DNA of 64,000 bases, taken from Micavibrio aeruginosavorus (GTDB lineage Bacteria > Pseudomonadota > Alphaproteobacteria > Micavibrionales > Micavibrionaceae). The stretch covers positions 1,018,342 through 1,082,341 of the forward strand of contig CP066681.1 of NCBI GenBank assembly GCA_016432265.1, given 5' to 3'. The stretch's first letter is position 1; each line of letters begins with the position of its first letter. The position numbers were made by a program, and so were the translations under genes. This document shows positions 1 through 64,000 of this stretch, piece by piece. The notes under the pieces are model-generated. The model made no database searches. It saw only the letters and a program-made list of their open reading frames with translations, and was not told the origin of the DNA.

Positions 1-987
1 ATTGATCTTCTGGCAATCGGCAACGCTATAGTCGATGTGCTGGCCCAGGCTGACGAGGCTTTCATAGCGCATCAGCACAAAGTTAGCGGCATGATCAAGG
101 GTGGCATGACCTTGATTGATGAAGCGCGCGCCGTAGAACTTTATGCCCAGATGCCGTCGGGGATTGAATCTTCAGGCGGGTCGGCCGGGAATACGATTGC
201 GGGTTTTGCGTCATTCGGGGGCAAGGGTGCGTATATCGGCAAAGTCGCGCAGGATCAGTTGGGTGAGGTTTTCCGCCACGATTTGAAAGCGCAAGGTGTG
301 CTGTTCAATACGCAGCCGTTGGCGATTGGGGCACCCACGGCGCGTTGCCTTATTCTGGTGACTCCGGACGGGCAGCGGACAATGAATACCTATCTGGGGG
401 CGGCGGTTGAGTTGTCGCCCATCGATATAGACGAGGACATCGTCTCGTCATCGAAAATTACATACTTGGAAGGGTATTTGTTTGATCCGCCGCAGGCAAA
501 GGAAGCGTTCCGGGTGGCGTCTGAACTGGCGCACAAGGCCGGGCGCAAGGTGGCTTTGTCACTCTCTGACCCGTTCTGCGTCAATCGCCACCGTGAGGAT
601 TTTCAGGCTTTTGTCGAAAATCACGTCGATATCCTGTTTGCCAACGAACAGGAGGCTATGGCGCTTTATCAAACGGATACGTTTGAGCAAACACTTGAGG
701 GCTTGAAAGGTGTTTGCGAGGTTGTCGTGATTACGCGCGGGCCGCAAGGCTCTGTCGTTATGGCAGGCGAGAGAATCGTTGAAATTACTGCGGAGCCGGT
801 CAGCAAGGTTGTCGATACGACCGGGGCGGGAGATCAGTACGCCGCCGGGTTCCTGTTCGGCTATACCCGAGGATATAGTCTGGATGTATGTGGACGCTTG
901 GCCTCCATGGCGGCTGCTGAGGTCATCGCCCATATGGGCCCGCGCCCCAATATGAAGTATGCGGATTTCTTGAAAAAGGCGGCCTAG
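1..987 (+). CDS. Adenosine kinase-like PfkB sugar kinase (5' end cut by window)
   Basis: This is a ribokinase/PfkB-family kinase, most like bacterial adenosine kinases that convert adenosine to AMP with ATP in purine salvage. The reading frame is open from base 1 (IDLLAIGNAIVDVLAQ), which matches the usual N-terminal strand. Only the start codon and a few residues should be missing, and 328 residues are visible. The Gly-rich substrate-binding segment SGGSAGNTIAGFASFGG lies near visible residues 58-74. The second PfkB signature DTTGAGDQYAAGF begins at visible residue 272, and its last Asp (278) is the expected catalytic base. The first internal ATG (base 37) would delete the first strand, so it is not the real start. 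It converges on htpG with a 5-base gap. Family assignment is firm; adenosine as the substrate is inferred. Confidence 0.85.
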   Translation: MDLLAIGNAIVDVLAQADEAFIAHQHKVSGMIKGGMTLIDEARAVELYAQMPSGIESSGGSAGNTIAGFASFGGKGAYIGKVAQDQLGEVFRHDLKAQGVLFNTQPLAIGAPTARCLILVTPDGQRTMNTYLGAAVELSPIDIDEDIVSSSKITYLEGYLFDPPQAKEAFRVASELAHKAGRKVALSLSDPFCVNRHREDFQAFVENHVDILFANEQEAMALYQTDTFEQTLEGLKGVCEVVVITRGPQGSVVMAGERIVEITAEPVSKVVDTTGAGDQYAAGFLFGYTRGYSLDVCGRLASMAAAEVIAHMGPRPNMKYADFLKKAA

Positions 988-992
988 CTCTC

Positions 993-2921
993 TCAGGCGG
1001 CAAGACTTTTTTCCATGAAATAGGAAAGCCGCCTTGCGAAATCCGCAGGGTCGGGAATGGGTTCGCCCTGAATGATCCGGGCCTGATCCAGCAGCAGATG
1101 CGCGGCATCGGCCATGTCCTCTCCTGTGCTGCCGGCTTTGGCCAGACTGGCCATCCGCCTGATCAGGGCATGATCCGGGTTGATTTCCAGTATGCGCTTC
1201 GAGGGTGTTTCATATTTTTGATGCACTCTGAGCACGCGTTCCATCCGCAGGTCGACTTCATTCTCCGCCGCAACCAGACAGGCTGGGGAACTGGTCAGGC
1301 GGTGTGAATAGCGCACCTCGCCGATATCGTCTTTCAGAGTTTCTTGAATGATGACCAACAGGCGGCGCAGGCTTTCGTCTTTGGAGGGCTCCTGTTTCTT
1401 TTCCTCTGTCTGATCGTTCGCAGGCACGTTGAATTTCGAAAGATCGACATCGCCTTTGGTTACTGATTTGAAGGCCTTGCCTTCATAGTCGAGAACCGAT
1501 TGCAGCCAGAAATCGTCAATAGTGTCGGTAAAGAGGAGAACCTCGATCCCGCGCGCTTTAAAGCCTTCGATTTGCGGGCTGTTACGCAGATTGTCAATAT
1601 TTTCACCGCTGATGTAATAGATGTGTTCTTGTTCTGGCTTCATGCGCGAGGCATAATCGGTCAGCGAGACAAGGCCGTCAGCTTTTTCAGTGGAATGGAA
1701 TCGCGCCACTTTTAAAAGATCGGTACGGTGCTCGGGGGCGTCGTACAGGCCCTCTTTAAGAACGGCGCCGAATTGTCCCCAGAACGCCCCGTATTGCATA
1801 GGGTTATCCTGCGCCAGCTTGTCAAGGTCGCCCAGAATGCGCTTGGCGACGCTGGTGCGGATTTTCTGAATCACCGGGTTATGCTGCAGCATTTCACGGC
1901 TGATATTCAGTGGCAGGTCTTCGGTGTCGATCACACCGCGCATGAAGCGCAGCCACGGATACATCAGGCCGTCGCATTGGTCGGTGATGAAAACACGTTT
2001 CACGTAAAGGCGCGTAGCGTTCTTGCGGCCCGGGTCGTACAAATCCCACGGGCGCAGGGTCGGTACAAAGAGCAGGGCCGTATATTCTATTTTTCCTTCA
2101 GCGTGCCAATGCGATGTCATCATCGGCTTGTCCATGCCGTGACCGATATGGTGGTAGAATTCAACATACTGCTCATCGTTGATGTCGTTCCTGGAGCGCA
2201 TCCACAAAGCCGAGGCCTTGTTAACGGGAATCTGGGCGGCGCCGTTGTCTGCGTCGGTGCCGTCGCCTCGACCGAGAAAAATCGGTATGTCGATGTGATC
2301 CGAATACTGGATGACGACCATGCGCAATTTTTCTTCGAGCAGGTATTCGCTGCTGTTGTCGTCGATGGTCAGGTTGATGGCGGCGCCCCGGCCGGCAATT
2401 AGCTGTTTTGCTTCATCGGGGGCGGCTTCGCGTACGGTAAAACCTGTTTTCCCATCGGACTCCCATACCCATGTCTGATCTTCTCCGGCTTTGCGACTGA
2501 CGACCTTTACTCTGGTCGAAACCATGAAGCTTGCGTAGAAACCCACGCCGAACTGACCGATCAGGCTCAATTTGTCCTGTGGTGATGATGACTGGCCCAG
2601 TTGTTCCATAACGGCGGCGGTGCCTGACCAAGCGATGGTGCCGAGGTTTTTGATCAGTTCTTCCCGGTTCATGCCGATCCCGTTATCGACAACGGTCAGG
2701 ATGCGCGTTCGCGGATCGCGATATATCCTGACCTTGAACGATGGGTCGTCTACCGTCAGGTAGGGCTTTGTGATGGCCTCATAGCGCAGGCGGTCGCAGG
2801 CATCGGCTGCGTTGGAGATAAGTTCCCGCAGGAAAACGTCGCGATTGGAATACAAGGCATGGGCGACGATATCCAGCAGTCGCGATACATCGGCCCCAAA
2901 GGATAGAGTTTCTGTTGTCAT
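993..2921 (-). CDS. htpG: HtpG, bacterial Hsp90 chaperone
   Basis: This is a cytosolic ATP-dependent chaperone that acts as a homodimer on near-native clients, usually with DnaK. Its 642 residues are the normal HtpG length. The N-terminal GHKL ATPase domain is complete: ELISNAADACD carries the hydrolytic Glu33 and the Mg-binding Asn37, DNGIGM contains nucleotide-binding Asp79, and GQFGVGFYASFMV forms the lid glycine motif. The middle and C-terminal dimerisation domains follow, and there is no eukaryotic MEEVD tail. The ATG at 2921 is followed directly by the conserved TETLSFGADVSRLLDIV segment. The 31-base gap to pdxH has no clear promoter or terminator, so the two leftward genes may be co-transcribed. 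The complementary strand carries long spurious frames that were rejected. Confidence 0.97.
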   Translation of the reverse strand: MTTETLSFGADVSRLLDIVAHALYSNRDVFLRELISNAADACDRLRYEAITKPYLTVDDPSFKVRIYRDPRTRILTVVDNGIGMNREELIKNLGTIAWSGTAAVMEQLGQSSSPQDKLSLIGQFGVGFYASFMVSTRVKVVSRKAGEDQTWVWESDGKTGFTVREAAPDEAKQLIAGRGAAINLTIDDNSSEYLLEEKLRMVVIQYSDHIDIPIFLGRGDGTDADNGAAQIPVNKASALWMRSRNDINDEQYVEFYHHIGHGMDKPMMTSHWHAEGKIEYTALLFVPTLRPWDLYDPGRKNATRLYVKRVFITDQCDGLMYPWLRFMRGVIDTEDLPLNISREMLQHNPVIQKIRTSVAKRILGDLDKLAQDNPMQYGAFWGQFGAVLKEGLYDAPEHRTDLLKVARFHSTEKADGLVSLTDYASRMKPEQEHIYYISGENIDNLRNSPQIEGFKARGIEVLLFTDTIDDFWLQSVLDYEGKAFKSVTKGDVDLSKFNVPANDQTEEKKQEPSKDESLRRLLVIIQETLKDDIGEVRYSHRLTSSPACLVAAENEVDLRMERVLRVHQKYETPSKRILEINPDHALIRRMASLAKAGSTGEDMADAAHLLLDQARIIQGEPIPDPADFARRLSYFMEKSLAA

Positions 2922-2952
2922 AGACGGAATATGGCGCGATTACCTGACCTTT

Positions 2953-3579
2953 TCAAGGGTAGAGCAGAGAGCGTTCCCAGCCTTTTTCCCCGCGCTTATA
3001 CACAAGCCGGGTATGCAAGCGGGAAGTGCCATCATGCCAGAATTCTATATAGTCAGGTTTCAGGCGATAGCCCCCCCAGTGAGGGGGGCGGGGGATGTTG
3101 TCAGTGCCTTGATATTGCTTCTCAAGTTCTTCAATCCGGTGCACGAGCGTACTGCGGTTCTCCAGCGGGCGTGACTGGCGCGAGGCCCACGCCCCGAGGC
3201 GGCTGCCCTTGGGGCGGCTGGCGTAGTATGCGTCGGATTCGGCATCGTCGACGATCATGACAGTGCCTTCGACCCGCACCTGCCGCCCGAGAGTTTTCCA
3301 GTGGAAACATAACGCGGCCTGCGGGTGCAGGGACAGGGCTTGACCCTTGCGGCTTTCGCGGTTGGTGTAAAAGACGAAGCCGCGTTCGTCTACATCCTTG
3401 AGTAGGACAATCCGCACCGACGGATGACCATCGGGGTCAATGGTTGCCAGACACATGGCGTTGGGGTCGTTAATCTCTGTTTTTTCCGCCGTCTTCAGCC
3501 ATTCGGCGAAGAGCGGCAAGGGGTTCTGCGGCCCGTCCTGAGGGTTTTCCAGCCTTTTTATGAAATCATTTTCCTGCAT
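2953..3579 (-). CDS. pdxH: Pyridoxine/pyridoxamine 5'-phosphate oxidase
   Basis: This FMN-dependent oxidase makes pyridoxal 5'-phosphate from PNP or PMP, the last step of vitamin B6 synthesis and salvage. The length of 208 residues fits the family. Visible landmarks are MCLATIDPDGHPSVRIVLLKDVDERGFVFYTN, which forms the FMN-binding barrel strands (the longer block is at about residues 42-73), the segment SRKGQALSLHPQAALCFHWK, and the typical C-terminus with RLHTRLVYKR and a final RSLLYP. The family C-terminus normally reads R-x-x-P, and here it is intact. It is read leftward ahead of htpG and diverges from the lipoprotein gene at 3679 across 99 bases, which should hold both promoters. Confidence 0.94.
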   Translation of the reverse strand: MQENDFIKRLENPQDGPQNPLPLFAEWLKTAEKTEINDPNAMCLATIDPDGHPSVRIVLLKDVDERGFVFYTNRESRKGQALSLHPQAALCFHWKTLGRQVRVEGTVMIVDDAESDAYYASRPKGSRLGAWASRQSRPLENRSTLVHRIEELEKQYQGTDNIPRPPHWGGYRLKPDYIEFWHDGTSRLHTRLVYKRGEKGWERSLLYP

Positions 3580-3678
3580 ATTTTACTCCAAAGCCGCTTT
3601 TTTGCCTTCATAGAGCCATAGTTGATTTGCTAAATAGTAATTGTCAACATCCCCCATCACGAAGGAGCTGAGGGTCAA

Positions 3679-4155
3679 ATGAAAAAACTTATTCTTGTGT
3701 CGGTACTTGCTGCCGGATTGGCCATGAGCGGTTGTACGCAGACGGGCGGCACATTCAGCAAGGAAAACGTAGGCCTTGCCAGCGGGGCTGTGATCGGCGG
3801 CGTTTTGGGTTCTCAGGTAGGCAGCGGCTCTGGACGTTTGTGGGCTACGGGGGCGGGCGCGTTGTTGGGGTCTCTGGTGGGCAGCAGCATCGGTCAGTCG
3901 CTGGATCGCGCCGACCAAATGTACATGCAGCAAGCCACGCAAAAGGCCCATTCTGCTCCCGTCGGTGAAACGATTGCCTGGAACAACCCGGAAAGTGGCC
4001 ACAGTGGTACGATTACCCCGACTCGCGATGGGACATCGAATACTGGCCGTTATTGCCGTGAATACCAAACCACGGTGACGGTGGGCGGCCAACGTGAAAA
4101 TGCATACGGTCAAGTATGCCAGCAGCCTGATGGCAGTTGGGAAATCGTTAAGTAA
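3679..4155 (+). CDS. Small outer-membrane lipoprotein, 17 kDa surface antigen-like
   Basis: This is a 158-residue lipoprotein. A basic N-terminus and hydrophobic stretch end in M-S-G-C with the lipid-modified Cys at residue 19. Next comes a glycine-zipper stretch (residues about 33-75, GAVIGGVLGSQVG and GAGALLGSLVGSSIG), as in the Rickettsia 17-kDa antigen and SlyB-type proteins. The C-terminal module contains RYCREYQTTV and QVCQQPDGSW, with two conserved Cys. This C-terminal pattern recurs in alphaproteobacterial lipoproteins of unknown role in envelope integrity. A good ribosome site (GAAGGAG) lies about 12 bases before the ATG. The gene stands alone, ended by a strong hairpin terminator. 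Family resemblance is confident; the exact function is not known. Confidence 0.85.
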   Translation: MKKLILVSVLAAGLAMSGCTQTGGTFSKENVGLASGAVIGGVLGSQVGSGSGRLWATGAGALLGSLVGSSIGQSLDRADQMYMQQATQKAHSAPVGETIAWNNPESGHSGTITPTRDGTSNTGRYCREYQTTVTVGGQRENAYGQVCQQPDGSWEIVK

Positions 4156-4176
4156 GCAATTTGCCCTAGAGAGATA

Positions 4177-4207
4177 AATGCCCCGCCAGCAGGCGGGGCA
4201 TTTTTTT
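4177..4207 (+). terminator. Rho-independent terminator after the 17 kDa-like lipoprotein
   Basis: A perfect 9-bp GC-rich stem (TGCCCCGCC at 4179-4187 and GGCGGGGCA at 4192-4200) has a 4-base loop and is followed by seven T. It starts 21 bases after the lipoprotein stop codon. The A-rich flank on the left could also let it stop leftward transcription of the 521-residue gene. Confidence 0.93.
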
Positions 4208-4219
4208 GCTAGCATTATC

Positions 4220-5785
4220 CTATTTTTGCGTTTGTCTTCCCTGATCGCCGGTGCTATCGCCGCCTGACCGAACGGCTTGTTGCAAAATTTGCGGTCGGGA
4301 GCCGCTCCCGATACCTGGGCCGCGCGGCCCCCCGGGGGGAGGCATGGCCAGGCGTGGAGCGGCAGAAAGGGCTGGTGCTTTGGGTGCTGGTGCTTGCGGT
4401 GCCGGGCTGTTGATATATTCGAGTTTGGCTTGGTAATCGGGATTGCTGATCGTTTTCTGGATGGAGGCCTGTATGGCTCTTGAGGCCTTATCCTCGCCAG
4501 CGATCTCCGCCAAACGTGAAAGTGTAATGATTTCACCTTCGCGCTGGTGTTCAATGACACGGTTGCTGAGATCCCGCAATGTCTCCCAGCTACTGTCGTC
4601 CTTGTGTTCGCGAAATTCACGCCTGACAAGATGTTCCGTCCGGCGGTCGCCTTCGGGGGTGCGTTCAAGGATGCGCGCTGCCGCCTGCAAAGCGGCGGCG
4701 CACCAACCCATGACCCGGCCTTCGCTGAGGTCTTCGTTTTGTTTGTCGGCCATTTTTATGAAAGGGTCTGCGCTGTGCAGGGATAATCCCTTGGCGATGA
4801 TGTCTTCGAAAATATGGTCAATGAGTTTATCGTGAAGGTTGGCGTTGATTTCGTCGTCAGCGTAGGGGCTGTATTTCTCTCCGATGTCTATAAATGAAGA
4901 TGCTTTTATCGACGTCAATTCCTGTATAAGGTGACTGGTGGTTCTTACAAAGGTATCGGGGCTGGTATTGATGGCGGCGCTTAGTATATCGGGTTTGCTG
5001 AAACCGCGCCATGCCATGTCCTGCGCCGGCTCACAGAACGACAGCCAGTTCATCAGCGTTTGATCGTCAGTCGCCAGATCAACCTCGCGGGCAACTTTTA
5101 ACGCCGTAGGTATCATCAGCCGTTTGGAAGGCAATTTTTTCCCCAGTTCCGAGACGGCGTATTCGACTGCTTCGACGGCGATGGGATATGGATAAAATTC
5201 AGGCATATGCGCCGAGCGCGGCGTGATGGCGTTTAGAGAGCGCATAACGGCAATTTGCTTAAGGGCATCGCGGTCGCCTTGCAGGCCGCACATGACCGCA
5301 CTCAGGACATCGGCTTGCAAGTTCGCACGCATCATTTCCAGCGCACTGCGCCGCCTGACGATAATGTTTGTTGACGACGCTATCCGCCCGTCAGGATCCT
5401 CGTGATAAAAATAGCCGTCAAGCGCGTGCCATGCCAGATGCCATGCTTGCTGGCGGACCTCTCGAATATTTTGGAAGTGATCTATATTGATGTTGCACAG
5501 CGCCAGAAGATGGTCGCGCCATGCCAGACCCATGAACATATGCGTTCTCGCAACAGCAATCCCGAGGAGGGATGATTGCTCGCTTAGCTTGGGTTGTTGC
5601 ATGATCCTCATTGCGGTTTGCGCGGCTGGATGATGAACAATCTCCTGTGCGGTAATCCCCAACGCTTCGTTTCTTTGACCATCATGATGGATGATGAAAT
5701 GCACGGTCAGAACCTTGTAGTGTTCCTTGACCTGCTTGGTGATCTGCTGGCAAGCTTGTGCCACGGTTTCGAGTTGTAGGCTCAT
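4220..5785 (-). CDS. Unknown 521-residue protein with Pro/Ala-rich tail
   Basis: I do not recognise this family. The ATG at 5785 opens a 521-residue soluble protein with no signal peptide and no membrane segment. Residues 1 to about 450 look mostly helical and are rich in Ala, Leu, His and acidic residues. It has several His/Asp pairs, such as HFIIHHDGQRNE near the N-terminus and DGYFYHEDPDG in the middle, but no catalytic motif I can name. From about residue 460 the chain becomes low-complexity (PAPQAPAPKAPALSAAP, then PPPGGPRGPGIGSGS), which is probably a disordered tail. It stands alone, converging on the lipoprotein terminator and diverging from fabI across 209 bases. Codon use resembles its neighbours, so it reads as a resident gene. 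Confidence 0.8.
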   Translation of the reverse strand: MSLQLETVAQACQQITKQVKEHYKVLTVHFIIHHDGQRNEALGITAQEIVHHPAAQTAMRIMQQPKLSEQSSLLGIAVARTHMFMGLAWRDHLLALCNINIDHFQNIREVRQQAWHLAWHALDGYFYHEDPDGRIASSTNIIVRRRSALEMMRANLQADVLSAVMCGLQGDRDALKQIAVMRSLNAITPRSAHMPEFYPYPIAVEAVEYAVSELGKKLPSKRLMIPTALKVAREVDLATDDQTLMNWLSFCEPAQDMAWRGFSKPDILSAAINTSPDTFVRTTSHLIQELTSIKASSFIDIGEKYSPYADDEINANLHDKLIDHIFEDIIAKGLSLHSADPFIKMADKQNEDLSEGRVMGWCAAALQAAARILERTPEGDRRTEHLVRREFREHKDDSSWETLRDLSNRVIEHQREGEIITLSRLAEIAGEDKASRAIQASIQKTISNPDYQAKLEYINSPAPQAPAPKAPALSAAPRLAMPPPGGPRGPGIGSGSRPQILQQAVRSGGDSTGDQGRQTQK

Positions 5786-5994
5786 GACAGGGATCCGATT
5801 CCCGATTAACTAAAACTCATTGAAAAAAAAGAATTTTTTACGCCTTCACTTTATCATCAAGGAGTTAATATTTCTCAAATCAACCGGCTGGGAATAGGGA
5901 AAGCGCTGGACGAAAAGCTGTAAATGTGTAGGATACGGCTGGATTTATGCAGTAAATTTTCATAATCAAGAAAATCAGGAAAGCCCTAACAAGC
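5786..5994. other. 209-base divergent spacer between the 521-residue gene and fabI
   Basis: This AT-rich spacer must contain promoters for both neighbours. A CATAAT hexamer at 5961-5966 is a reasonable -10 for fabI, but I see no good -35 at the right distance. An A-run/T-run segment at about 5822-5840 could fold into a weak hairpin. I see no open frame with a ribosome site. Confidence 0.4.
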
Positions 5995-6849
5995 ATGAGC
6001 GATAATCAGAAACTGATGGCCGGGAAGCGTGGTTTGATCATGGGGGTTGCCAATGACCGCTCTATAGCCTGGGGCATTGCCAAAGCCGTCTCTGACCATG
6101 GTGCCGAACTGGCGTTTACGTTTCAGGGCGAAGCTTTGGAGAAGCGCGTCCGTCCGCTGGCGGAGAGTGTTGGTTCGAAGCTGGTTTTGCCGTGTGACGT
6201 TACTGACGATGCGGCGCTCGATCAGGTGTTCAAGACGATCGAGAAGGAATGGGGCAAAATTGACTTTGTTGTCCATGCGATCGCTTTCTCGGATAAGAAT
6301 GAGCTTGATGGCTTGTATGTGAACACTACGCGTGCGAATTTCCAGCGCACGATGGATGTTTCTATTTATTCTTTCACGGCCGTGTGCCAGCGCGCTATGC
6401 CGCTGATGAAAGAGGGAGGCAGTCTGCTGACGCTTTCCTACTACGGGGCGGAGCGCGTGATGCCGCACTACAACGTCATGGGCGTGGCGAAAGCGGGGCT
6501 TGAGGCATCAGTGCGTTATCTGGCGGCGGATCTGGGCCCACATAATATTCGTGTGAACGCGATTTCCGCAGGCCCGATCAAGACGTTGGCCGCAAGCGGC
6601 ATCGGCGATTTTCGTTTTATTCTGAAATGGAACGAACTGAATGCGCCGTTGCGCCGTAATGTCACCATCGAAGATGTCGGCAGTTCAGGTCTATTCCTGC
6701 TTTCTGATCTGGGCAGTGGTGTGACTGGTGAGGTCATGCATGTCGATTCCGGTTACAACATCATCGGCATGGCGGCGGTTGACAGTGCCGCCGAGACAGC
6801 CGAATTGCTGCAATCGATTGCCCCCAAGGGCGGAGAGAAAGCGGCTTAG
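5995..6849 (+). CDS. fabI: Enoyl-[acyl-carrier-protein] reductase (NADH)
   Basis: FabI reduces trans-2-enoyl-ACP to acyl-ACP, the last step of each type II fatty-acid elongation cycle. The 284-residue protein is an SDR. The FabI-type dinucleotide motif GVANDRSIAWGIA starts at residue 17. The catalytic Y-x6-K pair is Tyr159 and Lys166 within YNVMGVAK, preceded by the typical LSYYGAERVMP. The segment GPIKTLAASGIGDF is the substrate-binding loop, which supports FabI over other SDRs. The family spacing Y-x6-K differs from the classical SDR Y-x3-K and supports the call. It ends 6 bases before the convergent methyltransferase stop, with no terminator between. Confidence 0.96.
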   Translation: MSDNQKLMAGKRGLIMGVANDRSIAWGIAKAVSDHGAELAFTFQGEALEKRVRPLAESVGSKLVLPCDVTDDAALDQVFKTIEKEWGKIDFVVHAIAFSDKNELDGLYVNTTRANFQRTMDVSIYSFTAVCQRAMPLMKEGGSLLTLSYYGAERVMPHYNVMGVAKAGLEASVRYLAADLGPHNIRVNAISAGPIKTLAASGIGDFRFILKWNELNAPLRRNVTIEDVGSSGLFLLSDLGSGVTGEVMHVDSGYNIIGMAAVDSAAETAELLQSIAPKGGEKAA

Positions 6850-6855
6850 GCAAAA

Positions 6856-7614
6856 TCAAGGAGCGATTCCAGGCGTTCTGTTGCGCCGGGGCAGGCGGCC
6901 TAGTTGTTCCCACATTTCAGGATAGTGGTCGGTTCTGTCTGCTTGCGGTTCACGGTTGTTGATGGGCGGATATATCTGGGGTTGGCCGTTGATGCAAGGT
7001 TGCTCTGTGCGGTCGATATGAGTTTGCCCTTCAAATCCAGTTTGCACCAGATATTGCAGGCCGTAGGCCGGCGGATTGAAATCATGCCCATCCATGACAC
7101 CTAGAACATGCCAGCCGGGATGGTTGTGCAAGCGGCCCCTGCTGGTAATCATCAATGCGCCTGCAAATTTATCTGTCAATGTCAGAGAAAGAATGCGGTT
7201 ATAAAGGAAGTAGGGTGGGTTAGAGACGATGGCGAACTTTTCATGCTTGCCCAGGAGGCGTGCATAATCGTAAGCAGTCAGGTCGCCATCGGGTGCATCG
7301 GGATTCATCTTGAATTGCCACGGATTTAAGATCAGGCGCGGTCTGGCTGAGGGGTCAGCGGCCCAAGCCCGGATATCGGGAGCCAGATGCTCGGGCATGA
7401 CTTCAAATGCATAGATCGTATCGGCGTTTGTCTCCCGCAGCAATCGCACCAGATTGCCGGTGCCGCAACCAAAATCCAGCACAGCTATCCCGCACAGGTC
7501 GATATGCGCTAAGGCGTTTTCAAACGATGCGGTATTGACCGTCATGTTGCGGTCAAGGGTAGCGCGTGTGAAGACGGGGGCTGCGGCGGGCCGTATGGCC
7601 GTGGATTTAGGCAT
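6856..7614 (-). CDS. Class I SAM-dependent methyltransferase with NPPY motif
   Basis: This 252-residue methyltransferase has motif I VLDFGCGTGNL at residues 45-55 and an acidic residue (Glu71) at the end of strand 2 for SAM ribose binding. The catalytic tetrapeptide NPPY is at residues 132-135. NPPY indicates methylation of an exocyclic amino group of adenine or cytosine, or of a glutamine side chain. The flanking text (SNPPYFLYNRIL, then a hydrophobic strand ending in SRGR) is distantly like KsgA/Erm-type rRNA adenine methyltransferases, but the gene is not ksgA. I cannot name the target. Its promoter (7650-7678) diverges from aroC. Confidence 0.75.
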   Translation of the reverse strand: MPKSTAIRPAAAPVFTRATLDRNMTVNTASFENALAHIDLCGIAVLDFGCGTGNLVRLLRETNADTIYAFEVMPEHLAPDIRAWAADPSARPRLILNPWQFKMNPDAPDGDLTAYDYARLLGKHEKFAIVSNPPYFLYNRILSLTLTDKFAGALMITSRGRLHNHPGWHVLGVMDGHDFNPPAYGLQYLVQTGFEGQTHIDRTEQPCINGQPQIYPPINNREPQADRTDHYPEMWEQLGRLPRRNRTPGIAP

Positions 7615-7649
7615 AGTGACCGTGTGACCATTCTGTTCAGGGTTTATTA

Positions 7650-7678
7650 TTCATAATTTTCCATGGTATAACTGTCAA
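7650..7678 (-). promoter_or_regulatory. Sigma-70-like promoter for the NPPY methyltransferase
   Basis: Read leftward, a perfect -35 TTGACA (7678-7673), a 17-base spacer and a -10 TATGAA (7655-7650) predict a start near 7643. That is about 29 bases before the methyltransferase ATG at 7614. Confidence 0.6.
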
Positions 7679-7718
7679 ACTATTCTTGAATTTCCCTTAC
7701 TTGTGATAGGTTTATCCC

Positions 7719-8789
7719 ATGTCAGGAAATCGCTTCGGTACTTTGTTTCAATATCAGACATGGGGCGAAAGCCACGGCCCCGCTATCGGGTGCGTGGTCG
7801 ACGGCGTACCCCCGCGCCTTAACCTGTCGGAAGCCGATATCCAGGTTTGGCTCGACAAACGCAAGCCGGGGCAAAACCGCTTTGCTACCCAGCGGCGGGA
7901 ACCCGATACGGTGAAAATCATGTCCGGCGTTTTCGAAGGGCAGACGACAGGGACTCCCATCAGTTTGATGATCGAAAACGAAGACGCGCGTTCCAAGGAT
8001 TATGGCGATATTAAAGACAAATATCGCCCGTCTCATGCTGATTATTCTTATGACGCCAAATACGGAATCCGCGATTACCGCGGCGGCGGACGTTCGTCAG
8101 CGCGCGAGACCGCAATGCGTGTTGCGGCCGGGGCGGTTGCCCGCAAAATCCTGAGCGGCGTGATCATTCGTGGCGCGGTGGTGCAGATTGGGCCGCATAA
8201 AATCTGCCGCGATAACTGGGATTGGGATCAGGTGGAGAAAAATCCATTCTGGTCTCCTGATAAACGCATCGTCGACGAATGGGAGCATTTTCTGGACGAA
8301 CGCCGCAAGGCGGGGTCGAGCGCGGGCGCTATCGTCGAGGTGCATGCGTCCGGTGTTCCTGCCGGGTGGGGCGCGCCGGTATATGACAGGCTGGATGCGG
8401 ATCTGGCTAAGGCGATGATGTCGATCAACGCCGTAAAAGGCGTCGAGATAGGGGCGGGGTTTGAATGTGTGGCCTGGGGCGGAGAGAAGAATGCTGACCA
8501 GATGCGCATGAGTGATGGCGGTAAACCGCAGTTTCTTAGCAATCATGCTGGGGGCATTCTGGGCGGCATTTCAACAGGGCAGGATATTGTTGTGCGGATG
8601 GCGTTCAAGCCGACCAGTTCCATCCTAACGCCCGTGCAGACCATCACCCGGACGGGTGAGGATACGGATATCGTGACCAAGGGGCGCCATGATCCGTGCG
8701 TGGGTATTCGCGGCGCGCCTGTGGCCGAGGCCATGATGGCATGCGTTCTGGCCGATCACTGGCTGCGTCATAAAGCGCAATGCCTATAG
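7719..8789 (+). CDS. aroC: Chorismate synthase
   Basis: AroC converts EPSP to chorismate with reduced FMN, the branch point for aromatic amino acids, folate and quinones. The 356-residue protein is full length. Signatures are the N-terminal [16 protein letters not shown], the motif [23 protein letters not shown] (around residues 110-132) and the C-terminal [18 protein letters not shown]. It is followed after 9 bases by sppA with a ribosome site (AGGAGA) in the gap, so the two are probably one rightward transcript. Confidence 0.97.
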
Positions 8790-8798
8790 GAGACTTAT

Positions 8799-10676
8799 AT
8801 GAATCGTCGTTACTGGTTTCGCACCCGGCCGCTTTTTTCCCCGCTACCACTGCCGCAGCAGAAAAAGGAACCGTTTGCGCAGAGGGCTTGCGCTTTTCTT
8901 TATCGTGGTCTGAGGCGTTTTTGCATGGCGATTGGGTTTATGGTGCTGCTGTCGATTTTAATCAGCAGTATTACGGCATCCATGATCGCAGGGCAATCCA
9001 CCGTGCAGCCTTTGCCGGATAAGATGGTGCTTTCGCTGACGCTTGAAGGTGAATTCCCGGATTATAGCACGCCATCACCTTACAGCCTGGTGATGAAATC
9101 CCATTTCCGCCATTTCATCAACGCCATTGATCGCGCTCAAACGGATCATCGTGTCAAGGGGTTGCTTCTGTCTGGGGGCAATGCCTCTTTGTCTTTGGCG
9201 CAGATGCAAGAGTTAAGAAGCGCCCTCAGGCGTTTCCGCGCCAGCGGCAAGACCGTCTGGTTTTATGCTGAGTCCATGGACGCGGGCCTGGGAAGCTATT
9301 ATCTGGCGGCCGCCGTCGACCAGATATGGATGCAACCGGTAGGATCACTGGCAATTGGTGGTTTACGCGCGGAAATGCCTTATGCGCGCCGACTTCTGGA
9401 CAAGCTGGGGATCGAGCCGCAATTTTTCGCCCGCAAGGAGTATAAGGATGTTTTCAGCAGTTTTTCTGAAAGCGGCATGAACGAGCATACGCGCGAGTCG
9501 GTCACACGCATCCTCAATGATATCAGCGGCATCATGGTGGCCGATATAGAGGCAGACCGCAAGCTGGCGGCCGGTGTCTTTAAAACGCATATGGATAAGG
9601 CTGTTCTTACTGATCGTGAAGCCTTGCAGGCTGGACTGATTGACAGGCTCGATTATTTTGATGTCTTGAAAAAAGATATCCGTATCAAGATTACGGGGTA
9701 TGATGACCCGAAAGCTATGAAGTTTGTCCGGATGACGCGCTATATGGATGATGCCAACCATCACGCCCTGCAAGCTGATCTGGGTGTCAGGGCGCATAAA
9801 ATCGCTCTGGTTTATGCGGTAGGAGCGATTGTTTCCGACGACGATGTTGCCCTGTCTTCATCGGCTTACTACGGCGGCTCGATGGTTAGCGCCAAGGATC
9901 TGGCTAAGGAAATCGAAGAGGCGGCACTCAAGGACGATATCAAGGCGATTGTTGTCAGGGTGGACAGCCCCGGCGGTTCACCGACAGCGTCGGAAACCAT
10001 CCGCCGCGCTCTGGCGTTTGCCCAGCAGAACGGTAAGAAGGTTGTTGTTTCCATGGGCGGCACAGCGGCCTCGGGCGGCTACTGGATCGCGGCATCGGCC
10101 GACCGCATTTATGCCATGCCGATGACGATTACGGGATCTATCGGCGTTGCCGGCGGCAAATTCGTTCTCGCCGATTTGTGGGAAAAGGTCGGTGTGAACT
10201 GGGGTGAAATCCAGATCGGGGCCAACGCTGACCTGTATTCGCCGAACCAGCCATATTCTGAAGAAGGTCGCGCGCGCATGAACGCCATGATGGATTCCAT
10301 TTACGAAGCATTTATCGTGCGCGTGGCGCAAGGCCGCAAGATGCCGGTTGCCAAAGTCGACGAGGTTGCGCGTGGCCGGGTCTGGACAGGGCATGCGGCA
10401 ATGGGTTTGGGGCTTGTCGACGAGATGGGAACATTGAACGATGCGCTCGATTATGCGGCGATATTGGCTGGTCTGCGCAGCCGTCGTGATGTTGATATCG
10501 TCGAAATCCCAAGAGAAAAGACACCATTCGAAAAACTGGTCGAGTTGCTGGAAATGCAGGCGCGGATTGGCGAAGGGCTGTCGGCGCAGGCTGTTTTAGG
10601 GGAATGGCTGGTGCCTTTGGTGGCGTCTTATAACAATGCCGGGTTCATGACCCGGGAAAACCTCAATCTTCAGTGA
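8799..10676 (+). CDS. sppA: Signal peptide peptidase SppA, 67K (double-domain) type
   Basis: SppA is a membrane-anchored Ser/Lys protease that degrades cleaved signal peptides in the inner membrane. At 625 residues it is the long, tandem-domain form. A basic N-terminus is followed by one transmembrane helix near residues 45-70. The N-terminal domain supplies the general base in ARKEYKDVF (Lys216). The C-terminal domain supplies the nucleophile in GGTAASGGYW (Ser425), preceded by the conserved VDSPGGSPTASE. Both catalytic residues are present, so the enzyme should be active. Its last 7 bases overlap the convergent HAD phosphatase gene. Confidence 0.95.
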   Translation: MNRRYWFRTRPLFSPLPLPQQKKEPFAQRACAFLYRGLRRFCMAIGFMVLLSILISSITASMIAGQSTVQPLPDKMVLSLTLEGEFPDYSTPSPYSLVMKSHFRHFINAIDRAQTDHRVKGLLLSGGNASLSLAQMQELRSALRRFRASGKTVWFYAESMDAGLGSYYLAAAVDQIWMQPVGSLAIGGLRAEMPYARRLLDKLGIEPQFFARKEYKDVFSSFSESGMNEHTRESVTRILNDISGIMVADIEADRKLAAGVFKTHMDKAVLTDREALQAGLIDRLDYFDVLKKDIRIKITGYDDPKAMKFVRMTRYMDDANHHALQADLGVRAHKIALVYAVGAIVSDDDVALSSSAYYGGSMVSAKDLAKEIEEAALKDDIKAIVVRVDSPGGSPTASETIRRALAFAQQNGKKVVVSMGGTAASGGYWIAASADRIYAMPMTITGSIGVAGGKFVLADLWEKVGVNWGEIQIGANADLYSPNQPYSEEGRARMNAMMDSIYEAFIVRVAQGRKMPVAKVDEVARGRVWTGHAAMGLGLVDEMGTLNDALDYAAILAGLRSRRDVDIVEIPREKTPFEKLVELLEMQARIGEGLSAQAVLGEWLVPLVASYNNAGFMTRENLNLQ

Positions 10677-11368
10677 TTTGCCTGAAGGCTCTGACGCAGG
10701 CGCGGCATAAGGTCTGCCCATGCCATGATGATGTTGTCGTTGCCGACGTTATTTTCCAGCACGGCGATAGCGGCATTCAGTCCGTAAGCGATCGGCACGA
10801 CCGGGCAGGGCAGATGTTCTCGCGCGGCTAGAGCCGCTTGGATATCTTTGCGGCGGTCGCCGATATACCAGACGACATCGCCTTGTCCGGGGGGGGTATC
10901 CAGTCCGTTCAGGGCTTGCAGCAAGGGATCAGGCCATGGTTTCGAGCGCCGGATATCTTCGCGGAAGATCGCGATATTGAAATATGGTTCAAGGTCGAAT
11001 GTCTTCAGAATGTCATGGCCGTAACCTTTGCCCAGGCCGTTGCTGACGATCCCCATGCGGATATTCCGGCTTTTGAGAAAATCAAGCACGTCGTATATGC
11101 CGGGACAGGGCTCGACGATCTCGTCGACGTCCTTGCGGCGCATTTTATGCATGGCGCGGTGCACCAGAAGCTTGGGGCGCTTGCCGTGCCGCGTTTCCAC
11201 CAGCGGAGGCGCGTCGATTTTTGTTTTAAGGGTTCTGGAGAAGAAGCGGGCGGCTTTATGGCTGGCGTCATCCAGCGCTTCCAGGATTTGTAGCAATCGC
11301 GGATGCAAGTGGCGTACCGTGGTGCCGTCCATGTCGAAGAGAACGATAGTGGGAGGTATTAAGCTCAT
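10670..11368 (-). CDS. HAD-superfamily hydrolase (phosphoglycolate phosphatase-like)
   Basis: This 232-residue HAD phosphatase carries all four motifs. Motif I is FDMDGTT with nucleophile Asp12 and acid/base Asp14. Motif II is GIVSNGLGKGYG with a Ser. Motif III is the Lys in SKPWPDP. Motif IV is YIGDRRKDI with acidic residues. A helical cap of the subfamily I type lies between motifs I and II, with a basic segment (KTKIDAPPLVETRHGKRPK) that is unusual and might bind an anionic substrate. Its ATG overlaps the dxs stop by one base (TAATG), so it is translationally coupled to dxs. The substrate cannot be told from the sequence. Confidence 0.88.
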   Translation of the reverse strand: MSLIPPTIVLFDMDGTTVRHLHPRLLQILEALDDASHKAARFFSRTLKTKIDAPPLVETRHGKRPKLLVHRAMHKMRRKDVDEIVEPCPGIYDVLDFLKSRNIRMGIVSNGLGKGYGHDILKTFDLEPYFNIAIFREDIRRSKPWPDPLLQALNGLDTPPGQGDVVWYIGDRRKDIQAALAAREHLPCPVVPIAYGLNAAIAVLENNVGNDNIIMAWADLMPRLRQSLQANH

Positions 11369-13284
11369 TATACAAGACCGGACGCCGTGTCGGCTATGTG
11401 CCGCGCCTTAAGGCGCGCTTCTTCATATTGCTTTTCCGGTGAATCCTGATCCTGAAAGGCGTCAGGCAGGGTCATGGTACGGATCTTGAGCCTGCCATCG
11501 TCGAGCGCGCCTCTTTTGTTGAGGAAATCGAGTACGAAGCTGCCGAATCCGCCGCGAGCGCCTTCCTCGATGGTGATGAGGGCTTTGTGGTTTTCTGCCA
11601 GATTCATCACCATATCCTCATCCAGAGGCTTGGCAAAACGGGCATCGGCAACTGTAGCGGATAACCCCTTCTCGGCGAGCATGTCGGCGGCTTCCAGACA
11701 TTCCCGCAAACGCGTGCCGTAGGACAGGAATGCTACATCGGCGCCCTTGCGAACGATACGCCCCTTGCCGATAGGCAGGATAACGCCCTGGGCAGGCATT
11801 TCGACGCCCACCCCCTCGCCGCGAGGATAACGGAAAGCGATTGGGCCGTCGTTATAGGCGGCGGCAGTCGTTACCATGTGCATCAGTTCGGCTTCATCCG
11901 ATGCGGCCATCAGCACCATGTTGGGCAGGCAACCGAGATAAGCCGTGTCGAACGCGCCCGCATGGGTGGCGCCATCGGCTCCGACCAGACCGGCACGGTC
12001 TATCGCAAAACGCACGGGCATGTTCTGGATACAGACATCATGCACCACCTGATCGTAGGCGCGTTGCAGGAATGTTGAGTATATGGCGCAGAAGGGTTTG
12101 TAACCCTCAGCAGCCATTCCGGCGGCAAAAGTCACGGCGTGCTGTTCGGCGATGCCGACATCGAACATGCGATCGGGAAATTCATAACCGAACAGGTCAA
12201 GCCCCGTGCCCGACGGCATGGCGGCGGTGATGGCAACAATCTTATCGTCTTTCTTCGCTTCGGCAATCAGGCTTTGCGCAAAGACCTTGGTATAGGTCGG
12301 GATATTCGATTTGCTTTTGTGCTGGTTGCCTGTGACGACATCGAATTTCACGACGCCATGCATTTTATCAGCCGAAGTTTCCGCCGGGGCGTAGCCCTTG
12401 CCTTTTTTGGTGATGACATGCAGCAGTACAGGGCCGTGATCGCTGTCGCGGATATTTCGTAACACGGGCAGCAACTGATCCAGGTTATGACCGTCAACCG
12501 GGCCGATATAATAAAAACCCAGTTCCTCGAACAGCGAGCCTGCACCCATGGCCATGCGGGCCGATTCCTCGGCGCGCTTGACGGCGTGACGCAACGGCGG
12601 CGGCAGGATTCCGACGACTTTTTTACCGGCTTCGCGCGCGCCCATATACTTGCTCGACGATACTAGACGTGTGAGATATTTGCTCAGCGCCCCTACAGGC
12701 GGGTCGATCGACATCTCGTTATCGTTGAGGATGACGAGCAAGCGGCCTTTCATGGCTCCTGCGTTGTTCATCGCCTCATAGGCCATGCCGGCGCTCATGG
12801 AACCATCGCCGATCACGGCAATCACATTGTTGCTGCCGCCCGCCAGGTCGCGCGCGACGGCCATGCCGAGGCCGGCCGAGATTGACGTGCTGCTATGGGC
12901 CGCGCCAAAGGGATCGTATTCGGATTCTGCGCGTTTGGTAAAGCCGGAAAGCCCACCCCCCTGGCGCAGGGTGGTGATGCGGTCGCGGCGGCCGGTAAGG
13001 ATTTTATGAGGATAGCATTGATGGCCGACATCCCAGATCAGGCGGTCGCGCGGCGTATCGAAAACTGCGTGCAGAGCGACGGTCAGTTCAACGACCCCAA
13101 GGCCAGCTCCCAGATGGCCGCCAGTTTGTGAAACGACATCAATGGTTTGCTGGCGAACTTCATCGGCCAGCAGACGTAGTTCTTCGTCGGAAAAGCTGCG
13201 TATGTCGGAGGGGTCGGCAACTCTGTCAAGCAGTTGTGACCTCTGGCTACGGCCATAGTCTTCTGATGTTTTCGCTTTTATCAT
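11368..13284 (-). CDS. dxs: 1-deoxy-D-xylulose-5-phosphate synthase
   Basis: Dxs condenses pyruvate and glyceraldehyde 3-phosphate to DXP, the entry and usual control step of the MEP isoprenoid pathway. The 638-residue, ThDP-dependent enzyme is complete. [13 protein letters not shown] contains the active-site His, [18 protein letters not shown] is the ThDP/Mg motif, and [15 protein letters not shown] is the transketolase pyrimidine-domain motif with its catalytic Glu. It follows ispA after 43 bases and is coupled by one base to the downstream HAD gene. The order xseB-ispA-dxs is a well-known alphaproteobacterial and enterobacterial arrangement. Confidence 0.97.
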
Positions 13285-13302
13285 ATCTGTTCTATGCGCC
13301 TG

Positions 13303-13323
13303 TCCGCCCTGCCGCAGGGCGGA
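13303..13323. repeat. Perfect 9-bp GC-rich hairpin between ispA and dxs
   Basis: TCCGCCCTG (13303-13311) and CAGGGCGGA (13315-13323) form a perfect inverted repeat with a 3-base loop, 4 bases after the ispA stop and 19 bases before the dxs start. There is no T-run on either side. It is therefore more likely an mRNA-stabilising or processing hairpin, or a small palindromic repeat, than a terminator. Confidence 0.6.
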
Positions 13324-13327
13324 GGGG

Positions 13328-14239
13328 TTATGTCCGGCGTTTTAGCACGTAATCGGCCAGATCTTCCAGCATTTCCGCCCGGCCTTCAAAAATGGCCAGA
13401 TGGCGCTTGGCCTGCGTCGCCAGCATTTCCGCCCGGGCGCGGGCCTGCTCCTTACCCATGGTGGATACAAATGTCGATTTTCCGGCCTGTTGATCCTTGC
13501 CGGTATCCTTGCCAAGCGTTGTTACGTTGGATTCAACGTCCAGAATATCGTCCGTGACCTGAAAAGCGAGGCCAAGGTCATTTGCATAGTTGAGCAGGGC
13601 TTTGCGTTGAGGTTCGCCTGCTTTGCCCAGAATGGCGCCGGCTTCACAGGCGAAGGACATCAATTTTCCGGTTTTCATACGCTGCAGGCGGCTAATGGTG
13701 CCAAGATCGAAGGAAGATCTTTCCCCGATCAAGTCAAGCATTTGCCCGCCGCAGAGACCATGTCCGCCTGAAGCTTGCGCCAGCGCCGATACAAGTTCAA
13801 CCCGCACGCGCGGATCTTCATGAGTTTCTGAGTCTGCCAGGATTTCAAAGGCCAGAGTCAGCAGGGCGTCCCCCGCGAGAATGGCTGTAGCTTCATCGAA
13901 AGCTTTATGGGTCGAGGGCTTGCCGCGGCGCAGATCGGCGTTATCCATGGCGGGCAGATCGTCATGGATCAGGGAGTAACAATGTACAAACTCCAGCGCG
14001 GCAGCCACACGTCGCGAACGCTTGGGGTCGACGTTGAAGAGCTTGGCCGACTGGATCACCAGAAACGGGCGCAGACGCTTGCCGCCGTTCAGAGAACCGT
14101 ACCGCATGGCTTCGAACAGAGGAGCCTCCGGCAAGTCCGTTTCCGGCAACAGGCGCGCAATCGTTTTCTGCATGACCTCCACGGTTTCGGTCAAATGTTC
14201 CTGCAGACTGATACTGGCTTCGCGGGATGAAGGTGCCAT
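13328..14239 (-). CDS. ispA: Farnesyl diphosphate synthase (polyprenyl synthetase)
   Basis: IspA extends DMAPP with two IPP units to farnesyl diphosphate for quinones and undecaprenyl lipid. The length of 303 residues fits. The first Asp-rich motif is [14 protein letters not shown]. The usual fourth Asp of the enterobacterial sequence is Asn here, but the chelating Asp positions are kept. The second Asp-rich motif is DDILDVESN, followed by GKDTGKD. The bacterial type II two-residue insert in the first motif is present (DDxxxxD), which favours a C15 product. It is preceded by xseB after 6 bases and is part of the xseB-ispA-dxs transcript. Confidence 0.93.
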
Positions 14240-14245
14240 AGAACG

Positions 14246-14494
14246 TTACTCCTGTTCTGCAAACGGTTTGACGGACACCGAGCCGTCGGCATTGACTGTG
14301 ATCTTTTCGATTTTAGCTTGCGCCTCGCGCAGTTTCTGTTCGCAATGGTTGCGAAGGGCGACGCCGCGCTCGTAAGCGCTGATCGATTCTTCCAGACTGG
14401 TTTTTCCTGTTTCCAGATCACGAACAATGACCTCAAGTTCAGCCAGCGCCGATTCAAAATTCAAGGTTTCAATGGCCGCTTGTGCTTTTGCCAT
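14246..14494 (-). CDS. xseB: Exodeoxyribonuclease VII small subunit
   Basis: XseB is the small helical subunit of exonuclease VII, which trims single-stranded DNA together with XseA. The 82-residue protein has the family core FESALAELEVIVRDLETGKTSL (long block at residues 10-31; FESAL...LE...V..LE spacing) and SISAYERGVALRNHCEQKL. The large subunit gene is not in this window. It is the first gene of the leftward xseB-ispA-dxs group. Confidence 0.93.
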   Translation of the reverse strand: MAKAQAAIETLNFESALAELEVIVRDLETGKTSLEESISAYERGVALRNHCEQKLREAQAKIEKITVNADGSVSVKPFAEQE

Positions 14495-14707
14495 GATCGG
14501 GACTCCGGATGCCTTTTCTGTTAAACCGCTGCACTGTATGGCAAAAAGGCCTTGATCTCAAGCCTTTCAATGGCTTAAGGCTCATTGTTGCACAGCAAAA
14601 GAGCTATGCAGCCCCGCGAATCCAGCCTTTCCGACTTTGCAGGCCCGAAAGGCAGGGCTTCGGGGTAAAATAAATTTAGTGATTATGACTAAACGGGAGG
14701 CATTGCA

Positions 14708-14875
14708 ATGAATTCTCAACAGAATCAGACCACCGATACCCTGATCGAGGACACAGATCCGCTGGCTCGCCGCGTCGCGCGCGCCCGTATGGAACGCCGT
14801 GAACGCGAGATCAGCCGTATCCTCAGCGCCCGCCCGCGTTTGCGCCATGTATCGGCCGTGGCGACCCGGCCCTAA
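14708..14875 (+). CDS. Unknown 55-residue basic protein
   Basis: This short frame has a strong ribosome site (GGGAGG at 14695-14700, 7 bases from the ATG at 14708) and ends with TAA at 14873-14875. The product has a polar N-terminus (MNSQQNQTTDTLIEDTDP) and then a strongly basic helical part with alternating Arg and hydrophobic residues (ARRVARARMERREREISR), followed by an Arg-rich tail. There are no Cys, no membrane segment and no family I recognise. The 4-base overlap with the convergent deacetylase gene, plus the ribosome site, argues that it is real. It could bind nucleic acid or a partner protein, which is only a guess from charge. Confidence 0.6.
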   Translation: MNSQQNQTTDTLIEDTDPLARRVARARMERREREISRILSARPRLRHVSAVATRP

Positions 14876-15795
14876 TCCATTAGGGCTTTCAGGTGGGCAG
14901 CAACGCTATCGCTGAGTGCGGCGAGGTTGTAGCCGCCCTCAAGCGCTGAAACCAGCTTTCCTCTGCAGCATTCCCGGGCCAGTTTGGCTAACTCTGCGGT
15001 GATCCACGCGAAATCTGCCGTTTCCAGTTCCATTTGCGCCAGTGGATCGTCCTTGTGGGCGTCAAAACCTGCTGAAATCATCAATAAATCAGGTTGGAAA
15101 TGGCGAACGGCCGGCAATATCCGTTGTTCATAAACCTGACGGAAGGGGAGAGAACCGTCCCCCGCCTTCATCGGGATATTCAGAATTCGGTTGGGGATAT
15201 TGTCTTTTGCATGCCCGGTGCCGGGATAAAGAGGGCATTGGTGCGTTGATGCGTAAAAAATATTGTCGTGTATCCGTGTCATCGCATCCGAGCCGTTGCC
15301 ATGGTGGACGTCGAAATCAACAATGGCGATGCGGGCGCAGCCGAGGCTTTGAGCATGCAGGGCGCCAATCACAATATTATTGAGCAGGCAAAATCCCTCG
15401 CCATGATCAGGGAAGGCATGATGGCCGGGTGGGCGCACGGCGCAGAATGCGCGCATGGTTTTGCCCGAGGTCACATCCTCTACAGCCTGACATACGGCGC
15501 CTGCAGCGGTCAGAGCCGCGGCCCATGAGCCGGGCGATAGCACGGTGTCGTTATCAAGATAGGTTTGCCCATAATCCGGAACCATCTCTTCAAGCCGTTC
15601 CAGGTAACGCGGGTCATGGGCGCGTTTAATCCAGTGCAATTCGGCTTCCGTGGCTTCGATTTGCGGCAGCGCCATGAAGGGGCTCTTTTGCAGCAAAGAG
15701 AGGATTGCGTTAAGACGGTCAGGGCTTTCCGGATGACTATGACCAGTCTGGTGTTTCAGTCCTTCACGGGGTATATATAAGGTGAGAGTATTCAT
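14872..15795 (-). CDS. Histone deacetylase-family (class II/acetoin-utilisation-like) deacetylase
   Basis: This is a Zn-dependent deacetylase of the arginase/deacetylase fold. Visible active-site elements are AVRPPGHHAFPDHGEGFC with the tandem His pair, IVDFDVHHGNGSD with Asp/His Zn ligands, and MISAGFDAHKDDPL with the third ligand Asp. The C-terminal EGGYN glycine motif is also present. I chose the ATG at 15795 (MNTLTLYIPREG; 307 residues), because a longer frame from 15834 would run into the divergent gene that starts at 15813. The substrate could be acetylated proteins, acetylpolyamines or small amides. Family is certain, substrate unknown. Confidence 0.92.
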   Translation of the reverse strand: MNTLTLYIPREGLKHQTGHSHPESPDRLNAILSLLQKSPFMALPQIEATEAELHWIKRAHDPRYLERLEEMVPDYGQTYLDNDTVLSPGSWAAALTAAGAVCQAVEDVTSGKTMRAFCAVRPPGHHAFPDHGEGFCLLNNIVIGALHAQSLGCARIAIVDFDVHHGNGSDAMTRIHDNIFYASTHQCPLYPGTGHAKDNIPNRILNIPMKAGDGSLPFRQVYEQRILPAVRHFQPDLLMISAGFDAHKDDPLAQMELETADFAWITAELAKLARECCRGKLVSALEGGYNLAALSDSVAAHLKALMD

Positions 15796-15812
15796 GGTTT
15801 GATTGATATTAG

Positions 15813-17078
15813 ATGAATCATAGTACACATACAAATGTTGAGTACCTGGCGCAGCGGTTGTTGCAACGCTGGGTCATCAAATGGTATGAGGCGTTTCCCG
15901 ACCCCGCCACGGGCGGTTTTTATGAGCGGCTGGGAAAAGGATTCAAACCCCGTTATGTGGGCAATCGCCGTTTACTGACTCAGTGCCGCCAGTTGGCTAT
16001 GTATAGCCATGCGTCTTTGCACGGGCCGCAGAATTTCAGGCCTGACCTGAAAAAGCATTTTGATGCCTTGCTGGAAAAATATTACGTGCCGGAGACGGGC
16101 GGGTGGCGTTTCAGTTTGGGCGACAATGGAAGACCCGCCGACAACACCTACGATCTTTATTCCCTGACCTTCGTTATTTTTGGATTTTCTCACTACTTTC
16201 GCGCTACACAAGACGAGCGTGCTCGCAATCATGCCCGCGCGGTGCTGGATTTTATCGAAAATCATTTCACCTTGCCCGGAAAGCCAGGCTATGCCGAAGC
16301 GTTGGATGAACAACTGCATCCGATCAACCGTACGCGCCGCCAGAACCCGCATATGCATCTACTGGAAGCATGCCTTTTTGCTGAAGAAACGTGGGGTGAT
16401 CCGGCGTATGCCAGAATGTCGGATCGTCTGGTTCATCTGTTCATGACGCATTTTTATAAGCCTGAACAAAACCACTTGTGCGAATTTTTTACTGAGGATC
16501 TGTCGCCGGATCCGACAACGGGACAGCGGGTGGAGCCAGGGCATTATTTTGAATGGGTTTGGTTGCTGAAAAAACATGCGGCATTGCGGTGTGACCCGGC
16601 GCGGCACGACGGCATATGCTTAGGGTTGCTGCACTGGGCCAATCGTTTCGGCTGGGATCAGGTTTATGGCGGCATATTCGATGTCCTCAATCCGGCGGGA
16701 CTGGTTCTAACCGACACCAAACGCATCTGGCCTTTTGCCGAGGCTTTGAAGGCAAACGCTTTGATGATTGATATGGCGCCTGACCGTGATGCAATCAAAG
16801 CGCGGATGGCGGAGATGGTACGGGTGTTCAGGGAATGCTATATGCAGGAACGCGGGTTCTGGGTCGAATGGCTCAATCGCGATTTATCACCGGCGACGGA
16901 TTATATGCCGGGAACCACGCCTTATCATGTGTATTTTGGAATCATGGAGACGCGGGCCGTGATTCACGCCCGCGGTGAAACCGTGTCGTTGCGTTCGGGG
17001 ATGGGGGTGCGGGTTTATACCTGGCGCCGTGCGCTTTCCAACAATTTCCGCAAGGTTAAAAAGAAAATCAGGGCGTAA
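15813..17078 (+). CDS. AGE-family sugar epimerase/isomerase (mannose isomerase-like)
   Basis: This 421-residue protein belongs to the N-acylglucosamine 2-epimerase superfamily of (alpha/alpha)6 barrel enzymes. Landmarks are [18 protein letters not shown] near the N-terminus, [16 protein letters not shown] (cofactor-free active-site Arg region), [15 protein letters not shown] (catalytic His region) and HYFEWVWLL toward the C-terminus. Family members interconvert GlcNAc/ManNAc, mannose/fructose or related aldoses and ketoses. No neighbouring sugar pathway helps choose. The stop lies 5 bases before ung, so the two are probably co-transcribed. Confidence 0.85.
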
Positions 17079-17083
17079 CGGAC

Positions 17084-17779
17084 ATGACAACAAACGCCGC
17101 CATCAAACTTGAGCAAAGCTGGCTTGATTATTTGCAGCCTGAGTTCGATCAGCCCTATATGCATGAATTGCGCGCTTTCCTGAAAGCCGAGAAACAGGCG
17201 GGACGCTGTGTTTATCCACGGGGATCCGAGATTTTCAATGCGCTCAATACGACGTCATTCGACCGGGTGCATGTTGTCATTCTGGGGCAAGACCCATACC
17301 ACGGCGAAGGTCAGGCGCATGGGCTTTCTTTCTCTGTGCGTAAAGGAGTGGCGCTGCCTCCCAGCTTGCAGAATATCTATAAAGAGATAGAGGCTGAATA
17401 TGGCCGGAAAATGCCGCATGTCGGCGATCTGACGTCATGGGCGGAGCAGGGTGTCCTTCTTTTGAATGCCACGTTGACGGTACGGCAAGCTTCTGCGGGT
17501 TCGCACCAGAACAAGGGATGGGAACGATTCACAGACGCAGTCATTCGTGCGGTCAATGACCGGCATAACCATGTCGTTTTCATGTTGTGGGGTTCATACG
17601 CGCAAAAGAAGGGTGCATTTATAGATCGCAAGCGTCATCTGGTCTTGCAGGCGCCGCACCCGTCGCCACTCTCGGCGCATCGCGGCTTTCTCGGCTGCGG
17701 CCATTTCAAGAAAGCGAACGACTACCTGGTTCAGGCAGGTTGCCAGCCGATTGACTGGTTTTCTGTCGCGCGTTCCTGA
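17084..17779 (+). CDS. ung: Uracil-DNA glycosylase, family 1
   Basis: Ung removes uracil from DNA to start base excision repair. The 231-residue protein has the water-activating motif [18 protein letters not shown] with catalytic Asp70 and the uracil-stabilising His192 in [14 protein letters not shown]. Both motifs are exact for family 1. It follows the epimerase gene after 5 bases and converges on the lipoprotein gene with a 3-base gap. Confidence 0.97.
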
Positions 17780-17782
17780 TTT

Positions 17783-18736
17783 TCAGTTCGATTGTGTTTC
17801 GACGCTGCCATCGGCCTTGATGCGGATCACTTGCTGCTGCGGGTTTGCCAAGGCAGGCGGTGTTGCGGGGGCCGGGGTCGATTGTTTCATGGCTACCGGA
17901 TGGGAGGGCTCTTCAGTCGCCGAAGGTTCAACAGCGGAAACCTCGGCTCCTGCCGCTCCGGCTGGCAGCGCCGCGGCTTCCTTTTCTGGTGCGGTGGGTG
18001 CAGGTTCGGCATTGGCGACAGGCTCGGGGGCAGGTGCAGTCTTTTCAGTTGATTGAGCATTTTCCATCTGCGGTGGCATTGCTTCTGGGGCAACTGGCTG
18101 CATCGCAGATGTTTGCGCGGTGCGGCTGCGGTTGTAATTCAACTCATCATCTGTCAGTTGGAAGCCGATCAGGATCTCATAACCGGATACATCCTGCCCT
18201 TCCCTTAAGGGGATGACCTGACGCATGCTTTCTTCCTGTGTCAAAGCGGTTTCATTCGCGTCATAACGGATAGTGGCGGCAAAGACCTCTTTGGAAAGGA
18301 TTTCCCCTGATGGCGTGGTTACCGCAACAAAATAAGGGTAGGCAAAGCTGTGGCTTTCTGTTTTCCAGTTAGTGGCTTTGGGGCCTAACGCGGCGTCAAA
18401 GCGCAGGCCTATATCTACGGCGACGGTTTTTTCCGTCTTGCTGCACGATGATTCCATCCCGGTCATGGAGATGCTGGAGATGTTTGTTTCCGGGGTCGGG
18501 TTCGCCGGGGTTTCAAATTGGCTGAGGTGCTTGAGGTCTTCGACCACAGCAACTTGCGGGCAGCCCTCAGCCGAAGCCATCACGGCGCCTTCCGCAGGCT
18601 GGATTTCATCATCGGATGAAAACGAGGGGAAGTCTATCGCGGCCAGCCTGTTTTTTACGTCCGTCATGGTTTCGCAGCCGGTAAGCCCCAGAGCCAAAAC
18701 GGAAAAAGCGCTTACGCAGAGAAGCTTGCGGATCAT
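17783..18736 (-). CDS. Unknown lipoprotein with Pro/Ala/Glu-rich C-terminus
   Basis: This 317-residue protein has a classical lipobox (L-T-G-C, Cys21). The middle part (about residues 60-200) is a globular domain containing AVDIGLRFDAALGPKATNW and SGYEILIGFQLTDDELNYNR. The last 110 residues are low-complexity Pro/Ala/Glu (for example APAPEPVANAEPAPTAPEKE), resembling a periplasmic spacer. Two extra Cys (about 59 and 98) could form a disulfide. I do not recognise the family. The promoter at 18787-18815 carries an inverted repeat in its spacer, so expression may be controlled by a dedicated regulator. Confidence 0.8.
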   Translation of the reverse strand: MIRKLLCVSAFSVLALGLTGCETMTDVKNRLAAIDFPSFSSDDEIQPAEGAVMASAEGCPQVAVVEDLKHLSQFETPANPTPETNISSISMTGMESSCSKTEKTVAVDIGLRFDAALGPKATNWKTESHSFAYPYFVAVTTPSGEILSKEVFAATIRYDANETALTQEESMRQVIPLREGQDVSGYEILIGFQLTDDELNYNRSRTAQTSAMQPVAPEAMPPQMENAQSTEKTAPAPEPVANAEPAPTAPEKEAAALPAGAAGAEVSAVEPSATEEPSHPVAMKQSTPAPATPPALANPQQQVIRIKADGSVETQSN

Positions 18737-18786
18737 CTTGAATACCTCAACCTGACAAAGGATCGCCCGGAAGCCGGGTGAGAAGA

Positions 18787-18815
18787 ACCATATGATACCT
18801 AAAGGTATGGTGCAA
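18787..18815 (-). promoter_or_regulatory. Promoter for the lipoprotein gene with an inverted repeat in its spacer
   Basis: Read leftward, -35 TTGCAC (18815-18810), a 17-base spacer and -10 TATGGT (18792-18787). The spacer is almost filled by the perfect inverted repeat ATACCT-AA-AGGTAT (18795-18808). A repeat between -35 and -10 is a typical operator position for a repressor or a DNA-distorting activator. The regulator is not known. Confidence 0.5.
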
Positions 18816-18874
18816 GAGGGGGCTGGCTGTTATAAAGGCTGGCATTTTCAGGGGGTGCGCGTTATATAAAGGCC

Positions 18875-19822
18875 ATGGAAAAACAAGGCCTTACTATTTT
18901 ATTGGCTGCGCCGCGTGGTTTTTGCGCCGGGGTTGATCGTGCTATCCAGATCGTCGAGTTGGCGCTTGCGAAATACGGGGCACCGGTCTATGTCCGGCAT
19001 GAAATCGTCCATAACCGTTATGTAGTCGAGGGGCTGCGGGCTAAGGGGGCGGTGTTCGTCGATGAGCTTGATGAAATCCCCGATGATGGATGCCCGGTCA
19101 TTTTTTCCGCACATGGGGTTCCCAAAACCGTCCCGGAAGCGGCCCGCGAGCGCGCAATGTTTTTTATCGACGCAACATGTCCGCTGGTCAGCAAGGTTCA
19201 TCGCGAGGCCGAGCGCCATTTTAAAAATGGACGGCAGCTTGTTCTGATCGGCCACAAGGGGCATCCCGAGGTTGTCGGAACCATGGGGCAACTGCCGCCC
19301 GGGGCCGTTATATTGATCGAAACTGCCGCCGATGTGCAGGCTCTGGAGGTGGCGGACGCAGACAATCTTGCTTATTGCACGCAGACGACACTATCAGTTG
19401 ACGATACGGCGAGCGTGGTTGAGGCGCTGAAACGAAGATTTCCCGCGATTGAAGGGCCGCACAAAGAAGATATTTGCTATGCCACCACCAATCGCCAGGC
19501 TGCGGTCAAGGCGATTGCGCAGAAGTGTGAGGCCTTGATCGTGATAGGCGCTCCCAACTCCTCAAACTCGAACCGTCTGGTGGAAGTGGCGCGCAACCAT
19601 GGCTGCGGCAAGGCCATGCTCGTGCAGCGCGCCGCCGAAATTGACTGGACATGGTTTGAAGGCGTTCGTACGCTGGGTTTGACTGCGGGGGCTTCGGCAC
19701 CCGATGCTCTGATCGATGAGGTGATAGAGGCCGCGCGCGAACGCTTTGCCCTGGTGCTGAAAGAAGTGCGGATTATAGACGAGAACGTCACTTTCAAGGT
19801 GCCCGGCGTTCTTGCGGCCTGA
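18875..19822 (+). CDS. ispH: 4-hydroxy-3-methylbut-2-enyl diphosphate reductase
   Basis: IspH (LytB) reduces HMBPP to IPP and DMAPP, the last MEP-pathway step, and complements dxs and ispA in this window. Three cluster-ligating Cys are visible: Cys17 in APRGFCAGV, the Cys in [11 protein letters not shown], and the Cys in [11 protein letters not shown]. The substrate-binding [12 protein letters not shown] is also present. The length of 315 residues is normal. The start ATG at 18875 lies directly before the conserved N-terminal strand. Confidence 0.97.
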
Positions 19823-19826
19823 ACGG

Positions 19827-20300
19827 CTATGGGCTGAGATCCTGACCGGAGAGTTGCGACATATAGGCGACAAACTCGGGATCTTCGCCTTGCATCAGGC
19901 GGGGCAGGGCAGCTTGAAAATTCGGCTTTTTCAGCCATTCGCTGATATAGTCGACCCACGAGTTCCACATCCGGCGGTACTCGGGATCTTCTTCTGCTTC
20001 GAGCAGAATGAAACTTCGTTCGAACAGCGACACTACCATTTCATAAAGGATATATTGGCGGCGGGCGTCTTCGGGGTTGCCGAGCGGGGTTACGTGCATA
20101 TCCAGTTCCGGAAATTCGAACAGCTTATCCTGAATTTCCGTGTAATGATCCATCAGCTTGTCGTAAATTTCCTGCTGCTCGACGCGGCGCTCTTTTTGCT
20201 CCTGATGCAAAAAGATGGTTATGCCGAAAGGAATGCCGAAAACTGTGGCGATATAACTCGCCAGTTCCATCCATTCCAGAAATGATCCTATGCCTAACAT
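19827..20300 (-). CDS. Unknown membrane-anchored protein, 157 residues
   Basis: One N-terminal hydrophobic helix (about residues 11-31, YIATVFGIPFGITIFLH) is followed by a charged coiled-coil stretch (QEQKERRVEQQEIYDKLMDH) and a helical, acidic cytoplasmic domain with many aromatic residues (YRRMWNSWVDYISEWLKKPNF). The region ends in DPEFVAYM. I recall similar unnamed membrane-tethered proteins in other bacteria but cannot name a function. It converges on ispH with a 4-base gap and diverges from thrB. Confidence 0.78.
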   Translation of the reverse strand: MLGIGSFLEWMELASYIATVFGIPFGITIFLHQEQKERRVEQQEIYDKLMDHYTEIQDKLFEFPELDMHVTPLGNPEDARRQYILYEMVVSLFERSFILLEAEEDPEYRRMWNSWVDYISEWLKKPNFQAALPRLMQGEDPEFVAYMSQLSGQDLSP

Positions 20301-20399
20301 GGGCGCTATCCTGCCATAGAAGCGGGGGGGATGAAAAGGTGGCTATATTTTCCTTATATCGCTTGACCGGGGCAGGGCAGGGCCGTTTTAATAGTGAGT

Positions 20400-21353
20400 A
20401 TGGCTGTCTTTACCCCGCTCGATTCATCCCAGATTCGCGACCTTCTCGCCCTCTACCAGGCAGGGGATTACGTTTCGCATGAGGGTATACTTGAAGGGGT
20501 GTGGAATACGAATTTTCACGTCCACACCACCAAATCGCATATGATCCTGACGGTTTTTGAAGAACGGACGAACGTCGATGATCTGCCGTTTTTCTTTGCC
20601 TATACCGATCATCTGGTCAGGATGGGATTGTCCTGCCCGGGGCCGATCCTGACAAACCGCTATGAGCGCTCTGTCGAGATCGCCGGGAAGAAGGCGGCTT
20701 TATTTCCTTTTTTTAACGGGCGTTCTTTGACGCTGGCGCAGATTACCCCGGAGCATTGCGAAGATCTGGGGCGTTATCTGGCGCGCATGCATTTGGCAGT
20801 GGCCGATTTCATCGTGGAGCGCGCCAACGACATGTCCTTGTCAGGCTGGCAAAAACTGGCGGATAAAACACGCGCACGCGCCGATGAAGTGTGCCCCGGC
20901 CTGTCGGTTATGGTCGATCAGGAACTGTCGTGGCTGGTACAGCATTGGCCTGAGGCGCTGCCGCGGGGCGCTGTGCATCTGGATTTGTTTCCCGATAACG
21001 TTTTTTTTGATGAGGGCAAGGTTTGCGCCGTAATCGATTTCTATTTCTCGGCTACGGATATGCTGGCTTACGATCTGGCGATTGCAATCAACGCCTGGTG
21101 TTTTGATTCGTCCTGTCTTTTCCGTCCTGATTGTTATCGGGCCTTGCTGCAGGGCTATGAATTGTTGCGCCCACTGACGTTTGCGGAGCGGGAGGCGCTG
21201 CCGGTCTTGCTGCGGGCAGCATCTGTACGGTTCTTGATGACTCGTCTGCATGACTGGCTGTTTCATGACCCGAAGAACTTTGTGAAGCCTCATGACCCGA
21301 TGGCGTATGTTGAGCGATTGCGCTTCCACCAGCAAGGGAATCGGTCGGCATGA
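20400..21353 (+). CDS. thrB: Homoserine kinase, type II (ThrB, APH-fold)
   Basis: This enzyme phosphorylates homoserine for threonine synthesis. It is the aminoglycoside-phosphotransferase-fold form found in alphaproteobacteria. The 317-residue product from the ATG at 20400 begins MAVFTPL, typical for the family; a GTG two codons upstream is less likely. The catalytic loop [13 protein letters not shown] (His-x-Asp-x4-Asn) and the metal-binding Asp in AVIDFYFS are intact. The stop overlaps the rnhA start (ATGA), so the two are translationally coupled, an arrangement that recurs in alphaproteobacteria. Confidence 0.93.
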
Positions 21354-21781
21354 CGGAATCCAGGCATGTAGAGATGTTTACTGATGGCGCTTGCAGCGGT
21401 AACCCCGGCCCGGGCGGGTGGGGGGCGATTATGCGCTGGAAGGGCCATGAGAAGGAGCTTTCCGGCGGCGAACACAAGACGACAAATAACCGCATGGAAC
21501 TGACGGCTGTCATACGGGGGCTGGCGGCGCTCTCGCGGCGGTGCAAAGTCGAGCTTTATACCGACAGCCAATACGTGCAGAAGGGCGTGCATGAGTATCT
21601 GGCGGGCTGGAAGGCGAAGGGGTGGCCCGAGAGGATTAAGAATCAGGATCTCTGGAAAGAGTTGGATACGCTCTTGCAAAAGCATGATGTCAGATTGCAC
21701 TGGGTGCGTGGCCACGACGGCCACCCTGAAAACGAGCGAGCGGACGCTCTGGCTCGAGCAGCGGTGCCGAAATTGCGCTAA
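21350..21781 (+). CDS. rnhA: Ribonuclease HI
   Basis: RnhA cuts the RNA of RNA:DNA hybrids during replication and R-loop removal. The 143-residue protein has the DEDD set: Asp12 in [11 protein letters not shown], Glu50 in NNRMELTAV, Asp72 in [10 protein letters not shown], and the C-terminal Asp in NERADALA. The basic handle [15 protein letters not shown] is present, so this is type HI. It is coupled to thrB by a 4-base overlap. Confidence 0.97.
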
Positions 21782-21866
21782 TCCGCAGCGAATCGATTCT
21801 ATGGCTGCATCGCCTTGCCGGGAGCGTCAATTGCCCCGATACCACGAAATTGTGAATACATGAGTG

Positions 21867-21875
21867 TTATCCACA
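21867..21875 (+). promoter_or_regulatory. DnaA box, perfect consensus
   Basis: TTATCCACA matches the high-affinity DnaA box exactly. A weaker two-mismatch inverted match lies at 21851-21859. One strong box in 254 bases is too little for a confident origin, so a DnaA-regulated promoter is the simpler reading. Confidence 0.5.
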
Positions 21876-21911
21876 AGCTATATAGGGTGATTCCGGAAAG
21901 AAACCAGAATT

Positions 21912-21926
21912 TTAAGATTCCATTAA
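21912..21926 (+). promoter_or_regulatory. CtrA-type site TTAA-N7-TTAA
   Basis: Two TTAA half-sites are separated by exactly 7 bases (GATTCCA). The spacer contains a GANTC (CcrM) site. It lies about 23 bases before a possible -10 (21949), the position used by CtrA-activated promoters. Confidence 0.5.
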
Positions 21927-21995
21927 GTGATTGGCGGCACTCTGGGGCTATGAGTTGAACAAGAACCGGGCCACCTAAGAGCCCATAACGCCAGA

Positions 21996-22015
21996 CAGCA
22001 CCGGGCAGGGTGTTG
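21996..22015 (+). other. Leader hairpin before the 161-residue gene
   Basis: CAGCACC (21996-22002) pairs with GGTGTTG (22009-22015) around a 6-base loop, with one G-T pair, in the presumed mRNA leader. The hairpin ends 8 bases before the ribosome site TAAGGAGG and may affect stability or translation. Confidence 0.35.
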
Positions 22016-22035
22016 CCGGGTATAAGGAGGATCAC

Positions 22036-22521
22036 ATGAAGTACGACCACTTTGACAGATACTGGGTTGAAAGCCTTGGAGGCGATCATAGCGAGTTTAT
22101 TTACAATAAAGATCAGATTACTTTGCCTTTGCCACCGCCACTTTCCGAGGAATCGCGCTTTGAGATGGAAGTATATGCCCGTTTCATGCGTCATTTGCGT
22201 CACGTCCCGAACAGCCGTATGGAGATTAAAATTCTATCCGCCATACAGTTCACTGCCGATATCATGGATCATGGCGATGCGTTGATCGCGAAGACACTGG
22301 TTGATATGGGTTTGCGCGCGCCGCGCAAGGCCTTTCCGATTACGTTTCTCGATTTTGCCGATAAATGCGCACAGCGCCGCAACTGGTCGGGAGGCAGTGT
22401 GCCGCCGCCGTCGGTTCTTTCACTGAAAGAACATTGGGATCATATCGGCGAAAACAGGTTTGCGACGGCGGGACGTGCACATTATGCGGTTTTCAATGAA
22501 AACATGTATGTGCGTGCATGA
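22036..22521 (+). CDS. Unknown 161-residue soluble protein
   Basis: The ATG at 22036 has an excellent ribosome site (AAGGAGG, 6 bases away). The protein has no signal peptide or membrane helix. It starts MKYDHFDRYWVESLGG, has a Pro-rich turn (LPLPPPLSEES), a likely helical core with ARFMRHLRHV, and ends ENMYVRA. I do not recognise a family. It is monocistronic: a long regulated leader precedes it and a strong terminator follows. The strong translation signal and cell-cycle-type promoter sites suggest a well-expressed, timed protein. Confidence 0.78.
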   Translation: MKYDHFDRYWVESLGGDHSEFIYNKDQITLPLPPPLSEESRFEMEVYARFMRHLRHVPNSRMEIKILSAIQFTADIMDHGDALIAKTLVDMGLRAPRKAFPITFLDFADKCAQRRNWSGGSVPPPSVLSLKEHWDHIGENRFATAGRAHYAVFNENMYVRA

Positions 22522-22550
22522 CCGGCTGTAATAGACGGTGTGATCCTTAA

Positions 22551-22583
22551 GAAAGGGGATGGCTTTGCGCCATCCCCGTTTTT
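22551..22583 (+). terminator. Rho-independent terminator after the 161-residue gene
   Basis: A perfect 9-bp stem GGGGATGGC (22555-22563) / GCCATCCCC (22569-22577), a 5-base loop and a GTTTTT run. It touches the stop codon of the convergent PBP gene, so the hairpin may serve both directions, although the leftward T-run is poor. Confidence 0.9.
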
Positions 22584-24501
22584 ATTGGTTGGTCGCAGGT
22601 TCGGCAAGGAGCCGGTTAATCAGGCCGTCGATGCCGTTCATCGCTGGGCGGTTCGAATACATGGGCTTCAGGGTATTTCTTTGAGCGGCGACACGCAAAG
22701 CCGTGGTCATGGTTTCGCGCCAGATTGCCGCAGGCAGTGATCCGCCGGTGACAGCCTTCATCGATGAATTATCGTCATTCCCCACCCATACGGCGCAGAT
22801 CAGGTTCCCGGAGAAACCGATAAACCATGCGTCCCTGAAGTCCTGCGATGTGCCGGTTTTGCCGGCGATTCTGTAGCCGGCAATTGCAGCGCCCTGACCG
22901 GTGCCGGTTTGCACCACGCCTTCCATCATATAGATCAGATTGGCAATCGATTGCTCGCTGGCGATGCGGCGCTCGGAAGCGAAAGGGGCGCGTTCATAGA
23001 CCAGGCGACCTGCCGTATCCTTTATGCGGATAATCCCGTAGGGGACGACAATAAAGCCGCCGCGGGCAATTGATGCGTAGGCAGTGGCCATTTCTATGAT
23101 CGGGACTCCGCTGCTCCCGAGCGCGATCGAAAGATCGTGCTGCAGCTCGCTTTTGACCCCAAGGCGGCGTGCGGTATCGATGACATTTCCGACCCCTGCG
23201 TTATAGGCGAGTTGAACCGCCACCGTGTTGAGGGAGCGGGCGAGCGCGAATTCCATCGGGACTTCGCCGAAATATTCATTCTTAAAATTGGTCGGTCTAT
23301 AGCGACCGTATTTGACGGGCTCATCAACGACCATATCGGAGGGGCGCATGCCTTGTTCGAGAGCGGTCAGGTAAACGATGGGTTTAAAGGATGATCCCGG
23401 AGCCCGCAAGGCGTCTGTAGCGCGGTTAAACTGGCTGGTGCGGTAATCTCGCCCGCCAACCATGGCCAGTACTGCGCCATCGGTATCCATCACCACCACG
23501 GCGGCTTGGGAAGCTTTCTTGGCCTCCCCTGATTCATCCAGTACGCGCTTGACGGCTTCTTCTGCGACTTTTTGAATTTCAGGAATCATGGTTGTTTCTA
23601 TGACCATGTCACTGGGAAGTTCCCCGGTCAATGTGGTCAGGTCGCTGACGATCCAGTCTGAATAAAACCGCTCGCCCGTGCCTTCGACAGGGCGTGTTTC
23701 CTGATCGAGGCGAAGGGTGCTGTTCTGCGCTTCTTCCTCTGTGATGAAGCCTGCATCCTTCATTGACGCGATCACGACTTTGGCGCGTTCAGCCGAGCGT
23801 TGCGGGTTGGCCTGCGGCGAGTAGCGCGAAGGCGCCTTTAGTAGACCTGCGATGATGGCGGATTCCTGAAGCGTCAGTTCTTTAGCGGATTTGTTGAAAT
23901 AGACGCGCGAGGCGGCTTCAATGCCGTAAGCTCCTGCCCCTAGGTAAACGCGATTCAAATAGGCACTTAAAATCTCATCCTTGGTTAGTTGCGTTTCCAG
24001 CCACAAGGCCAGTATGGCCTCCTGAATTTTACGTTTCAGTTTTTGTTCGGGTGTCAGGAACAGGTTTTTAGCCAGTTGCTGGGTGATCGTAGACCCGCCC
24101 TGTCGTGTGTTGCTGGTCAGGTTGTTGTATAGCGCGCGGGCAATGCCCACGGGATCGATGCCGAGGTGACTGTAAAAACGGCGGTCTTCGATCGCGAGAA
24201 CCGCGTAAATCAGATGCGGGGGGAGATCTTCGACCCCGATACTGACGCCTTTGAGTTCACCGTAGCGGGCAATCGTGCTGCCGTCGAGCGCCTGCACCGT
24301 GACGGCGTACTTACGCTCGAAATGCGGATCATCGATAATTCCGGGAAGTTCTGCCGCATACCATGCCACAATCAAGCCCACGACCAAGGACATCCATATC
24401 CCGGCGACCAGACAAAGGCGGGCCAGACTGATGATCAGCGGGCGTTCGCTCTTATGCGGTTTTTTGCGGCTCTTGCCTTTGCTGGGTTTACGCGTGGCCA
24501 T
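22582..24501 (-). CDS. Class A penicillin-binding protein (PBP1A family)
   Basis: This bifunctional peptidoglycan synthase is anchored in the inner membrane. A Lys-rich cytoplasmic tail and one transmembrane helix (about residues 24-48) precede a GT51 transglycosylase with catalytic Glu in AIEDRRFYSHLGID and the motif QGGSTITQQLAKNL. The transpeptidase follows with all three motifs: SxxK in GSSFKPIVYL, SxN in ARSLNTVAV, and KTG in GKTGTSQDF. At 639 residues it is shorter than Escherichia coli PBP1A and lacks the extra insert domain, like many alphaproteobacterial PBP1A homologues. It stands alone and leftward; 110 bases separate it from the GNAT gene. Confidence 0.94.
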   Translation of the reverse strand: MATRKPSKGKSRKKPHKSERPLIISLARLCLVAGIWMSLVVGLIVAWYAAELPGIIDDPHFERKYAVTVQALDGSTIARYGELKGVSIGVEDLPPHLIYAVLAIEDRRFYSHLGIDPVGIARALYNNLTSNTRQGGSTITQQLAKNLFLTPEQKLKRKIQEAILALWLETQLTKDEILSAYLNRVYLGAGAYGIEAASRVYFNKSAKELTLQESAIIAGLLKAPSRYSPQANPQRSAERAKVVIASMKDAGFITEEEAQNSTLRLDQETRPVEGTGERFYSDWIVSDLTTLTGELPSDMVIETTMIPEIQKVAEEAVKRVLDESGEAKKASQAAVVVMDTDGAVLAMVGGRDYRTSQFNRATDALRAPGSSFKPIVYLTALEQGMRPSDMVVDEPVKYGRYRPTNFKNEYFGEVPMEFALARSLNTVAVQLAYNAGVGNVIDTARRLGVKSELQHDLSIALGSSGVPIIEMATAYASIARGGFIVVPYGIIRIKDTAGRLVYERAPFASERRIASEQSIANLIYMMEGVVQTGTGQGAAIAGYRIAGKTGTSQDFRDAWFIGFSGNLICAVWVGNDDNSSMKAVTGGSLPAAIWRETMTTALRVAAQRNTLKPMYSNRPAMNGIDGLINRLLAEPATNQ

Positions 24502-24611
24502 AGTAAGGTTGATTTCCGGAATGTGGGCGTGTTTGGTTTATATCGGATCAGGGTACTTGAATTCCAGACAATCCCGAAGGTTTTTTCATGGCGATTCAGT
24601 GGCATCGTGAT

Positions 24612-25145
24612 TTAATTGCAGTCGATCCAGTAGCGTTTGCGCGCGGGGAACTGGTCGGTTTCCAATGTTTCGTCTTCCAGAATGCCGCCGCATGACTCGA
24701 TGATCTTCTGGGCCGAGATGTCATCCGGGGCTACTGTGATCAAAGCCTTGTCTATACCCAGATAATTCGCGAATGGCAGGGCTTTGATCAGAACTTTCTT
24801 GCCGAAGCCTTTGCCGCGCATGGTGGGGCGTATGACAAAATGAATATGACCGCCCCATTTCTCCAGATGCCAGTTCAGGCGGTGGCGTATATCAACTGTG
24901 CCCAGATATTGATCGTCCTTGACCAGCCATAATACGGTTTCGGGCACAGGCTCTACCCAATCCTGATAGGGCTGGTGCGGATAGCCGCGTTCCGCCCGCA
25001 GCGCTTCGATGAATCCGGGAAAATCCTTGCTGATGCGCTGGATGTCCTGGTGAAGGTAGCGCCCTTCGGCATGGTACTCTGCGAGGGCATTAAGGAAGCT
25101 GTCCTTGAAATCAAGCGAAGGTCTGGTGAGTTTGGAAGCGGACAT
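24612..25145 (-). CDS. GNAT-family N-acetyltransferase
   Basis: This 177-residue acetyltransferase has the acetyl-CoA-binding motif A at about residues 100-120, HFVIRPTMRGKGFGKKV (R-x-x-G-x-G/K pattern). It is preceded by the strand YLGTVDIRHRLNWHLEKWG and followed by an IESCGGI motif B-like segment. This type is close to ElaA/YjaB-like GNATs of unknown substrate. It lies alone between the PBP and mgtE genes, with 108 bases of AT-rich spacer on the right in which I see no clear promoter or frame. Confidence 0.85.
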   Translation of the reverse strand: MSASKLTRPSLDFKDSFLNALAEYHAEGRYLHQDIQRISKDFPGFIEALRAERGYPHQPYQDWVEPVPETVLWLVKDDQYLGTVDIRHRLNWHLEKWGGHIHFVIRPTMRGKGFGKKVLIKALPFANYLGIDKALITVAPDDISAQKIIESCGGILEDETLETDQFPARKRYWIDCN

Positions 25146-25253
25146 CGAACCGGGAGCGCAGTTTTTAAATTTCTCTGTTTTTTCAGAGTGTTAAACGAGT
25201 GCCTAGTGATACAGAGTTTGGGCGGTTATAGCAAGGTATCCAAAAAAATCTTT

Positions 25254-26693
25254 TTAAATCAGGAAGATAGTGGCTAGCCCCAAAAAGGCGAAGAAGCCGA
25301 CGATGTCAGTCATCGTGGTCAGGAAGACTGAGGAGGCCACTGCCGGGTCGGCACCGATACGGTCAAGGATGATAGGGATGAAGGCACCGAAGAATCCTGC
25401 GGTGATCAGGTTGATGATCAGGGCGGCCCCGATTACACAGCCCAATACCGGATTTTGAAACCACAGACCGGCAATGACGCCGACAAAGGTCGCAAACATC
25501 AGCCCGTTGATGGCTCCTACGCCTATTTCTTTCAGAACGACGCGTTTTTCGTTCACGCGTGAAAGTTCGTTGGTGGCAAGAGAGCGAACCGCCACGGCCA
25601 GCGCCTGAGTGCCAGCATTGCCGCCCATCGAGGCTACGATCGGCATCAGGGCGGCCAGTGCTACCAGTTGTTCGATCGTGTGGCCGAACAGCGAAATTAC
25701 ATAGGCGGCCGTCAGTGCGGTGAACAGGTTGATGAATAGCCAGCGAAAACGCGAGGAAGCCGTTGATATAACGGCGCGATACAAATCGCTTTGCTCGACT
25801 CCGCTCATTTTGAGCAAATCTTCCTGCGCTTCTTCGTCGATAACGTCGACGACGTCGTCAATTGTGATCATCCCGATCAGGCGTTCTTCTTCGTCGACGA
25901 CAGGAGCGGAAGTGATATCCTCGCGCATGAATATTTGAGCGACTTCTTCCTGATTCATATGAGCCGGAACCGGGTGGATGTCTTCAAGTTTGAGAGCGTC
26001 TATTTTTTCGGAGCGGCGTGCCCGGATTACACGGTTCAGGGGAATTTCGCCTACGACTTTGTATGTCGGGGTAACGACAAACAGGTCGTAAAAATAGTCC
26101 GGCAGGTCGTCGCTGGCGGCACGCAGATAATCGATGGTTTTCCCGACGGTCCAGAATTGAGGGATCGCCACATATTCGCGCTGCATCAGGCGCCCGGCGC
26201 TGTATTCAGGGTAGTTCAGGCCCTCGACCAGGGCAATGCGCAAACTGGCAGAAAGGTTGTGAATGACGTCTTTGCGTACATCCTCGTCGAGATTTTCGAT
26301 CAGATTCAAGGCGTCGTCGCTGTCGAGTTCCGAAATGATGGCCGCCACGTATTTGGGAGGCATCTTGGACAGCATCTGGTTCTGCAGTTCGGGGTCAAGC
26401 TCGGAATAGGTTTCGGGTTTGAACGCCGCTGCGTGTTTTGTCAGCAGCAGCTCGCGTTCTTCCTCGCTGATTTTTTCAAGCAGGTCGGCAGCTTCGCGTT
26501 CGGTCAGATCTCCGATGATCTGGACAACGGCGTCATCATACCCGCTATGCAAAGCTTCGACGATATCGACGATCCGGTCGTCGCTCAGGACGAAGGGCGA
26601 CTCCGGTTCGGAATCGTCGGTTCCTTCCTCATGCTGGCGAAGTTTGTCCAGCAGATCCTGGTCGTCTGCGTCCATGCCTGTATCCTTGACCAT
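25254..26693 (-). CDS. mgtE: MgtE magnesium transporter
   Basis: MgtE is a dimeric Mg2+ channel whose cytosolic domains sense Mg2+ and gate the pore. The 479-residue protein has an N-terminal superhelical domain with the repeats ADLLEKISEEERELL and LIENLDEDVRKDVI, then two CBS domains (about 150-285, with PVVDEEERLIGMITIDDVV). Five transmembrane helices follow, containing the conserved pore segment MPIVASMGGNAGTQALA. The ATG overlaps the maeB stop by one base (TGATG), so it is translationally coupled to malic enzyme. That pairing makes sense because malic enzyme needs a divalent metal, but this is inference. Confidence 0.95.
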   Translation of the reverse strand: MVKDTGMDADDQDLLDKLRQHEEGTDDSEPESPFVLSDDRIVDIVEALHSGYDDAVVQIIGDLTEREAADLLEKISEEERELLLTKHAAAFKPETYSELDPELQNQMLSKMPPKYVAAIISELDSDDALNLIENLDEDVRKDVIHNLSASLRIALVEGLNYPEYSAGRLMQREYVAIPQFWTVGKTIDYLRAASDDLPDYFYDLFVVTPTYKVVGEIPLNRVIRARRSEKIDALKLEDIHPVPAHMNQEEVAQIFMREDITSAPVVDEEERLIGMITIDDVVDVIDEEAQEDLLKMSGVEQSDLYRAVISTASSRFRWLFINLFTALTAAYVISLFGHTIEQLVALAALMPIVASMGGNAGTQALAVAVRSLATNELSRVNEKRVVLKEIGVGAINGLMFATFVGVIAGLWFQNPVLGCVIGAALIINLITAGFFGAFIPIILDRIGADPAVASSVFLTTMTDIVGFFAFLGLATIFLI

Positions 26694-29008
26694 CAGACAT
26701 TCAGGGCTGTCTGCCTGATTGTTTCCTGTTTGTGTTCGGCTTCGTAGATCTGGGCCTCGACTGTGGCCACAGCGGTGACGTTTACGATACCACGGGGGGT
26801 GATCGATGTCGAAACGATATGCGCCGGGCGCTCGACCCCCAGAAGCATAGGGCCGATGGCGATGGCATCGCCTAAGACCTTCATCATGTTGAAGGCGATG
26901 TTGGCGGCGTCCACGTTCGGCATGACGAACAGGTTGGCTTCGCCGTGCAAGGTCGAATTCGGCATGATTTCCTGCCGGATCGACTGGCTCAAGGCCGCAT
27001 CGGCGTGCATTTCCCCATCGATTTCCAGTTCAGGCGCGCGCTGACGCAGGTCGGAGAGAGCCGCACGCATCTTGAAGGCGCTTTCATTATTGTGCGTCCC
27101 GAAATTGGAATGCGAGAGAAGGGCGATTTTGGGCTTGATCCCGAAACGTTGTACGGCTTCGGCCGCCATCAGCGTCATTTCACTGATCTGGGCGATGCTG
27201 GGATCCGGGTTGACGTGCGTATCGCAGATAAAGTAGCTGCCTTTGTTCATAATCAGCAGGCTCAGGGCGGCGGCAGTTTCCACGCCGGGCTGAAGGCCGA
27301 TGATATCTGTAATCGTCTTCAGGTGATCGCGGTAGACGCCAATGGTTCCGCAGATCATGGCGTCGGCATAGCCGCGCTCGACCATCAAGGCGCCAATCAC
27401 CGAAGCGTTGGTTCGCAGGGTGGTTCGCGCCACAGCGGGCGTGACGCCGCGCCGCTCCATGATCTGGTGATAACGCGTCCAGTAGTCGCGATAACGCGGG
27501 TCGCTCTCAGGGTCGATCAGTTCAAAATCCTTGCCTTCCTCGATGCGCAGGTGGAGGCGTTTGATCCGGGTTTCGACGACGCTGCGGCGGCCGATCAGAA
27601 CCGGGTGGGCCAAGCCATCGTCAACAACGACCTGTATGGCGCGTAAAACCCGTTCTTCCTCGCCTTCGCAATAGACAACGCGCTTGGGGTTGGTTTTGGC
27701 GCGCGCGAACAAGGGGCGCATCGCCATGCTGGTGCGATAGGTGTAGGATTGGAGTTTTTCGCGGTAGGCATTCCAGTCTGTGATCGGGCGGGTGGCCACT
27801 CCTGTCTCCATCGCAACCTTGGCGACAGCCATCGGCAATTCGACGATCAGTCGCGGGTCGAAGGGTTTGGGTATCATATAATCGAGCCCGAAGGAGAGTT
27901 GTTCGCCGCCGTAAACGGCGGCGACTTCGGCGCTGACTTCCTTGCGCGCCAGATTGGCGATCGCATGGACGCACGCCAGCTTCATTTCTTCATTGATAGC
28001 GGTTGCGCCGACATCCAAGGCGCCGCGAAAAATAAACGGGAAGCACAGGACGTTGTTGACCTGATTGTTATAATCGGATCTGCCGGTGCAGATAACGGCG
28101 TCAGGTTTGGCTTCGCGGGCTTCTTCGGGCAGGATTTCCGGTGTCGGATTGGCCAGCGCCAGAATAAGCGGCGCTTTGGCCATTTTTCTGACCATGTCCT
28201 TGGTCAGTACGCCCGCGGCCGAAAGACCGAGGAAGACATCGGCATCTTCGATCGCGTCGCCGAGGGAGCGGGCGTTGGTTTCGACTGCGTATTGCGCCTT
28301 GTCCGGATCCATGCCTTCGGTACGGCCTTTATAGACGACGCCCTGCCGGTCGGTGACGATGATGTTGTCCTTGGGCAGGCCGAGGCTGACCAGAATATTC
28401 AGACAGGCCAGCGCCGCCGCGCCGGCGCCGCTGGTCACCAGCTTAATGTCGGTGATTTTTCGTTTGGAGATATGCAACCAGTTTGTCAGGGCTGCGCCCA
28501 CAATGATGGCTGTGCCGTGCTGGTCATCGTGGAAGACTGGAATTTTCATACGTTCGCGCAGGCGGCGCTCAATTTCAAAACATTCCGGGGCTTTGATATC
28601 TTCAAGGTTGATGCCGCCGAAGCTGGGTTCGAGGGAGGCGATGATCTCGATCAGTTTGTCGGGATTTTTTTCGTCAATCTCGATATCGATGGAGTCGATG
28701 TTCGCAAATTTCTTGAAGAGAACGGCCTTGCCTTCCATCACCGGTTTGGCAGCCAATGCGCCGATGTCACCCAGCCCCAGCACGGCGGTGCCGTTCGAGA
28801 TCACGGCCACGAGATTGCCGCGTGAGGTGTAGTCAAGCGCCTTGAGGGGGTCTTTCTCGATTTCTTCGCAGGGGGCGGCTACGCCCGGTGAGTAGGCCAG
28901 CGCCAGATCGCGCTGTGTTGCCATGGCCTTGGTGGGTACAATGGCGATTTTTCCGGCATTGGGAACGCGGTGATACTCAAGGGCGGCTTCGCGGAGTGTG
29001 TCTTTCAT
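26693..29008 (-). CDS. maeB: NADP-dependent malic enzyme with C-terminal phosphotransacetylase-like domain
   Basis: This large, 771-residue malic enzyme converts malate to pyruvate and CO2. Residues 1 to about 430 are the catalytic part: YSPGVAAPCEEIEKDP is the malic motif, FHDDQHGTAIIVGAAL is the second signature, and SGAGAAALACLNIL is the dinucleotide-binding loop. Residues about 430-771 resemble phosphate acetyltransferase (for example GVTPAVARTTLRTNASVIGA) and usually act as an acetyl-CoA-responsive regulatory domain without their own activity. This two-domain form is common in alphaproteobacteria. It heads a pair with mgtE. Confidence 0.95.
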   Translation of the reverse strand: MKDTLREAALEYHRVPNAGKIAIVPTKAMATQRDLALAYSPGVAAPCEEIEKDPLKALDYTSRGNLVAVISNGTAVLGLGDIGALAAKPVMEGKAVLFKKFANIDSIDIEIDEKNPDKLIEIIASLEPSFGGINLEDIKAPECFEIERRLRERMKIPVFHDDQHGTAIIVGAALTNWLHISKRKITDIKLVTSGAGAAALACLNILVSLGLPKDNIIVTDRQGVVYKGRTEGMDPDKAQYAVETNARSLGDAIEDADVFLGLSAAGVLTKDMVRKMAKAPLILALANPTPEILPEEAREAKPDAVICTGRSDYNNQVNNVLCFPFIFRGALDVGATAINEEMKLACVHAIANLARKEVSAEVAAVYGGEQLSFGLDYMIPKPFDPRLIVELPMAVAKVAMETGVATRPITDWNAYREKLQSYTYRTSMAMRPLFARAKTNPKRVVYCEGEEERVLRAIQVVVDDGLAHPVLIGRRSVVETRIKRLHLRIEEGKDFELIDPESDPRYRDYWTRYHQIMERRGVTPAVARTTLRTNASVIGALMVERGYADAMICGTIGVYRDHLKTITDIIGLQPGVETAAALSLLIMNKGSYFICDTHVNPDPSIAQISEMTLMAAEAVQRFGIKPKIALLSHSNFGTHNNESAFKMRAALSDLRQRAPELEIDGEMHADAALSQSIRQEIMPNSTLHGEANLFVMPNVDAANIAFNMMKVLGDAIAIGPMLLGVERPAHIVSTSITPRGIVNVTAVATVEAQIYEAEHKQETIRQTALNV

Positions 29009-29129
29009 GAAAAACCTCGTGCTGTCCGGGTCGATCCGGGGCAGCTATAGATGCTGCATTACTGTGCCGGAAATATGGCAAGAATAAAAGCCCGCCTCAA
29101 AATGATTTATGGCAGAGCAGCTATGTAAA

Positions 29130-29145
29130 CATTTGTTCGCAAATG
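29130..29145 (-). terminator. Possible terminator downstream of tRNA-Leu
   Basis: CATTTG (29130-29135) and CAAATG (29140-29145) form a perfect 6-bp stem with a 4-base loop, starting 15 bases past the tRNA 3' end in the direction of transcription. The run after it is only GTTTAC, so termination would be weak, and it could instead be part of the maeB upstream region. Confidence 0.35.
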
Positions 29146-29160
29146 CAAAAAATCGGGAGA

Positions 29161-29244
29161 TGGTGCGGTCGAGAAGACTTGAACTTCCACGGGTTGCCCC
29201 ACAGCGACCTCAACGCTGCGCGTCTACCATTCCGCCACGACCGC
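29161..29244 (-). tRNA. tRNA-Leu (anticodon GAG), CCA encoded
   Basis: Read leftward, the 5' acceptor GCGGTCG (29244-29238) pairs with the 3' CGACCGC, followed by A and an encoded CCA (29163-29161). The anticodon stem CAGCG/CGCTG carries loop TTGAGGT with anticodon GAG, reading CUC and CUU. The long variable arm (GGGGCAACCC) is typical of class II tRNA-Leu, and the T-loop reads TTCAAGT. The D-arm has AATGGTAGAC, one T shorter than the usual AATTGGTAGAC. Confidence 0.96.
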
Positions 29245-29341
29245 ACTGAAATGGAAGGCTGTTAGGTATCAAATTCATCACTTAAGTGCAAGCAGGAAAG
29301 ATATTGCGCAGGGACGGGAAGGGATTTATGGTTTAATTCCT

Positions 29342-29989
29342 ATGGAAATAGTGATTTCAGACGATCTGGTGAACTACCCCGAGGCTCTTCAGGTGATGGA
29401 AGGGCGGGTCGCGGCTATTCGTGCTGGAACAGCGCCGGAAACGATCTGGTTGCTTGAGCACCCGCCTCTTTATACCGCAGGAACCAGCGCCAAACCCTCA
29501 GACCTGCTCCATCCCCGCTTTCCGGTTTTTGAGACTGGGCGGGGCGGGGAATACACCTATCATGGCCCGGGGCAGCGCGTGGGGTATGTCATGCTCGACC
29601 TGAAAAAGCGCCAGAAGATACCAGACATCAAGCTTTATGTCTGGCAACTGGAGGAATGGATTATTCGGGCTTTGCGTGATCTCGGCATTCAGGGTGAGCG
29701 CCGCGAGGGGCGTGTGGGGATATGGGTCGCCCATGACGGCACGGAATCCAAGATTGCGGCGTTGGGAGTCAGAATCCGTCATTGGGTCACCTATCATGGA
29801 ATTTCAATCAACGTCGATTCCGACCTTGCGCATTTTCAGGGTATCGTGCCGTGCGGTATCCGTGAGTTTGGTGTGACATCATGTCATGAGCGCGGGGTCA
29901 GGATATCCATGAATGACCTGGATGAAGCGCTGATGAAGCACTGTGGCATGGTTTTTGGCAGCGATCAGGGTCTTAAGGCGACAGCTTGA
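29342..29989 (+). CDS. lipB: Octanoyl-[acyl-carrier-protein]-protein N-octanoyltransferase
   Basis: LipB moves octanoate from ACP to the lipoyl domains of 2-oxoacid dehydrogenases and GcvH, step one of lipoate synthesis. The 215-residue protein has the family motif [18 protein letters not shown], the active-site Cys in GVTSCHERG and the Lys in [20 protein letters not shown] (Lys near residue 138). The ribosome site before the ATG is weak. The 3' end overlaps the convergent amidohydrolase gene by 25 bases. lipA is not in this window. Confidence 0.94.
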
Positions 29990-30795
29990 TTAAGGCTGAA
30001 CTGATGGATTTCGGTGGCGAACCGCGTCAGGATATTCTTCAGATTCCCACCCTTGAAGGGGTCAAAACTGAGTGAGGACTGATCCATATAAAGGTCACGG
30101 GCCAGCTCAATCTGCAGGCTGTGGCGGCCTTGATCGGGCGCATGGGTCTTCCGTATCAGCGCGCCGCCGGGATAAGGCTTGTTCAGGCCCGTGCTTAGTC
30201 CCTCTTTTCTGAAGAAGTCTTGCACAAAACCCAGCAGCAGCGGGGAGCATGACTTTCCTTTCAGATTCCCCAGTATAACGTCCTGATGGTGGGGGCTGTC
30301 TTGGCGCGGGGTTGAGTGAAAATTGAAATGAATGGCTATTCCATGATGTTGCTGAGATGTGTTGATTAAGTCGATCAGGGCATCATAGTAGGGTTTATAG
30401 TATTCATTGATTCTTCTTTTTACTTCTGAAACAGTAAGTTGCGAGTTTTCATTAAATGCTTGCACTAACGTTCCATCGCGACGCTTTATCAAATAGGGAA
30501 TAAGTCCCATGCCGTTCCTGACATTCGCGGTGACCTTGTGCGGGTAGGGCCAGGGCTCCTGAAAAACGGAAGGGTCGATTTCTTCAATGTCACGGTTGGT
30601 GTCGATGATGGTGCGCGGCACATCTGTTTCCAGAACGTGAACGCCAGCGCCCGGTGCTTCGATCAGCAGGCGATCCATAAACGCATCCCACAGCCATGTT
30701 TCGCTGTACCCGCTGTGCGGATTATCGAAAACAACAGGTGAAATACCGTTGTTCGGCGGATGATGGATAATGACGGGTCGGTAATGATCGGCCAT
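29965..30795 (-). CDS. N-formylglutamate amidohydrolase-like protein (copy 1)
   Basis: This 276-residue protein belongs to the N-formylglutamate amidohydrolase (FGase/HutG-like) family of Zn hydrolases. Diagnostic points are the N-terminal [29 protein letters not shown], and [18 protein letters not shown]. The [15 protein letters not shown] segment near the C-terminus carries the conserved Q-I-E. A second, divergent family member lies at 32506-33399. No hut (histidine degradation) genes are nearby, so the natural substrate may not be N-formylglutamate; family members also act on other N-acyl amino acids or peptide-like amides. Confidence 0.85.
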
Positions 30796-30877
30796 GTTTC
30801 ATCCATATCTGTCCCGCAGATGGATTGCAAGTTGGCAGTGACATAGTAAAAGTGGGGCTGGAGAGGTTTCTGCGCGC

Positions 30878-31144
30878 ATGTTGCCATTTATCATAACCGG
30901 ACTGGTGTCTGCCCTTGGCTTCGCCGTGCTATGGTCGTACAGCCGCGGCCGCACTGCGCTGGTCACGGGGGGCGCCTGGTTTGCTTATGCGCTCTATGAA
31001 ATCGGGATTCAGAGAATCTGTACGGGCGAGTGTAACATCCGCGTCGATCTGTTGCTGATTTATCCATTATTACTGATCCTGAGCTTGCTTTCGCTGTTTT
31101 TTGTTATCAGGCAGCGTTTGCGCCGGAGAGATGAAAAAACATGA
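30878..31144 (+). CDS. Small inner-membrane protein, 88 residues
   Basis: Two hydrophobic segments (about residues 4-21 and 58-79) flank a central part with aromatic residues and two Cys (ICTGECN). The last ten residues are strongly basic (RQRLRRRDEKT), giving a cytoplasmic C-terminus by the positive-inside rule. The stop overlaps the folC start (ATGA), which supports translation. I do not recognise the family. Confidence 0.7.
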   Translation: MLPFIITGLVSALGFAVLWSYSRGRTALVTGGAWFAYALYEIGIQRICTGECNIRVDLLLIYPLLLILSLLSLFFVIRQRLRRRDEKT

Positions 31145-32457
31145 CGTCCGTCGATGCGCCTCTCGACCGGATATTGAAAAGCCTGCAGGAGCTTTATCCG
31201 GAGAAAATCGATCTGTCTCTGGATCGTTTGTTCAGGTTGCTCGATAAACTGGGCAATCCGCAGGACAAGACGCCGCCGGTAATCCATGTGGCCGGGACAA
31301 ACGGCAAGGGATCGACGATTGCCTATATGCGCGCGATCACAGAGGTGGCAGGGTATAAGTGCCATGTCTATACGTCGCCACACTTGCTGAGGTTCAACGA
31401 GCGCATACGTCTGGCCGGGCATCTGGCCAGCGATGAATTCCTGATAGACATTCTGCAGGAGGTGAAGGCCGTCAATAAAGGTGCGGCGATCAGTTTTTTT
31501 GAGGTGACGACAGCCGCAGCTTTTGTGGCATTTTCAAGGGTACCTGCTGATGTCTTGCTGCTTGAGGTTGGCATGGGTGGGCTGCGTGATGCGACCAATG
31601 TTGTGCGCGATCCTTTGCTGACAGTTATCACCACGATCTCTTACGATCACTGCGACTGGCTCGGGCGAACCCTGCCGGAGATTGCCATACAAAAGGCCGG
31701 AATTATGCGGATGGATGTCCCCTGCGTGGTGGGCTGCCAGATGCCATGGGCACGGGAAGAGGTTGTTCCTGCATTGCAGGGGTGTGCGACGCGGGCGCGT
31801 ACATCCCTGATATTATGCGGTCGGGATTGGAGCGTGACGCCCGGGGAAAGTTTGCGGATGGATTTTCAGGGTCGGCGTTACCGCTATCCGGCACCCAATC
31901 TTTTGGGCGTGCATCAGTTCTGGAATGCAGGAGCGGCGATCACCGCGCTCAAGAGCCAGTCGCACTTGAATATCTCCGAAGAAGCTTTCGCTGGCGGCGT
32001 GCAAAAGGCTGAATGGCCCGGCCGCCTGGAGCATATTGTGCGGGGTCGTGTGGCGGAGGCGTTGCCTGCGGGATGGGAGCTTTGGTATGACGGCGCTCAT
32101 AATGATAGTTGCGGGGAAGTACTGGCGCATCAGGTGGCCGCGTGGTCGCGGGCCGAACCTGACCGCCCGCTTCATGTGGTGACGGCCATGCTTCGTAGCA
32201 AGGATCCGGCGGTTTGCCTTGGGCCGTTGCTGCCTTATGTGAACAGCGTCTCCACGTTTTCGTTTGTGAACGGCCCTTATGACCAGACCGGCCCCGTTTT
32301 CAGCGCCGACGATCTGGCAGCGTCATTGCGGCCAGTTTGTGCCGGTGTCAAAAGTTATCACTCTCTGGAGGCGGCTGTCGCTGCTGTAGCGGAACGGTCT
32401 TCCGCGGGCCGCGTGCTGGTGACCGGGACGCTCTATGCTTACAAGGAGTTGGTGTAA
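31141..32457 (+). CDS. folC: Bifunctional dihydrofolate synthase/folylpolyglutamate synthase
   Basis: FolC adds glutamate to dihydropteroate and to folates. The 438-residue, Mur-ligase-fold enzyme has the P-loop HVAGTNGKGSTIAYMRA at about residues 48-64, the motif YTSPHLLRFNERIRLAG and the Mg/omega-loop motif SYDHCDWLGRTLPEIAIQKAGI (His rather than the more usual sequence around the DH pair). The C-terminal domain starts near WYDGAHN. It is coupled to the small membrane gene upstream. The spacer to the convergent second amidohydrolase is 48 bases and shows no hairpin terminator. Confidence 0.93.
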   Translation: MTSVDAPLDRILKSLQELYPEKIDLSLDRLFRLLDKLGNPQDKTPPVIHVAGTNGKGSTIAYMRAITEVAGYKCHVYTSPHLLRFNERIRLAGHLASDEFLIDILQEVKAVNKGAAISFFEVTTAAAFVAFSRVPADVLLLEVGMGGLRDATNVVRDPLLTVITTISYDHCDWLGRTLPEIAIQKAGIMRMDVPCVVGCQMPWAREEVVPALQGCATRARTSLILCGRDWSVTPGESLRMDFQGRRYRYPAPNLLGVHQFWNAGAAITALKSQSHLNISEEAFAGGVQKAEWPGRLEHIVRGRVAEALPAGWELWYDGAHNDSCGEVLAHQVAAWSRAEPDRPLHVVTAMLRSKDPAVCLGPLLPYVNSVSTFSFVNGPYDQTGPVFSADDLAASLRPVCAGVKSYHSLEAAVAAVAERSSAGRVLVTGTLYAYKELV

Positions 32458-32505
32458 TGCGCCTTAATCTGTTTTATGTCTCATGTGGCCAGCATCCGGG
32501 CTCTG

Positions 32506-33399
32506 CTAGTCGGCGGCTTGCTGTGACAGGTGTGCGGAGACATAGGCGCGCAAATGCTGCGTAAAGATTTCAATATCTTTTCTTAACACATTGAAATGGC
32601 TGTTTTTATCGAGGCGCCGCTCATTCCAGTACAGACCCTTGTTGATCTCAATCTGCAGGCTGGCGCGGCCGATTTTAGGATTGCTGTAGCGGCGCACCAG
32701 TTCAACGCCCTTATACGGCGTATTAATCGCAACTGAATAACCAAGATCCTTGAGCATTTCTTTGATATCATTCGTGAAATCAGGTCGGCAACTGGTACCA
32801 TTGCGGTCGCCCAGCACAAAATCAGGCTGGCCGTTGCCGGGGCGGCGTCCGTTATGCGGCAATGGCCCCACCGCACCGAGCGAAGGCATGGAATGCCAGT
32901 TGATATGCCAGACCTGACCGAACAGGCCGTAGGTTCCGTCCAGCAAATGGGACAGGGCGCCATGGTAAGGTACATAGTAAGTTTCAAGGCGCTGGATGAT
33001 CTCCTTCACCTGTAAGCGGCGGTTATAGACCGGGATGCCGGGTTTGATCTCGCGGCGGATCAGGCCAATGCCCGAGAGTGCGCGATCCGTCGGGTTCAGC
33101 GGCGCGGGCCACGGTTCTGCCAGAATATCGGGTTCTATATCGTCCGGGGCGCGGTTGACGTCGATATAGGTACGGGGGAATTCGGCGCAGAGCAGGGGAA
33201 TGCCATAGCCCGGTGCGGTGGCCAGCAATTCATCGACGTGGTTATCCTCGCCCCGGCGCAACAGGCCTTCGTCGCAGTTGTAATTGAAATCGGCAGGGTA
33301 TATCCGCCCGCTATGCGGGGAATCGTATACCAGCGGCAGCGGCTCTTGCGCCCGCGCAATCCTGTAAACACCGGGGATATGATCCTTAATGTTTTGCAT
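32506..33399 (-). CDS. N-formylglutamate amidohydrolase-like protein (copy 2)
   Basis: This second FGase-family hydrolase has 297 residues. Aligning segments are VYDSPHSGRIYPADF, DVNRAPDDIEPDILAEP, WHINWHSMPSLG and ASLQIEINKGLYW, which match copy 1 position by position but with low identity. The two are therefore old paralogues rather than a recent duplication. It also has FVLGDRNGTSCRPDFTNDI, the Gly-Asp-x-x-G-T motif found in many family members and absent in copy 1. It diverges from serS. The substrate is unknown, and no histidine-degradation genes are near. Confidence 0.87.
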   Translation of the reverse strand: MQNIKDHIPGVYRIARAQEPLPLVYDSPHSGRIYPADFNYNCDEGLLRRGEDNHVDELLATAPGYGIPLLCAEFPRTYIDVNRAPDDIEPDILAEPWPAPLNPTDRALSGIGLIRREIKPGIPVYNRRLQVKEIIQRLETYYVPYHGALSHLLDGTYGLFGQVWHINWHSMPSLGAVGPLPHNGRRPGNGQPDFVLGDRNGTSCRPDFTNDIKEMLKDLGYSVAINTPYKGVELVRRYSNPKIGRASLQIEINKGLYWNERRLDKNSHFNVLRKDIEIFTQHLRAYVSAHLSQQAAD

Positions 33400-33444
33400 A
33401 GTCCTGATTTTATAGTAGTTTACCGGCGAAGTAAGATGTTTTTA

Positions 33445-33461
33445 CAAGGTCAAATACCTTG
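33445..33461. repeat. Perfect 6-bp inverted repeat between copy 2 amidohydrolase and serS
   Basis: CAAGGT (33445-33450) and ACCTTG (33456-33461) around 5 bases, centred in the 92-base divergent spacer. Its position could suit an operator or a leader hairpin, but the short arms make chance plausible. Confidence 0.3.
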
Positions 33462-33491
33462 GTGACCGTTTTGATAAGGATTTGAGAAGAA

Positions 33492-34802
33492 ATGCACGAT
33501 ATCGCCGCCATCCGCAAAGACCCTGCCGCTTATGACAAGAACTGGGCGCGTCGTGGCGTGTCGCCGCAGACGCCTGAGATTCTGAAATTGGATGCCGAGC
33601 GTCGCGCTGTGCAGACGGAAATGCAGGATCTGCAGAACCAGCGCAATACCAAGTCCAAGGAAATCGGGGTGATCAAGGGCAAGGGGGGGGATGCCGCCGC
33701 GCTCATGAACGAAGTCGCAGCGATGAAAGATCGCATGGCCGAACTGGAACAGACGGAAGCGGCGCTGGCCGAGAAGCTTAATACGATTCTGGCCAGCCTG
33801 CCGAACCTGCTGGATGCGGATACGCCGGACGGCAAGGATGAGAACGACAACAAGGAAGTGCGCAAGGTTGGCACGCCGAAAAGACTGAACAGCCAGACCC
33901 CTGAGCATTTTGAAATCGGTGAGGCGCTGGGGATGATGGATTTCGAAACCGCCGCCAAAATGTCAGGCAGCCGTTTCACGTTGATGCATTCCGGTCTGGC
34001 ACGTATGGAGCGCGCGCTGGCGCAATTTATGCTGGATACGCACACGCAGGAGCATGGTTATACGGAAGTATCGCCGCCGCTCTTGGTGCGTGATAACGCG
34101 CTCTACGGCACAGGGCAGTTGCCGAAATTCGCGGAAGACCTGTTTCATACAACATCGGATCACTGGCTGATACCCACCGCCGAAGTCTCGCTGACCAATA
34201 TCGTTGCCGATTGTATCGTCGAGGATGATTACCTGCCGCGCCGTTATACGGCATGGACGCCGTGCTTCCGTTCCGAGGCGGGGGCTGCGGGCAAGGATAC
34301 GCGCGGCATGATCCGCCAGCACCAGTTCTATAAGGTTGAACTGGTCAGTGTGACCCTGCCTGAGCAAAGCAACGATGAGCACGAACGCATGACTGGGTGC
34401 GCGGAGAATATCCTGAAAAAACTGGAGCTGCCATTCCGCACGATTTCCCTGTGCAGCGGCGATATCGGTTTTGGCTCGCGCAAGACATACGATATTGAGG
34501 TCTGGCTGCCGGGACAGGATCGTTATCGCGAAATCTCGAGCTGCTCGAACTGCGGCGATTTTCAGGCGCGGCGCATGAAGGCCCGTTTCCGCAGGAAGGG
34601 TGAAAAGGACACGCAGTTCCTGCATACGCTGAATGGTTCGGGGGTGGCTGTGGGTCGGGCTCTGATCGCCGTGATGGAGAATTACTACGACCCGGACGAT
34701 GGCGGAGTGTTCGTTCCGGCGGCGCTGAAACCCTATATGGGCGGGATTGAGAAACTGATACCGGCTGATACGGCAACGCAGGCGCAGAAGCGCGCGATTT
34801 AG
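33492..34802 (+). CDS. serS: Seryl-tRNA synthetase
   Basis: This class II synthetase charges tRNA-Ser (and tRNA-Sec). The 436-residue protein opens with the tRNA-binding helical arm (a coiled coil at about residues 30-105, rich in Glu, Gln and Lys). The core then has motif 2 ([17 protein letters not shown]) and motif 3 ([19 protein letters not shown]). The ATG at 33492 starts [15 protein letters not shown], standard for the family. It begins the rightward block that runs through secF. The end is followed by a new promoter at 34819 rather than a terminator. Confidence 0.97.
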
Positions 34803-34818
34803 TCTGACCGGCAATTAA

Positions 34819-34847
34819 TTGACATAACAAACAGACTCTGCTATCCA
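34819..34847 (+). promoter_or_regulatory. Promoter for the gene at 34857, implying an almost leaderless mRNA
   Basis: A perfect -35 TTGACA (34819-34824), a 17-base spacer and -10 TATCCA (34842-34847). The expected start is near 34854, that is, on the GTG/ATG pair that opens the next gene. No good ribosome site precedes that start, which fits a leaderless transcript. Confidence 0.5.
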
Positions 34848-34856
34848 TGGGCGGTG

Positions 34857-35486
34857 ATGCAAAAGCTTGTTCTTACCCGTGATTTTGAACGCGCGGCGAC
34901 TGACCACCATCAGCAGATGGCGATAGTGGTGCAGGCGAAGACGCTCTTGTTCGCGGCCCCCGGTTTATATGAGGGGGAGTGGCGGGCACGGGATGATAAT
35001 AATTGTTACAATTTCGCGATTAACAGGCCAACCCGGGATCATATGCAGCCTGGGGATTTAAGCGAGGAGCTTGATTGGCCGGGTGATGTCCCTGTGAAGT
35101 CGGTCAAGTTGAAAGAGGGCCTTTTCCAACTGGTAGATAGTACCGGTATTCGCGTTCATAAAGGTGCTCAGGCCGATGGTTTGGTTTATCTGGGGCATAA
35201 TTTTTTAGGGTGCAGGAAGGATTTTTTTCCTGCGGCCTTGTTTTTGAAGTATGAGGATCAAGGCGATTTTCATTGGATGGCGATGCGCCAGAAGGTCGAC
35301 GGGGATAGTCCTACAGGGGAATTGATCTGGAGTCATAAATGCGGTCGTCCCAGCCCTGTTGAGATTATTACGGCACCAGATACAATTTTCTCAAAGGCGA
35401 CAGCCATAGGTTATTTACTTTTTGCCGGATACTATGCAGTTCCCCGTGATATGGCTTATCGCGAAGTGCCGGGGCTGTCCCCCTGA
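34857..35486 (+). CDS. Unknown protein in the surE position; possible papain-like fold
   Basis: The 209-residue protein starts at ATG 34857 (a GTG one codon upstream is equally possible). It has no signal peptide. Notable segments are NNCYNFAINRPTRDHMQPG (Cys near residue 49), then FHWMAMRQKVDGDSP and LIWSHKCGRPSPVEI, each with a His. I recall unnamed bacterial proteins sharing an N-C-Y block followed by D-x-H-W and W-S-H-K blocks. The Cys...His order suggests a papain-like hydrolase, but that is inference. It sits between serS and pcm, where many alphaproteobacteria carry surE. Confidence 0.7.
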   Translation: MQKLVLTRDFERAATDHHQQMAIVVQAKTLLFAAPGLYEGEWRARDDNNCYNFAINRPTRDHMQPGDLSEELDWPGDVPVKSVKLKEGLFQLVDSTGIRVHKGAQADGLVYLGHNFLGCRKDFFPAALFLKYEDQGDFHWMAMRQKVDGDSPTGELIWSHKCGRPSPVEIITAPDTIFSKATAIGYLLFAGYYAVPRDMAYREVPGLSP

Positions 35487-35578
35487 TTCGTTTTCCGCTT
35501 GGTTCCCGGCCTGTTTGGATTTAAAATTTGTAAAAGTCATTCGACGCTTCTTTTTATCCATAATCGCAACAGCGCGCT

Positions 35579-36289
35579 ATGCACGGTACGATCAGTTCAC
35601 ACGACAAGAAAGTTTGCCATCTCATCCTGAAGCTTCGTGAGCAGGGCATCACGGAGGTGGATGTTCTGGATGCGATCGAGCGTGTGCCGCGCGAGATCTT
35701 CGTGCCGCCGGTGATGCGTGATCGCGCTTATGAGGATATCGCGCTGCCTATCGGTCGCGGACAGACCATCAGCCAGCCCTCGGTCGTGGCGCTGATGACG
35801 CGGGCGTTGGAACTGAGCAATCGCCATACGGTGCTGGAGATCGGTACGGGTTCGGGCTACCAGACCTGCATTCTGGCGTGGCTGGCGCGGCGCGTTTACA
35901 CCATAGAACGGCATGTGCCGCTGCTTAAACAGGCTGAAGCGATTTTCAGGCATCTGAATATCCGCAATGCCAGCAATATCACGGCGATCGCCGGGGACGG
36001 TATGAAGGGGTGGCCGCAATTCATGATGTTTGATCGCATCATCGTCACTGCTGCCGCCCGCGCCACGCCGCCGCAAGCGTTGCTGGATCAGTTGAAAGTT
36101 GGCGGGATGATGGTGGTGCCTGTCGGTGATATCGGCGATCAGGTGTTGCGGTTGTATAAAAAAGAATCCGAGGACACTTATGCGCTGCGCGATCTGGCGC
36201 CGGTGCGTTTTGTGCCGCTGCTTCCGGATGTCGTGTCGGAAGAGGCCGAGACTGATATGGGTGCCGGGCAGGCGGTAATGGCATGCTGA
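35579..36289 (+). CDS. pcm: Protein-L-isoaspartate O-methyltransferase
   Basis: Pcm methylates isoaspartyl residues to repair aged proteins. The 236-residue protein has the regulatory motif REIFVPPVMRDRAYEDIALPIGRGQTISQP (block at about residues 38-67) with the active-site Ser after QTI, and SAM motif I LEIGTGSGYQTCILAWLA. The 3' end overlaps the NlpD-like gene by 7 bases, as in the widespread pcm-nlpD pairing. The C-terminal tail is about 15 residues longer than the Escherichia coli protein. Confidence 0.95.
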   Translation: MHGTISSHDKKVCHLILKLREQGITEVDVLDAIERVPREIFVPPVMRDRAYEDIALPIGRGQTISQPSVVALMTRALELSNRHTVLEIGTGSGYQTCILAWLARRVYTIERHVPLLKQAEAIFRHLNIRNASNITAIAGDGMKGWPQFMMFDRIIVTAAARATPPQALLDQLKVGGMMVVPVGDIGDQVLRLYKKESEDTYALRDLAPVRFVPLLPDVVSEEAETDMGAGQAVMAC

Positions 36290-37362
36290 AGAAGGGATTG
36301 ATGCTAGCGTCGCTATGCTTGTTGTCGGGGTGTCTGACAACAAACGGCGGTGGATCATCGAACACGGGCAGCGCGTCGTTCGTTCATTATGGCCAGAGCG
36401 GCGGAGCGCAAAGTCTCGGCATGCACACGGTCATGGCCGGGGATACGGTTTATAACGTGGCGCAGCGTTACAATCTGGCGCTCCAGGATGTGATTAACGC
36501 CAATCAGTTGCAACCGCCTTATGCTCTGGCGGAGGGCGCGCGCCTCAAGCTGACTCCGCCGCAAAGCTACAAGGCGAAAGACGGCGATACGGTGGAGACC
36601 GTGGCGCGGATGTTTAATGTCAGCGCCAGCCAACTGACGCGGATGAATAATCTCCATGCGCCATATAGGCTGGCTGCCGGGCAATCGGTGCGTCTGCCGC
36701 CTGCGATCAAGATGCCGCCGCCGCTGATGACCTCTGAAATGCTGGCGCAGCGCAAGACTGTTTCTTCGGCGGGGGGAATGGCACAAGGTCGTTATCCGTC
36801 CGGGGCTTATGATAAGCAGTCTGTCGAGATGTCTGCCGCGCCGCCGCCTTCGGTCGAGCGTGAGGTGTTAACATCTCCGGCACCCGTCATGGCGGAACCT
36901 TCGGGCGTTCCTGCGCAGGCAATGCCTTCGCAAAAAACGGTTGATGCGGCCTTGGTCAGCGTACCGGCGCGAGCCAGCGGCAAATTCGCCTGGCCTGTGG
37001 ACGGGCCGGTCATATCGGGCTACGGCCCCAAGTCTGATGGACGTTCGAACGACGGCATCAATATCCGTGTGCCCAAAGGCACGCCGGTGCGGGCGGCCGA
37101 GAACGGCGTGGTTGCATACTCCGGCGACGACTTGCCGGGTTACGGTAATTTGGTGCTGATCCGTCACGCCGATCGCTGGATGACGGCTTACGGTCACCTC
37201 GACAGCGTGATCGCAACTAAGGGCATGACGATCAATCGCGGACAAACGATCGGGACGGTGGGGAAAACCGGATCGGTTGACAGTCCGCAACTCCATTTCG
37301 AAGTGCGCCGGGGAACCGAGGCCTTGAATCCGGAGCCTTATCTGGCGCATCAGGGCAGCTAG
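36283..37362 (+). CDS. NlpD-like lipoprotein: two LysM domains and a degenerate M23 domain
   Basis: This 359-residue lipoprotein (lipobox L-S-G-C, Cys17) has two LysM peptidoglycan-binding modules (about residues 47-91 and 95-139), a Pro/Ser-rich linker and a C-terminal M23/LytM domain (about 232-352). The Zn-binding residues look incomplete: the first motif reads SNDGINIRVP instead of H-x-G-x-D, and the last reads SPQLHFEVR with Gln for the first His of H-x-H. That pattern fits the non-enzymatic activators of cell-wall amidases (NlpD/EnvC type). It overlaps pcm by 7 bases. The likely role is to switch on an AmiC-type amidase at the division septum. Confidence 0.88.
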   Translation: MLKKGLMLASLCLLSGCLTTNGGGSSNTGSASFVHYGQSGGAQSLGMHTVMAGDTVYNVAQRYNLALQDVINANQLQPPYALAEGARLKLTPPQSYKAKDGDTVETVARMFNVSASQLTRMNNLHAPYRLAAGQSVRLPPAIKMPPPLMTSEMLAQRKTVSSAGGMAQGRYPSGAYDKQSVEMSAAPPPSVEREVLTSPAPVMAEPSGVPAQAMPSQKTVDAALVSVPARASGKFAWPVDGPVISGYGPKSDGRSNDGINIRVPKGTPVRAAENGVVAYSGDDLPGYGNLVLIRHADRWMTAYGHLDSVIATKGMTINRGQTIGTVGKTGSVDSPQLHFEVRRGTEALNPEPYLAHQGS

Positions 37363-37377
37363 TCACAGGGAGCTTCG

Positions 37378-38991
37378 ATGATTGGTTTTATTTTCGAAGT
37401 GCTGGGTGCTGTCAATCAGTTGTTGTTCGTTCTTATGGGGTTGGTTTTCTTCGGTATTGGTGGCGTGATGAGCGCTTATCCGGTCTGGCAGCGTTTGCGT
37501 CATCCTCGCGTCAAGGCGCGGATCGTCGAATTATACGGCGACCGCGCGGCGACCGCGGTTCCTCAACAGGATAAGACAGAGACTGTGCAACGTCAGGGTT
37601 TGCGATCCTCGACGATGAAATCCGATGTCACCAGGACGCCCGGCGCTGCCGTGGCCGCCGGATTTGTCGTTTTGTTGTTTCTTGGTATTCCGCTGACCTT
37701 CATCGCGATCGGTGGATATTTCGCCTATGATTATTTCGACCTGAAGGCGAGCGGATTGTCTGCGCATGGCACAGTCGTCCGGATTGAGGAATATACTGAT
37801 AGCGAAGGGGATACATCCTATACGCCGGTGGTGGAGTTCGCCGACCGTTCCGGCGTGACGCAGCAACATAAAAGCCGCGTGAGCTCAAGGCAGTTCGATG
37901 TCGGCGGCCGGGTGGATGTGATCTATGAAGATGGCGATCCCGGGCACTTCATCATAGATTTATTCTGGCACAACATGATCGTGCCGGTGGTTTGTATCGG
38001 TATGGGCAGTCTGTTTTTGTTTCTAATGTTTTTTGCCGGGCGTGCGCAATTTCGCCCGCGCCGGGAGATACAACCTTCATCGTACAGGCCCAAGGCTTTC
38101 TCGACGATGTTCTATCCCGTATATGAATATATCGCGCCTGACGGGCGGCTTTTGCGGGCGCAGAGCAAGGATGCCAGCAACTGGATCCCCGGTCATTTGC
38201 CGGGCACTGAGGTTATGGTCAGTTTAAGCCCTGATAATTACGAACGGGTCGAGAAGACGCCCATGATCTTGTTCATCTTCGGCCTGATATTTCTAACGCC
38301 TGGCATTTTCATCCTGAGCGAGAGCATCAAAGGGCTCGAATTTGGCTTCCCGTTGTTCATAGCGGCGGCAGGGTTTTTCGGCTTTATCGGATTCAAACTC
38401 TCCAGAACGATCAAGCCACGGCACCTGTGGGAAACACGCGATCAATTCAGGGAACGCATGAATCTGAAAAGAAACAAGGCGGGTAAGAATGGTAGCGATG
38501 GCTGCAAGGGTGTTCTGCTGACGCCTCAGGAGATTAGTGATTTTCTGCTTCAGCACGACAGGGCCATGGCGATCTGGAGTCCGCTTTATGTCCTCCTTGC
38601 GACGGCGATGATTGTCGGCGGGTATTATTTATACAACAAGCAATCGGGATTTGAGGCGACCGCCATGAAAGCCCGGGGCGAGGTTGTGCGGCTGATCTCT
38701 AAATCAGACAGCGATGGGATGACCTATTATCCGGAAATCTCTTTCACGACGCGGGATGGCCGTGAGATCGAGTTTCGGGACAGTGTCGGCAGCAACCCGC
38801 CGTCAGCGGAAAGGGGGGATGAAGTTAAGGTTCTTTATAATCCTGAACGTCCATCCGAGGCGATCGTTGATCGCGGCTGGTTCAATCTGCTGCCGGGCGT
38901 GGGCTTGCTATGGATCGGCGGGATGTGGCTGGTCGGTTCTCTGAAAAGCTGGGCACAGTCGTTGATCCGTCTTTCAGGAATGCGCCGTTAA
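37378..38991 (+). CDS. Membrane protein with three DUF3592-like units
   Basis: This 537-residue membrane protein has at least six hydrophobic helices. DUF3592-like extracytoplasmic modules recur three times: ASGLSAHGTVVRIEEYTDS with SRQFDVGGRVDVIYEDGDP (about residues 125-185), a middle copy around AFSTMFYPVYEYIAPDGRLL (about 240-290), and MKARGEVVRLISKSDSDGM with ERGDEVKVLYNPERPSEA (about 430-500). Each is followed by a transmembrane segment. DUF3592 proteins have no assigned biochemical role. It is inserted between the NlpD-like gene and yajC (15-base gap on the left), probably co-transcribed with pcm-nlpD. Confidence 0.82.
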   Translation: MIGFIFEVLGAVNQLLFVLMGLVFFGIGGVMSAYPVWQRLRHPRVKARIVELYGDRAATAVPQQDKTETVQRQGLRSSTMKSDVTRTPGAAVAAGFVVLLFLGIPLTFIAIGGYFAYDYFDLKASGLSAHGTVVRIEEYTDSEGDTSYTPVVEFADRSGVTQQHKSRVSSRQFDVGGRVDVIYEDGDPGHFIIDLFWHNMIVPVVCIGMGSLFLFLMFFAGRAQFRPRREIQPSSYRPKAFSTMFYPVYEYIAPDGRLLRAQSKDASNWIPGHLPGTEVMVSLSPDNYERVEKTPMILFIFGLIFLTPGIFILSESIKGLEFGFPLFIAAAGFFGFIGFKLSRTIKPRHLWETRDQFRERMNLKRNKAGKNGSDGCKGVLLTPQEISDFLLQHDRAMAIWSPLYVLLATAMIVGGYYLYNKQSGFEATAMKARGEVVRLISKSDSDGMTYYPEISFTTRDGREIEFRDSVGSNPPSAERGDEVKVLYNPERPSEAIVDRGWFNLLPGVGLLWIGGMWLVGSLKSWAQSLIRLSGMRR

Positions 38992-39068
38992 TGTGCATTA
39001 CAGTTAACAATATGAAAATTAATGGACTGTGCAGAAATGAGCGGAAGGGGTTGTTTTTGACCTGTGCG

Positions 39069-39080
39069 GGACTATAGTCC
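39069..39080. repeat. 12-base perfect palindrome upstream of yajC
   Basis: GGACTATAGTCC lies 39 bases before the yajC ATG. A TTGTTT hexamer ends 16 bases before the central TATAGT, so the palindrome may overlap a -10 and act as an operator. Alternatively it is chance. Confidence 0.35.
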
Positions 39081-39118
39081 TGCTACACGTTTATTTTTAT
39101 GTATTTGGGGAACCAAAG

Positions 39119-39475
39119 ATGCTGATCTCTGCTGCCTATGCCGCTTCGGATGCCGCTGCCGCCGCGCCTTCCGCCGGGGAAGCGATGATGCTGAATTTCC
39201 TGATGATATTGGTGTTGGTGGTCTTGTTCTATGTCCTGTTGATCATGCCGCAGCAACGCCGCTTCAAGGAACATAACGCTATGCTCAAGGGGCTTCAGAA
39301 GGGCGATAAAGTCCTGACTGCCGCCGGATTTCTGGCTACTGTCGATCATATGGTGCCTGATAAGGATGAGGTGGTGATTGATCTTGGCGGAGGTATCAAA
39401 GTCACGGCGCTGCGCTCGACTATCCAGATGCGCGTCGATGACAAGCCCAAGACCGACGTGAAGTCGACTGTCTGA
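39119..39475 (+). CDS. yajC: Preprotein translocase accessory subunit YajC
   Basis: YajC associates with SecDF. The 118-residue protein has one transmembrane helix (about residues 24-45, ending in LLIMPQQRRFKEH, the family signature) and a short C-terminal beta domain (GDKVLTAAGFLATVDHM). The N-terminus before the helix is Ala-rich (YAASDAAAAAPSAGEA), as in alphaproteobacterial YajC. It leads the yajC-secD-secF operon, 24 bases before secD. Confidence 0.94.
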   Translation: MLISAAYAASDAAAAAPSAGEAMMLNFLMILVLVVLFYVLLIMPQQRRFKEHNAMLKGLQKGDKVLTAAGFLATVDHMVPDKDEVVIDLGGGIKVTALRSTIQMRVDDKPKTDVKSTV

Positions 39476-39499
39476 CCGTGATCAATAAAGAAAACTGAC

Positions 39500-41056
39500 A
39501 TGATTTATATAAACCGCTGGAAAGCCATCCTTGTTATTGTCGCTTGCGTCCTGAGCCTTGCTTACAGCGCTCCGAACGTCATCGGCAAAGACGGGCGTGA
39601 GTGGCTGTCTGCCAATATGCCGTCATGGCTGCCGAACAAGACCGTCAATCTCGGCCTTGATCTGCGCGGTGGGTCGCATCTTCAGCTTCAGGTTGATGTC
39701 GATAGCGTAATCCGCACACGGGCCGAGGATCTGGTCAATCAGGCTCGCCCCGATTTACGCGCTGAAAAGGTCGGCTATACCAAGATTATGACGATTCCCG
39801 GCGGCTTGCGGCTTTCGCTTAAGGCTGGGGAGGACATCAACAAAGTACGCCGCATACTCCGCAAGATCGATGGCTTGCTCGATATCGTTGTCAGCGAGGA
39901 TAATCAGACGGTTGAGGCCACGTTCAGTGAGGCGTCTCTCAAGCAAATCCGTGATCAGACCATTGATCAGTCGATAGAAATCGTTCGCCGCCGTGTCGAT
40001 GAGAGCGGCACCAAGGAGCCGAATATCTCCCGGCAGGGCGATGACCGCATCATCGTCCAGCTTCCTGGCGTAGATAATCCTGAATACATCAAGAAGATGC
40101 TGGGGCAGACGGCCAAGCTGAGTTTCCACCTTGTGGATATGGGGGGGGATGCCTCAGGGGGCGGTGTCCGATCCCTGCCTTTGGCCGAAAATCCGGGCCA
40201 GATGATCCCCATCCAGCGCAAGGCGTTGCTGACGGGCGATATGCTGGTGAACGCCCAGCCCGCCTTCCAGCAGGGGGCATCGGTTGTCAGTTTCCGTTTG
40301 AACGCTGTCGGAGCCAGGAAATTTTGCGATGTCACACGCGCCAACGTCAATCGCCCGTTTGCCATTGTGCTGGATAATAAGGTGTTGAGCGCCCCCAATA
40401 TCAACGAAGCTATCTGTGGCGGTGCGGCTATCATCTCCGGCAATTTCACGGTTCAGGAAACCAACGATCTTTCTATTCTTCTCCGCGCCGGTGCCCTGCC
40501 TGCGCCGCTGCATGTCATGGAGGAACGCACCGTAGGCCCTTCGCTCGGAGCTGACTCTGTCGAGGCCGGTAAGACCGCCTGCCTGATGGCGGTTCTCTTC
40601 GTCACGATCATGATGTGTTCTGTTTACGGCTTGTTTGGGGTCTTTGCGTCACTGACGCTGTGGATCAACATGGCGATGATTATGGCGGTCATGTCGGTAT
40701 TGCAGGCGACGTTGACCTTGCCCGGCATTGCCGGCATTGTATTGACAATCGGCCTGGCTGTTGACGCCAACGTGCTGATCTATGAGCGGATGAAGGAAGA
40801 GTTGCGCGCCGGCCGCAGTATTGCCGCCGCGCTCGACCACGCTTATAAGCGGGCGCTGACAACGATCACGGATTCGAACCTGACGTCGCTGATCGCCGCT
40901 CTGATTTTGTTTTCTTTTGGCACTGGCCCGATCAAAGGCTTCGCTGTCACCATGTCAATTGGCGTGGCAACGTCTTTCTTTTGCGCCCTGATGCTGACCC
41001 GTCTGATGATCGCCACCTGGCTGCATCAGGTCAAACCCAAAGCCATTCCGGTGTAA
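39500..41056 (+). CDS. secD: Protein-export membrane protein SecD
   Basis: SecD with SecF uses the proton gradient to pull proteins out of the Sec channel on the periplasmic side. The 518-residue protein has an N-terminal helix, NLGLDLRGGSHLQLQVD, a large periplasmic P1 domain, and six helices in the C-terminal half with the motif IVLTIGLAVDANVLIYERMKEEL, which carries the proton-path Asp. The P1 region contains RGVDESG-like text (RRRVDESGTKEP) typical for the family. It is followed 4 bases later by secF. Confidence 0.97.
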   Translation: MIYINRWKAILVIVACVLSLAYSAPNVIGKDGREWLSANMPSWLPNKTVNLGLDLRGGSHLQLQVDVDSVIRTRAEDLVNQARPDLRAEKVGYTKIMTIPGGLRLSLKAGEDINKVRRILRKIDGLLDIVVSEDNQTVEATFSEASLKQIRDQTIDQSIEIVRRRVDESGTKEPNISRQGDDRIIVQLPGVDNPEYIKKMLGQTAKLSFHLVDMGGDASGGGVRSLPLAENPGQMIPIQRKALLTGDMLVNAQPAFQQGASVVSFRLNAVGARKFCDVTRANVNRPFAIVLDNKVLSAPNINEAICGGAAIISGNFTVQETNDLSILLRAGALPAPLHVMEERTVGPSLGADSVEAGKTACLMAVLFVTIMMCSVYGLFGVFASLTLWINMAMIMAVMSVLQATLTLPGIAGIVLTIGLAVDANVLIYERMKEELRAGRSIAAALDHAYKRALTTITDSNLTSLIAALILFSFGTGPIKGFAVTMSIGVATSFFCALMLTRLMIATWLHQVKPKAIPV

Positions 41057-41060
41057 TGCC

Positions 41061-42023
41061 ATGATCCTGAAACTGATCCAGCTTGTTCCTGAAAATACCA
41101 AGATCGATTTCTTCGGGCACCGTTTCTACGCGATGTTCGCCAGTCTGGTGATTATCGGCGGCTCCTTATTGTGCATGGGGATAAAGGGCCTGAATTTCGG
41201 AATCGATTTCACCGGCGGCACCGTCATCGAGATTCAGGTGCAGGCCGATCCTGATCTGGCCAGGCTGCGCACGGATCTCAATGCGCTGGATCTAGGGGAT
41301 ATTTCTATTCAGGAATTTGGTGAAAAGAGAGACCTGATGATTCGTCTGCCGCAGCAAGAAGGAGGCCCGGAGGCACAGCAAGCGGCCATCAATACTGTGC
41401 AGATATCGCTGACCAAGCATTTTGGTGAGGGCAAGGTTGAGTTCCGCCGTACCGAATTTGTCGGCCCGCAGGTGGGAGAAGAGCTGAAAAAGGACGGCTT
41501 CTTTGCCGTGCTTTTCGCCATTCTTGCGATCATGGGATATATCTGGATACGCTTTGAGTGGCAGTACGGGATCGGCTCGTTGCTGGCATTGATCCATGAC
41601 GTGGTCGGGATTCTTGGGCTCTTTGCGTTGACCCAGATGCATTTCGATTTGTCGACATTGGCGGCCATTCTTCTGGTGGCGGGCTATTCTATCAATGAAA
41701 CCGTGATCATCTTTGACCGTATCCGCGAGAACATGCGGCGCTTCAAAAAGATGCCGATGCCGCAAATCATCAACCTTTCGATCAACAATACGTTGCCGCG
41801 TACGGTGATGACGTCGGGTTCGACCATTCTGGCGATCCTCGCCTTGTGGCTGTTCGGCGGCGAGGTTATTCGCAGCTTCACATCAGCGCTGTTCTTCGGC
41901 ATTCTGATTGGCACGCACTCCTCTTATTTCGTCTCCTCTCAGGCTCTTTTCTACCTCAAATTGCGCCCGGATACGGCGGCCAAGGATGAGGAAGCCGACG
42001 AGGCCGCGCCCTCGCAAGCCTGA
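41061..42023 (+). CDS. secF: Protein-export membrane protein SecF
   Basis: This is the partner of SecD, 320 residues with six helices. The conserved N-terminal GLNFGIDFTGGTVIEIQV and the helix-4 motif VAGYSINETVIIFDRIREN (the SecF equivalent of the SecD proton motif) are intact. The C-terminus carries an acidic tail (KDEEADEAAPSQA). It is followed after 11 bases by the Mth938-domain gene with its own ribosome site (GAGGGGAAG). Confidence 0.97.
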   Translation: MILKLIQLVPENTKIDFFGHRFYAMFASLVIIGGSLLCMGIKGLNFGIDFTGGTVIEIQVQADPDLARLRTDLNALDLGDISIQEFGEKRDLMIRLPQQEGGPEAQQAAINTVQISLTKHFGEGKVEFRRTEFVGPQVGEELKKDGFFAVLFAILAIMGYIWIRFEWQYGIGSLLALIHDVVGILGLFALTQMHFDLSTLAAILLVAGYSINETVIIFDRIRENMRRFKKMPMPQIINLSINNTLPRTVMTSGSTILAILALWLFGGEVIRSFTSALFFGILIGTHSSYFVSSQALFYLKLRPDTAAKDEEADEAAPSQA

Positions 42024-42034
42024 GGGGAAGCGGA

Positions 42035-42409
42035 ATGGATGTAACCCCTCTGGTCAGGCCCGGACAGCAGATCATCCAGAGTTATGCCGGAGGGGGTTTC
42101 CGCATTGGCGGCAAGTTTTATCAGGGGTCTGCCATCGTCTGGCCGGAGCAGACGGAAACGTGGGTATGCAAACCTTTTCCCGAACTCTCTGTTGCCGATT
42201 TCTCCCCCCTTTACAGCCACGATCCGCTACCCGATGTCGTATTGCTGGGGACGGGAGCCAGCCAGATATTCTTGCCTCCGGACTTGCGTCAGGCGCTACG
42301 TGGAAAGGGGTTGGTGATTGAAGTTATGGATACGGGCGCGGCCTGCCGAACCTATAACGTCCTGATGGCGGAAGGGCGGCGTGTGGCAGCGGCCTTGCTG
42401 GCGATTTAG
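42035..42409 (+). CDS. Mth938-domain (DUF498/NDUFAF3-like) protein
   Basis: The 124-residue protein matches the Mth938 fold. It has IIQSYAGGGFRIGGKFYQGS at the start, LLGTGASQIFLPPDLRQAL in the middle, and a C-terminal DTGAACRTYNVLMAEGRRVAAALL. Relatives include human NDUFAF3, an assembly factor of respiratory complex I, and the secF-adjacent position is common in alphaproteobacteria. A role in complex I assembly is plausible but unproven in bacteria. The stop overlaps the convergent phosphoesterase by 4 bases. Confidence 0.88.
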   Translation: MDVTPLVRPGQQIIQSYAGGGFRIGGKFYQGSAIVWPEQTETWVCKPFPELSVADFSPLYSHDPLPDVVLLGTGASQIFLPPDLRQALRGKGLVIEVMDTGAACRTYNVLMAEGRRVAAALLAI

Positions 42410-43224
42410 GGTCGGAGCGCAGCAGGAGGCGATGAGGCGTTATTGTTTATAGCCGCCGGATTCAGAATCCGTAGCCGTGGTTGTTTCAGCCCATACCCAT
42501 GTATGCGTACTTCCTGACCGTCAATTTCAATCATGCTGTAGGCGCCTGCGGGTTTGTCTCCCTCTACCACTTCGACGAGAGACTGGTGGATCAGGTAATG
42601 GACGCCGTTGTTTTCCTTATGATGATTCAGGTGGCGGTGGCCGCTGAGGCAGAACATCACCTTGCCGGATGATTCAATTATTCCGCGCAATTCGTGAGAG
42701 TCTTTGAAATAGGACGGATAATAAAGTTCCTGCGAGTGGGCGTTCTTCCATTTCTTCCGTACGGATTCAGGGCCTCCGAAAGGGATATGGGAGAGCAGAA
42801 CAACGGGTTTTTGTGCGCTGGCCAATTCGTTGCGTAACCACTGGATATCGCTGTCATCGACAATCACGCCCTCGCGGGTATAGCGGTTGAGGTAGGGGTT
42901 CCACTGGATGATATGATAACCGTGCGTGATCAGTTGCGTAGAAGGAGATTGCGCTGCCTGAAAACGCACATCGTGATTGCCGTCAATTTCAATGACCGGG
43001 CAGGCGGCGCGTTTGAACTGCGCGCGCAAGCTCTTTTTGAATTGCTCGTCTACAATCGGGTTTTGAGAAGATACCTTGTCGCCCAGATTGAAGATGTAAT
43101 CTGCGCCAAACTGGTGGGCGGCATCGATAAACTCCTCAACCAGCTTTGGAGCCTGAGCGCCCTTTTTTGCGCCGGTATCGAAACCGTAGTGAATGTCGGT
43201 AATAACCGCTATACGCAGTGCCAT
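42406..43224 (-). CDS. Calcineurin-like metallophosphoesterase
   Basis: This 272-residue phosphoesterase has the five metal-site motifs in order: ITDIHYG, FNLGDKVS, DGNHDVRF, LLSHIPFGG and LSGHRHLNHH. Together these bind a di-metal centre. It has no signal peptide, so it acts in the cytosol. Similar enzymes cleave cyclic nucleotides, nucleotide diphosphates or phospholipid precursors, and I cannot tell which. A ribosome site AAGGGA lies about 6 bases before the ATG. Its upstream region shares a 16-base element (43241-43256) with the fadE upstream region. Confidence 0.87.
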   Translation of the reverse strand: MALRIAVITDIHYGFDTGAKKGAQAPKLVEEFIDAAHQFGADYIFNLGDKVSSQNPIVDEQFKKSLRAQFKRAACPVIEIDGNHDVRFQAAQSPSTQLITHGYHIIQWNPYLNRYTREGVIVDDSDIQWLRNELASAQKPVVLLSHIPFGGPESVRKKWKNAHSQELYYPSYFKDSHELRGIIESSGKVMFCLSGHRHLNHHKENNGVHYLIHQSLVEVVEGDKPAGAYSMIEIDGQEVRIHGYGLKQPRLRILNPAAINNNASSPPAALRP

Positions 43225-43313
43225 ACGAATCCCTTGAAAGTCCCTGTTAACTTTATTATTGCCCCAAGCTTAGGCGAATTGGGGGGGAGTGGTCAAATTT
43301 ACCGGGAAGCCGC

Positions 43314-43341
43314 AAAAAAGCCCCGGAAACCGGGGCTTTTT
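43314..43341 (-). terminator. Rho-independent terminator after sodB
   Basis: A perfect 8-bp stem AGCCCCGG (43319-43326) / CCGGGGCT (43330-43337) with a 3-base loop. Reading leftward it is followed by six T. It ends sodB, whose stop is at 43347. Confidence 0.93.
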
Positions 43342-43346
43342 ATCGT

Positions 43347-43973
43347 TCAGGCAGCGATTTTCAGGGGGCCTTTTTCAAAAAGCTGGCCAACATGATCCCA
43401 GTTGATCAGGCTGTCGACGAAGGCCTCAAGATATTTTTGGCGGGCGTTTCGGTAGTCGATGTAATAGGAATGTTCCCAGACATCGCAGCCTAAAATCGGG
43501 GTTTTGCCATAAACCAGAGGATTTTCGCCGTTGGCGGTCTTTGTAATCTCCAGTTTGCCGTTGGCATTATCGACCGCCAGCCAGCACCAGCCCGAGCCGA
43601 ACTGGGTCAGTCCCGCTTGCACGAAGCCGCTGCGGAAGGCATCGTAGCCGCCGAGATCCGCAGTCATTTTTTTCTCAAGGCTGCCGGGCATTTTCTTGCC
43701 GCCGCCGTTGGCTTTCATCCAGTTCCAGAAATGAATGTGGTTGTAGTGCTGGCCCAACTGGTTGAAGAGGCCAGCCTTGGCTTTATCCTTGAAGGCAGAG
43801 ATCATGGCTTCTTCGAGAGGCATGTTTTCAAGCCCGGTGCCCGCAATCAATTCGTTGCCTTTGTCGACATAGGCCTTGTGGTGCTTGTCATGATGGTATT
43901 CCAACGTTTCTTTCGACATGAAAGGCTGGAGTGCGTCATACGCATAGGGAAGTTCGGGCAAGGTAAAAGCCAT
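43347..43973 (-). CDS. sodB: Superoxide dismutase, Fe type
   Basis: SodB removes superoxide in the cytosol. The 208-residue protein has the metal ligands in YHHDKHHKAYVDKGNEL (first His), QHYNHIHFWNW (second His) and DVWEHSYYIDYRNARQ (Asp and His). The Gln in FNQLGQHYNH is at the N-terminal position expected for Fe-SOD, and GSGWCWLAV has no Mn-type Gln. The gene has its own terminator and a short spacer shared with the divergent phytoene-synthase-like gene. That spacer carries a direct repeat that may be an operator. Confidence 0.95.
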   Translation of the reverse strand: MAFTLPELPYAYDALQPFMSKETLEYHHDKHHKAYVDKGNELIAGTGLENMPLEEAMISAFKDKAKAGLFNQLGQHYNHIHFWNWMKANGGGKKMPGSLEKKMTADLGGYDAFRSGFVQAGLTQFGSGWCWLAVDNANGKLEITKTANGENPLVYGKTPILGCDVWEHSYYIDYRNARQKYLEAFVDSLINWDHVGQLFEKGPLKIAA

Positions 43974-43993
43974 AATGTCCTCCTGTTAAAAAC

Positions 43994-44039
43994 GGCAAGG
44001 TTAACCTATACTGCTGGCTGAATTTGGCAAGTCTTAACC
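43994..44039. promoter_or_regulatory. Pair of direct repeats in the sodB / phytoene-synthase-like divergent spacer
   Basis: GGCAAGGTTAACC (43994-44006) and GGCAAGTCTTAACC (44026-44039) are nearly identical and start 32 bases apart, close to three helical turns. Between them lies CTATACTG. Two equal sites on the same face of the helix in a 76-base divergent spacer fit an operator pair for a regulator of sodB and/or the synthase gene. Confidence 0.4.
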
Positions 44040-44049
44040 TGTTGTGATT

Positions 44050-44826
44050 ATGTCCGACACTCTTTCCTACACCGGAAGCCTGGTGCGCCAGAATGATCCG
44101 GAAAGATTTTTCCTGTCGCTTCTGCAGCCGGCGGCGCTGCGCCCGGCGCTGTGGGCGCTGTTGGCGCTGCATCAGGAAATCGCCAAAACTCGGGAAGTCG
44201 TCAGCGAACCCACACTCGGGTATATGCGGTTGCAGTGGTGGCGTGAATCCATCCAGAGTCTTTTTGAGGGTACTGCGGTGTCTCATCACGACATACTGGG
44301 GCCTTTGGCTGCGGCTATCCAGACTTATCACCTGCCACAGGCATTGTTTGAGCAGATGTTGACTGGGCGTGAGTACGATCTGGGAAACAATATTCCGGCT
44401 ACCATGGAGGAATTAAACGGTTATATCGGTGGCGTCGTCACGCCGCTCACCGAGATGATCCTGAAAGTGACAGGTGAACGGCCGGACGGTGCAGCCATGA
44501 TTTCAAACGCCTACGGGATAAGCGGTGTCATGCGCTCGATTCCCTGCATGGCGCGTCAAGGGCGTTCGTTGCTGCCCCGAGAATGCGGAACGGTTGATGA
44601 ATTATTCCTTGATCGCACAAAACGCCAAGAGGTTTTGACCATGATGCATAATGCGGCGTGCCAATCTTTGCTGGATGCGGGGTCGTTTTCCTCAAAGTGG
44701 CTTAAAGGCATGGCCAGAACGACACACATATGCCTGCGGCATATGCAGCGGCTGGATTTTAACGTGCTGGATGAACGTTTCAGTGCGCAGCCGCCCTTCC
44801 TGCAGATACGACTTCTTTTGGGCTAG
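44050..44826 (+). CDS. Squalene/phytoene synthase-family protein (NDUFAF6-like)
   Basis: The start is the ATG at 44050; a GTG two codons upstream is in the same frame. The 258-residue protein has the trans-isoprenyl synthase fold, with ALLALHQEIAKTREVVSEPTLG and MRLQWWRESIQ near the start. The usual first Asp-rich motif DxxxD is not clear, and AREY-type text is limited to REYDLG. Together with the nearby Mth938 gene this is closer to the NDUFAF6/phytoene-synthase-like group linked to complex I assembly than to a true phytoene synthase. That reading is inferred; prenyl transferase activity is not excluded. Confidence 0.75.
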   Translation: MSDTLSYTGSLVRQNDPERFFLSLLQPAALRPALWALLALHQEIAKTREVVSEPTLGYMRLQWWRESIQSLFEGTAVSHHDILGPLAAAIQTYHLPQALFEQMLTGREYDLGNNIPATMEELNGYIGGVVTPLTEMILKVTGERPDGAAMISNAYGISGVMRSIPCMARQGRSLLPRECGTVDELFLDRTKRQEVLTMMHNAACQSLLDAGSFSSKWLKGMARTTHICLRHMQRLDFNVLDERFSAQPPFLQIRLLLG

Positions 44827-44828
44827 GG

Positions 44829-46109
44829 TCAGAGAGCGCCTGCGGCTTTCGATGGGCGCGGGGCTCTTTGCTGCTGCTGGCGTTGTTGCAGATTTTGGCG
44901 AATAACCGGTTGGCGGCGCTGCTGCAAGTGTTGCTGTTCTTTTAATTCGTTCGTGTGTGCTTCATTCTGTCCCATGACCGGCAATTCTACCTTTGGGCGC
45001 TGCGCAGTGCTCGCGGTATCCTCCTTTTCTTGCGCCGGGGCGACCTGCCCCAGCTCCGATCTTGTCGGGGCGGCTTTCAGCAATGGATCCGCTTTTTTGT
45101 CCGTAAGCGCCGGTTTATCCGGGTCTATCGGAGCGTTCAATCCTTCCTTCAGCGATTTGGATTCTTCCGGTGCGGTGTCATCCAGCACAGGCGGCTTGGC
45201 TTTTTCCGGTAGCGGCGACACCGGCTTTTCGATCTCCGGTTTTTCTATGGCGGGGCGTTGCGGTGTATGCGGTTCTGCGCTATCAGGTTTTTGCGGCAGG
45301 CGGGGAGCATTGTCGATCCGCCTGATCGGGGCATTGGGATCCCGGCTCTGCTGCAATTGCTGGCGGCGCTCGATCATCATATCACGATGCTTGAGGCGGG
45401 CTTGCTTTTGAAATTCACCGTGGGCCTTGATGCGTTCGCGTACGGCATCGGCTTTCTTTAAGGCTATGGTTTGTACGGCGCGATCCGTTTTTTCAGGCGA
45501 CCAGGTTGCTGCCCGCGAAGGAATGGATGTTCTGGATCGCAGGAAGGTGCCTTGTCCTTTGTCGACGTAAATTCGTCCACGCTCGGTTTGTACGGTCACG
45601 CGGCCTTCCGTCACCAGTACGCCGTATTCGTCGTCGACCACGCCGCCCCAGAAGGAAGTGCCGCGTATGCCGATCGCTGCATAAGGCGTATTGACGGTTA
45701 CGTCGGGGTTTTCTTTCTTTGCGACCAGCCCGCTGGTATACAAGAAAGCGCCTCGCAGGATTGAATATACGCCTTTGTTGGCGCTGTTGTCTTTCTCATC
45801 GAAGTAATATTCGTCAATCGTTAGCAAGGCATCGTCGCCCACGGTCAGTTCCGTATCGTCGATCAGCAGGATGAAAGCGCGGCTGCCCGGGCCGGTTTCG
45901 ATGCTGTCGTTCAGGTTGACCTGATCGTTGACTTTGGCCGCTTTGGCAATTCCGCCCTTGGGTGTAATCGTGACGGTTCCCTCGACTTCGAGAACAGAGC
46001 CGACAATGGCCGCCGGAAGGGCATTGCTGTCTGTTGCGGTCTGAGCCTGTGCGGGTAAGGCGATCAGGAGTATCAGCGTAAAAATGGCAAACAGGCGTCG
46101 AGTCATCAA
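44829..46109 (-). CDS. Secreted FecR-domain protein with Gln/Pro-rich tail
   Basis: A 22-residue signal peptide (ends PAQAQ) is followed by a FecR domain (about residues 36-180). Visible marks are EVEGTVTITPKGG, PGSRAFILLIDDTELTVG, NTPYAAIGIRGTSFWGG and VLVTEGRVTVQTERG. Residues about 200-426 are basic and Gln/Pro-rich low complexity (for example QHLQQRRQPVIRQNLQQRQ), probably disordered. There is no transmembrane anchor and no FecI sigma gene nearby, so this is one of the FecR-domain proteins of the cell surface rather than a classical anti-sigma factor. It is 2 bases from the convergent synthase gene and 112 bases after trmFO. Confidence 0.88.
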   Translation of the reverse strand: MMTRRLFAIFTLILLIALPAQAQTATDSNALPAAIVGSVLEVEGTVTITPKGGIAKAAKVNDQVNLNDSIETGPGSRAFILLIDDTELTVGDDALLTIDEYYFDEKDNSANKGVYSILRGAFLYTSGLVAKKENPDVTVNTPYAAIGIRGTSFWGGVVDDEYGVLVTEGRVTVQTERGRIYVDKGQGTFLRSRTSIPSRAATWSPEKTDRAVQTIALKKADAVRERIKAHGEFQKQARLKHRDMMIERRQQLQQSRDPNAPIRRIDNAPRLPQKPDSAEPHTPQRPAIEKPEIEKPVSPLPEKAKPPVLDDTAPEESKSLKEGLNAPIDPDKPALTDKKADPLLKAAPTRSELGQVAPAQEKEDTASTAQRPKVELPVMGQNEAHTNELKEQQHLQQRRQPVIRQNLQQRQQQQRAPRPSKAAGAL

Positions 46110-46221
46110 AGCGCTCCCGGCTTGGGCGGTGGGTTTTTAGAGAAACTGCCCGGATTGTTGCATGACCGTACCAGAAGTCAACGCTTCTATAGTCATAACG
46201 TAATAGAGATTCACCGTAAAA

Positions 46222-47592
46222 TCAGGCGACTTGTTCTACCGGTGCTTGTTTACGCAGCCACCCATCCAGATCACGCAAGGCGCGGGCCGTGGTTTCTCGC
46301 TTTTTGTCAGTGCCGCGGAGGGGGCGACCACGGGCGTCCTTCAATTCCAGCAGCGGGAACAGGCCAAAGTTGATGTTCATAGGCTGGAACGTTTCGGCAT
46401 CGGCGCCGCCGGTGATGTGGTTGAGCATCGCGCCCATTGCGGTTGTGAGCGGGGGCGCATCAAGAGATTGCCCCAGACGTTCGGCCGCGGCGAATCGTCC
46501 GGCTATGATGCCGACCGAAGCGCTTTCGACATACCCTTCGCACCCTGTAATCTGCCCGGCGAAGCGCAGACGCGGCATCGCCTTCAGGCGCAAGGTGCCA
46601 TCAAGAAGCCTGGGTGAGTTAATGAAGGTATTACGGTGCAGACCTCCGAGGCGCGCGAAGGTAGCGTCTTCCAGTCCGGGGATCATCTTCAATACGCGGG
46701 TCTGCTCGGCGTATTTCATCTTGGTCTGGAATCCGACCATATTGTAAAGCGTGCCAAGCGCATTATCCTGACGCAGTTGTACAACAGCCCACGGGCGGCG
46801 ACCTGTGTGCGGATCGGTGAGGCCCACGGGTTTCATCGGGCCGAAGCGCAGCGTTTCGACGCCGCGTTCTGCCATCACTTCCACAGGCATGCAGCCTTCG
46901 AAGTAGGGGGTGTTTTTTTCCCACTCCTTGAATTCTGTTTTCTCGGCGGTCAGCAGGGCGTCGATGAAGGCGTAATATTCATCCTTTTCCATCGGGCAGT
47001 TGATGTAGTCCTTGCCGGTGCCGGCGGGGCCTTCCTTGTCGTAGCGCGACTGGAACCAGGCGCGTTCCATGTTGATCGTTTCTTTGTAAACAATGGGGGC
47101 GATGGCATCGAAGAAGGCAAGTTCGCCTTCGCCGGTGAGGGCGCGGATCGCTTCGGCCAGCGGTGGTGAGGTCAAGGGGCCGGTTGCGATGATAACGCTG
47201 TCCCAGTCAGCAGGGGGCAGCCCCATAACTTCGCTGCGTTCGATCGTAACCAGAGGATGGTTTTCCAGCGTTTTTGTCACGTCGGCGGAAAATGCGTCGC
47301 GGTCAACAGCCAGCGCGCCTCCAGCCGGTACCGCGTGTTTATCGCCCATCTTCATGATCAGGGAATGGCAGCGGCGCATTTCCTCATGCAGCAGCCCCAC
47401 CGCATTTTGTTCCTTGTCGTCGGAGCGGAAGGAATTGGAACAGACCAGCTCAGCCAGCCCTTCGGTTTTATGGGCGTCCGTCTTACGTACCGGGCGCATT
47501 TCATGCAGCACGACAGGGACGCCGAGGCGGGCGATCTGCCATGCGGCTTCGGAACCGGCCATACCGCCGCCAATAATGTGTATCGGTTTCAT
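46222..47592 (-). CDS. trmFO: Methylenetetrahydrofolate-tRNA-(uracil-5-)-methyltransferase TrmFO
   Basis: TrmFO makes the T54 ribothymidine of tRNA with folate and FAD instead of SAM. The 456-residue protein opens with the FAD-binding [20 protein letters not shown]. It contains [10 protein letters not shown] with a Cys near residue 50, and a conserved C-terminal [23 protein letters not shown] block (about residues 390-412). The length is normal. It follows the 88-residue membrane gene after 9 bases. Confidence 0.96.
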
Positions 47593-47601
47593 GATCGATC
47601 T

Positions 47602-47868
47602 TTAGTTGGGAGAAACATTCATGCAGGCCAACTGTGCATTGCCCTGCATCTTATCGCATTGCCCTTCCCGGGCATAGCGGATCACAGTGGGGTCTTTTTC
47701 TAGTCGGGATGTGCTGTGCAGGCCTTTCGGGCGACAAGTGCCGTCATCGGCACAGGTGACCAGCGGTTGGTTGGGGTTTTCAATTTCGTTCTTGTAATTG
47801 GAGATATAAGCCATGGCGCCCAGTCCGGCGACGGTAAATATGGCAGCGTATTTCATCATCGAACTCAT
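47602..47868 (-). CDS. Small membrane-anchored protein with Cys pairs, 88 residues
   Basis: I take the ATG at 47868 (MSSMMKYAAIFTVAGLGAM), because it places a hydrophobic helix at the N-terminus and has a ribosome-like AGAGA. A longer frame from 47958 adds 30 residues without support. After one helix or uncleaved signal, the short periplasmic part holds four Cys (TCADDGTCRPKG and GQCDKMQGNAQLACMN), which could form two disulfides. I do not recognise the family. It is 9 bases before trmFO and may share its transcript. Confidence 0.6.
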   Translation of the reverse strand: MSSMMKYAAIFTVAGLGAMAYISNYKNEIENPNQPLVTCADDGTCRPKGLHSTSRLEKDPTVIRYAREGQCDKMQGNAQLACMNVSPN

Positions 47869-48040
47869 TTTAAAATCTCTTTCCAGGGGCTTTTTCGGCT
47901 CCGCTTTTAATAAATTGTCGGGCGGCAACTGGCAAACGCTAATCTTGCCGAGCCGCATGACGGGTAATAATTTTAATTAACATAATAAATTATGGGGTTT
48001 TATGCAATATAATCGTATAAGAGTTTGTAATGAAACAACT

Positions 48041-48859
48041 TTATAGGTCGTTTAAGCAGCAGTAGGTGTGAATTTGATCTTTCAGACGTTCTCCGATCAG
48101 ACGCTGGAAATCTTGGCGGGGGGCTTCATGAGCCTTCAAGTCTTCCATTAATTGCCTGACTTTGGCAAAGCCTTCCAACTGTGGGATGTCGCGATAGCCG
48201 ATATGGGGCAGGACGCCCAGCATCAGAATTTTACCTGCGCCGTGCTGCAGGCTGGCAGCGGCGAGGGGTTTGCCGGGAACAGCGGCGTAAAACGCCAAGG
48301 GTTCAAGATTGGGGTCGTGCGGATTATCGGGATAGAAGGCCGGGCCGTTGCCATAGGCAATACTGGCTCGTTGCCACGTGCTGTCGAGGCGTGTGCTGCC
48401 TGCGGTTTTATACCAGACATCGCATAAAGACAGATCGCTGGGCCAAAGAGAAGGATCGTATTGTCCGCCCATGTCGGCCACGGGGCCTCTGGCGACGCCC
48501 TTGATTAAGTGATTGAGCGGCGCGCGGTTGCGCTTTGGGCCCCACTGCGGATCGTAGATGGTTTGCCGATGAGGGAAGTAGGCTCCGGCGCAAACCGCCA
48601 GCATGATACGTCCGGGACGAATGGCCGCTGACATTTCCTGCAATCCGGCTTCACCGATCTGGTCGGTGTAGCCGCTGACTTCGCCAATGATGCCGGGGAG
48701 TGAAAATCCAACCGTATCCGGTTCGCGCAAAATGCCATTGCGCAGGTCACCGCTATCGAAGACGCAGACGTTTATGCCTGTACCCTTGAAGATGTCTTTC
48801 AAGGGGGGGATGACAGACTCTGTATTGGCCGGGCGTTCGCTGTAAACCGGGAATTTCAT
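48041..48859 (-). CDS. Class I amidotransferase-like protein (biotin-protein-ligase N-terminal domain type)
   Basis: This 272-residue protein resembles the BPL_N family, a flavodoxin-like fold related to class I glutamine amidotransferases. The supposed nucleophile elbow is MLAVCAGAYFPH (Cys near residue 90), and a late segment LAAASLQHGAGKILMLGVLPHIGY matches the GxGK...HP block of that family. GNGPAFYPDNPHD in the middle also fits. No catalytic His-Glu pair can be pinned down by eye. Its ATG lies 5 bases after the HExxH gene stop, with the upstream gene's end supplying part of the ribosome site, so the two are one unit. Function unknown. Confidence 0.65.
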   Translation of the reverse strand: MKFPVYSERPANTESVIPPLKDIFKGTGINVCVFDSGDLRNGILREPDTVGFSLPGIIGEVSGYTDQIGEAGLQEMSAAIRPGRIMLAVCAGAYFPHRQTIYDPQWGPKRNRAPLNHLIKGVARGPVADMGGQYDPSLWPSDLSLCDVWYKTAGSTRLDSTWQRASIAYGNGPAFYPDNPHDPNLEPLAFYAAVPGKPLAAASLQHGAGKILMLGVLPHIGYRDIPQLEGFAKVRQLMEDLKAHEAPRQDFQRLIGERLKDQIHTYCCLNDL

Positions 48860-48864
48860 GAGGC

Positions 48865-49992
48865 TTACTCAAGCTGAAAATCGGATGGTTGTCCACCAGA
48901 TTGGAACTTCTTCGTAATATCAACACACTGTGCGGACAATGGCGGCAGACAGGGGGTTAGCAATGCCACAGTGGCGGGGGGAAGGGTAAGGGGATGTCCG
49001 GAGAGGGGATGGATGTAGCGGCCCGCTATCACGATCTGGGTCATATCCTGTTTTTGTTCTTCCGGCATTGCGGCAATGATATCTTTTATTTTGGCAAGCG
49101 GCTCGGCAGTCAGGTGCTCTCGATTGTTATCAAGATGATGGCCTATTCGCCAGGCCTGACGGAAAAACAGGTCGGTCAGGATAATGTTGTGGCCGTAGCC
49201 CATGCGTCGGGAACCTTCCCGGTCGCCGTATAGCTCCAGCAGACTGCCATAGAGGGCGGGGAAGGCAATGCGGCAGAATTTTTCACGCTGTTGCGGATCA
49301 ATGTTCGCAAGGGCCTGATTGAGATCGCTTACCCCGGCGCGAACGAACCATGGGCGTTTTTCACGGAAGAACTTTCCCAGAGCTTTCAGGCCTTGCGGGC
49401 TTTGATAAAGCGATTCAACGCAGCGCTCATGCAATCTGACGCCTTCGTGATGCAAAAGCGACCATAGCTCGTGCTGATTGAGCGGTATTTTGCGGTGATC
49501 GCGAAAGTAAGACGATACCAGCAGGTGCAGGCGCACCTGGATTTCATCTTCGGCACAGTAATATTGTGCAGTTTTGGGAGCTTTCCTTTTAACCATGCCC
49601 TTGACGCCGTGGCGTAGAAAACGCCCGAAAACATCGGTCAAACCCTGATGGATCATCTGTTTTTGCAGAACATGGATGTTCTCATGAGAGATTGAGTCCG
49701 CCCTGACCCGGCTGTGGCGGCGAAAAATTGTCGACAGGCTGGCCATGCGGTTGAGGTGGATGACGAAATCGCGCTCCTGGTTGCTGACATGCGCGGCAGA
49801 ATCGCTGAAAGGCTGGTTATGCGTCTCGAATATCACCTCTGCGTCAGGCGGGGTGCCGATGTTCAAATCCGCCGGCGGCCAGCAGCCGTCGAAATCGGCG
49901 CGCAAGATATCGGTGCTGCGTGCCGTGCCTTTATAATACATGTCGTTGATGACATGTACCCGACTATAGGTAGATGCGATTGCAATCGGCAA
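48865..49992 (-). CDS. Unknown protein with HExxH zincin motif
   Basis: This 375-residue soluble protein has no signal peptide. ISHENIHVLQKQM places a perfect HExxH at residues 103-107. An acidic helix with YYCAEDEIQVRLH follows at about residues 144-156 and could supply the third Zn ligand, as in gluzincin-type peptidases. The H-E-x-x-H-V-x-Q pattern resembles minimal zincins of the DUF4157 type, but overall I cannot place it. A promoter lies at 50056-50084. It is translationally linked to the amidotransferase-like gene. A protein- or peptide-cutting role for the pair is a hypothesis only. Confidence 0.65.
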   Translation of the reverse strand: MPIAIASTYSRVHVINDMYYKGTARSTDILRADFDGCWPPADLNIGTPPDAEVIFETHNQPFSDSAAHVSNQERDFVIHLNRMASLSTIFRRHSRVRADSISHENIHVLQKQMIHQGLTDVFGRFLRHGVKGMVKRKAPKTAQYYCAEDEIQVRLHLLVSSYFRDHRKIPLNQHELWSLLHHEGVRLHERCVESLYQSPQGLKALGKFFREKRPWFVRAGVSDLNQALANIDPQQREKFCRIAFPALYGSLLELYGDREGSRRMGYGHNIILTDLFFRQAWRIGHHLDNNREHLTAEPLAKIKDIIAAMPEEQKQDMTQIVIAGRYIHPLSGHPLTLPPATVALLTPCLPPLSAQCVDITKKFQSGGQPSDFQLE

Positions 49993-50055
49993 CGGTTATA
50001 TCCCTGTTTCGGCTTCTTCTGGATATTGCGAGAAGCTTGTTTTTTATGGTTTTTA

Positions 50056-50084
50056 TTCGTAGAGGGTCGGGCGGGGTCTGTCAA
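50056..50084 (-). promoter_or_regulatory. Promoter for the HExxH / amidotransferase-like pair
   Basis: Read leftward, -35 TTGACA (50084-50079), a 17-base spacer and -10 TACGAA (50061-50056) predict a start near 50049, about 57 bases before the ATG at 49992. The -35 sits in the loop of a small GGGT/ACCC hairpin. Confidence 0.45.
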
Positions 50085-50115
50085 ACCCGGTTTTGGTAGT
50101 TGGTATTATCCCGGG

Positions 50116-51369
50116 TTATTCCGCGAATTCTGCCAAATCCGGCACGCGGGAAAAAGCGATCTTGGTGCCGAGGTAACCTGCTTGTGTGCGGGGAGATATG
50201 CCGAGTCGCAGTGTCTCGGCGCCGTATTTTTCGTTGATATCGTCCATCAGCAGTGACAGTGATTGTTGGCGTTTACCTTGTATCGTTTCAGTGTGGAAAA
50301 AATCGAGAGTGATATCTTCCGGTTTGCGCAGGCCATGCAACGTCACAGAGATTTTCTTGATCTTTACCGGGCGTTCTTCTGTTCGCATAATATCCCACAT
50401 AGCGTCCAGCGAGTGTACGAAGGTGAAATTATCCTGCGCGGGGTGAAGTTGCATCTCGCCGCTCCAGCGCGGGCCGTCGGCAAGCCTGACAGAAAGATGG
50501 CAGCGTGTGGCGTAAAAACCCATGCGGCGCAGGCGGGTGGCGGCCTTGAGCGTGAGGCGCCTTGCCACTTGCCGTGCTTTGTCTACGGGGCGCAGTTCAG
50601 GATCAAGGATGCGGCTGTGGCCGATCATGCCGGGATTTGTAGGCTGATCGGGAACATCGTAACCGTGGAGGTTGTACCAGAATCGCTCTCCGTTGACGCT
50701 GCCCCATATCATGCGGGCATGCTTGGGTGAAATATGCCAGAGTTTTTCTACGCTTGTAATTCCGGCTTGTCGCAATCGTTCCAGCATACGGGTGTTGATC
50801 CCCGGCAGATCGATCAGATCAAGGGTGAACAATCGCTCGTGCATGTCTTCGTGCTGCAGGATCACCAGCCCGTTGGGTTTTTTCATGTCGGTTGCAACCT
50901 TGGCCAGAAAAGAGTTGGGGGCTATGCCGATCGAGCCGTTGATATAATGACCGACATTCTCCCAAATGCCTTCTCGGAGGGCGTGGGCGAGATCTGTAGC
51001 GGCTTGCAGTGTGCGCTTACCGGTGGGCAGCCGGCTGGACATTTCGTCAATCGACCAGACTTTATTGAGGGGGGTATGACGGACAAACTCGTCGACGATC
51101 CGGTGATGGTAACGAACATACTGGTCGTGGCGTGCCAGTACACAATGGAGTCGGGGGCACAGTTTTTTTGCTTCGGCGATTCCGGTGCCGGTTTTGATAC
51201 CGTAGGCCTTGGCTTCATAAGAGGCGGCAATGGCGCAGGTGTAATCTGTCATCATTGGCACGACGACAACGGGCTTGCCGCGCAGAGCCGGGTTTATTTG
51301 CTGTTCGACGCTGGCGAAGTAGCTGTTGAGGTCGAGAAAAAGCCATGAGAGGGCGGCACCGGGCTTCAT
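50116..51369 (-). CDS. Y-family DNA polymerase (DinB/ImuB-like), SOS-type promoter
   Basis: This 417-residue translesion polymerase has the first catalytic Asp in FLDLNSYFASVEQQ, steric-gate Phe/Tyr region at SYFASVE, and the second acidic pair in SIDEMSSRL (Asp-Glu kept; the usual motif continues A-Y/F-L-D). Palm, finger, helix-hairpin-helix (LIDLPGINTRMLERLRQAG) and little-finger regions are all present, so it should be active. It is not a truncated ImuB type, because the catalytic acids are intact. A GAAC-N7-GAAC element overlaps its -35 (51420-51434), the alphaproteobacterial SOS pattern. It is not exactly DinB by sequence. Confidence 0.92.
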   Translation of the reverse strand: MKPGAALSWLFLDLNSYFASVEQQINPALRGKPVVVVPMMTDYTCAIAASYEAKAYGIKTGTGIAEAKKLCPRLHCVLARHDQYVRYHHRIVDEFVRHTPLNKVWSIDEMSSRLPTGKRTLQAATDLAHALREGIWENVGHYINGSIGIAPNSFLAKVATDMKKPNGLVILQHEDMHERLFTLDLIDLPGINTRMLERLRQAGITSVEKLWHISPKHARMIWGSVNGERFWYNLHGYDVPDQPTNPGMIGHSRILDPELRPVDKARQVARRLTLKAATRLRRMGFYATRCHLSVRLADGPRWSGEMQLHPAQDNFTFVHSLDAMWDIMRTEERPVKIKKISVTLHGLRKPEDITLDFFHTETIQGKRQQSLSLLMDDINEKYGAETLRLGISPRTQAGYLGTKIAFSRVPDLAEFAE

Positions 51370-51402
51370 CTGCGCCTCCTGCGGTGTTCGTTGAATGTTT
51401 TC

Positions 51403-51434
51403 ATTTTACCCACAAATTAGAACAAATCAAGAAC
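51403..51434 (-). promoter_or_regulatory. SOS-type promoter with GTTC-N7-GTTC LexA box overlapping -35
   Basis: On the + strand GAAC-AAATCAA-GAAC lies at 51420-51434. Read leftward this is GTTC-N7-GTTC, the established LexA-binding pattern of alphaproteobacteria. A -35 TTGATT (51430-51425) lies inside it, followed by a 16-base spacer and -10 TAAAAT (51408-51403). LexA bound here would block the polymerase promoter. The site also lies 46 bases before rlmJ on the other strand. Confidence 0.75.
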
Positions 51435-51480
51435 TAAAATGATTTCGCGGCAGAGGGGATGCCTGTGCTAAACAACGCAC

Positions 51481-52302
51481 ATGAATTATCGCCACATCTA
51501 CCATGCAGGTAATTTTGCCGATGTTTTCAAGCACATCGTTCTGATGCGGCTGCTGGATCATCTGAAGCATAAGGAGAAGCCGTTTTTTTTGCTTGATACC
51601 CATGCCGGGATCGGGCTTTACGATCTGGATTCCGAACAGGCGCAAAAGACGGGTGAGGCCTCAGACGGTATTCTGCGTCTGCAGAACGCCAAGGTAAGAC
51701 AATCCGCCGTGCAGGCCTATCTGGATATGGTGGCGGAGTTTAAAGGGCTTTATCCCGGATCGCCTAAAATCATGCAGCGCCTGATGCGTGAAAGCGACCG
51801 GCTGGTCGTAAACGAGTTGCATCCGGATGATCGTGAAATCTTGCGCGCGGCAATCAGCCGGGATCCCTGTGTCCGTGTCGAGGGAATGGATGGTTATCTG
51901 GCGCTTAAGGCCTTGTTGCCGCCGCTGGAAAAGCGGGGGTTGGTTCTGGTCGATCCGCCGTTTGAGGTTGCAGACGAATTTTCGCGGATGGTAAAGGGGT
52001 TGCAAAACGCCCATGAACGTTGGGCAACCGGGATTTACGCTTTTTGGTACCCGATCAAGTGCAGGCGAGCGGTTCAAGGTTATCACGAAGCTCTGCACAA
52101 AACCGGGATTAGGAAAATTGTGGCGGCTGATTTTTATCTGCGCGCGCCTGCCGATCCGGAATTATTGAACGGCTGCGGTATGGTTCTGGTGAACCCGCCA
52201 TGGACGCTGGCTACGGAATTGAATACAATCATGGGCGAATTGGTGCCGCTGCTGGCGGACAAAACCGGTTCCTATTACTGGACGCAGATTGCGGGGGAAT
52301 AA
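51481..52302 (+). CDS. rlmJ: 23S rRNA (adenine(2030)-N6)-methyltransferase RlmJ
   Basis: RlmJ methylates A2030 of 23S rRNA. The 273-residue protein starts MNYRHIYHAGNFADVFKHIV, the family signature, and has SAM motif DTHAGIGLYDL and the catalytic motif LVLVDPPFEV (DPPF). The start is directly supported by that conserved N-terminus. The stop lies one base before the TerB-like gene. It diverges from the Y-family polymerase across 111 bases. Confidence 0.95.
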   Translation: MNYRHIYHAGNFADVFKHIVLMRLLDHLKHKEKPFFLLDTHAGIGLYDLDSEQAQKTGEASDGILRLQNAKVRQSAVQAYLDMVAEFKGLYPGSPKIMQRLMRESDRLVVNELHPDDREILRAAISRDPCVRVEGMDGYLALKALLPPLEKRGLVLVDPPFEVADEFSRMVKGLQNAHERWATGIYAFWYPIKCRRAVQGYHEALHKTGIRKIVAADFYLRAPADPELLNGCGMVLVNPPWTLATELNTIMGELVPLLADKTGSYYWTQIAGE

Positions 52303-52303
52303 T

Positions 52304-53254
52304 ATGACATCTATGGCGGATAGCCGCTTTTACATGTGGCGCACGGTGTTTGCGCTGGCTCATGCCGATGGTCAAGTGACCGACAAGGAACGCCAGTTCA
52401 TGCAAATCTACCTCTCGCGCCTCTCCTTGTCGCCCGAGCAAAAGGACATCCTGAAAGCGGATATCGATAACCGTCAGGAAGTTTCCTTGATGTTTTCAAA
52501 GATCACCGCGGAGAAAGACGTTGAGGATTTCTTCAATTTTGCCCGGCTGTTGGTGTGGTGCGATGGCGACTTTGCCGAACAGGAACGGCAAATCCTGGAA
52601 CTGTTGCGCCAGCGCCACGACACTCCGTTGGGGACGGAGCGCTTGATATACAAACTCAAGGCCAGCGGTGAGAAAAAATCAAGCTGGCTGCGCAAGATGC
52701 GGGAAAAAGCCGGAGAGTTGAAAGATATCCTTGATGTGTTTGCTGCGTCGGCGATCGCTGATGACGCAAAAGGCAAGAAGGGTGAAGGGTTGGGGCATAG
52801 CCGCTTTTACATGTGGCGCGCGGTGTTTGCGATGGCTCATGCCGATAACGTGGTTACGGAAGAGGAAAGGAAATACCTTCGCAATATTCTGGCGGAAGAG
52901 CCCTTCAGCGCGGAGCAGAAAAAGATCCTGGAAGAGGATATGGCGCAGCCGCAGGATATTGCCGAGATGTTTGTGAATATTGAAGATCAGAACGATCGCA
53001 GCCAGTTCTTCTATCATGCGCGGATGCTGGTCTGGAGCGACGGTGATTTTGGCGAACAGGAGCAGAAGATCATGATGCGCCTGAAACAAACTCATGTGCG
53101 TACGGTCGATTTTGATCAGATCATGAAAAATCTGGATCTTAGTATCGATGATGAGCAGAAGCAAAAGCTGGCCGAGAGCCGCAGTCGTGTTCTTGATGTC
53201 GATCCGCCTCAGGGATTTTTCCGGCGCCTGCTGCGTAGCGTCTCTGGGCGTTAA
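52304..53254 (+). CDS. Tandem TerB-like protein
   Basis: The ATG at 52304 gives 316 residues; a longer frame from 52289 would overlap rlmJ and lacks a ribosome site. The protein is two copies of one helical module: RFYMWRTVFALAHADGQVTDKER... at about residues 6-110 and RFYMWRAVFAMAHADNVVTEEER... at about 166-270, joined by a basic linker. The HADG/HADN acidic clusters are typical of TerB/DjlA-type domains, which are linked to tellurite resistance and membrane-stress systems. No other ter genes are nearby. It is probably co-transcribed with rlmJ. Confidence 0.82.
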   Translation: MTSMADSRFYMWRTVFALAHADGQVTDKERQFMQIYLSRLSLSPEQKDILKADIDNRQEVSLMFSKITAEKDVEDFFNFARLLVWCDGDFAEQERQILELLRQRHDTPLGTERLIYKLKASGEKKSSWLRKMREKAGELKDILDVFAASAIADDAKGKKGEGLGHSRFYMWRAVFAMAHADNVVTEEERKYLRNILAEEPFSAEQKKILEEDMAQPQDIAEMFVNIEDQNDRSQFFYHARMLVWSDGDFGEQEQKIMMRLKQTHVRTVDFDQIMKNLDLSIDDEQKQKLAESRSRVLDVDPPQGFFRRLLRSVSGR

Positions 53255-53272
53255 ACTGGATGGTTAGGCCTT

Positions 53273-53875
53273 TCAGGGAAATATTTTGACGCCGGTCACG
53301 TCCAGCATGTTCATGGCGAGTCCAGGTGCTGAGGCGGGTTGGGACGGATAGCCGCGCCCATTGAATTTCAACGCCACGTTTCTGGCATCGTTGTTTTGCC
53401 GTCCCGACACATGGATGATCAGATCGCGCCATCCCGATGTTTGACTCTCGGCGACAACCAGAGGGCCGCGCACAGGAGAAATTTCTGAGAGGTAGCTGAA
53501 TCCGTCGTCGTGGGCGCGGAATAAGAACAGGCTGCAACCGTATTCCATGCACCAGGCCTGATGCGGGCTTTGCATTAGCACCAACCCTTCGCGGCGACCA
53601 TCGTTATCAAGGTCTATGCGGGTAAATTCGTATTGCGTATTGGGCGGCGCATTATTTTGCTCAAGCCATGACGATAATGCGTCCATGAATAACCCGTCAT
53701 CGGGATCGTGGGCAGGCACGAGAGACTCGCCGGGAAGGGGGAGCAACGGCCCTCCCGATGCAGGCATAATCGCAGCAGCGTCGTGGCCGGCAGTTGCATG
53801 GTCAGGCGATGAGGCGCAACCAGACAAAAGTGTGGCGCCGATAGCAGAGAGGATAAAATTATATAAGGGTTTCAT
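53273..53875 (-). CDS. Lipoprotein with EF-hand-like calcium loop
   Basis: The 200-residue protein has lipobox L-S-G-C (Cys20) and a Pro/Ala-rich linker. A folded domain follows with RIDLDNDGRREGLVL (D-x-D-x-D-G-x-x-E), a calcium-loop pattern like the repeat units of FG-GAP/dockerin-type proteins. Two further Cys in WCMEYGCSLFLF may be bridged. I do not recognise a named family. It lies 18 bases past the convergent tandem TerB-like gene and after the histidine kinase gene. Confidence 0.78.
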   Translation of the reverse strand: MKPLYNFILSAIGATLLSGCASSPDHATAGHDAAAIMPASGGPLLPLPGESLVPAHDPDDGLFMDALSSWLEQNNAPPNTQYEFTRIDLDNDGRREGLVLMQSPHQAWCMEYGCSLFLFRAHDDGFSYLSEISPVRGPLVVAESQTSGWRDLIIHVSGRQNNDARNVALKFNGRGYPSQPASAPGLAMNMLDVTGVKIFP

Positions 53876-53886
53876 GCCATCATTAT

Positions 53887-53932
53887 GTCTCTGTCGCCTT
53901 CACGCGCAATTTGAAAACGCCATGACAGAGAC
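53887..53932. repeat. 9-bp inverted repeat between the histidine kinase and the lipoprotein gene
   Basis: GTCTCTGTC (53887-53895) and GACAGAGAC (53924-53932) form a perfect inverted repeat with a 28-base loop in the 75-base spacer. There is no T-run. It could be an operator, a processing hairpin or a weak terminator of the kinase transcript. Confidence 0.4.
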
Positions 53933-53950
53933 CCTGTCCCCTGAAAAAGT

Positions 53951-56113
53951 TCAGGCGGCTTCCATGTTCTGAGTGGTTTCTATGTGACGTTCAAAAGTGC
54001 GACAGCTCTCACGGAACAGGCTGTCGAGCAGATCCAGCTCGGAAAGCTCCATCGCCCTGTGCCTGGCGACTCCCTGATCCATCAGGTGCTGGGTATACAT
54101 GGAAAGCTTTTTCATCCCCAGATTGCCGCCGGTGGATGACATGTTATGCAAAGTTGAGCGAATCATTTCGAAGTCCTCCATCGCGGTGCGGATGATGAGA
54201 AGGCGTGCGGCATTGTCGTTGACAAAATCATCGTAGGCTTCTAGCAGGCGGTCGTTGCCCACGAAGCTGACGAAGCTTCTCAATTCGGCTTCGGCCAGCA
54301 GGGGAACGTTCTCATACGTACTTCCTTCACGCTGCTGTATGTCCCAGCCGTCGGTGCCGCCGCCTATCCATTCTTCCACTTTGCTCGCCAGTTCTATGAA
54401 TTCGACGGGCTTGGTCAGGAAGTCATCCATTCCTGCTTCAAAACATTTTGCGGTTTCCTCCGGCAGGGCGTGGGCTGTGAGTGCGATAATCGGGGTCTCG
54501 TCGGAACCTATGCCGTATTCCTCGCGAATTTTCCGCGCGGCGTCGTAGCCGTTCATGACAGGCATCTGTAGATCCATGAAGATGAGGTCGAAGTGCTGTC
54601 TTTTGACGCGCTCCAGGGCTTCAGCGCCGTTATGCGCGGTTGAGCATTGATAACCGAGCTTGCCCATCATCGCGACGACGATGTCCCGGTTCATTGCTAT
54701 ATCTTCTACGACCAAAATGCTTTTGTTCATTGTCTCTTCAGCGGCATAAGTCGATTTGATGCCGTCATCCTTGGCCATGACGGCGTTGGTGCGTTTGAAG
54801 GGCAATTCGACTTTGAAAGTCGAGCCTTGCGCGGGCTGGCTTTCTACGGTGATGTTTCCGCCCATGCGCTGGGCCAGTTGCTGCGCAATCGACAACCCCA
54901 ACCCCGATCCGCTGGTCTCGCGGGTGAGCGACATGTCGGCCAATTCAAAGGCGTGGAAAATATCTTGCTGTTTTTCTTTGGGAATGCCGATGCCTGTATC
55001 TATGACGCAGAATGAGACAACGCATCGATTGCCAGCCTCTTCCGCCGTAGCCTTGAGTTTGACATAGCCGGAATTGGTGTATTTGATGGCGTTGTGCAAT
55101 AAATTCAGCAGTATCTGGCGAATACGCAATTCGTCGCCTTCTACCCACTCAGGACAGCGCGGATCTATCTCGATGAGAAGTTCAAGCCCTTTCTCATGGG
55201 CTTGCGGGTCAACAAGGGCGCCGCAGCTTTCAATCATTTTGGCGAGGTTGAGCGGGGTCAAGTTCAGTTTGATTTCGCCGACCTCCATCCGCGAAAAATC
55301 CAGAATATCGGATATCAGGTCTGTCATCGTCCTGCCGGAGGTCTTGATTTGATCAAGAAAGTACCGCTGCTCATCGTTGATATTAGTTGAGCGCAGCAAG
55401 TCTGTGAATCCGACAATGCTGTTCATTGGTGTCCTTAGTTCATGGCTCATGCGGGCCATAAAATTCGATTTGGCCTTTGTAGCCTCTTCCGCTTTTTGTT
55501 TTAGGGCGTCGAGCTCAACCATAAGCAGGCGGCGATTGCGGTCTTGACTGAGCAAGTACCCCAGTAGAAGGGCTCCCACTATGTTAATCCCCAGCAGGAA
55601 GGCGCCTGTATCGACCAATAAAGGAATCGCTATGTTCTCAGGGAATAATGCGATGGGCAGCAGGCACACGGGCGCGATGACAATGGCGTAATAAACAATC
55701 CATCTGAAAGGAATAATGCCTTTGTTATATTTCTTTATGTAATAACCAAGGGCACCGCTCCCCAGCATGGCTAATAATATGGATAGCACGCCGACCAATG
55801 CGCCTATCCCCCCGATATGCAGACGCAATATGATGGGGGGGATGCCTGCAGCCAGCGCTCCCAGAGGGCCGGCCACCAGCCCGGCCATGGAGATGATAGG
55901 AATTCGGCTATCAATAATCACCCCATCGACAGCATAGACAGGCACCATCATGCTCAGGCATGCAAAGCCGCCAAATATAGCGCCAGCCAAAAGCTGCTTG
56001 AGGGTTGTGTCGCACCCTTTTCTGGAGAAATTGGACAGAATCGTGAATACCACGAACAGGGCGGCCATGATGATCATGTTGTCGCCAGCCGAGTCCATCA
56101 AATCGATTTTCAT
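53951..56113 (-). CDS. Hybrid sensor histidine kinase with LytS-type membrane domain, receiver and HPt
   Basis: This 720-residue kinase has, in order: five or six membrane helices resembling the 5TM-LYT sensor (about residues 10-195, with RIPIISMAGLVAGPLGALAAG), a short coiled coil, and a HisKA domain with phospho-acceptor His224 in MSHELRTPMNS. An HATPase domain (N-box LLHNAIKYTNSG, G-boxes DTGIGIP and GSGLGLSIAQQ), a receiver with Asp514 in FMDLQMPVMNG, and an HPt with His656 in STLHNMSSTGGNLG follow. All phospho-relay residues are present, so it needs only an external response regulator. The stimulus is unknown; LytS-type domains often sense small metabolites or membrane potential. Its promoter lies in the GTTATCA array. 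Confidence 0.93.
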   Translation of the reverse strand: MKIDLMDSAGDNMIIMAALFVVFTILSNFSRKGCDTTLKQLLAGAIFGGFACLSMMVPVYAVDGVIIDSRIPIISMAGLVAGPLGALAAGIPPIILRLHIGGIGALVGVLSILLAMLGSGALGYYIKKYNKGIIPFRWIVYYAIVIAPVCLLPIALFPENIAIPLLVDTGAFLLGINIVGALLLGYLLSQDRNRRLLMVELDALKQKAEEATKAKSNFMARMSHELRTPMNSIVGFTDLLRSTNINDEQRYFLDQIKTSGRTMTDLISDILDFSRMEVGEIKLNLTPLNLAKMIESCGALVDPQAHEKGLELLIEIDPRCPEWVEGDELRIRQILLNLLHNAIKYTNSGYVKLKATAEEAGNRCVVSFCVIDTGIGIPKEKQQDIFHAFELADMSLTRETSGSGLGLSIAQQLAQRMGGNITVESQPAQGSTFKVELPFKRTNAVMAKDDGIKSTYAAEETMNKSILVVEDIAMNRDIVVAMMGKLGYQCSTAHNGAEALERVKRQHFDLIFMDLQMPVMNGYDAARKIREEYGIGSDETPIIALTAHALPEETAKCFEAGMDDFLTKPVEFIELASKVEEWIGGGTDGWDIQQREGSTYENVPLLAEAELRSFVSFVGNDRLLEAYDDFVNDNAARLLIIRTAMEDFEMIRSTLHNMSSTGGNLGMKKLSMYTQHLMDQGVARHRAMELSELDLLDSLFRESCRTFERHIETTQNMEAA

Positions 56114-56146
56114 GCTAGTTCCGCTTCTCTGTCCGGAAGGGCAAAA

Positions 56147-56225
56147 TTATCACCCTTGTTACTGCTTATAGTTATCATTATATTCTAAATTAGCAATGAT
56201 AACAGAAGGTTATCAACCGTGATAA
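56147..56225. promoter_or_regulatory. Array of GTTATCA half-sites in the kinase / secreted-protein divergent promoter
   Basis: Five copies of (G)TTATCA or its complement TGATAA(C) occur in 79 bases: 56147-56152, 56171-56177, 56197-56203, 56209-56215 and 56220-56225. Two pairs are inverted: a perfect 9-bp repeat GTTATCATT (56171-56179) / AATGATAAC (56195-56203), and TTATCA-N4-TGATAA (56210-56225). A perfect -10 TATAAT for the kinase gene (56182-56177, leftward) is inside the first pair, with only a poor -35. This is the layout of an operator for a dimeric regulator. Confidence 0.55.
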
Positions 56226-56271
56226 AAGCCAGCCCTATCCTTGCGAGTCCACATCTAACTTAAGTTGCAGA

Positions 56272-57456
56272 ATGTCTGTTATTTCCTTTATTTTCATGAT
56301 GTTAATGGCATCAATCGTTATGTCGGGCCCGTCTTTTGCCCAAACCGAGGCATCTGCTGTTTCGGCAAAGGTTCGACATGCAACTGCATTACAGACCAGC
56401 CCAGGTGGCGTTTGGCTGTCTATTGAAGATAACATGCGCAATGTGATGGATGCCGTGAAGCGGGCCGACTGGTCAGCCATTTCCGGTTATGCTGGTCTGA
56501 TGAAGGCCGATTTGTCTGCCCTGCAGGCGGCGGGGATCGAGGGCGAGGTTAAGCCGCATGAGCAGGAACAGTTGCTGAAGTCTTTCTCCCAGCTTGAAAC
56601 GGCGATTGATGAACTTGTGGCGGTGTCTGCGGGCACAGATGTTGCCGCTATTCAGGCCGCTGTGACGAAGGTTTCAGGGGCTGCCACCCTTACCAGAATT
56701 GACGTGCCGATGGGGCTTTTGGAAAAAATATCCGGGGCAACGGTAAGAGCGGAAATTATCAATACGCCAGCGCTGCAAAAAGATATCGAAACAACGGTGA
56801 CGTTGCGTTTGAAAAGCGCCATCAGCGGCAAACCCTTGGTGTCCTCTGACTTGAAGGAAATCCGTACGAAACCGGTGCATGCTCTGATTGCTGACCCGCA
56901 ACTGGAGGATTACAAGCACGTCCACCCTGAGGAGATCGACGTTCCGGGCGAATATACGCTGTCTATTACACCCAAAACTGCCTGCACATACCGTCTTTGG
57001 GCGGATGTCACGCCTGTCAAGGGGCAACAGGAATATGCCATGGTCGACATCCCGGGGCAGGAGGGCTGCGGTAGCCTGACGATTGATAAAAGTGAGAAAC
57101 TGGAAGTTAAAACTGCGGATTATGCCGCTACGCTGTCGTTGCCTGAGGAAGGTTTAAAGATGGCCGGGGATTCTGTGCTTAAGCTATCGCTGGTTAACTC
57201 TGAAGGCAGTGTTGTTGAAAACCTGGAGCCGTTAATGGGGGCGTACGCCCATATGGTCGGATTCTATGACGATTTTCGCACGATTACCCATTTGTACCCG
57301 ATAGGCGCGGAACCCGTTACCGAAGCGGATCGCGGCAGAGGTGATCTGTCTTTTCATTTCAACCCCGAGAAGGCGGGTTTTGTGAAGATTTTCCTTCAGG
57401 TGCGAACAGGGGGGCAGGAGCATATCTTCCCGTTTGGCGTCACGGTTCAGGAATGA
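56272..57456 (+). CDS. Secreted protein with His/Met-rich beta modules (possible copper binding)
   Basis: The 394-residue protein has a signal peptide ending at PSFAQ. A helical part (about residues 45-145, with NVMDAVKRADWSAISGYAG) is followed by two beta modules. The first contains VHALIADPQLEDYKHVHPEE, the second GAYAHMVGFYDDFRTITHLYP and QEHIFPFGVT. Pairs of His and Met in these loops resemble the periplasmic modules near copper efflux systems, but binding residues are not proven. The start codon is uncertain: the ATG at 56272 or 56296 both leave a signal peptide. It diverges from the histidine kinase across the GTTATCA array, which suggests joint control. Confidence 0.7.
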   Translation: MSVISFIFMMLMASIVMSGPSFAQTEASAVSAKVRHATALQTSPGGVWLSIEDNMRNVMDAVKRADWSAISGYAGLMKADLSALQAAGIEGEVKPHEQEQLLKSFSQLETAIDELVAVSAGTDVAAIQAAVTKVSGAATLTRIDVPMGLLEKISGATVRAEIINTPALQKDIETTVTLRLKSAISGKPLVSSDLKEIRTKPVHALIADPQLEDYKHVHPEEIDVPGEYTLSITPKTACTYRLWADVTPVKGQQEYAMVDIPGQEGCGSLTIDKSEKLEVKTADYAATLSLPEEGLKMAGDSVLKLSLVNSEGSVVENLEPLMGAYAHMVGFYDDFRTITHLYPIGAEPVTEADRGRGDLSFHFNPEKAGFVKIFLQVRTGGQEHIFPFGVTVQE

Positions 57457-57481
57457 TTCCTATGGAAACGCTCTTATCGGT

Positions 57482-58426
57482 TTAATCGTTATAGAACATC
57501 GACAGGTATTTTTCGCCACGATCGCACAGGAATGTCAGGACGGTTTTGATTTCGGGATGCTGGCGGCGGATTTCCTGCGCGGCCCAGTAATTGGCCCCGG
57601 CGCTGGGGCCGACAAAAAGCCCGCGCCGCGCTGCCAGAGATTGCGCCAGATCGACGGCAACTTCGCTTTTTACGCTGATGATCCCATCGACGATATGGCG
57701 ATGGCGTTCGTAAATCGTCGGGATGAAGCCGTCCGATATGCCTTCGATCTTGTGGTCTCCGACGATGCAGCATTCCAGCGTCCGCGATTCCGAAGGCTCC
57801 ATCGCGAAGACCTTGAGGTTCGGATTGTGCCATGCCTTCAACGCTTGTGCAGTGCCGATCAACGTGCCGCCGGTTCCTACACCCTGCACGATCGCGTCGA
57901 CTTTTAACCCCGGAGGCAACTGTGCAATGATCTCACGGCCCAGCCATTCGCGGTTTTCCTCGACGTTCCATTCATTGTCGAATTGCTGCGGGCAGTAGTG
58001 GCCGGGCAGTTGCCCGATGCGGATGGCTTCGGCCCGTGCTTCATTGACCTGAAAGTGGCCCACATGGATGATTTCCGCGCCAAAGGCTTTCGAGATTTTC
58101 ACACGTTCACTGGTGTAGCCATCAGGCATGATGACTTTCATCTTATAACCTTTGACGGCAGCGATCATGCTCAGGGCGTTGCCGGTGTTGCCGCTGGTAG
58201 ATTCAACGATTGTATAACCAGGTTTAAGCAATCCGGCGGTTTCGGCTTTCTCCACCATGAACTGCGCCATCCGCGCCTTGATAGACCCGGAAGGGTTCAT
58301 GAATTCGCATTTCGCCAAGATACCCGGTTCCAGTTCGATCATCGGCGTGTTGCCGATGGTCTCCAGAACGTCATGGATTATAGGGGCGGGAGTATCGCTG
58401 CGCGTTTTCATGGCGTGTTTTGTCAT
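57482..58426 (-). CDS. PLP-dependent cysteine synthase / cystathionine beta-synthase homologue
   Basis: This 314-residue fold type II PLP enzyme has the Schiff-base Lys50 in NPSGSIKARM. The common form is S-V-K-D-R, so Ala replaces Asp after the Lys. ESTSGNTGNALSM is the substrate loop, GVGTGGTLIGT the phosphate loop and GPSAGANY the C-terminal PLP contact. O-acetylserine sulfhydrylase activity is plausible, but the altered motif leaves room for another beta-replacement reaction. The start (ribosome site AGGGA 6 bases before 58426) overlaps the 3' end of fadE by 56 bases, an unusually long overlap that suggests translational coupling. Confidence 0.85.
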   Translation of the reverse strand: MTKHAMKTRSDTPAPIIHDVLETIGNTPMIELEPGILAKCEFMNPSGSIKARMAQFMVEKAETAGLLKPGYTIVESTSGNTGNALSMIAAVKGYKMKVIMPDGYTSERVKISKAFGAEIIHVGHFQVNEARAEAIRIGQLPGHYCPQQFDNEWNVEENREWLGREIIAQLPPGLKVDAIVQGVGTGGTLIGTAQALKAWHNPNLKVFAMEPSESRTLECCIVGDHKIEGISDGFIPTIYERHRHIVDGIISVKSEVAVDLAQSLAARRGLFVGPSAGANYWAAQEIRRQHPEIKTVLTFLCDRGEKYLSMFYND

Positions 58427-60695
58427 GTGTTTTCCCTGAACTTGCGGGTGTCATCGCTGGGCCGTCCCATTCCATTGGGAAATGGTTGACTTGAATGATG
58501 TCTTCGCGCGCGGCCTGCGTGCGTTGCAACAGGTTGCGCACTTCGGCGTTGATTATATTGAGATCTGCGGCTTCTTCGACCAGATCGCTGAAAGAGACGT
58601 CTTTTTTCAGTAGTCCCTTTTTCTGGGCGCGGGCCAGCGTTGCTTCGTGCGGCGCTGATTCAGCCACCAGTTTCAAAGCGGTTTCCAGCCTTGTCATGTA
58701 TTCGCCCTGTGCGGAGGGCATAAAAAGGCCGGACGTCAGGCGATCTCGTGTCGGGGAAGGCCGGCAGATTGCCTCGGTGATTTTTTTATCGAGACGATCA
58801 AGCGGTTTGCTGATCCATGACACAGGGTGGAAAATGCGCCGCAATCCCCTTACCAGAACACTGGGGTGATTGCGGATTAACTCTTCCATGGCGCGCTCGG
58901 CTTCATACAGGTGGTGCTGCACAGCGCGTTGCATCAACGGAATGTCGTCATCCTGGCGGCCTTCGTAATTGAAGCGACGCAGCGTGAGCGATGCCAGGTA
59001 GAGGTGGCTTAGGATATCCCCGTGGCGGGCGGAGGTGCGTTCCTCGCGCACAAGCCTGGGCCCGAGAAGGGCCATGCTGGCGTCAGCAAGAGTGGCAAAT
59101 TGTGCCGACATGCGGTTGATCTGGCGGTAGAAGGGGGCGTCTGGCCCGTTATGCGGCGTTGCCGTCAGGTAGCCCCCTGTCAGGCCATGGAAGAATCCAC
59201 GCGCAGCGGAGGAAAATACGTGCTTGATATGCCCGCGCAGCAATTGGCCCGCTTGCTTGGCGGTGCCGTTTTCTCCTGCCTTCATTTCGTTAAGGGCGTA
59301 AGGATGGCCGACAAAGATACCTTGTCCAAAAATCATCAGGTTGCGGGTCATGATGTTGGCGCCTTCGACTGTCGTCGATACAGGAATAGTGTGCCGCAAG
59401 TGGGAGACAGGGTTGTCCGGCCCTTCGACCACGCCCTTACCGCCGTGAACTTCAACGGCGGCATCGGCAATCGTGCGCGATGCTTCTGTCGTGTGATATT
59501 TCAGTATGGCCGAGGAGACCGCCGGGCGCGTGCTGTGGGTCTTGTCAAGATCCATATCCTGCAGCGGGCCCATGCGGGCGGCATCGAGGCTGTATGTCAG
59601 AGCCGCCATTTTGCCAATCTGCTCTTGAATGCCCCCCATCTCAGCAAGGCTGGTATTAAACTGTTTGCGGATGGCGGCATAGGCGGTGGTGACACGCAAG
59701 GCGTACTTGGCGAGTCCGCCCGCGCCTGCAGGCAGTGAAATAGCCCTGCCGATCGATAGGCAGTCGACCAGCATATTCCAGCCGTTACCTGCCTGTGAGG
59801 CACCGCCTATGATGGCATCGACCGGGACGACCACATCCTTGCCCCAGTGAGGGCCGTTCATGAATGGGTAAGGCGGGCGGTGACGATGTTTATTGTCTAC
59901 GCCCGGTGTGTCGGCAGGAACGAGGGCGAGTGTAATACCGCGATCTTCTCCGCCACCAAGCAGATTGTCGGGGTCTTTCAGGTTGAACGCGACGCCGATC
60001 ACGGTGGCAACCGGTGCCAGTGTGGTATAGCGTTTGTCCCAGTTCATGCGGATATAGAGTTTGCCGTCCTCGCCTTTAAATACAGTGCCTTCATCGGCCT
60101 GGTTGGTTGCGTCTGACCCGGCTTGCGGGCTGGTCAGAGCGAAACCGGGAATGTCACGCCCGTTTGCCAAGCGCGGCAGGTAATGGTTTTTCTGCTCAGC
60201 GGTGCCGTAGTGCGCCAGCAACTCTCCAGGCCCGAGGGAATTCGGCACCATGGCTGTGGCGCCTGCTGTGGCGCAGCGGCTGGCAATCTTGCTGACGATG
60301 GCGGCGTGGCCTTGTGCGGAGAACCCCTTGCCGCCATATTCTTTTGATATGACGAGCCCGAAGAATCCTTTTGTTTTCAAATAATCCCAGACGCGGGGTT
60401 CCAGATCCTTAAGTTCTTCCCGCACTTTCCAGTCGTCTATCATGTTACAAAGCTCTTCCGTCTCGTTGTCGAGAAAGGATTGCTCTTCCGGCGTCAGGGA
60501 CGGGGCTTCACGCTCCAGCAGGCTTTTCCAGTCAGGCTTGCCTTTAAAAATAGTTCCTTCAAAACCAACCGTACCCTTATCAAGGGCTGCCCATTGTGTG
60601 GGTGTGATGGCTTCGCGGCTCTTTTTGAAGAATGCTAATGATTGGTTGTCCCAATCGGTTGCGAAACGGTAAGCTGTCTTGAATGCCTTGAACAT
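58371..60695 (-). CDS. fadE: Acyl-CoA dehydrogenase, FadE type
   Basis: FadE starts beta-oxidation by making trans-2-enoyl-CoA and passing electrons to ETF. The 774-residue protein fits the long FadE class. The N-terminal part has a short basic segment, the acyl-CoA dehydrogenase core includes ALTSPQAGSDATNQADEG and WDKRYTTLAPVATVIGVAF, and the C-terminal extra domain (about residues 500-740) matches DUF1974. The catalytic Glu region follows in the middle of the core around EVHGGKGVVEG. The promoter is at 60724-60754. The last residues run into the start of the cysteine synthase gene, so the C-terminus may be longer than usual. Confidence 0.93.
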   Translation of the reverse strand: MFKAFKTAYRFATDWDNQSLAFFKKSREAITPTQWAALDKGTVGFEGTIFKGKPDWKSLLEREAPSLTPEEQSFLDNETEELCNMIDDWKVREELKDLEPRVWDYLKTKGFFGLVISKEYGGKGFSAQGHAAIVSKIASRCATAGATAMVPNSLGPGELLAHYGTAEQKNHYLPRLANGRDIPGFALTSPQAGSDATNQADEGTVFKGEDGKLYIRMNWDKRYTTLAPVATVIGVAFNLKDPDNLLGGGEDRGITLALVPADTPGVDNKHRHRPPYPFMNGPHWGKDVVVPVDAIIGGASQAGNGWNMLVDCLSIGRAISLPAGAGGLAKYALRVTTAYAAIRKQFNTSLAEMGGIQEQIGKMAALTYSLDAARMGPLQDMDLDKTHSTRPAVSSAILKYHTTEASRTIADAAVEVHGGKGVVEGPDNPVSHLRHTIPVSTTVEGANIMTRNLMIFGQGIFVGHPYALNEMKAGENGTAKQAGQLLRGHIKHVFSSAARGFFHGLTGGYLTATPHNGPDAPFYRQINRMSAQFATLADASMALLGPRLVREERTSARHGDILSHLYLASLTLRRFNYEGRQDDDIPLMQRAVQHHLYEAERAMEELIRNHPSVLVRGLRRIFHPVSWISKPLDRLDKKITEAICRPSPTRDRLTSGLFMPSAQGEYMTRLETALKLVAESAPHEATLARAQKKGLLKKDVSFSDLVEEAADLNIINAEVRNLLQRTQAAREDIIQVNHFPMEWDGPAMTPASSGKTHDKTRHENAQRYSRPYNP

Positions 60696-60702
60696 GAGCG
60701 TA

Positions 60703-60718
60703 TCCCTGTTAACTTTAT
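60703..60718 (-). repeat. 16-base element shared with the phosphoesterase upstream region
   Basis: TCCCTGTTAACTTTAT (60703-60718) is identical to 43241-43256. Both copies lie shortly before a leftward gene (fadE and the metallophosphoesterase), 8 and 17 bases from the ATG, and contain the palindrome GTTAAC. One chance 16-base match is about what is expected in a window of this size, so the matching position matters more than the match itself. Confidence 0.35.
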
Positions 60719-60723
60719 GATTA

Positions 60724-60754
60724 TTATGGCCTTATTTGATGCAGCCTAGTCAAT
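60724..60754 (-). promoter_or_regulatory. Candidate promoter for fadE
   Basis: Read leftward, -35 TTGACT (60754-60749), a 19-base spacer and -10 CATAAT (60729-60724). The predicted start is near 60717, about 22 bases before the ATG. The long spacer is suboptimal and might indicate a regulated promoter. Confidence 0.4.
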
Positions 60755-60816
60755 TGTCAGGATTACGGCAAGTCCTCTTGTTGTGCTGCGTTTGCGAAAG
60801 AGCAAGTAATTGAAAT

Positions 60817-62526
60817 TCAATGCGATATGATTGACTGCGCCTTTTCCAGCGCTATCTGGAAACTGTCGACCTCAAGAATATCGCTGTGATGGCTGAAGAA
60901 TCCCATGCGCGACAGGATATCGCGACAGTGCGGCTGCATTCCGGCGATGATCACAGTTGTGCCTTGTTTACGGCAACGGTTGATGAATTCTTCCAGAGCC
61001 GTATCACCGCTGGCGTCGATCAGGGGAACATCGCGCATGCGCAGGATGAAGACTTTCGGAGGATTGCTGAGGTGATCGAGAACATCCAGCAGTCGTGAAG
61101 CCACGCCGAAAAAGAAAGGGCCGCGTATCTGGAAGGCTTCGACGCCCTCAGGCAGGCGATCCCGCTGCATTTCCGTATCTTTGTTTGGAGCAATCAGGTC
61201 GTCGATGTCTGCTTCGATCAGCGATGTGGCGGTTTGCATCTCAACGGCTTGCGACATGCGGTGCATGAAGAGAATCGAGGCCATTAATACACCCGCTTCG
61301 ATGGCTACGGTCAGGTCGACGGTCACGGTTAGTATAAAGGTTAGCAGCAGAACGACCTTATCGCCCAGCGGCGCGCGCATCAGGTGGCGGAAGCGATCCA
61401 GCTCACTCATGTTCCACGCGACGATCACCAGAATCGCGGCCAGACATGCCAGCGGGATATATGACGCTAGCGGCGCGAAGAACATCATGAACAAGAGCAC
61501 GAAAGCGGCATGCAATACTCCGGAGACGGGGGAGAACGCGCCGGAGCGGATATTGGTGGCGGTGCGGGCGATTGCGCCTGTTGCGGGCATGCCGCCGAAC
61601 AGGGCAGAGGCGCTGTTGGCCACCCCTTGCGCTACCAGTTCGCAGTTGGAGCGATGGCGCCGCCCGGTCATGCCGTCGGCCACCACCGCGGAGAGCAGGG
61701 ATTCGACACCTGCCAGAAAAGCGATGGTCAGGGAACTGGGCAGCAGGGCGCTCATTTTCTCTAATGTAATTTGCGGCCAGTGCGGGGCGGGAATGCTGTG
61801 GGGGATGCCGCCGAAGACATTACCAACTGTCGGGATATCCATTTTAAACAGCCAGACGGCAAGCGAGGCGCCTATGACGGCGATCAGGAACGCCGGGAGT
61901 TTTGGCGCGAGCTTTTTCAGCAGGATCAATGTGGCCAGCGCCCCTGTCGATATAATGATGCTTTCGGGCGTGAACGTTTCGCGGGCTTCCCAGAAAGCGC
62001 GCCATTTTTCGAAAAACTCGCCGGGTACTTTTTCGATCTCCAGACCGAGGAGGTCTTTGACCTGACTGGAAAAGATGATAACGGCGATGCCGGAAGTAAA
62101 GCCTGTGACAACTGGTTGGGGGATATACTTGATCCACGTTCCCAGCCTGGCAAACCCGGAGGCGATCAGGATCACTCCGGCCATCAATGTGGCTAGAACC
62201 AGCCCGTCGTAGCCGTGTTGGGCAATCACATTAAAGATAACGACGACGAAGGCGCCGGTCGGGCCGCCGATCTGGTAACGGCTGCCGCCCAGCGCGGAAA
62301 TCAGGAATCCCGCGACGACCAGCGTTATCAGCCCTTCTGTTGGCGTGGCACCGCTGGCGATCCCAAGAGCCATGGCCAACGGCAGGGCGACGATGGCGAC
62401 GGTGAGGCCGGAGATCGAGTCAGAGCGCAGATTTTTAAGGCTATACCCTTGGCGGAGGATGGTTATCAGTTTGGGCACGAACAAGTGCCACCATGGGGAA
62501 GCTACTGAAACAGAAGGATTTTTCAT
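60817..62526 (-). CDS. SulP-family anion transporter with STAS domain
   Basis: I take the ATG at 62526 (ribosome site AGGAT about 7 bases upstream), giving 569 residues; a longer frame from 62595 adds 23 residues without support. The protein has about 12 membrane helices with VALPLAMALGIASGATPTEGL and the substrate-site segment SRYQIGGPTGAFVVVIFNV. A C-terminal STAS domain (about residues 440-560) has VFILRMRDVPLIDASGD, with the conserved Ser/Asp region. Substrates of SulP proteins include sulfate, bicarbonate and dicarboxylates, and the family alone does not decide. No carbonic anhydrase is fused or adjacent. Confidence 0.9.
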   Translation of the reverse strand: MKNPSVSVASPWWHLFVPKLITILRQGYSLKNLRSDSISGLTVAIVALPLAMALGIASGATPTEGLITLVVAGFLISALGGSRYQIGGPTGAFVVVIFNVIAQHGYDGLVLATLMAGVILIASGFARLGTWIKYIPQPVVTGFTSGIAVIIFSSQVKDLLGLEIEKVPGEFFEKWRAFWEARETFTPESIIISTGALATLILLKKLAPKLPAFLIAVIGASLAVWLFKMDIPTVGNVFGGIPHSIPAPHWPQITLEKMSALLPSSLTIAFLAGVESLLSAVVADGMTGRRHRSNCELVAQGVANSASALFGGMPATGAIARTATNIRSGAFSPVSGVLHAAFVLLFMMFFAPLASYIPLACLAAILVIVAWNMSELDRFRHLMRAPLGDKVVLLLTFILTVTVDLTVAIEAGVLMASILFMHRMSQAVEMQTATSLIEADIDDLIAPNKDTEMQRDRLPEGVEAFQIRGPFFFGVASRLLDVLDHLSNPPKVFILRMRDVPLIDASGDTALEEFINRCRKQGTTVIIAGMQPHCRDILSRMGFFSHHSDILEVDSFQIALEKAQSIISH

Positions 62527-62646
62527 GCCATTGATCCTATACCTCTGGCTTGCGCGGCGGCAAGAGGGAATTTTATTGACACAAGATTCGCTCAAGGATA
62601 ACGATTATAGAAAATAAAGGGCGGGGATAATCAGAAGAGATTTTGC

Positions 62647-63420
62647 ATGGCGACAGCTTGGGACAGGGAGGACTTTGTAAACGCATGGAACCAGACATAT
62701 GGTCTGGACATGAGCAAGGCGCCTATTCGTCCTGGTTTGATATTTCCCTTATTGGCCGAGAAAATTGCTTCATTTGAAAATCTGGTGCTTGCCGATCTTG
62801 GCTGTGGTAACGGCAATCTGATACGTCATTTTTCCCGGACTGATTTTTCAAAATGGATCGGAGTTGATGGCGGTTCTGCTGTCATTAAATCAGCCGCTGA
62901 TAACACCCGAGATTCGCGCGTTGAATATCAACATGCTGATTTAACCCGGCCGCTGGCCGTTGAAACGCATTCAGTGGATATTGTCACGAACGTATTTGTG
63001 ATTGAAGAGATACCATTTCAGGATCTCAAAGGAATGTTTGCCAACGTAAAAGATATTCTGAAGCCTGATGGTCGCGCCTTCTTCTTTACCAACCATCCAT
63101 CACATGCCTTGCTGCAGGATCTCGACGCTGTTCGCACCGGGCAACCGAATGCTAAATTTCCCGGCCATCAGGGATATTTTGATCATCAGGGAACGTCGTA
63201 TGTTTTATCAGTCATGAATGCGCAGGATAAACAGCCTGTCATGGCGAATTACCACCATAAAACCTTTTCGGATATTATGAATGCTGCCGCCTCAGCAGAC
63301 TTGCAACTGGTTGAAATGGGGGAAATTCCTCAAGGAGTTATCCGTCTTGATGACTGGAAAAACCATACTCCCAACGCGGGGGATAGTCCCCGTTTCCTGT
63401 ATTTACAGTTAAAAGCCTGA
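62647..63420 (+). CDS. Class I SAM-dependent methyltransferase, small molecule type
   Basis: This 257-residue methyltransferase has motif I LADLGCGNGNLIRHF at about residues 47-61, an acidic SAM contact in IGVDGGSAVI, and post-I HADLTRPLAV. DIVTNVFVIEEIPFQDL is motif IV, typical of small-molecule and quinone methyltransferases rather than of DNA enzymes. Conserved His and Tyr residues late in the chain (MANYHHKTFSDIM) may bind substrate. The target is unknown. It stands between the transporter and typA and is followed by a weak GCCTT/AAGGC hairpin with no T-run. Confidence 0.82.
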   Translation: MATAWDREDFVNAWNQTYGLDMSKAPIRPGLIFPLLAEKIASFENLVLADLGCGNGNLIRHFSRTDFSKWIGVDGGSAVIKSAADNTRDSRVEYQHADLTRPLAVETHSVDIVTNVFVIEEIPFQDLKGMFANVKDILKPDGRAFFFTNHPSHALLQDLDAVRTGQPNAKFPGHQGYFDHQGTSYVLSVMNAQDKQPVMANYHHKTFSDIMNAAASADLQLVEMGEIPQGVIRLDDWKNHTPNAGDSPRFLYLQLKA

Positions 63421-63515
63421 TCTTTGGGCTTAAATTCACAATTTTCTAGCCTTTTTCAAGGCGTTCCGGTAGATAGTTCACGCGTTTTAACCCTTTTCAA
63501 GAATGCGTGTACTTA

Positions 63516-64000
63516 ATGTCCGTCGATAAAATCCGTAACATTGCCATTATTGCCCACGTCGACCATGGCAAAACCACTCTGGTCGATAACATCCTGAAAC
63601 AGTCAGGCACATTCCGTGAGAACCAGCAAGTCATGGAACGGGCGATGGATTCCAACGATTTGGAAAAGGAGCGCGGCATCACCATTCTGGCGAAATGTAC
63701 CGCCGTGCAGTGGAAAGATGTGCGCGTTAATGTGATTGATACGCCCGGCCATGCCGATTTTGGCGGGGAGGTCGAGCGCATCATGAATATGGCTGATGGT
63801 GTATTGTTGCTGGTTGATGCCGCCGAGAGCGTGTTGCCGCAGACCAAGTTTGTTTTGGGCAAGGCGCTGAAGCAAGGTCTGCGCCCGATTGTCGTGATCA
63901 ACAAGATCGATCGCCCCGATGCGCGCCCTGACGAAGTTCTCGACGAGATTTTTGACCTGTTCGTCTCGCTGGACGCCAACGACCAGCAACTCGACTTCCC
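63516..64000 (+). CDS. typA: Ribosome-associated GTPase TypA/BipA (3' end cut by window)
   Basis: This translational GTPase binds the ribosome at the EF-G site and helps 50S assembly and cold or stress growth. The frame starts at ATG 63516 and remains open to the right edge, so 161 residues are visible of about 600. G1 is [14 protein letters not shown], the switch I region is [13 protein letters not shown]3 is [16 protein letters not shown], and G4 is [23 protein letters not shown] after DTPGHAD and the LAK after GITI are typical of TypA rather than LepA or EF-G. The start is chosen because the family begins with I-R-N-I-A-I-I-A-H. Confidence 0.96.

Follow-up and report, generated by a model that had tools for sequence, protein, structure and literature searches.

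A candidate CtrA-activated promoter with an upstream DnaA box precedes a small-protein gene conserved in the Micavibrio order

The presence of CtrA and DnaA motifs in one promoter is already known from Caulobacter: 25 of the 77 promoters with a DnaA motif in that organism also carry a CtrA motif, full CtrA sites generally lie near -35, and the CtrA site of ctrA P2 lies at -39 (Zhou et al. 2015, PMC4287350). A survey of the alphaproteobacterial DnaA regulon reported DnaA sites without taxonomic conservation except at ctrA (Brilli et al. 2010, PMC2877005), and this reported lack of conservation between taxa makes the role of DnaA in transcription difficult to trace by comparative means. Our literature search found no work on CtrA in Micavibrio-type bacteria. 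The locus described here, upstream of a 161-aa protein that we call U161, resembles the Caulobacter DnaA + CtrA promoters in that two master regulators would meet at a single promoter. What is new is the retention, throughout an order, of one composite element before one and the same gene, together with the gene family that it appears to drive.

Candidate sites in the spacer and regulators of the host genome

The locus is a spacer of 254 bases (21782-22035) between rnhA and the 161-aa ORF. It lies in the window (the whole 64-kb stretch of DNA that was analysed), itself part of a 2.46-Mb single-contig genome. An earlier note on this DNA had listed a perfect DnaA box, a TTAA-N7-TTAA site, four GANTC sites (one of them inside the CtrA spacer) and an unusually strong ribosome site before the gene. 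All are present at the following positions:

21350-21781, + strand: rnhA (RNase HI), conserved upstream neighbour (Pfam RNase_H, 1.2e-46)
21790-21794, no strand: GANTC (CcrM-type methylation site), no fixed position among relatives
21795-21799, no strand: GANTC, no fixed position among relatives
21867-21875, + strand: DnaA box TTATCCACA
21889-21893, no strand: GANTC between DnaA box and CtrA site, at the same offset (-23 from the CtrA site) in 6/63 relatives
21912-21926, + strand: full CtrA site TTAA-N7-TTAA, reading TTAAGATTCCATTAA
21916-21920, no strand: GANTC inside the CtrA spacer
21938-21943, + strand: -10-like element CACTCT (A-N3-T, i.e. -11A and -7T)
21950, + strand: predicted transcription start (A, 7 bases past the -10-like element), placed by geometry
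22024-22030, + strand: strong ribosome-binding site AAGGAGG, read from the sequence
22036-22521, + strand: U161, 161-aa protein of a Micavibrio-order family
22219-22305, + strand: U161 helices 62-77 and 81-90 (AlphaFold2), the most conserved part and a tentative HTH-like pair
22582-24501, - strand: penicillin-binding protein (transglycosylase/transpeptidase; Pfam), convergent neighbour

The box is the sole DnaA box in the 64 kb (0.27 expected), and TTAAGATTCCATTAA is the sole TTAA-N7-TTAA (0.39 expected). At least one such site was found in 23% of window shuffles for the DnaA box and in 31% for TTAA-N7-TTAA; in the window sequence alone each of the two long sites is weak evidence and could be there by chance, so the question had to be settled by comparison with relatives. 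GANTC is depleted across the window (149 observed vs 273 expected), and four in 254 bases are therefore a local excess. An Rfam search of the spacer gave no match, and the predicted leader showed no RNA structure signal (z = -0.06).

The earlier note had also asked for ctrA, gcrA and ccrM to be looked up in the genome. All three are encoded, together with dnaA and MucR. CtrA scores 428 bits with NF045991, against a cut-off of 350, and also matches PDB 4qpj. The CcrM homologue matches 6pbd (E 9e-163) and has a RAMA domain; with NF050803, a model specific to Caulobacter, it scores 625 and stays below the cut-off of 830. The genus Micavibrio is placed elsewhere in NCBI taxonomy, but these CtrA, GcrA and CcrM genes are alphaproteobacterial. 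The same genome has a Flp-pilin-like gene (L099, G000:C1:839432) that is probably a second CtrA target, with a full CtrA site and the -10 grammar of the U161 promoter upstream of it; Caulobacter pilA likewise has a CtrA site (PMC11264516).

Conservation, spacing and promoter grammar

We compared the spacers of 70 loci of the family, using dinucleotide shuffles of the same spacers as control. A full CtrA site is found in 63/70 spacers (0.9 loci in shuffles, maximum 5) and a perfect DnaA box on the gene's strand in 40/70 (0.1 in shuffles), while perfect boxes on the opposite strand number 2/70 (0.04 in shuffles). Both sites, CtrA and perfect DnaA box, occur together in 35/70 spacers vs 0.005 in shuffles. 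Seven spacers carry no full CtrA site: in two (L006 and L015) the sequence breaks off at a contig end, and in the other five the site has a single mismatch. Each of the 68 intact spacers has a CtrA site with no more than one mismatch. The rest of these loci, 215 kb in all, contains only 2 CtrA sites, along with 14 DnaA boxes. Counted by genus, the full CtrA site is present in 27/32 and the perfect box in 21/32.

We also searched 143 genomes for the combined pattern TTATCCACA-N20..48-TTAA-N7-TTAA, with the reversed pattern as control. This gave 46 matches, 35 of them at the U161 promoter, vs 2 for the control; the window's own genome has one match only, at the U161 promoter. TTAA-N7-TTAA occurs at 33 sites in that genome and the reversed pattern at 50, showing that CtrA sites are not common there by themselves and that there is no genome-wide enrichment of full sites. 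Since the joint conservation far exceeds the shuffled value and the combined pattern is found almost only at U161, we conclude that the sites are not due to chance. The CtrA site and the DnaA box, which the earlier note had proposed to look for upstream of orthologues, are thus kept there, and at constrained spacing. On the protein tree the DnaA box is scattered: supported branches require at least 9 changes, and a single recent inheritance therefore does not account for the pattern. Several genera have lost the box or keep a degenerate form of it, and family f3 has none, which means that it is not essential everywhere.

The distance from box start to CtrA-site start is 44-45 in most loci (45, the commonest value, in the window), 33-34 in others, and 24-26 in a few, the last always with imperfect boxes. 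Imperfect boxes hold the same distances as perfect ones, and where boxes are doubled, as in some genera, the second member restores 44. In family f7 the box lies at a distance of exactly 34 from a TTCA-N7-TTAA site, and family f3 retains TTAA-N7-TTAG but has no box. The spacing clusters lie about one helical turn apart, suggesting that CtrA and DnaA may have to be placed on a fixed face. Tested for periodicity, the spacing favours about 10.5, but several other periods also reach significance through the main peak at 45 by itself. The test is thus not independent of that peak, and helical phasing stays a suggestion rather than something proven. Two loci (L011 and L013, genomes G023 and G052) carry two facing DnaA boxes (TGTGGATAA, 5 bases, TTATCCACA) upstream of U161.

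Downstream of the CtrA site, an unsupervised motif search picked out A-N3-T, which occurs at a constant offset in 62/63 loci and has the spacing of -11A and -7T of a -10 element. With the start predicted 7 bases past it, the 5' end of the CtrA site falls at -38, an activator position, and the centre of the DnaA box near -79; the CtrA site would accordingly occupy the -35 region of the promoter. This near universal pairing of CtrA site and -10 element, together with a box that is perfect in 40/70 spacers and missing in f3, is what one would expect of a plain CtrA-activated promoter in which the DnaA box plays a minor part, is there by chance, or serves only to titrate DnaA. We consider that reading unlikely, however: perfect boxes reach 400 times the shuffled number, nearly all lie on one strand (40 vs 2), and they keep to a few preferred distances that are shared by the imperfect boxes.

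The CcrM/GcrA part of the interpretation, which the earlier note had placed beside CtrA and DnaA, stood only in part. GANTC falls inside the CtrA site in 31/63 loci and is enriched in the family spacers outside that site (9.8 vs 2.2 per kb), but these other GANTC sites are not fixed in position. Because GANTC is fixed only inside the CtrA site, and because intergenic GANTC enrichment is general in CcrM-bearing alphaproteobacteria (PMC3973325), a possible role for CcrM/GcrA is a weaker proposal than the roles for CtrA and DnaA.

Finally, a DnaA box beside a CtrA site recalls the Caulobacter origin, and the inverted box pair at the U161 promoter of G023 and G052 would also fit a replication-linked site that precedes a gene by coincidence, be it an origin or a datA/DARS-like site for DnaA loading; this was the less likely alternative in the earlier note. 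The skew speaks against it. GC skew stays positive throughout the window, and in the sampled genome it changes sign near 0.2 Mb and 1.6 Mb (origin and terminus, respectively), not at 1.04 Mb, where the U161 locus lies mid-replichore; dnaA is located at 0.55 Mb. Most species have a single box, and the promoter grammar points at the gene. The absence of both a skew switch and a DnaA-box cluster rules out a replication origin at the locus, and a replication-linked site of any of these kinds is very improbable.

The U161 family and its predicted fold

Orthologues of U161 are found in 88/143 related genomes and in 71/89 of its own Micavibrio-type family; most of the named relatives that encode it carry the label Micavibrio sp. 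or unclassified Alphaproteobacteria. The gene order rnhA / U161 / convergent penicillin-binding protein is kept in nearly all orthologue genomes, and synteny extends to distant families of the order, with U161 identities of 25-40%. The impression in the earlier note that the gene belongs to no known family was upheld, as U161 has no family match in Pfam (E up to 1), NCBIfam or PHROG. A profile search of 387 genomes sampled from the class yielded, outside the family, only GcvP-like local matches in two genomes. A phage origin of U161 was rejected, with no match in phage records.

Three other ORFs deserve mention. One relative has a U161-like stretch (FRAPLAAFPQEY...) within a long ORF of about 620 aa (L191, G035:C1:915620), possibly a domain-level paralogue. 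A second, divergent U161 copy (L077, G064:C130:12723) lacks both the CtrA site and the DnaA box upstream, and nothing in its vicinity matches rnhA or the penicillin-binding protein. In the window, a 157-aa ORF on the - strand (19827-20300), between ispH and a thrB-like kinase, matches no family over the Pfam cut-off and shows weak DUF6249 similarity only.

The AlphaFold2 model of U161 has five helices and a core pLDDT of 92.5. The conserved stretch S-D-A-x-V-A-K-x-L-V-D-x-G-L-R-A-P-R comes after a helix, and by eye the two might be taken for a helix-turn-helix pair. Fold searches with the full model and the trimmed core, in PDB and viral libraries, gave nothing significant (best E about 0.5). 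Several of the best insignificant hits are DNA-binding domains (Sap1, MarR and LysR type); as no fold match is significant, DNA binding by U161 is a guess.

A different origin is hinted at by PF21478, the glycine dehydrogenase C-terminal domain, which 15/50 U161 members match weakly (best E 8.6e-5) over VAKxLxDxGxxAPxxxFP. Were U161 a remnant of glycine dehydrogenase (GcvP), its regulatory sites would be incidental. All PF21478 matches fall below the Pfam cut-off, however (best 22.9 bits vs a curated 27), and we rejected an assignment of U161 to this domain. GcvP has a strand where the U161 model has helices, and it is absent among the fold hits shown. A GcvP remnant thus seems hardly credible.

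We also weighed whether U161 replaces SciP, in the sense that it binds DNA, is expressed under CtrA and acts back on CtrA promoters. SciP was found in 3/37 family genomes searched, and a search of the window's own genome, where CtrA, MucR and GcrA are present, gave no match; the modelled U161 core is small and helical, with the apparent HTH-like pair. These points would suit a replacement, which we nevertheless regard as quite unlikely, since the match to DNA-binding folds is not significant (best E about 0.5) and two SciP-bearing genomes (G009 and G030) also carry U161, with an altered promoter. In G009 this promoter has no box; in G030 the distance of the box differs from the usual ones and the CtrA site has one mismatch. 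In the third SciP-bearing genome, G026, the U161 spacer (L015) is cut by a contig end.

A putative CtrA-DnaA switch compared with known systems

Taken as a whole, the comparison makes it likely, in our judgement, that the spacer is a CtrA-activated promoter with one upstream DnaA site, driving a small Micavibrio-order protein. In the mechanism that we propose, phosphorylated CtrA would bind TTAA-N7-TTAA in the -35 region and recruit RNA polymerase to the weak -10 (A-N3-T). DnaA would occupy its box, which lies about 80 bp before the predicted start (some 60-70 bp in certain relatives), and, held on an apparently constrained helix face, modulate the promoter. We infer both the binding and the direction of regulation; DnaA would most likely be a co-activator, linking expression to the initiation of replication. 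In about half of the species, the GANTC within the CtrA site may also confer sensitivity to methylation (CcrM/GcrA). As the putative CtrA + DnaA switch is conserved at a fixed mutual distance, U161 is probably timed in the cell cycle, that is, made at a set cell-cycle moment across an order of often predatory bacteria.

U161 could then itself be a cell-cycle effector, possibly an HTH-like DNA-binding one, and the locus puts forward a gene without a name, found throughout the order, as a candidate for a cell-cycle role in Micavibrio-type bacteria, which include predators. In a bolder and rather doubtful version, the order would have a regulator of its own: U161, possibly of HTH type, would play a SciP-like role from a composite, fixed-geometry DnaA-CtrA promoter and couple the start of replication to the switch between attack and growth.

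How does the U161 locus compare with described systems? SciP (DUF1153, PF06627) is likewise a small protein under CtrA control, control that is predicted in the case of U161. SciP sites lie at -60 to -90, a position that the DnaA box occupies here. U161 differs from SciP in being larger and in occurring in genomes without it; we detected no sequence similarity between the two, and a DUF1153 domain is absent from U161 (no Pfam match at E up to 1). In the CtrA full-site promoters of Caulobacter crescentus, TTAA-N7-TTAA with its 5' end near -35 activates transcription (PMC4287350), a position close to the predicted -38. Unlike these, the present promoter serves a gene family confined to the Micavibrio order and has a DnaA box at fixed upstream distances. 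Likewise, the DnaA + CtrA combinations of Caulobacter are assorted, whereas here one geometry (44-45, about 34 or 25) is kept in many genera. The locus follows the same CtrA, DnaA and GANTC logic as described by Brilli et al. (2010, PMC2877005), and adds to that survey a clear case of a conserved DnaA site. With a DnaA box beside a CtrA site at constrained distance in dozens of genera, the U161 promoter would offer a clean natural test of the joint readout of the replication initiator and the CtrA pathway.
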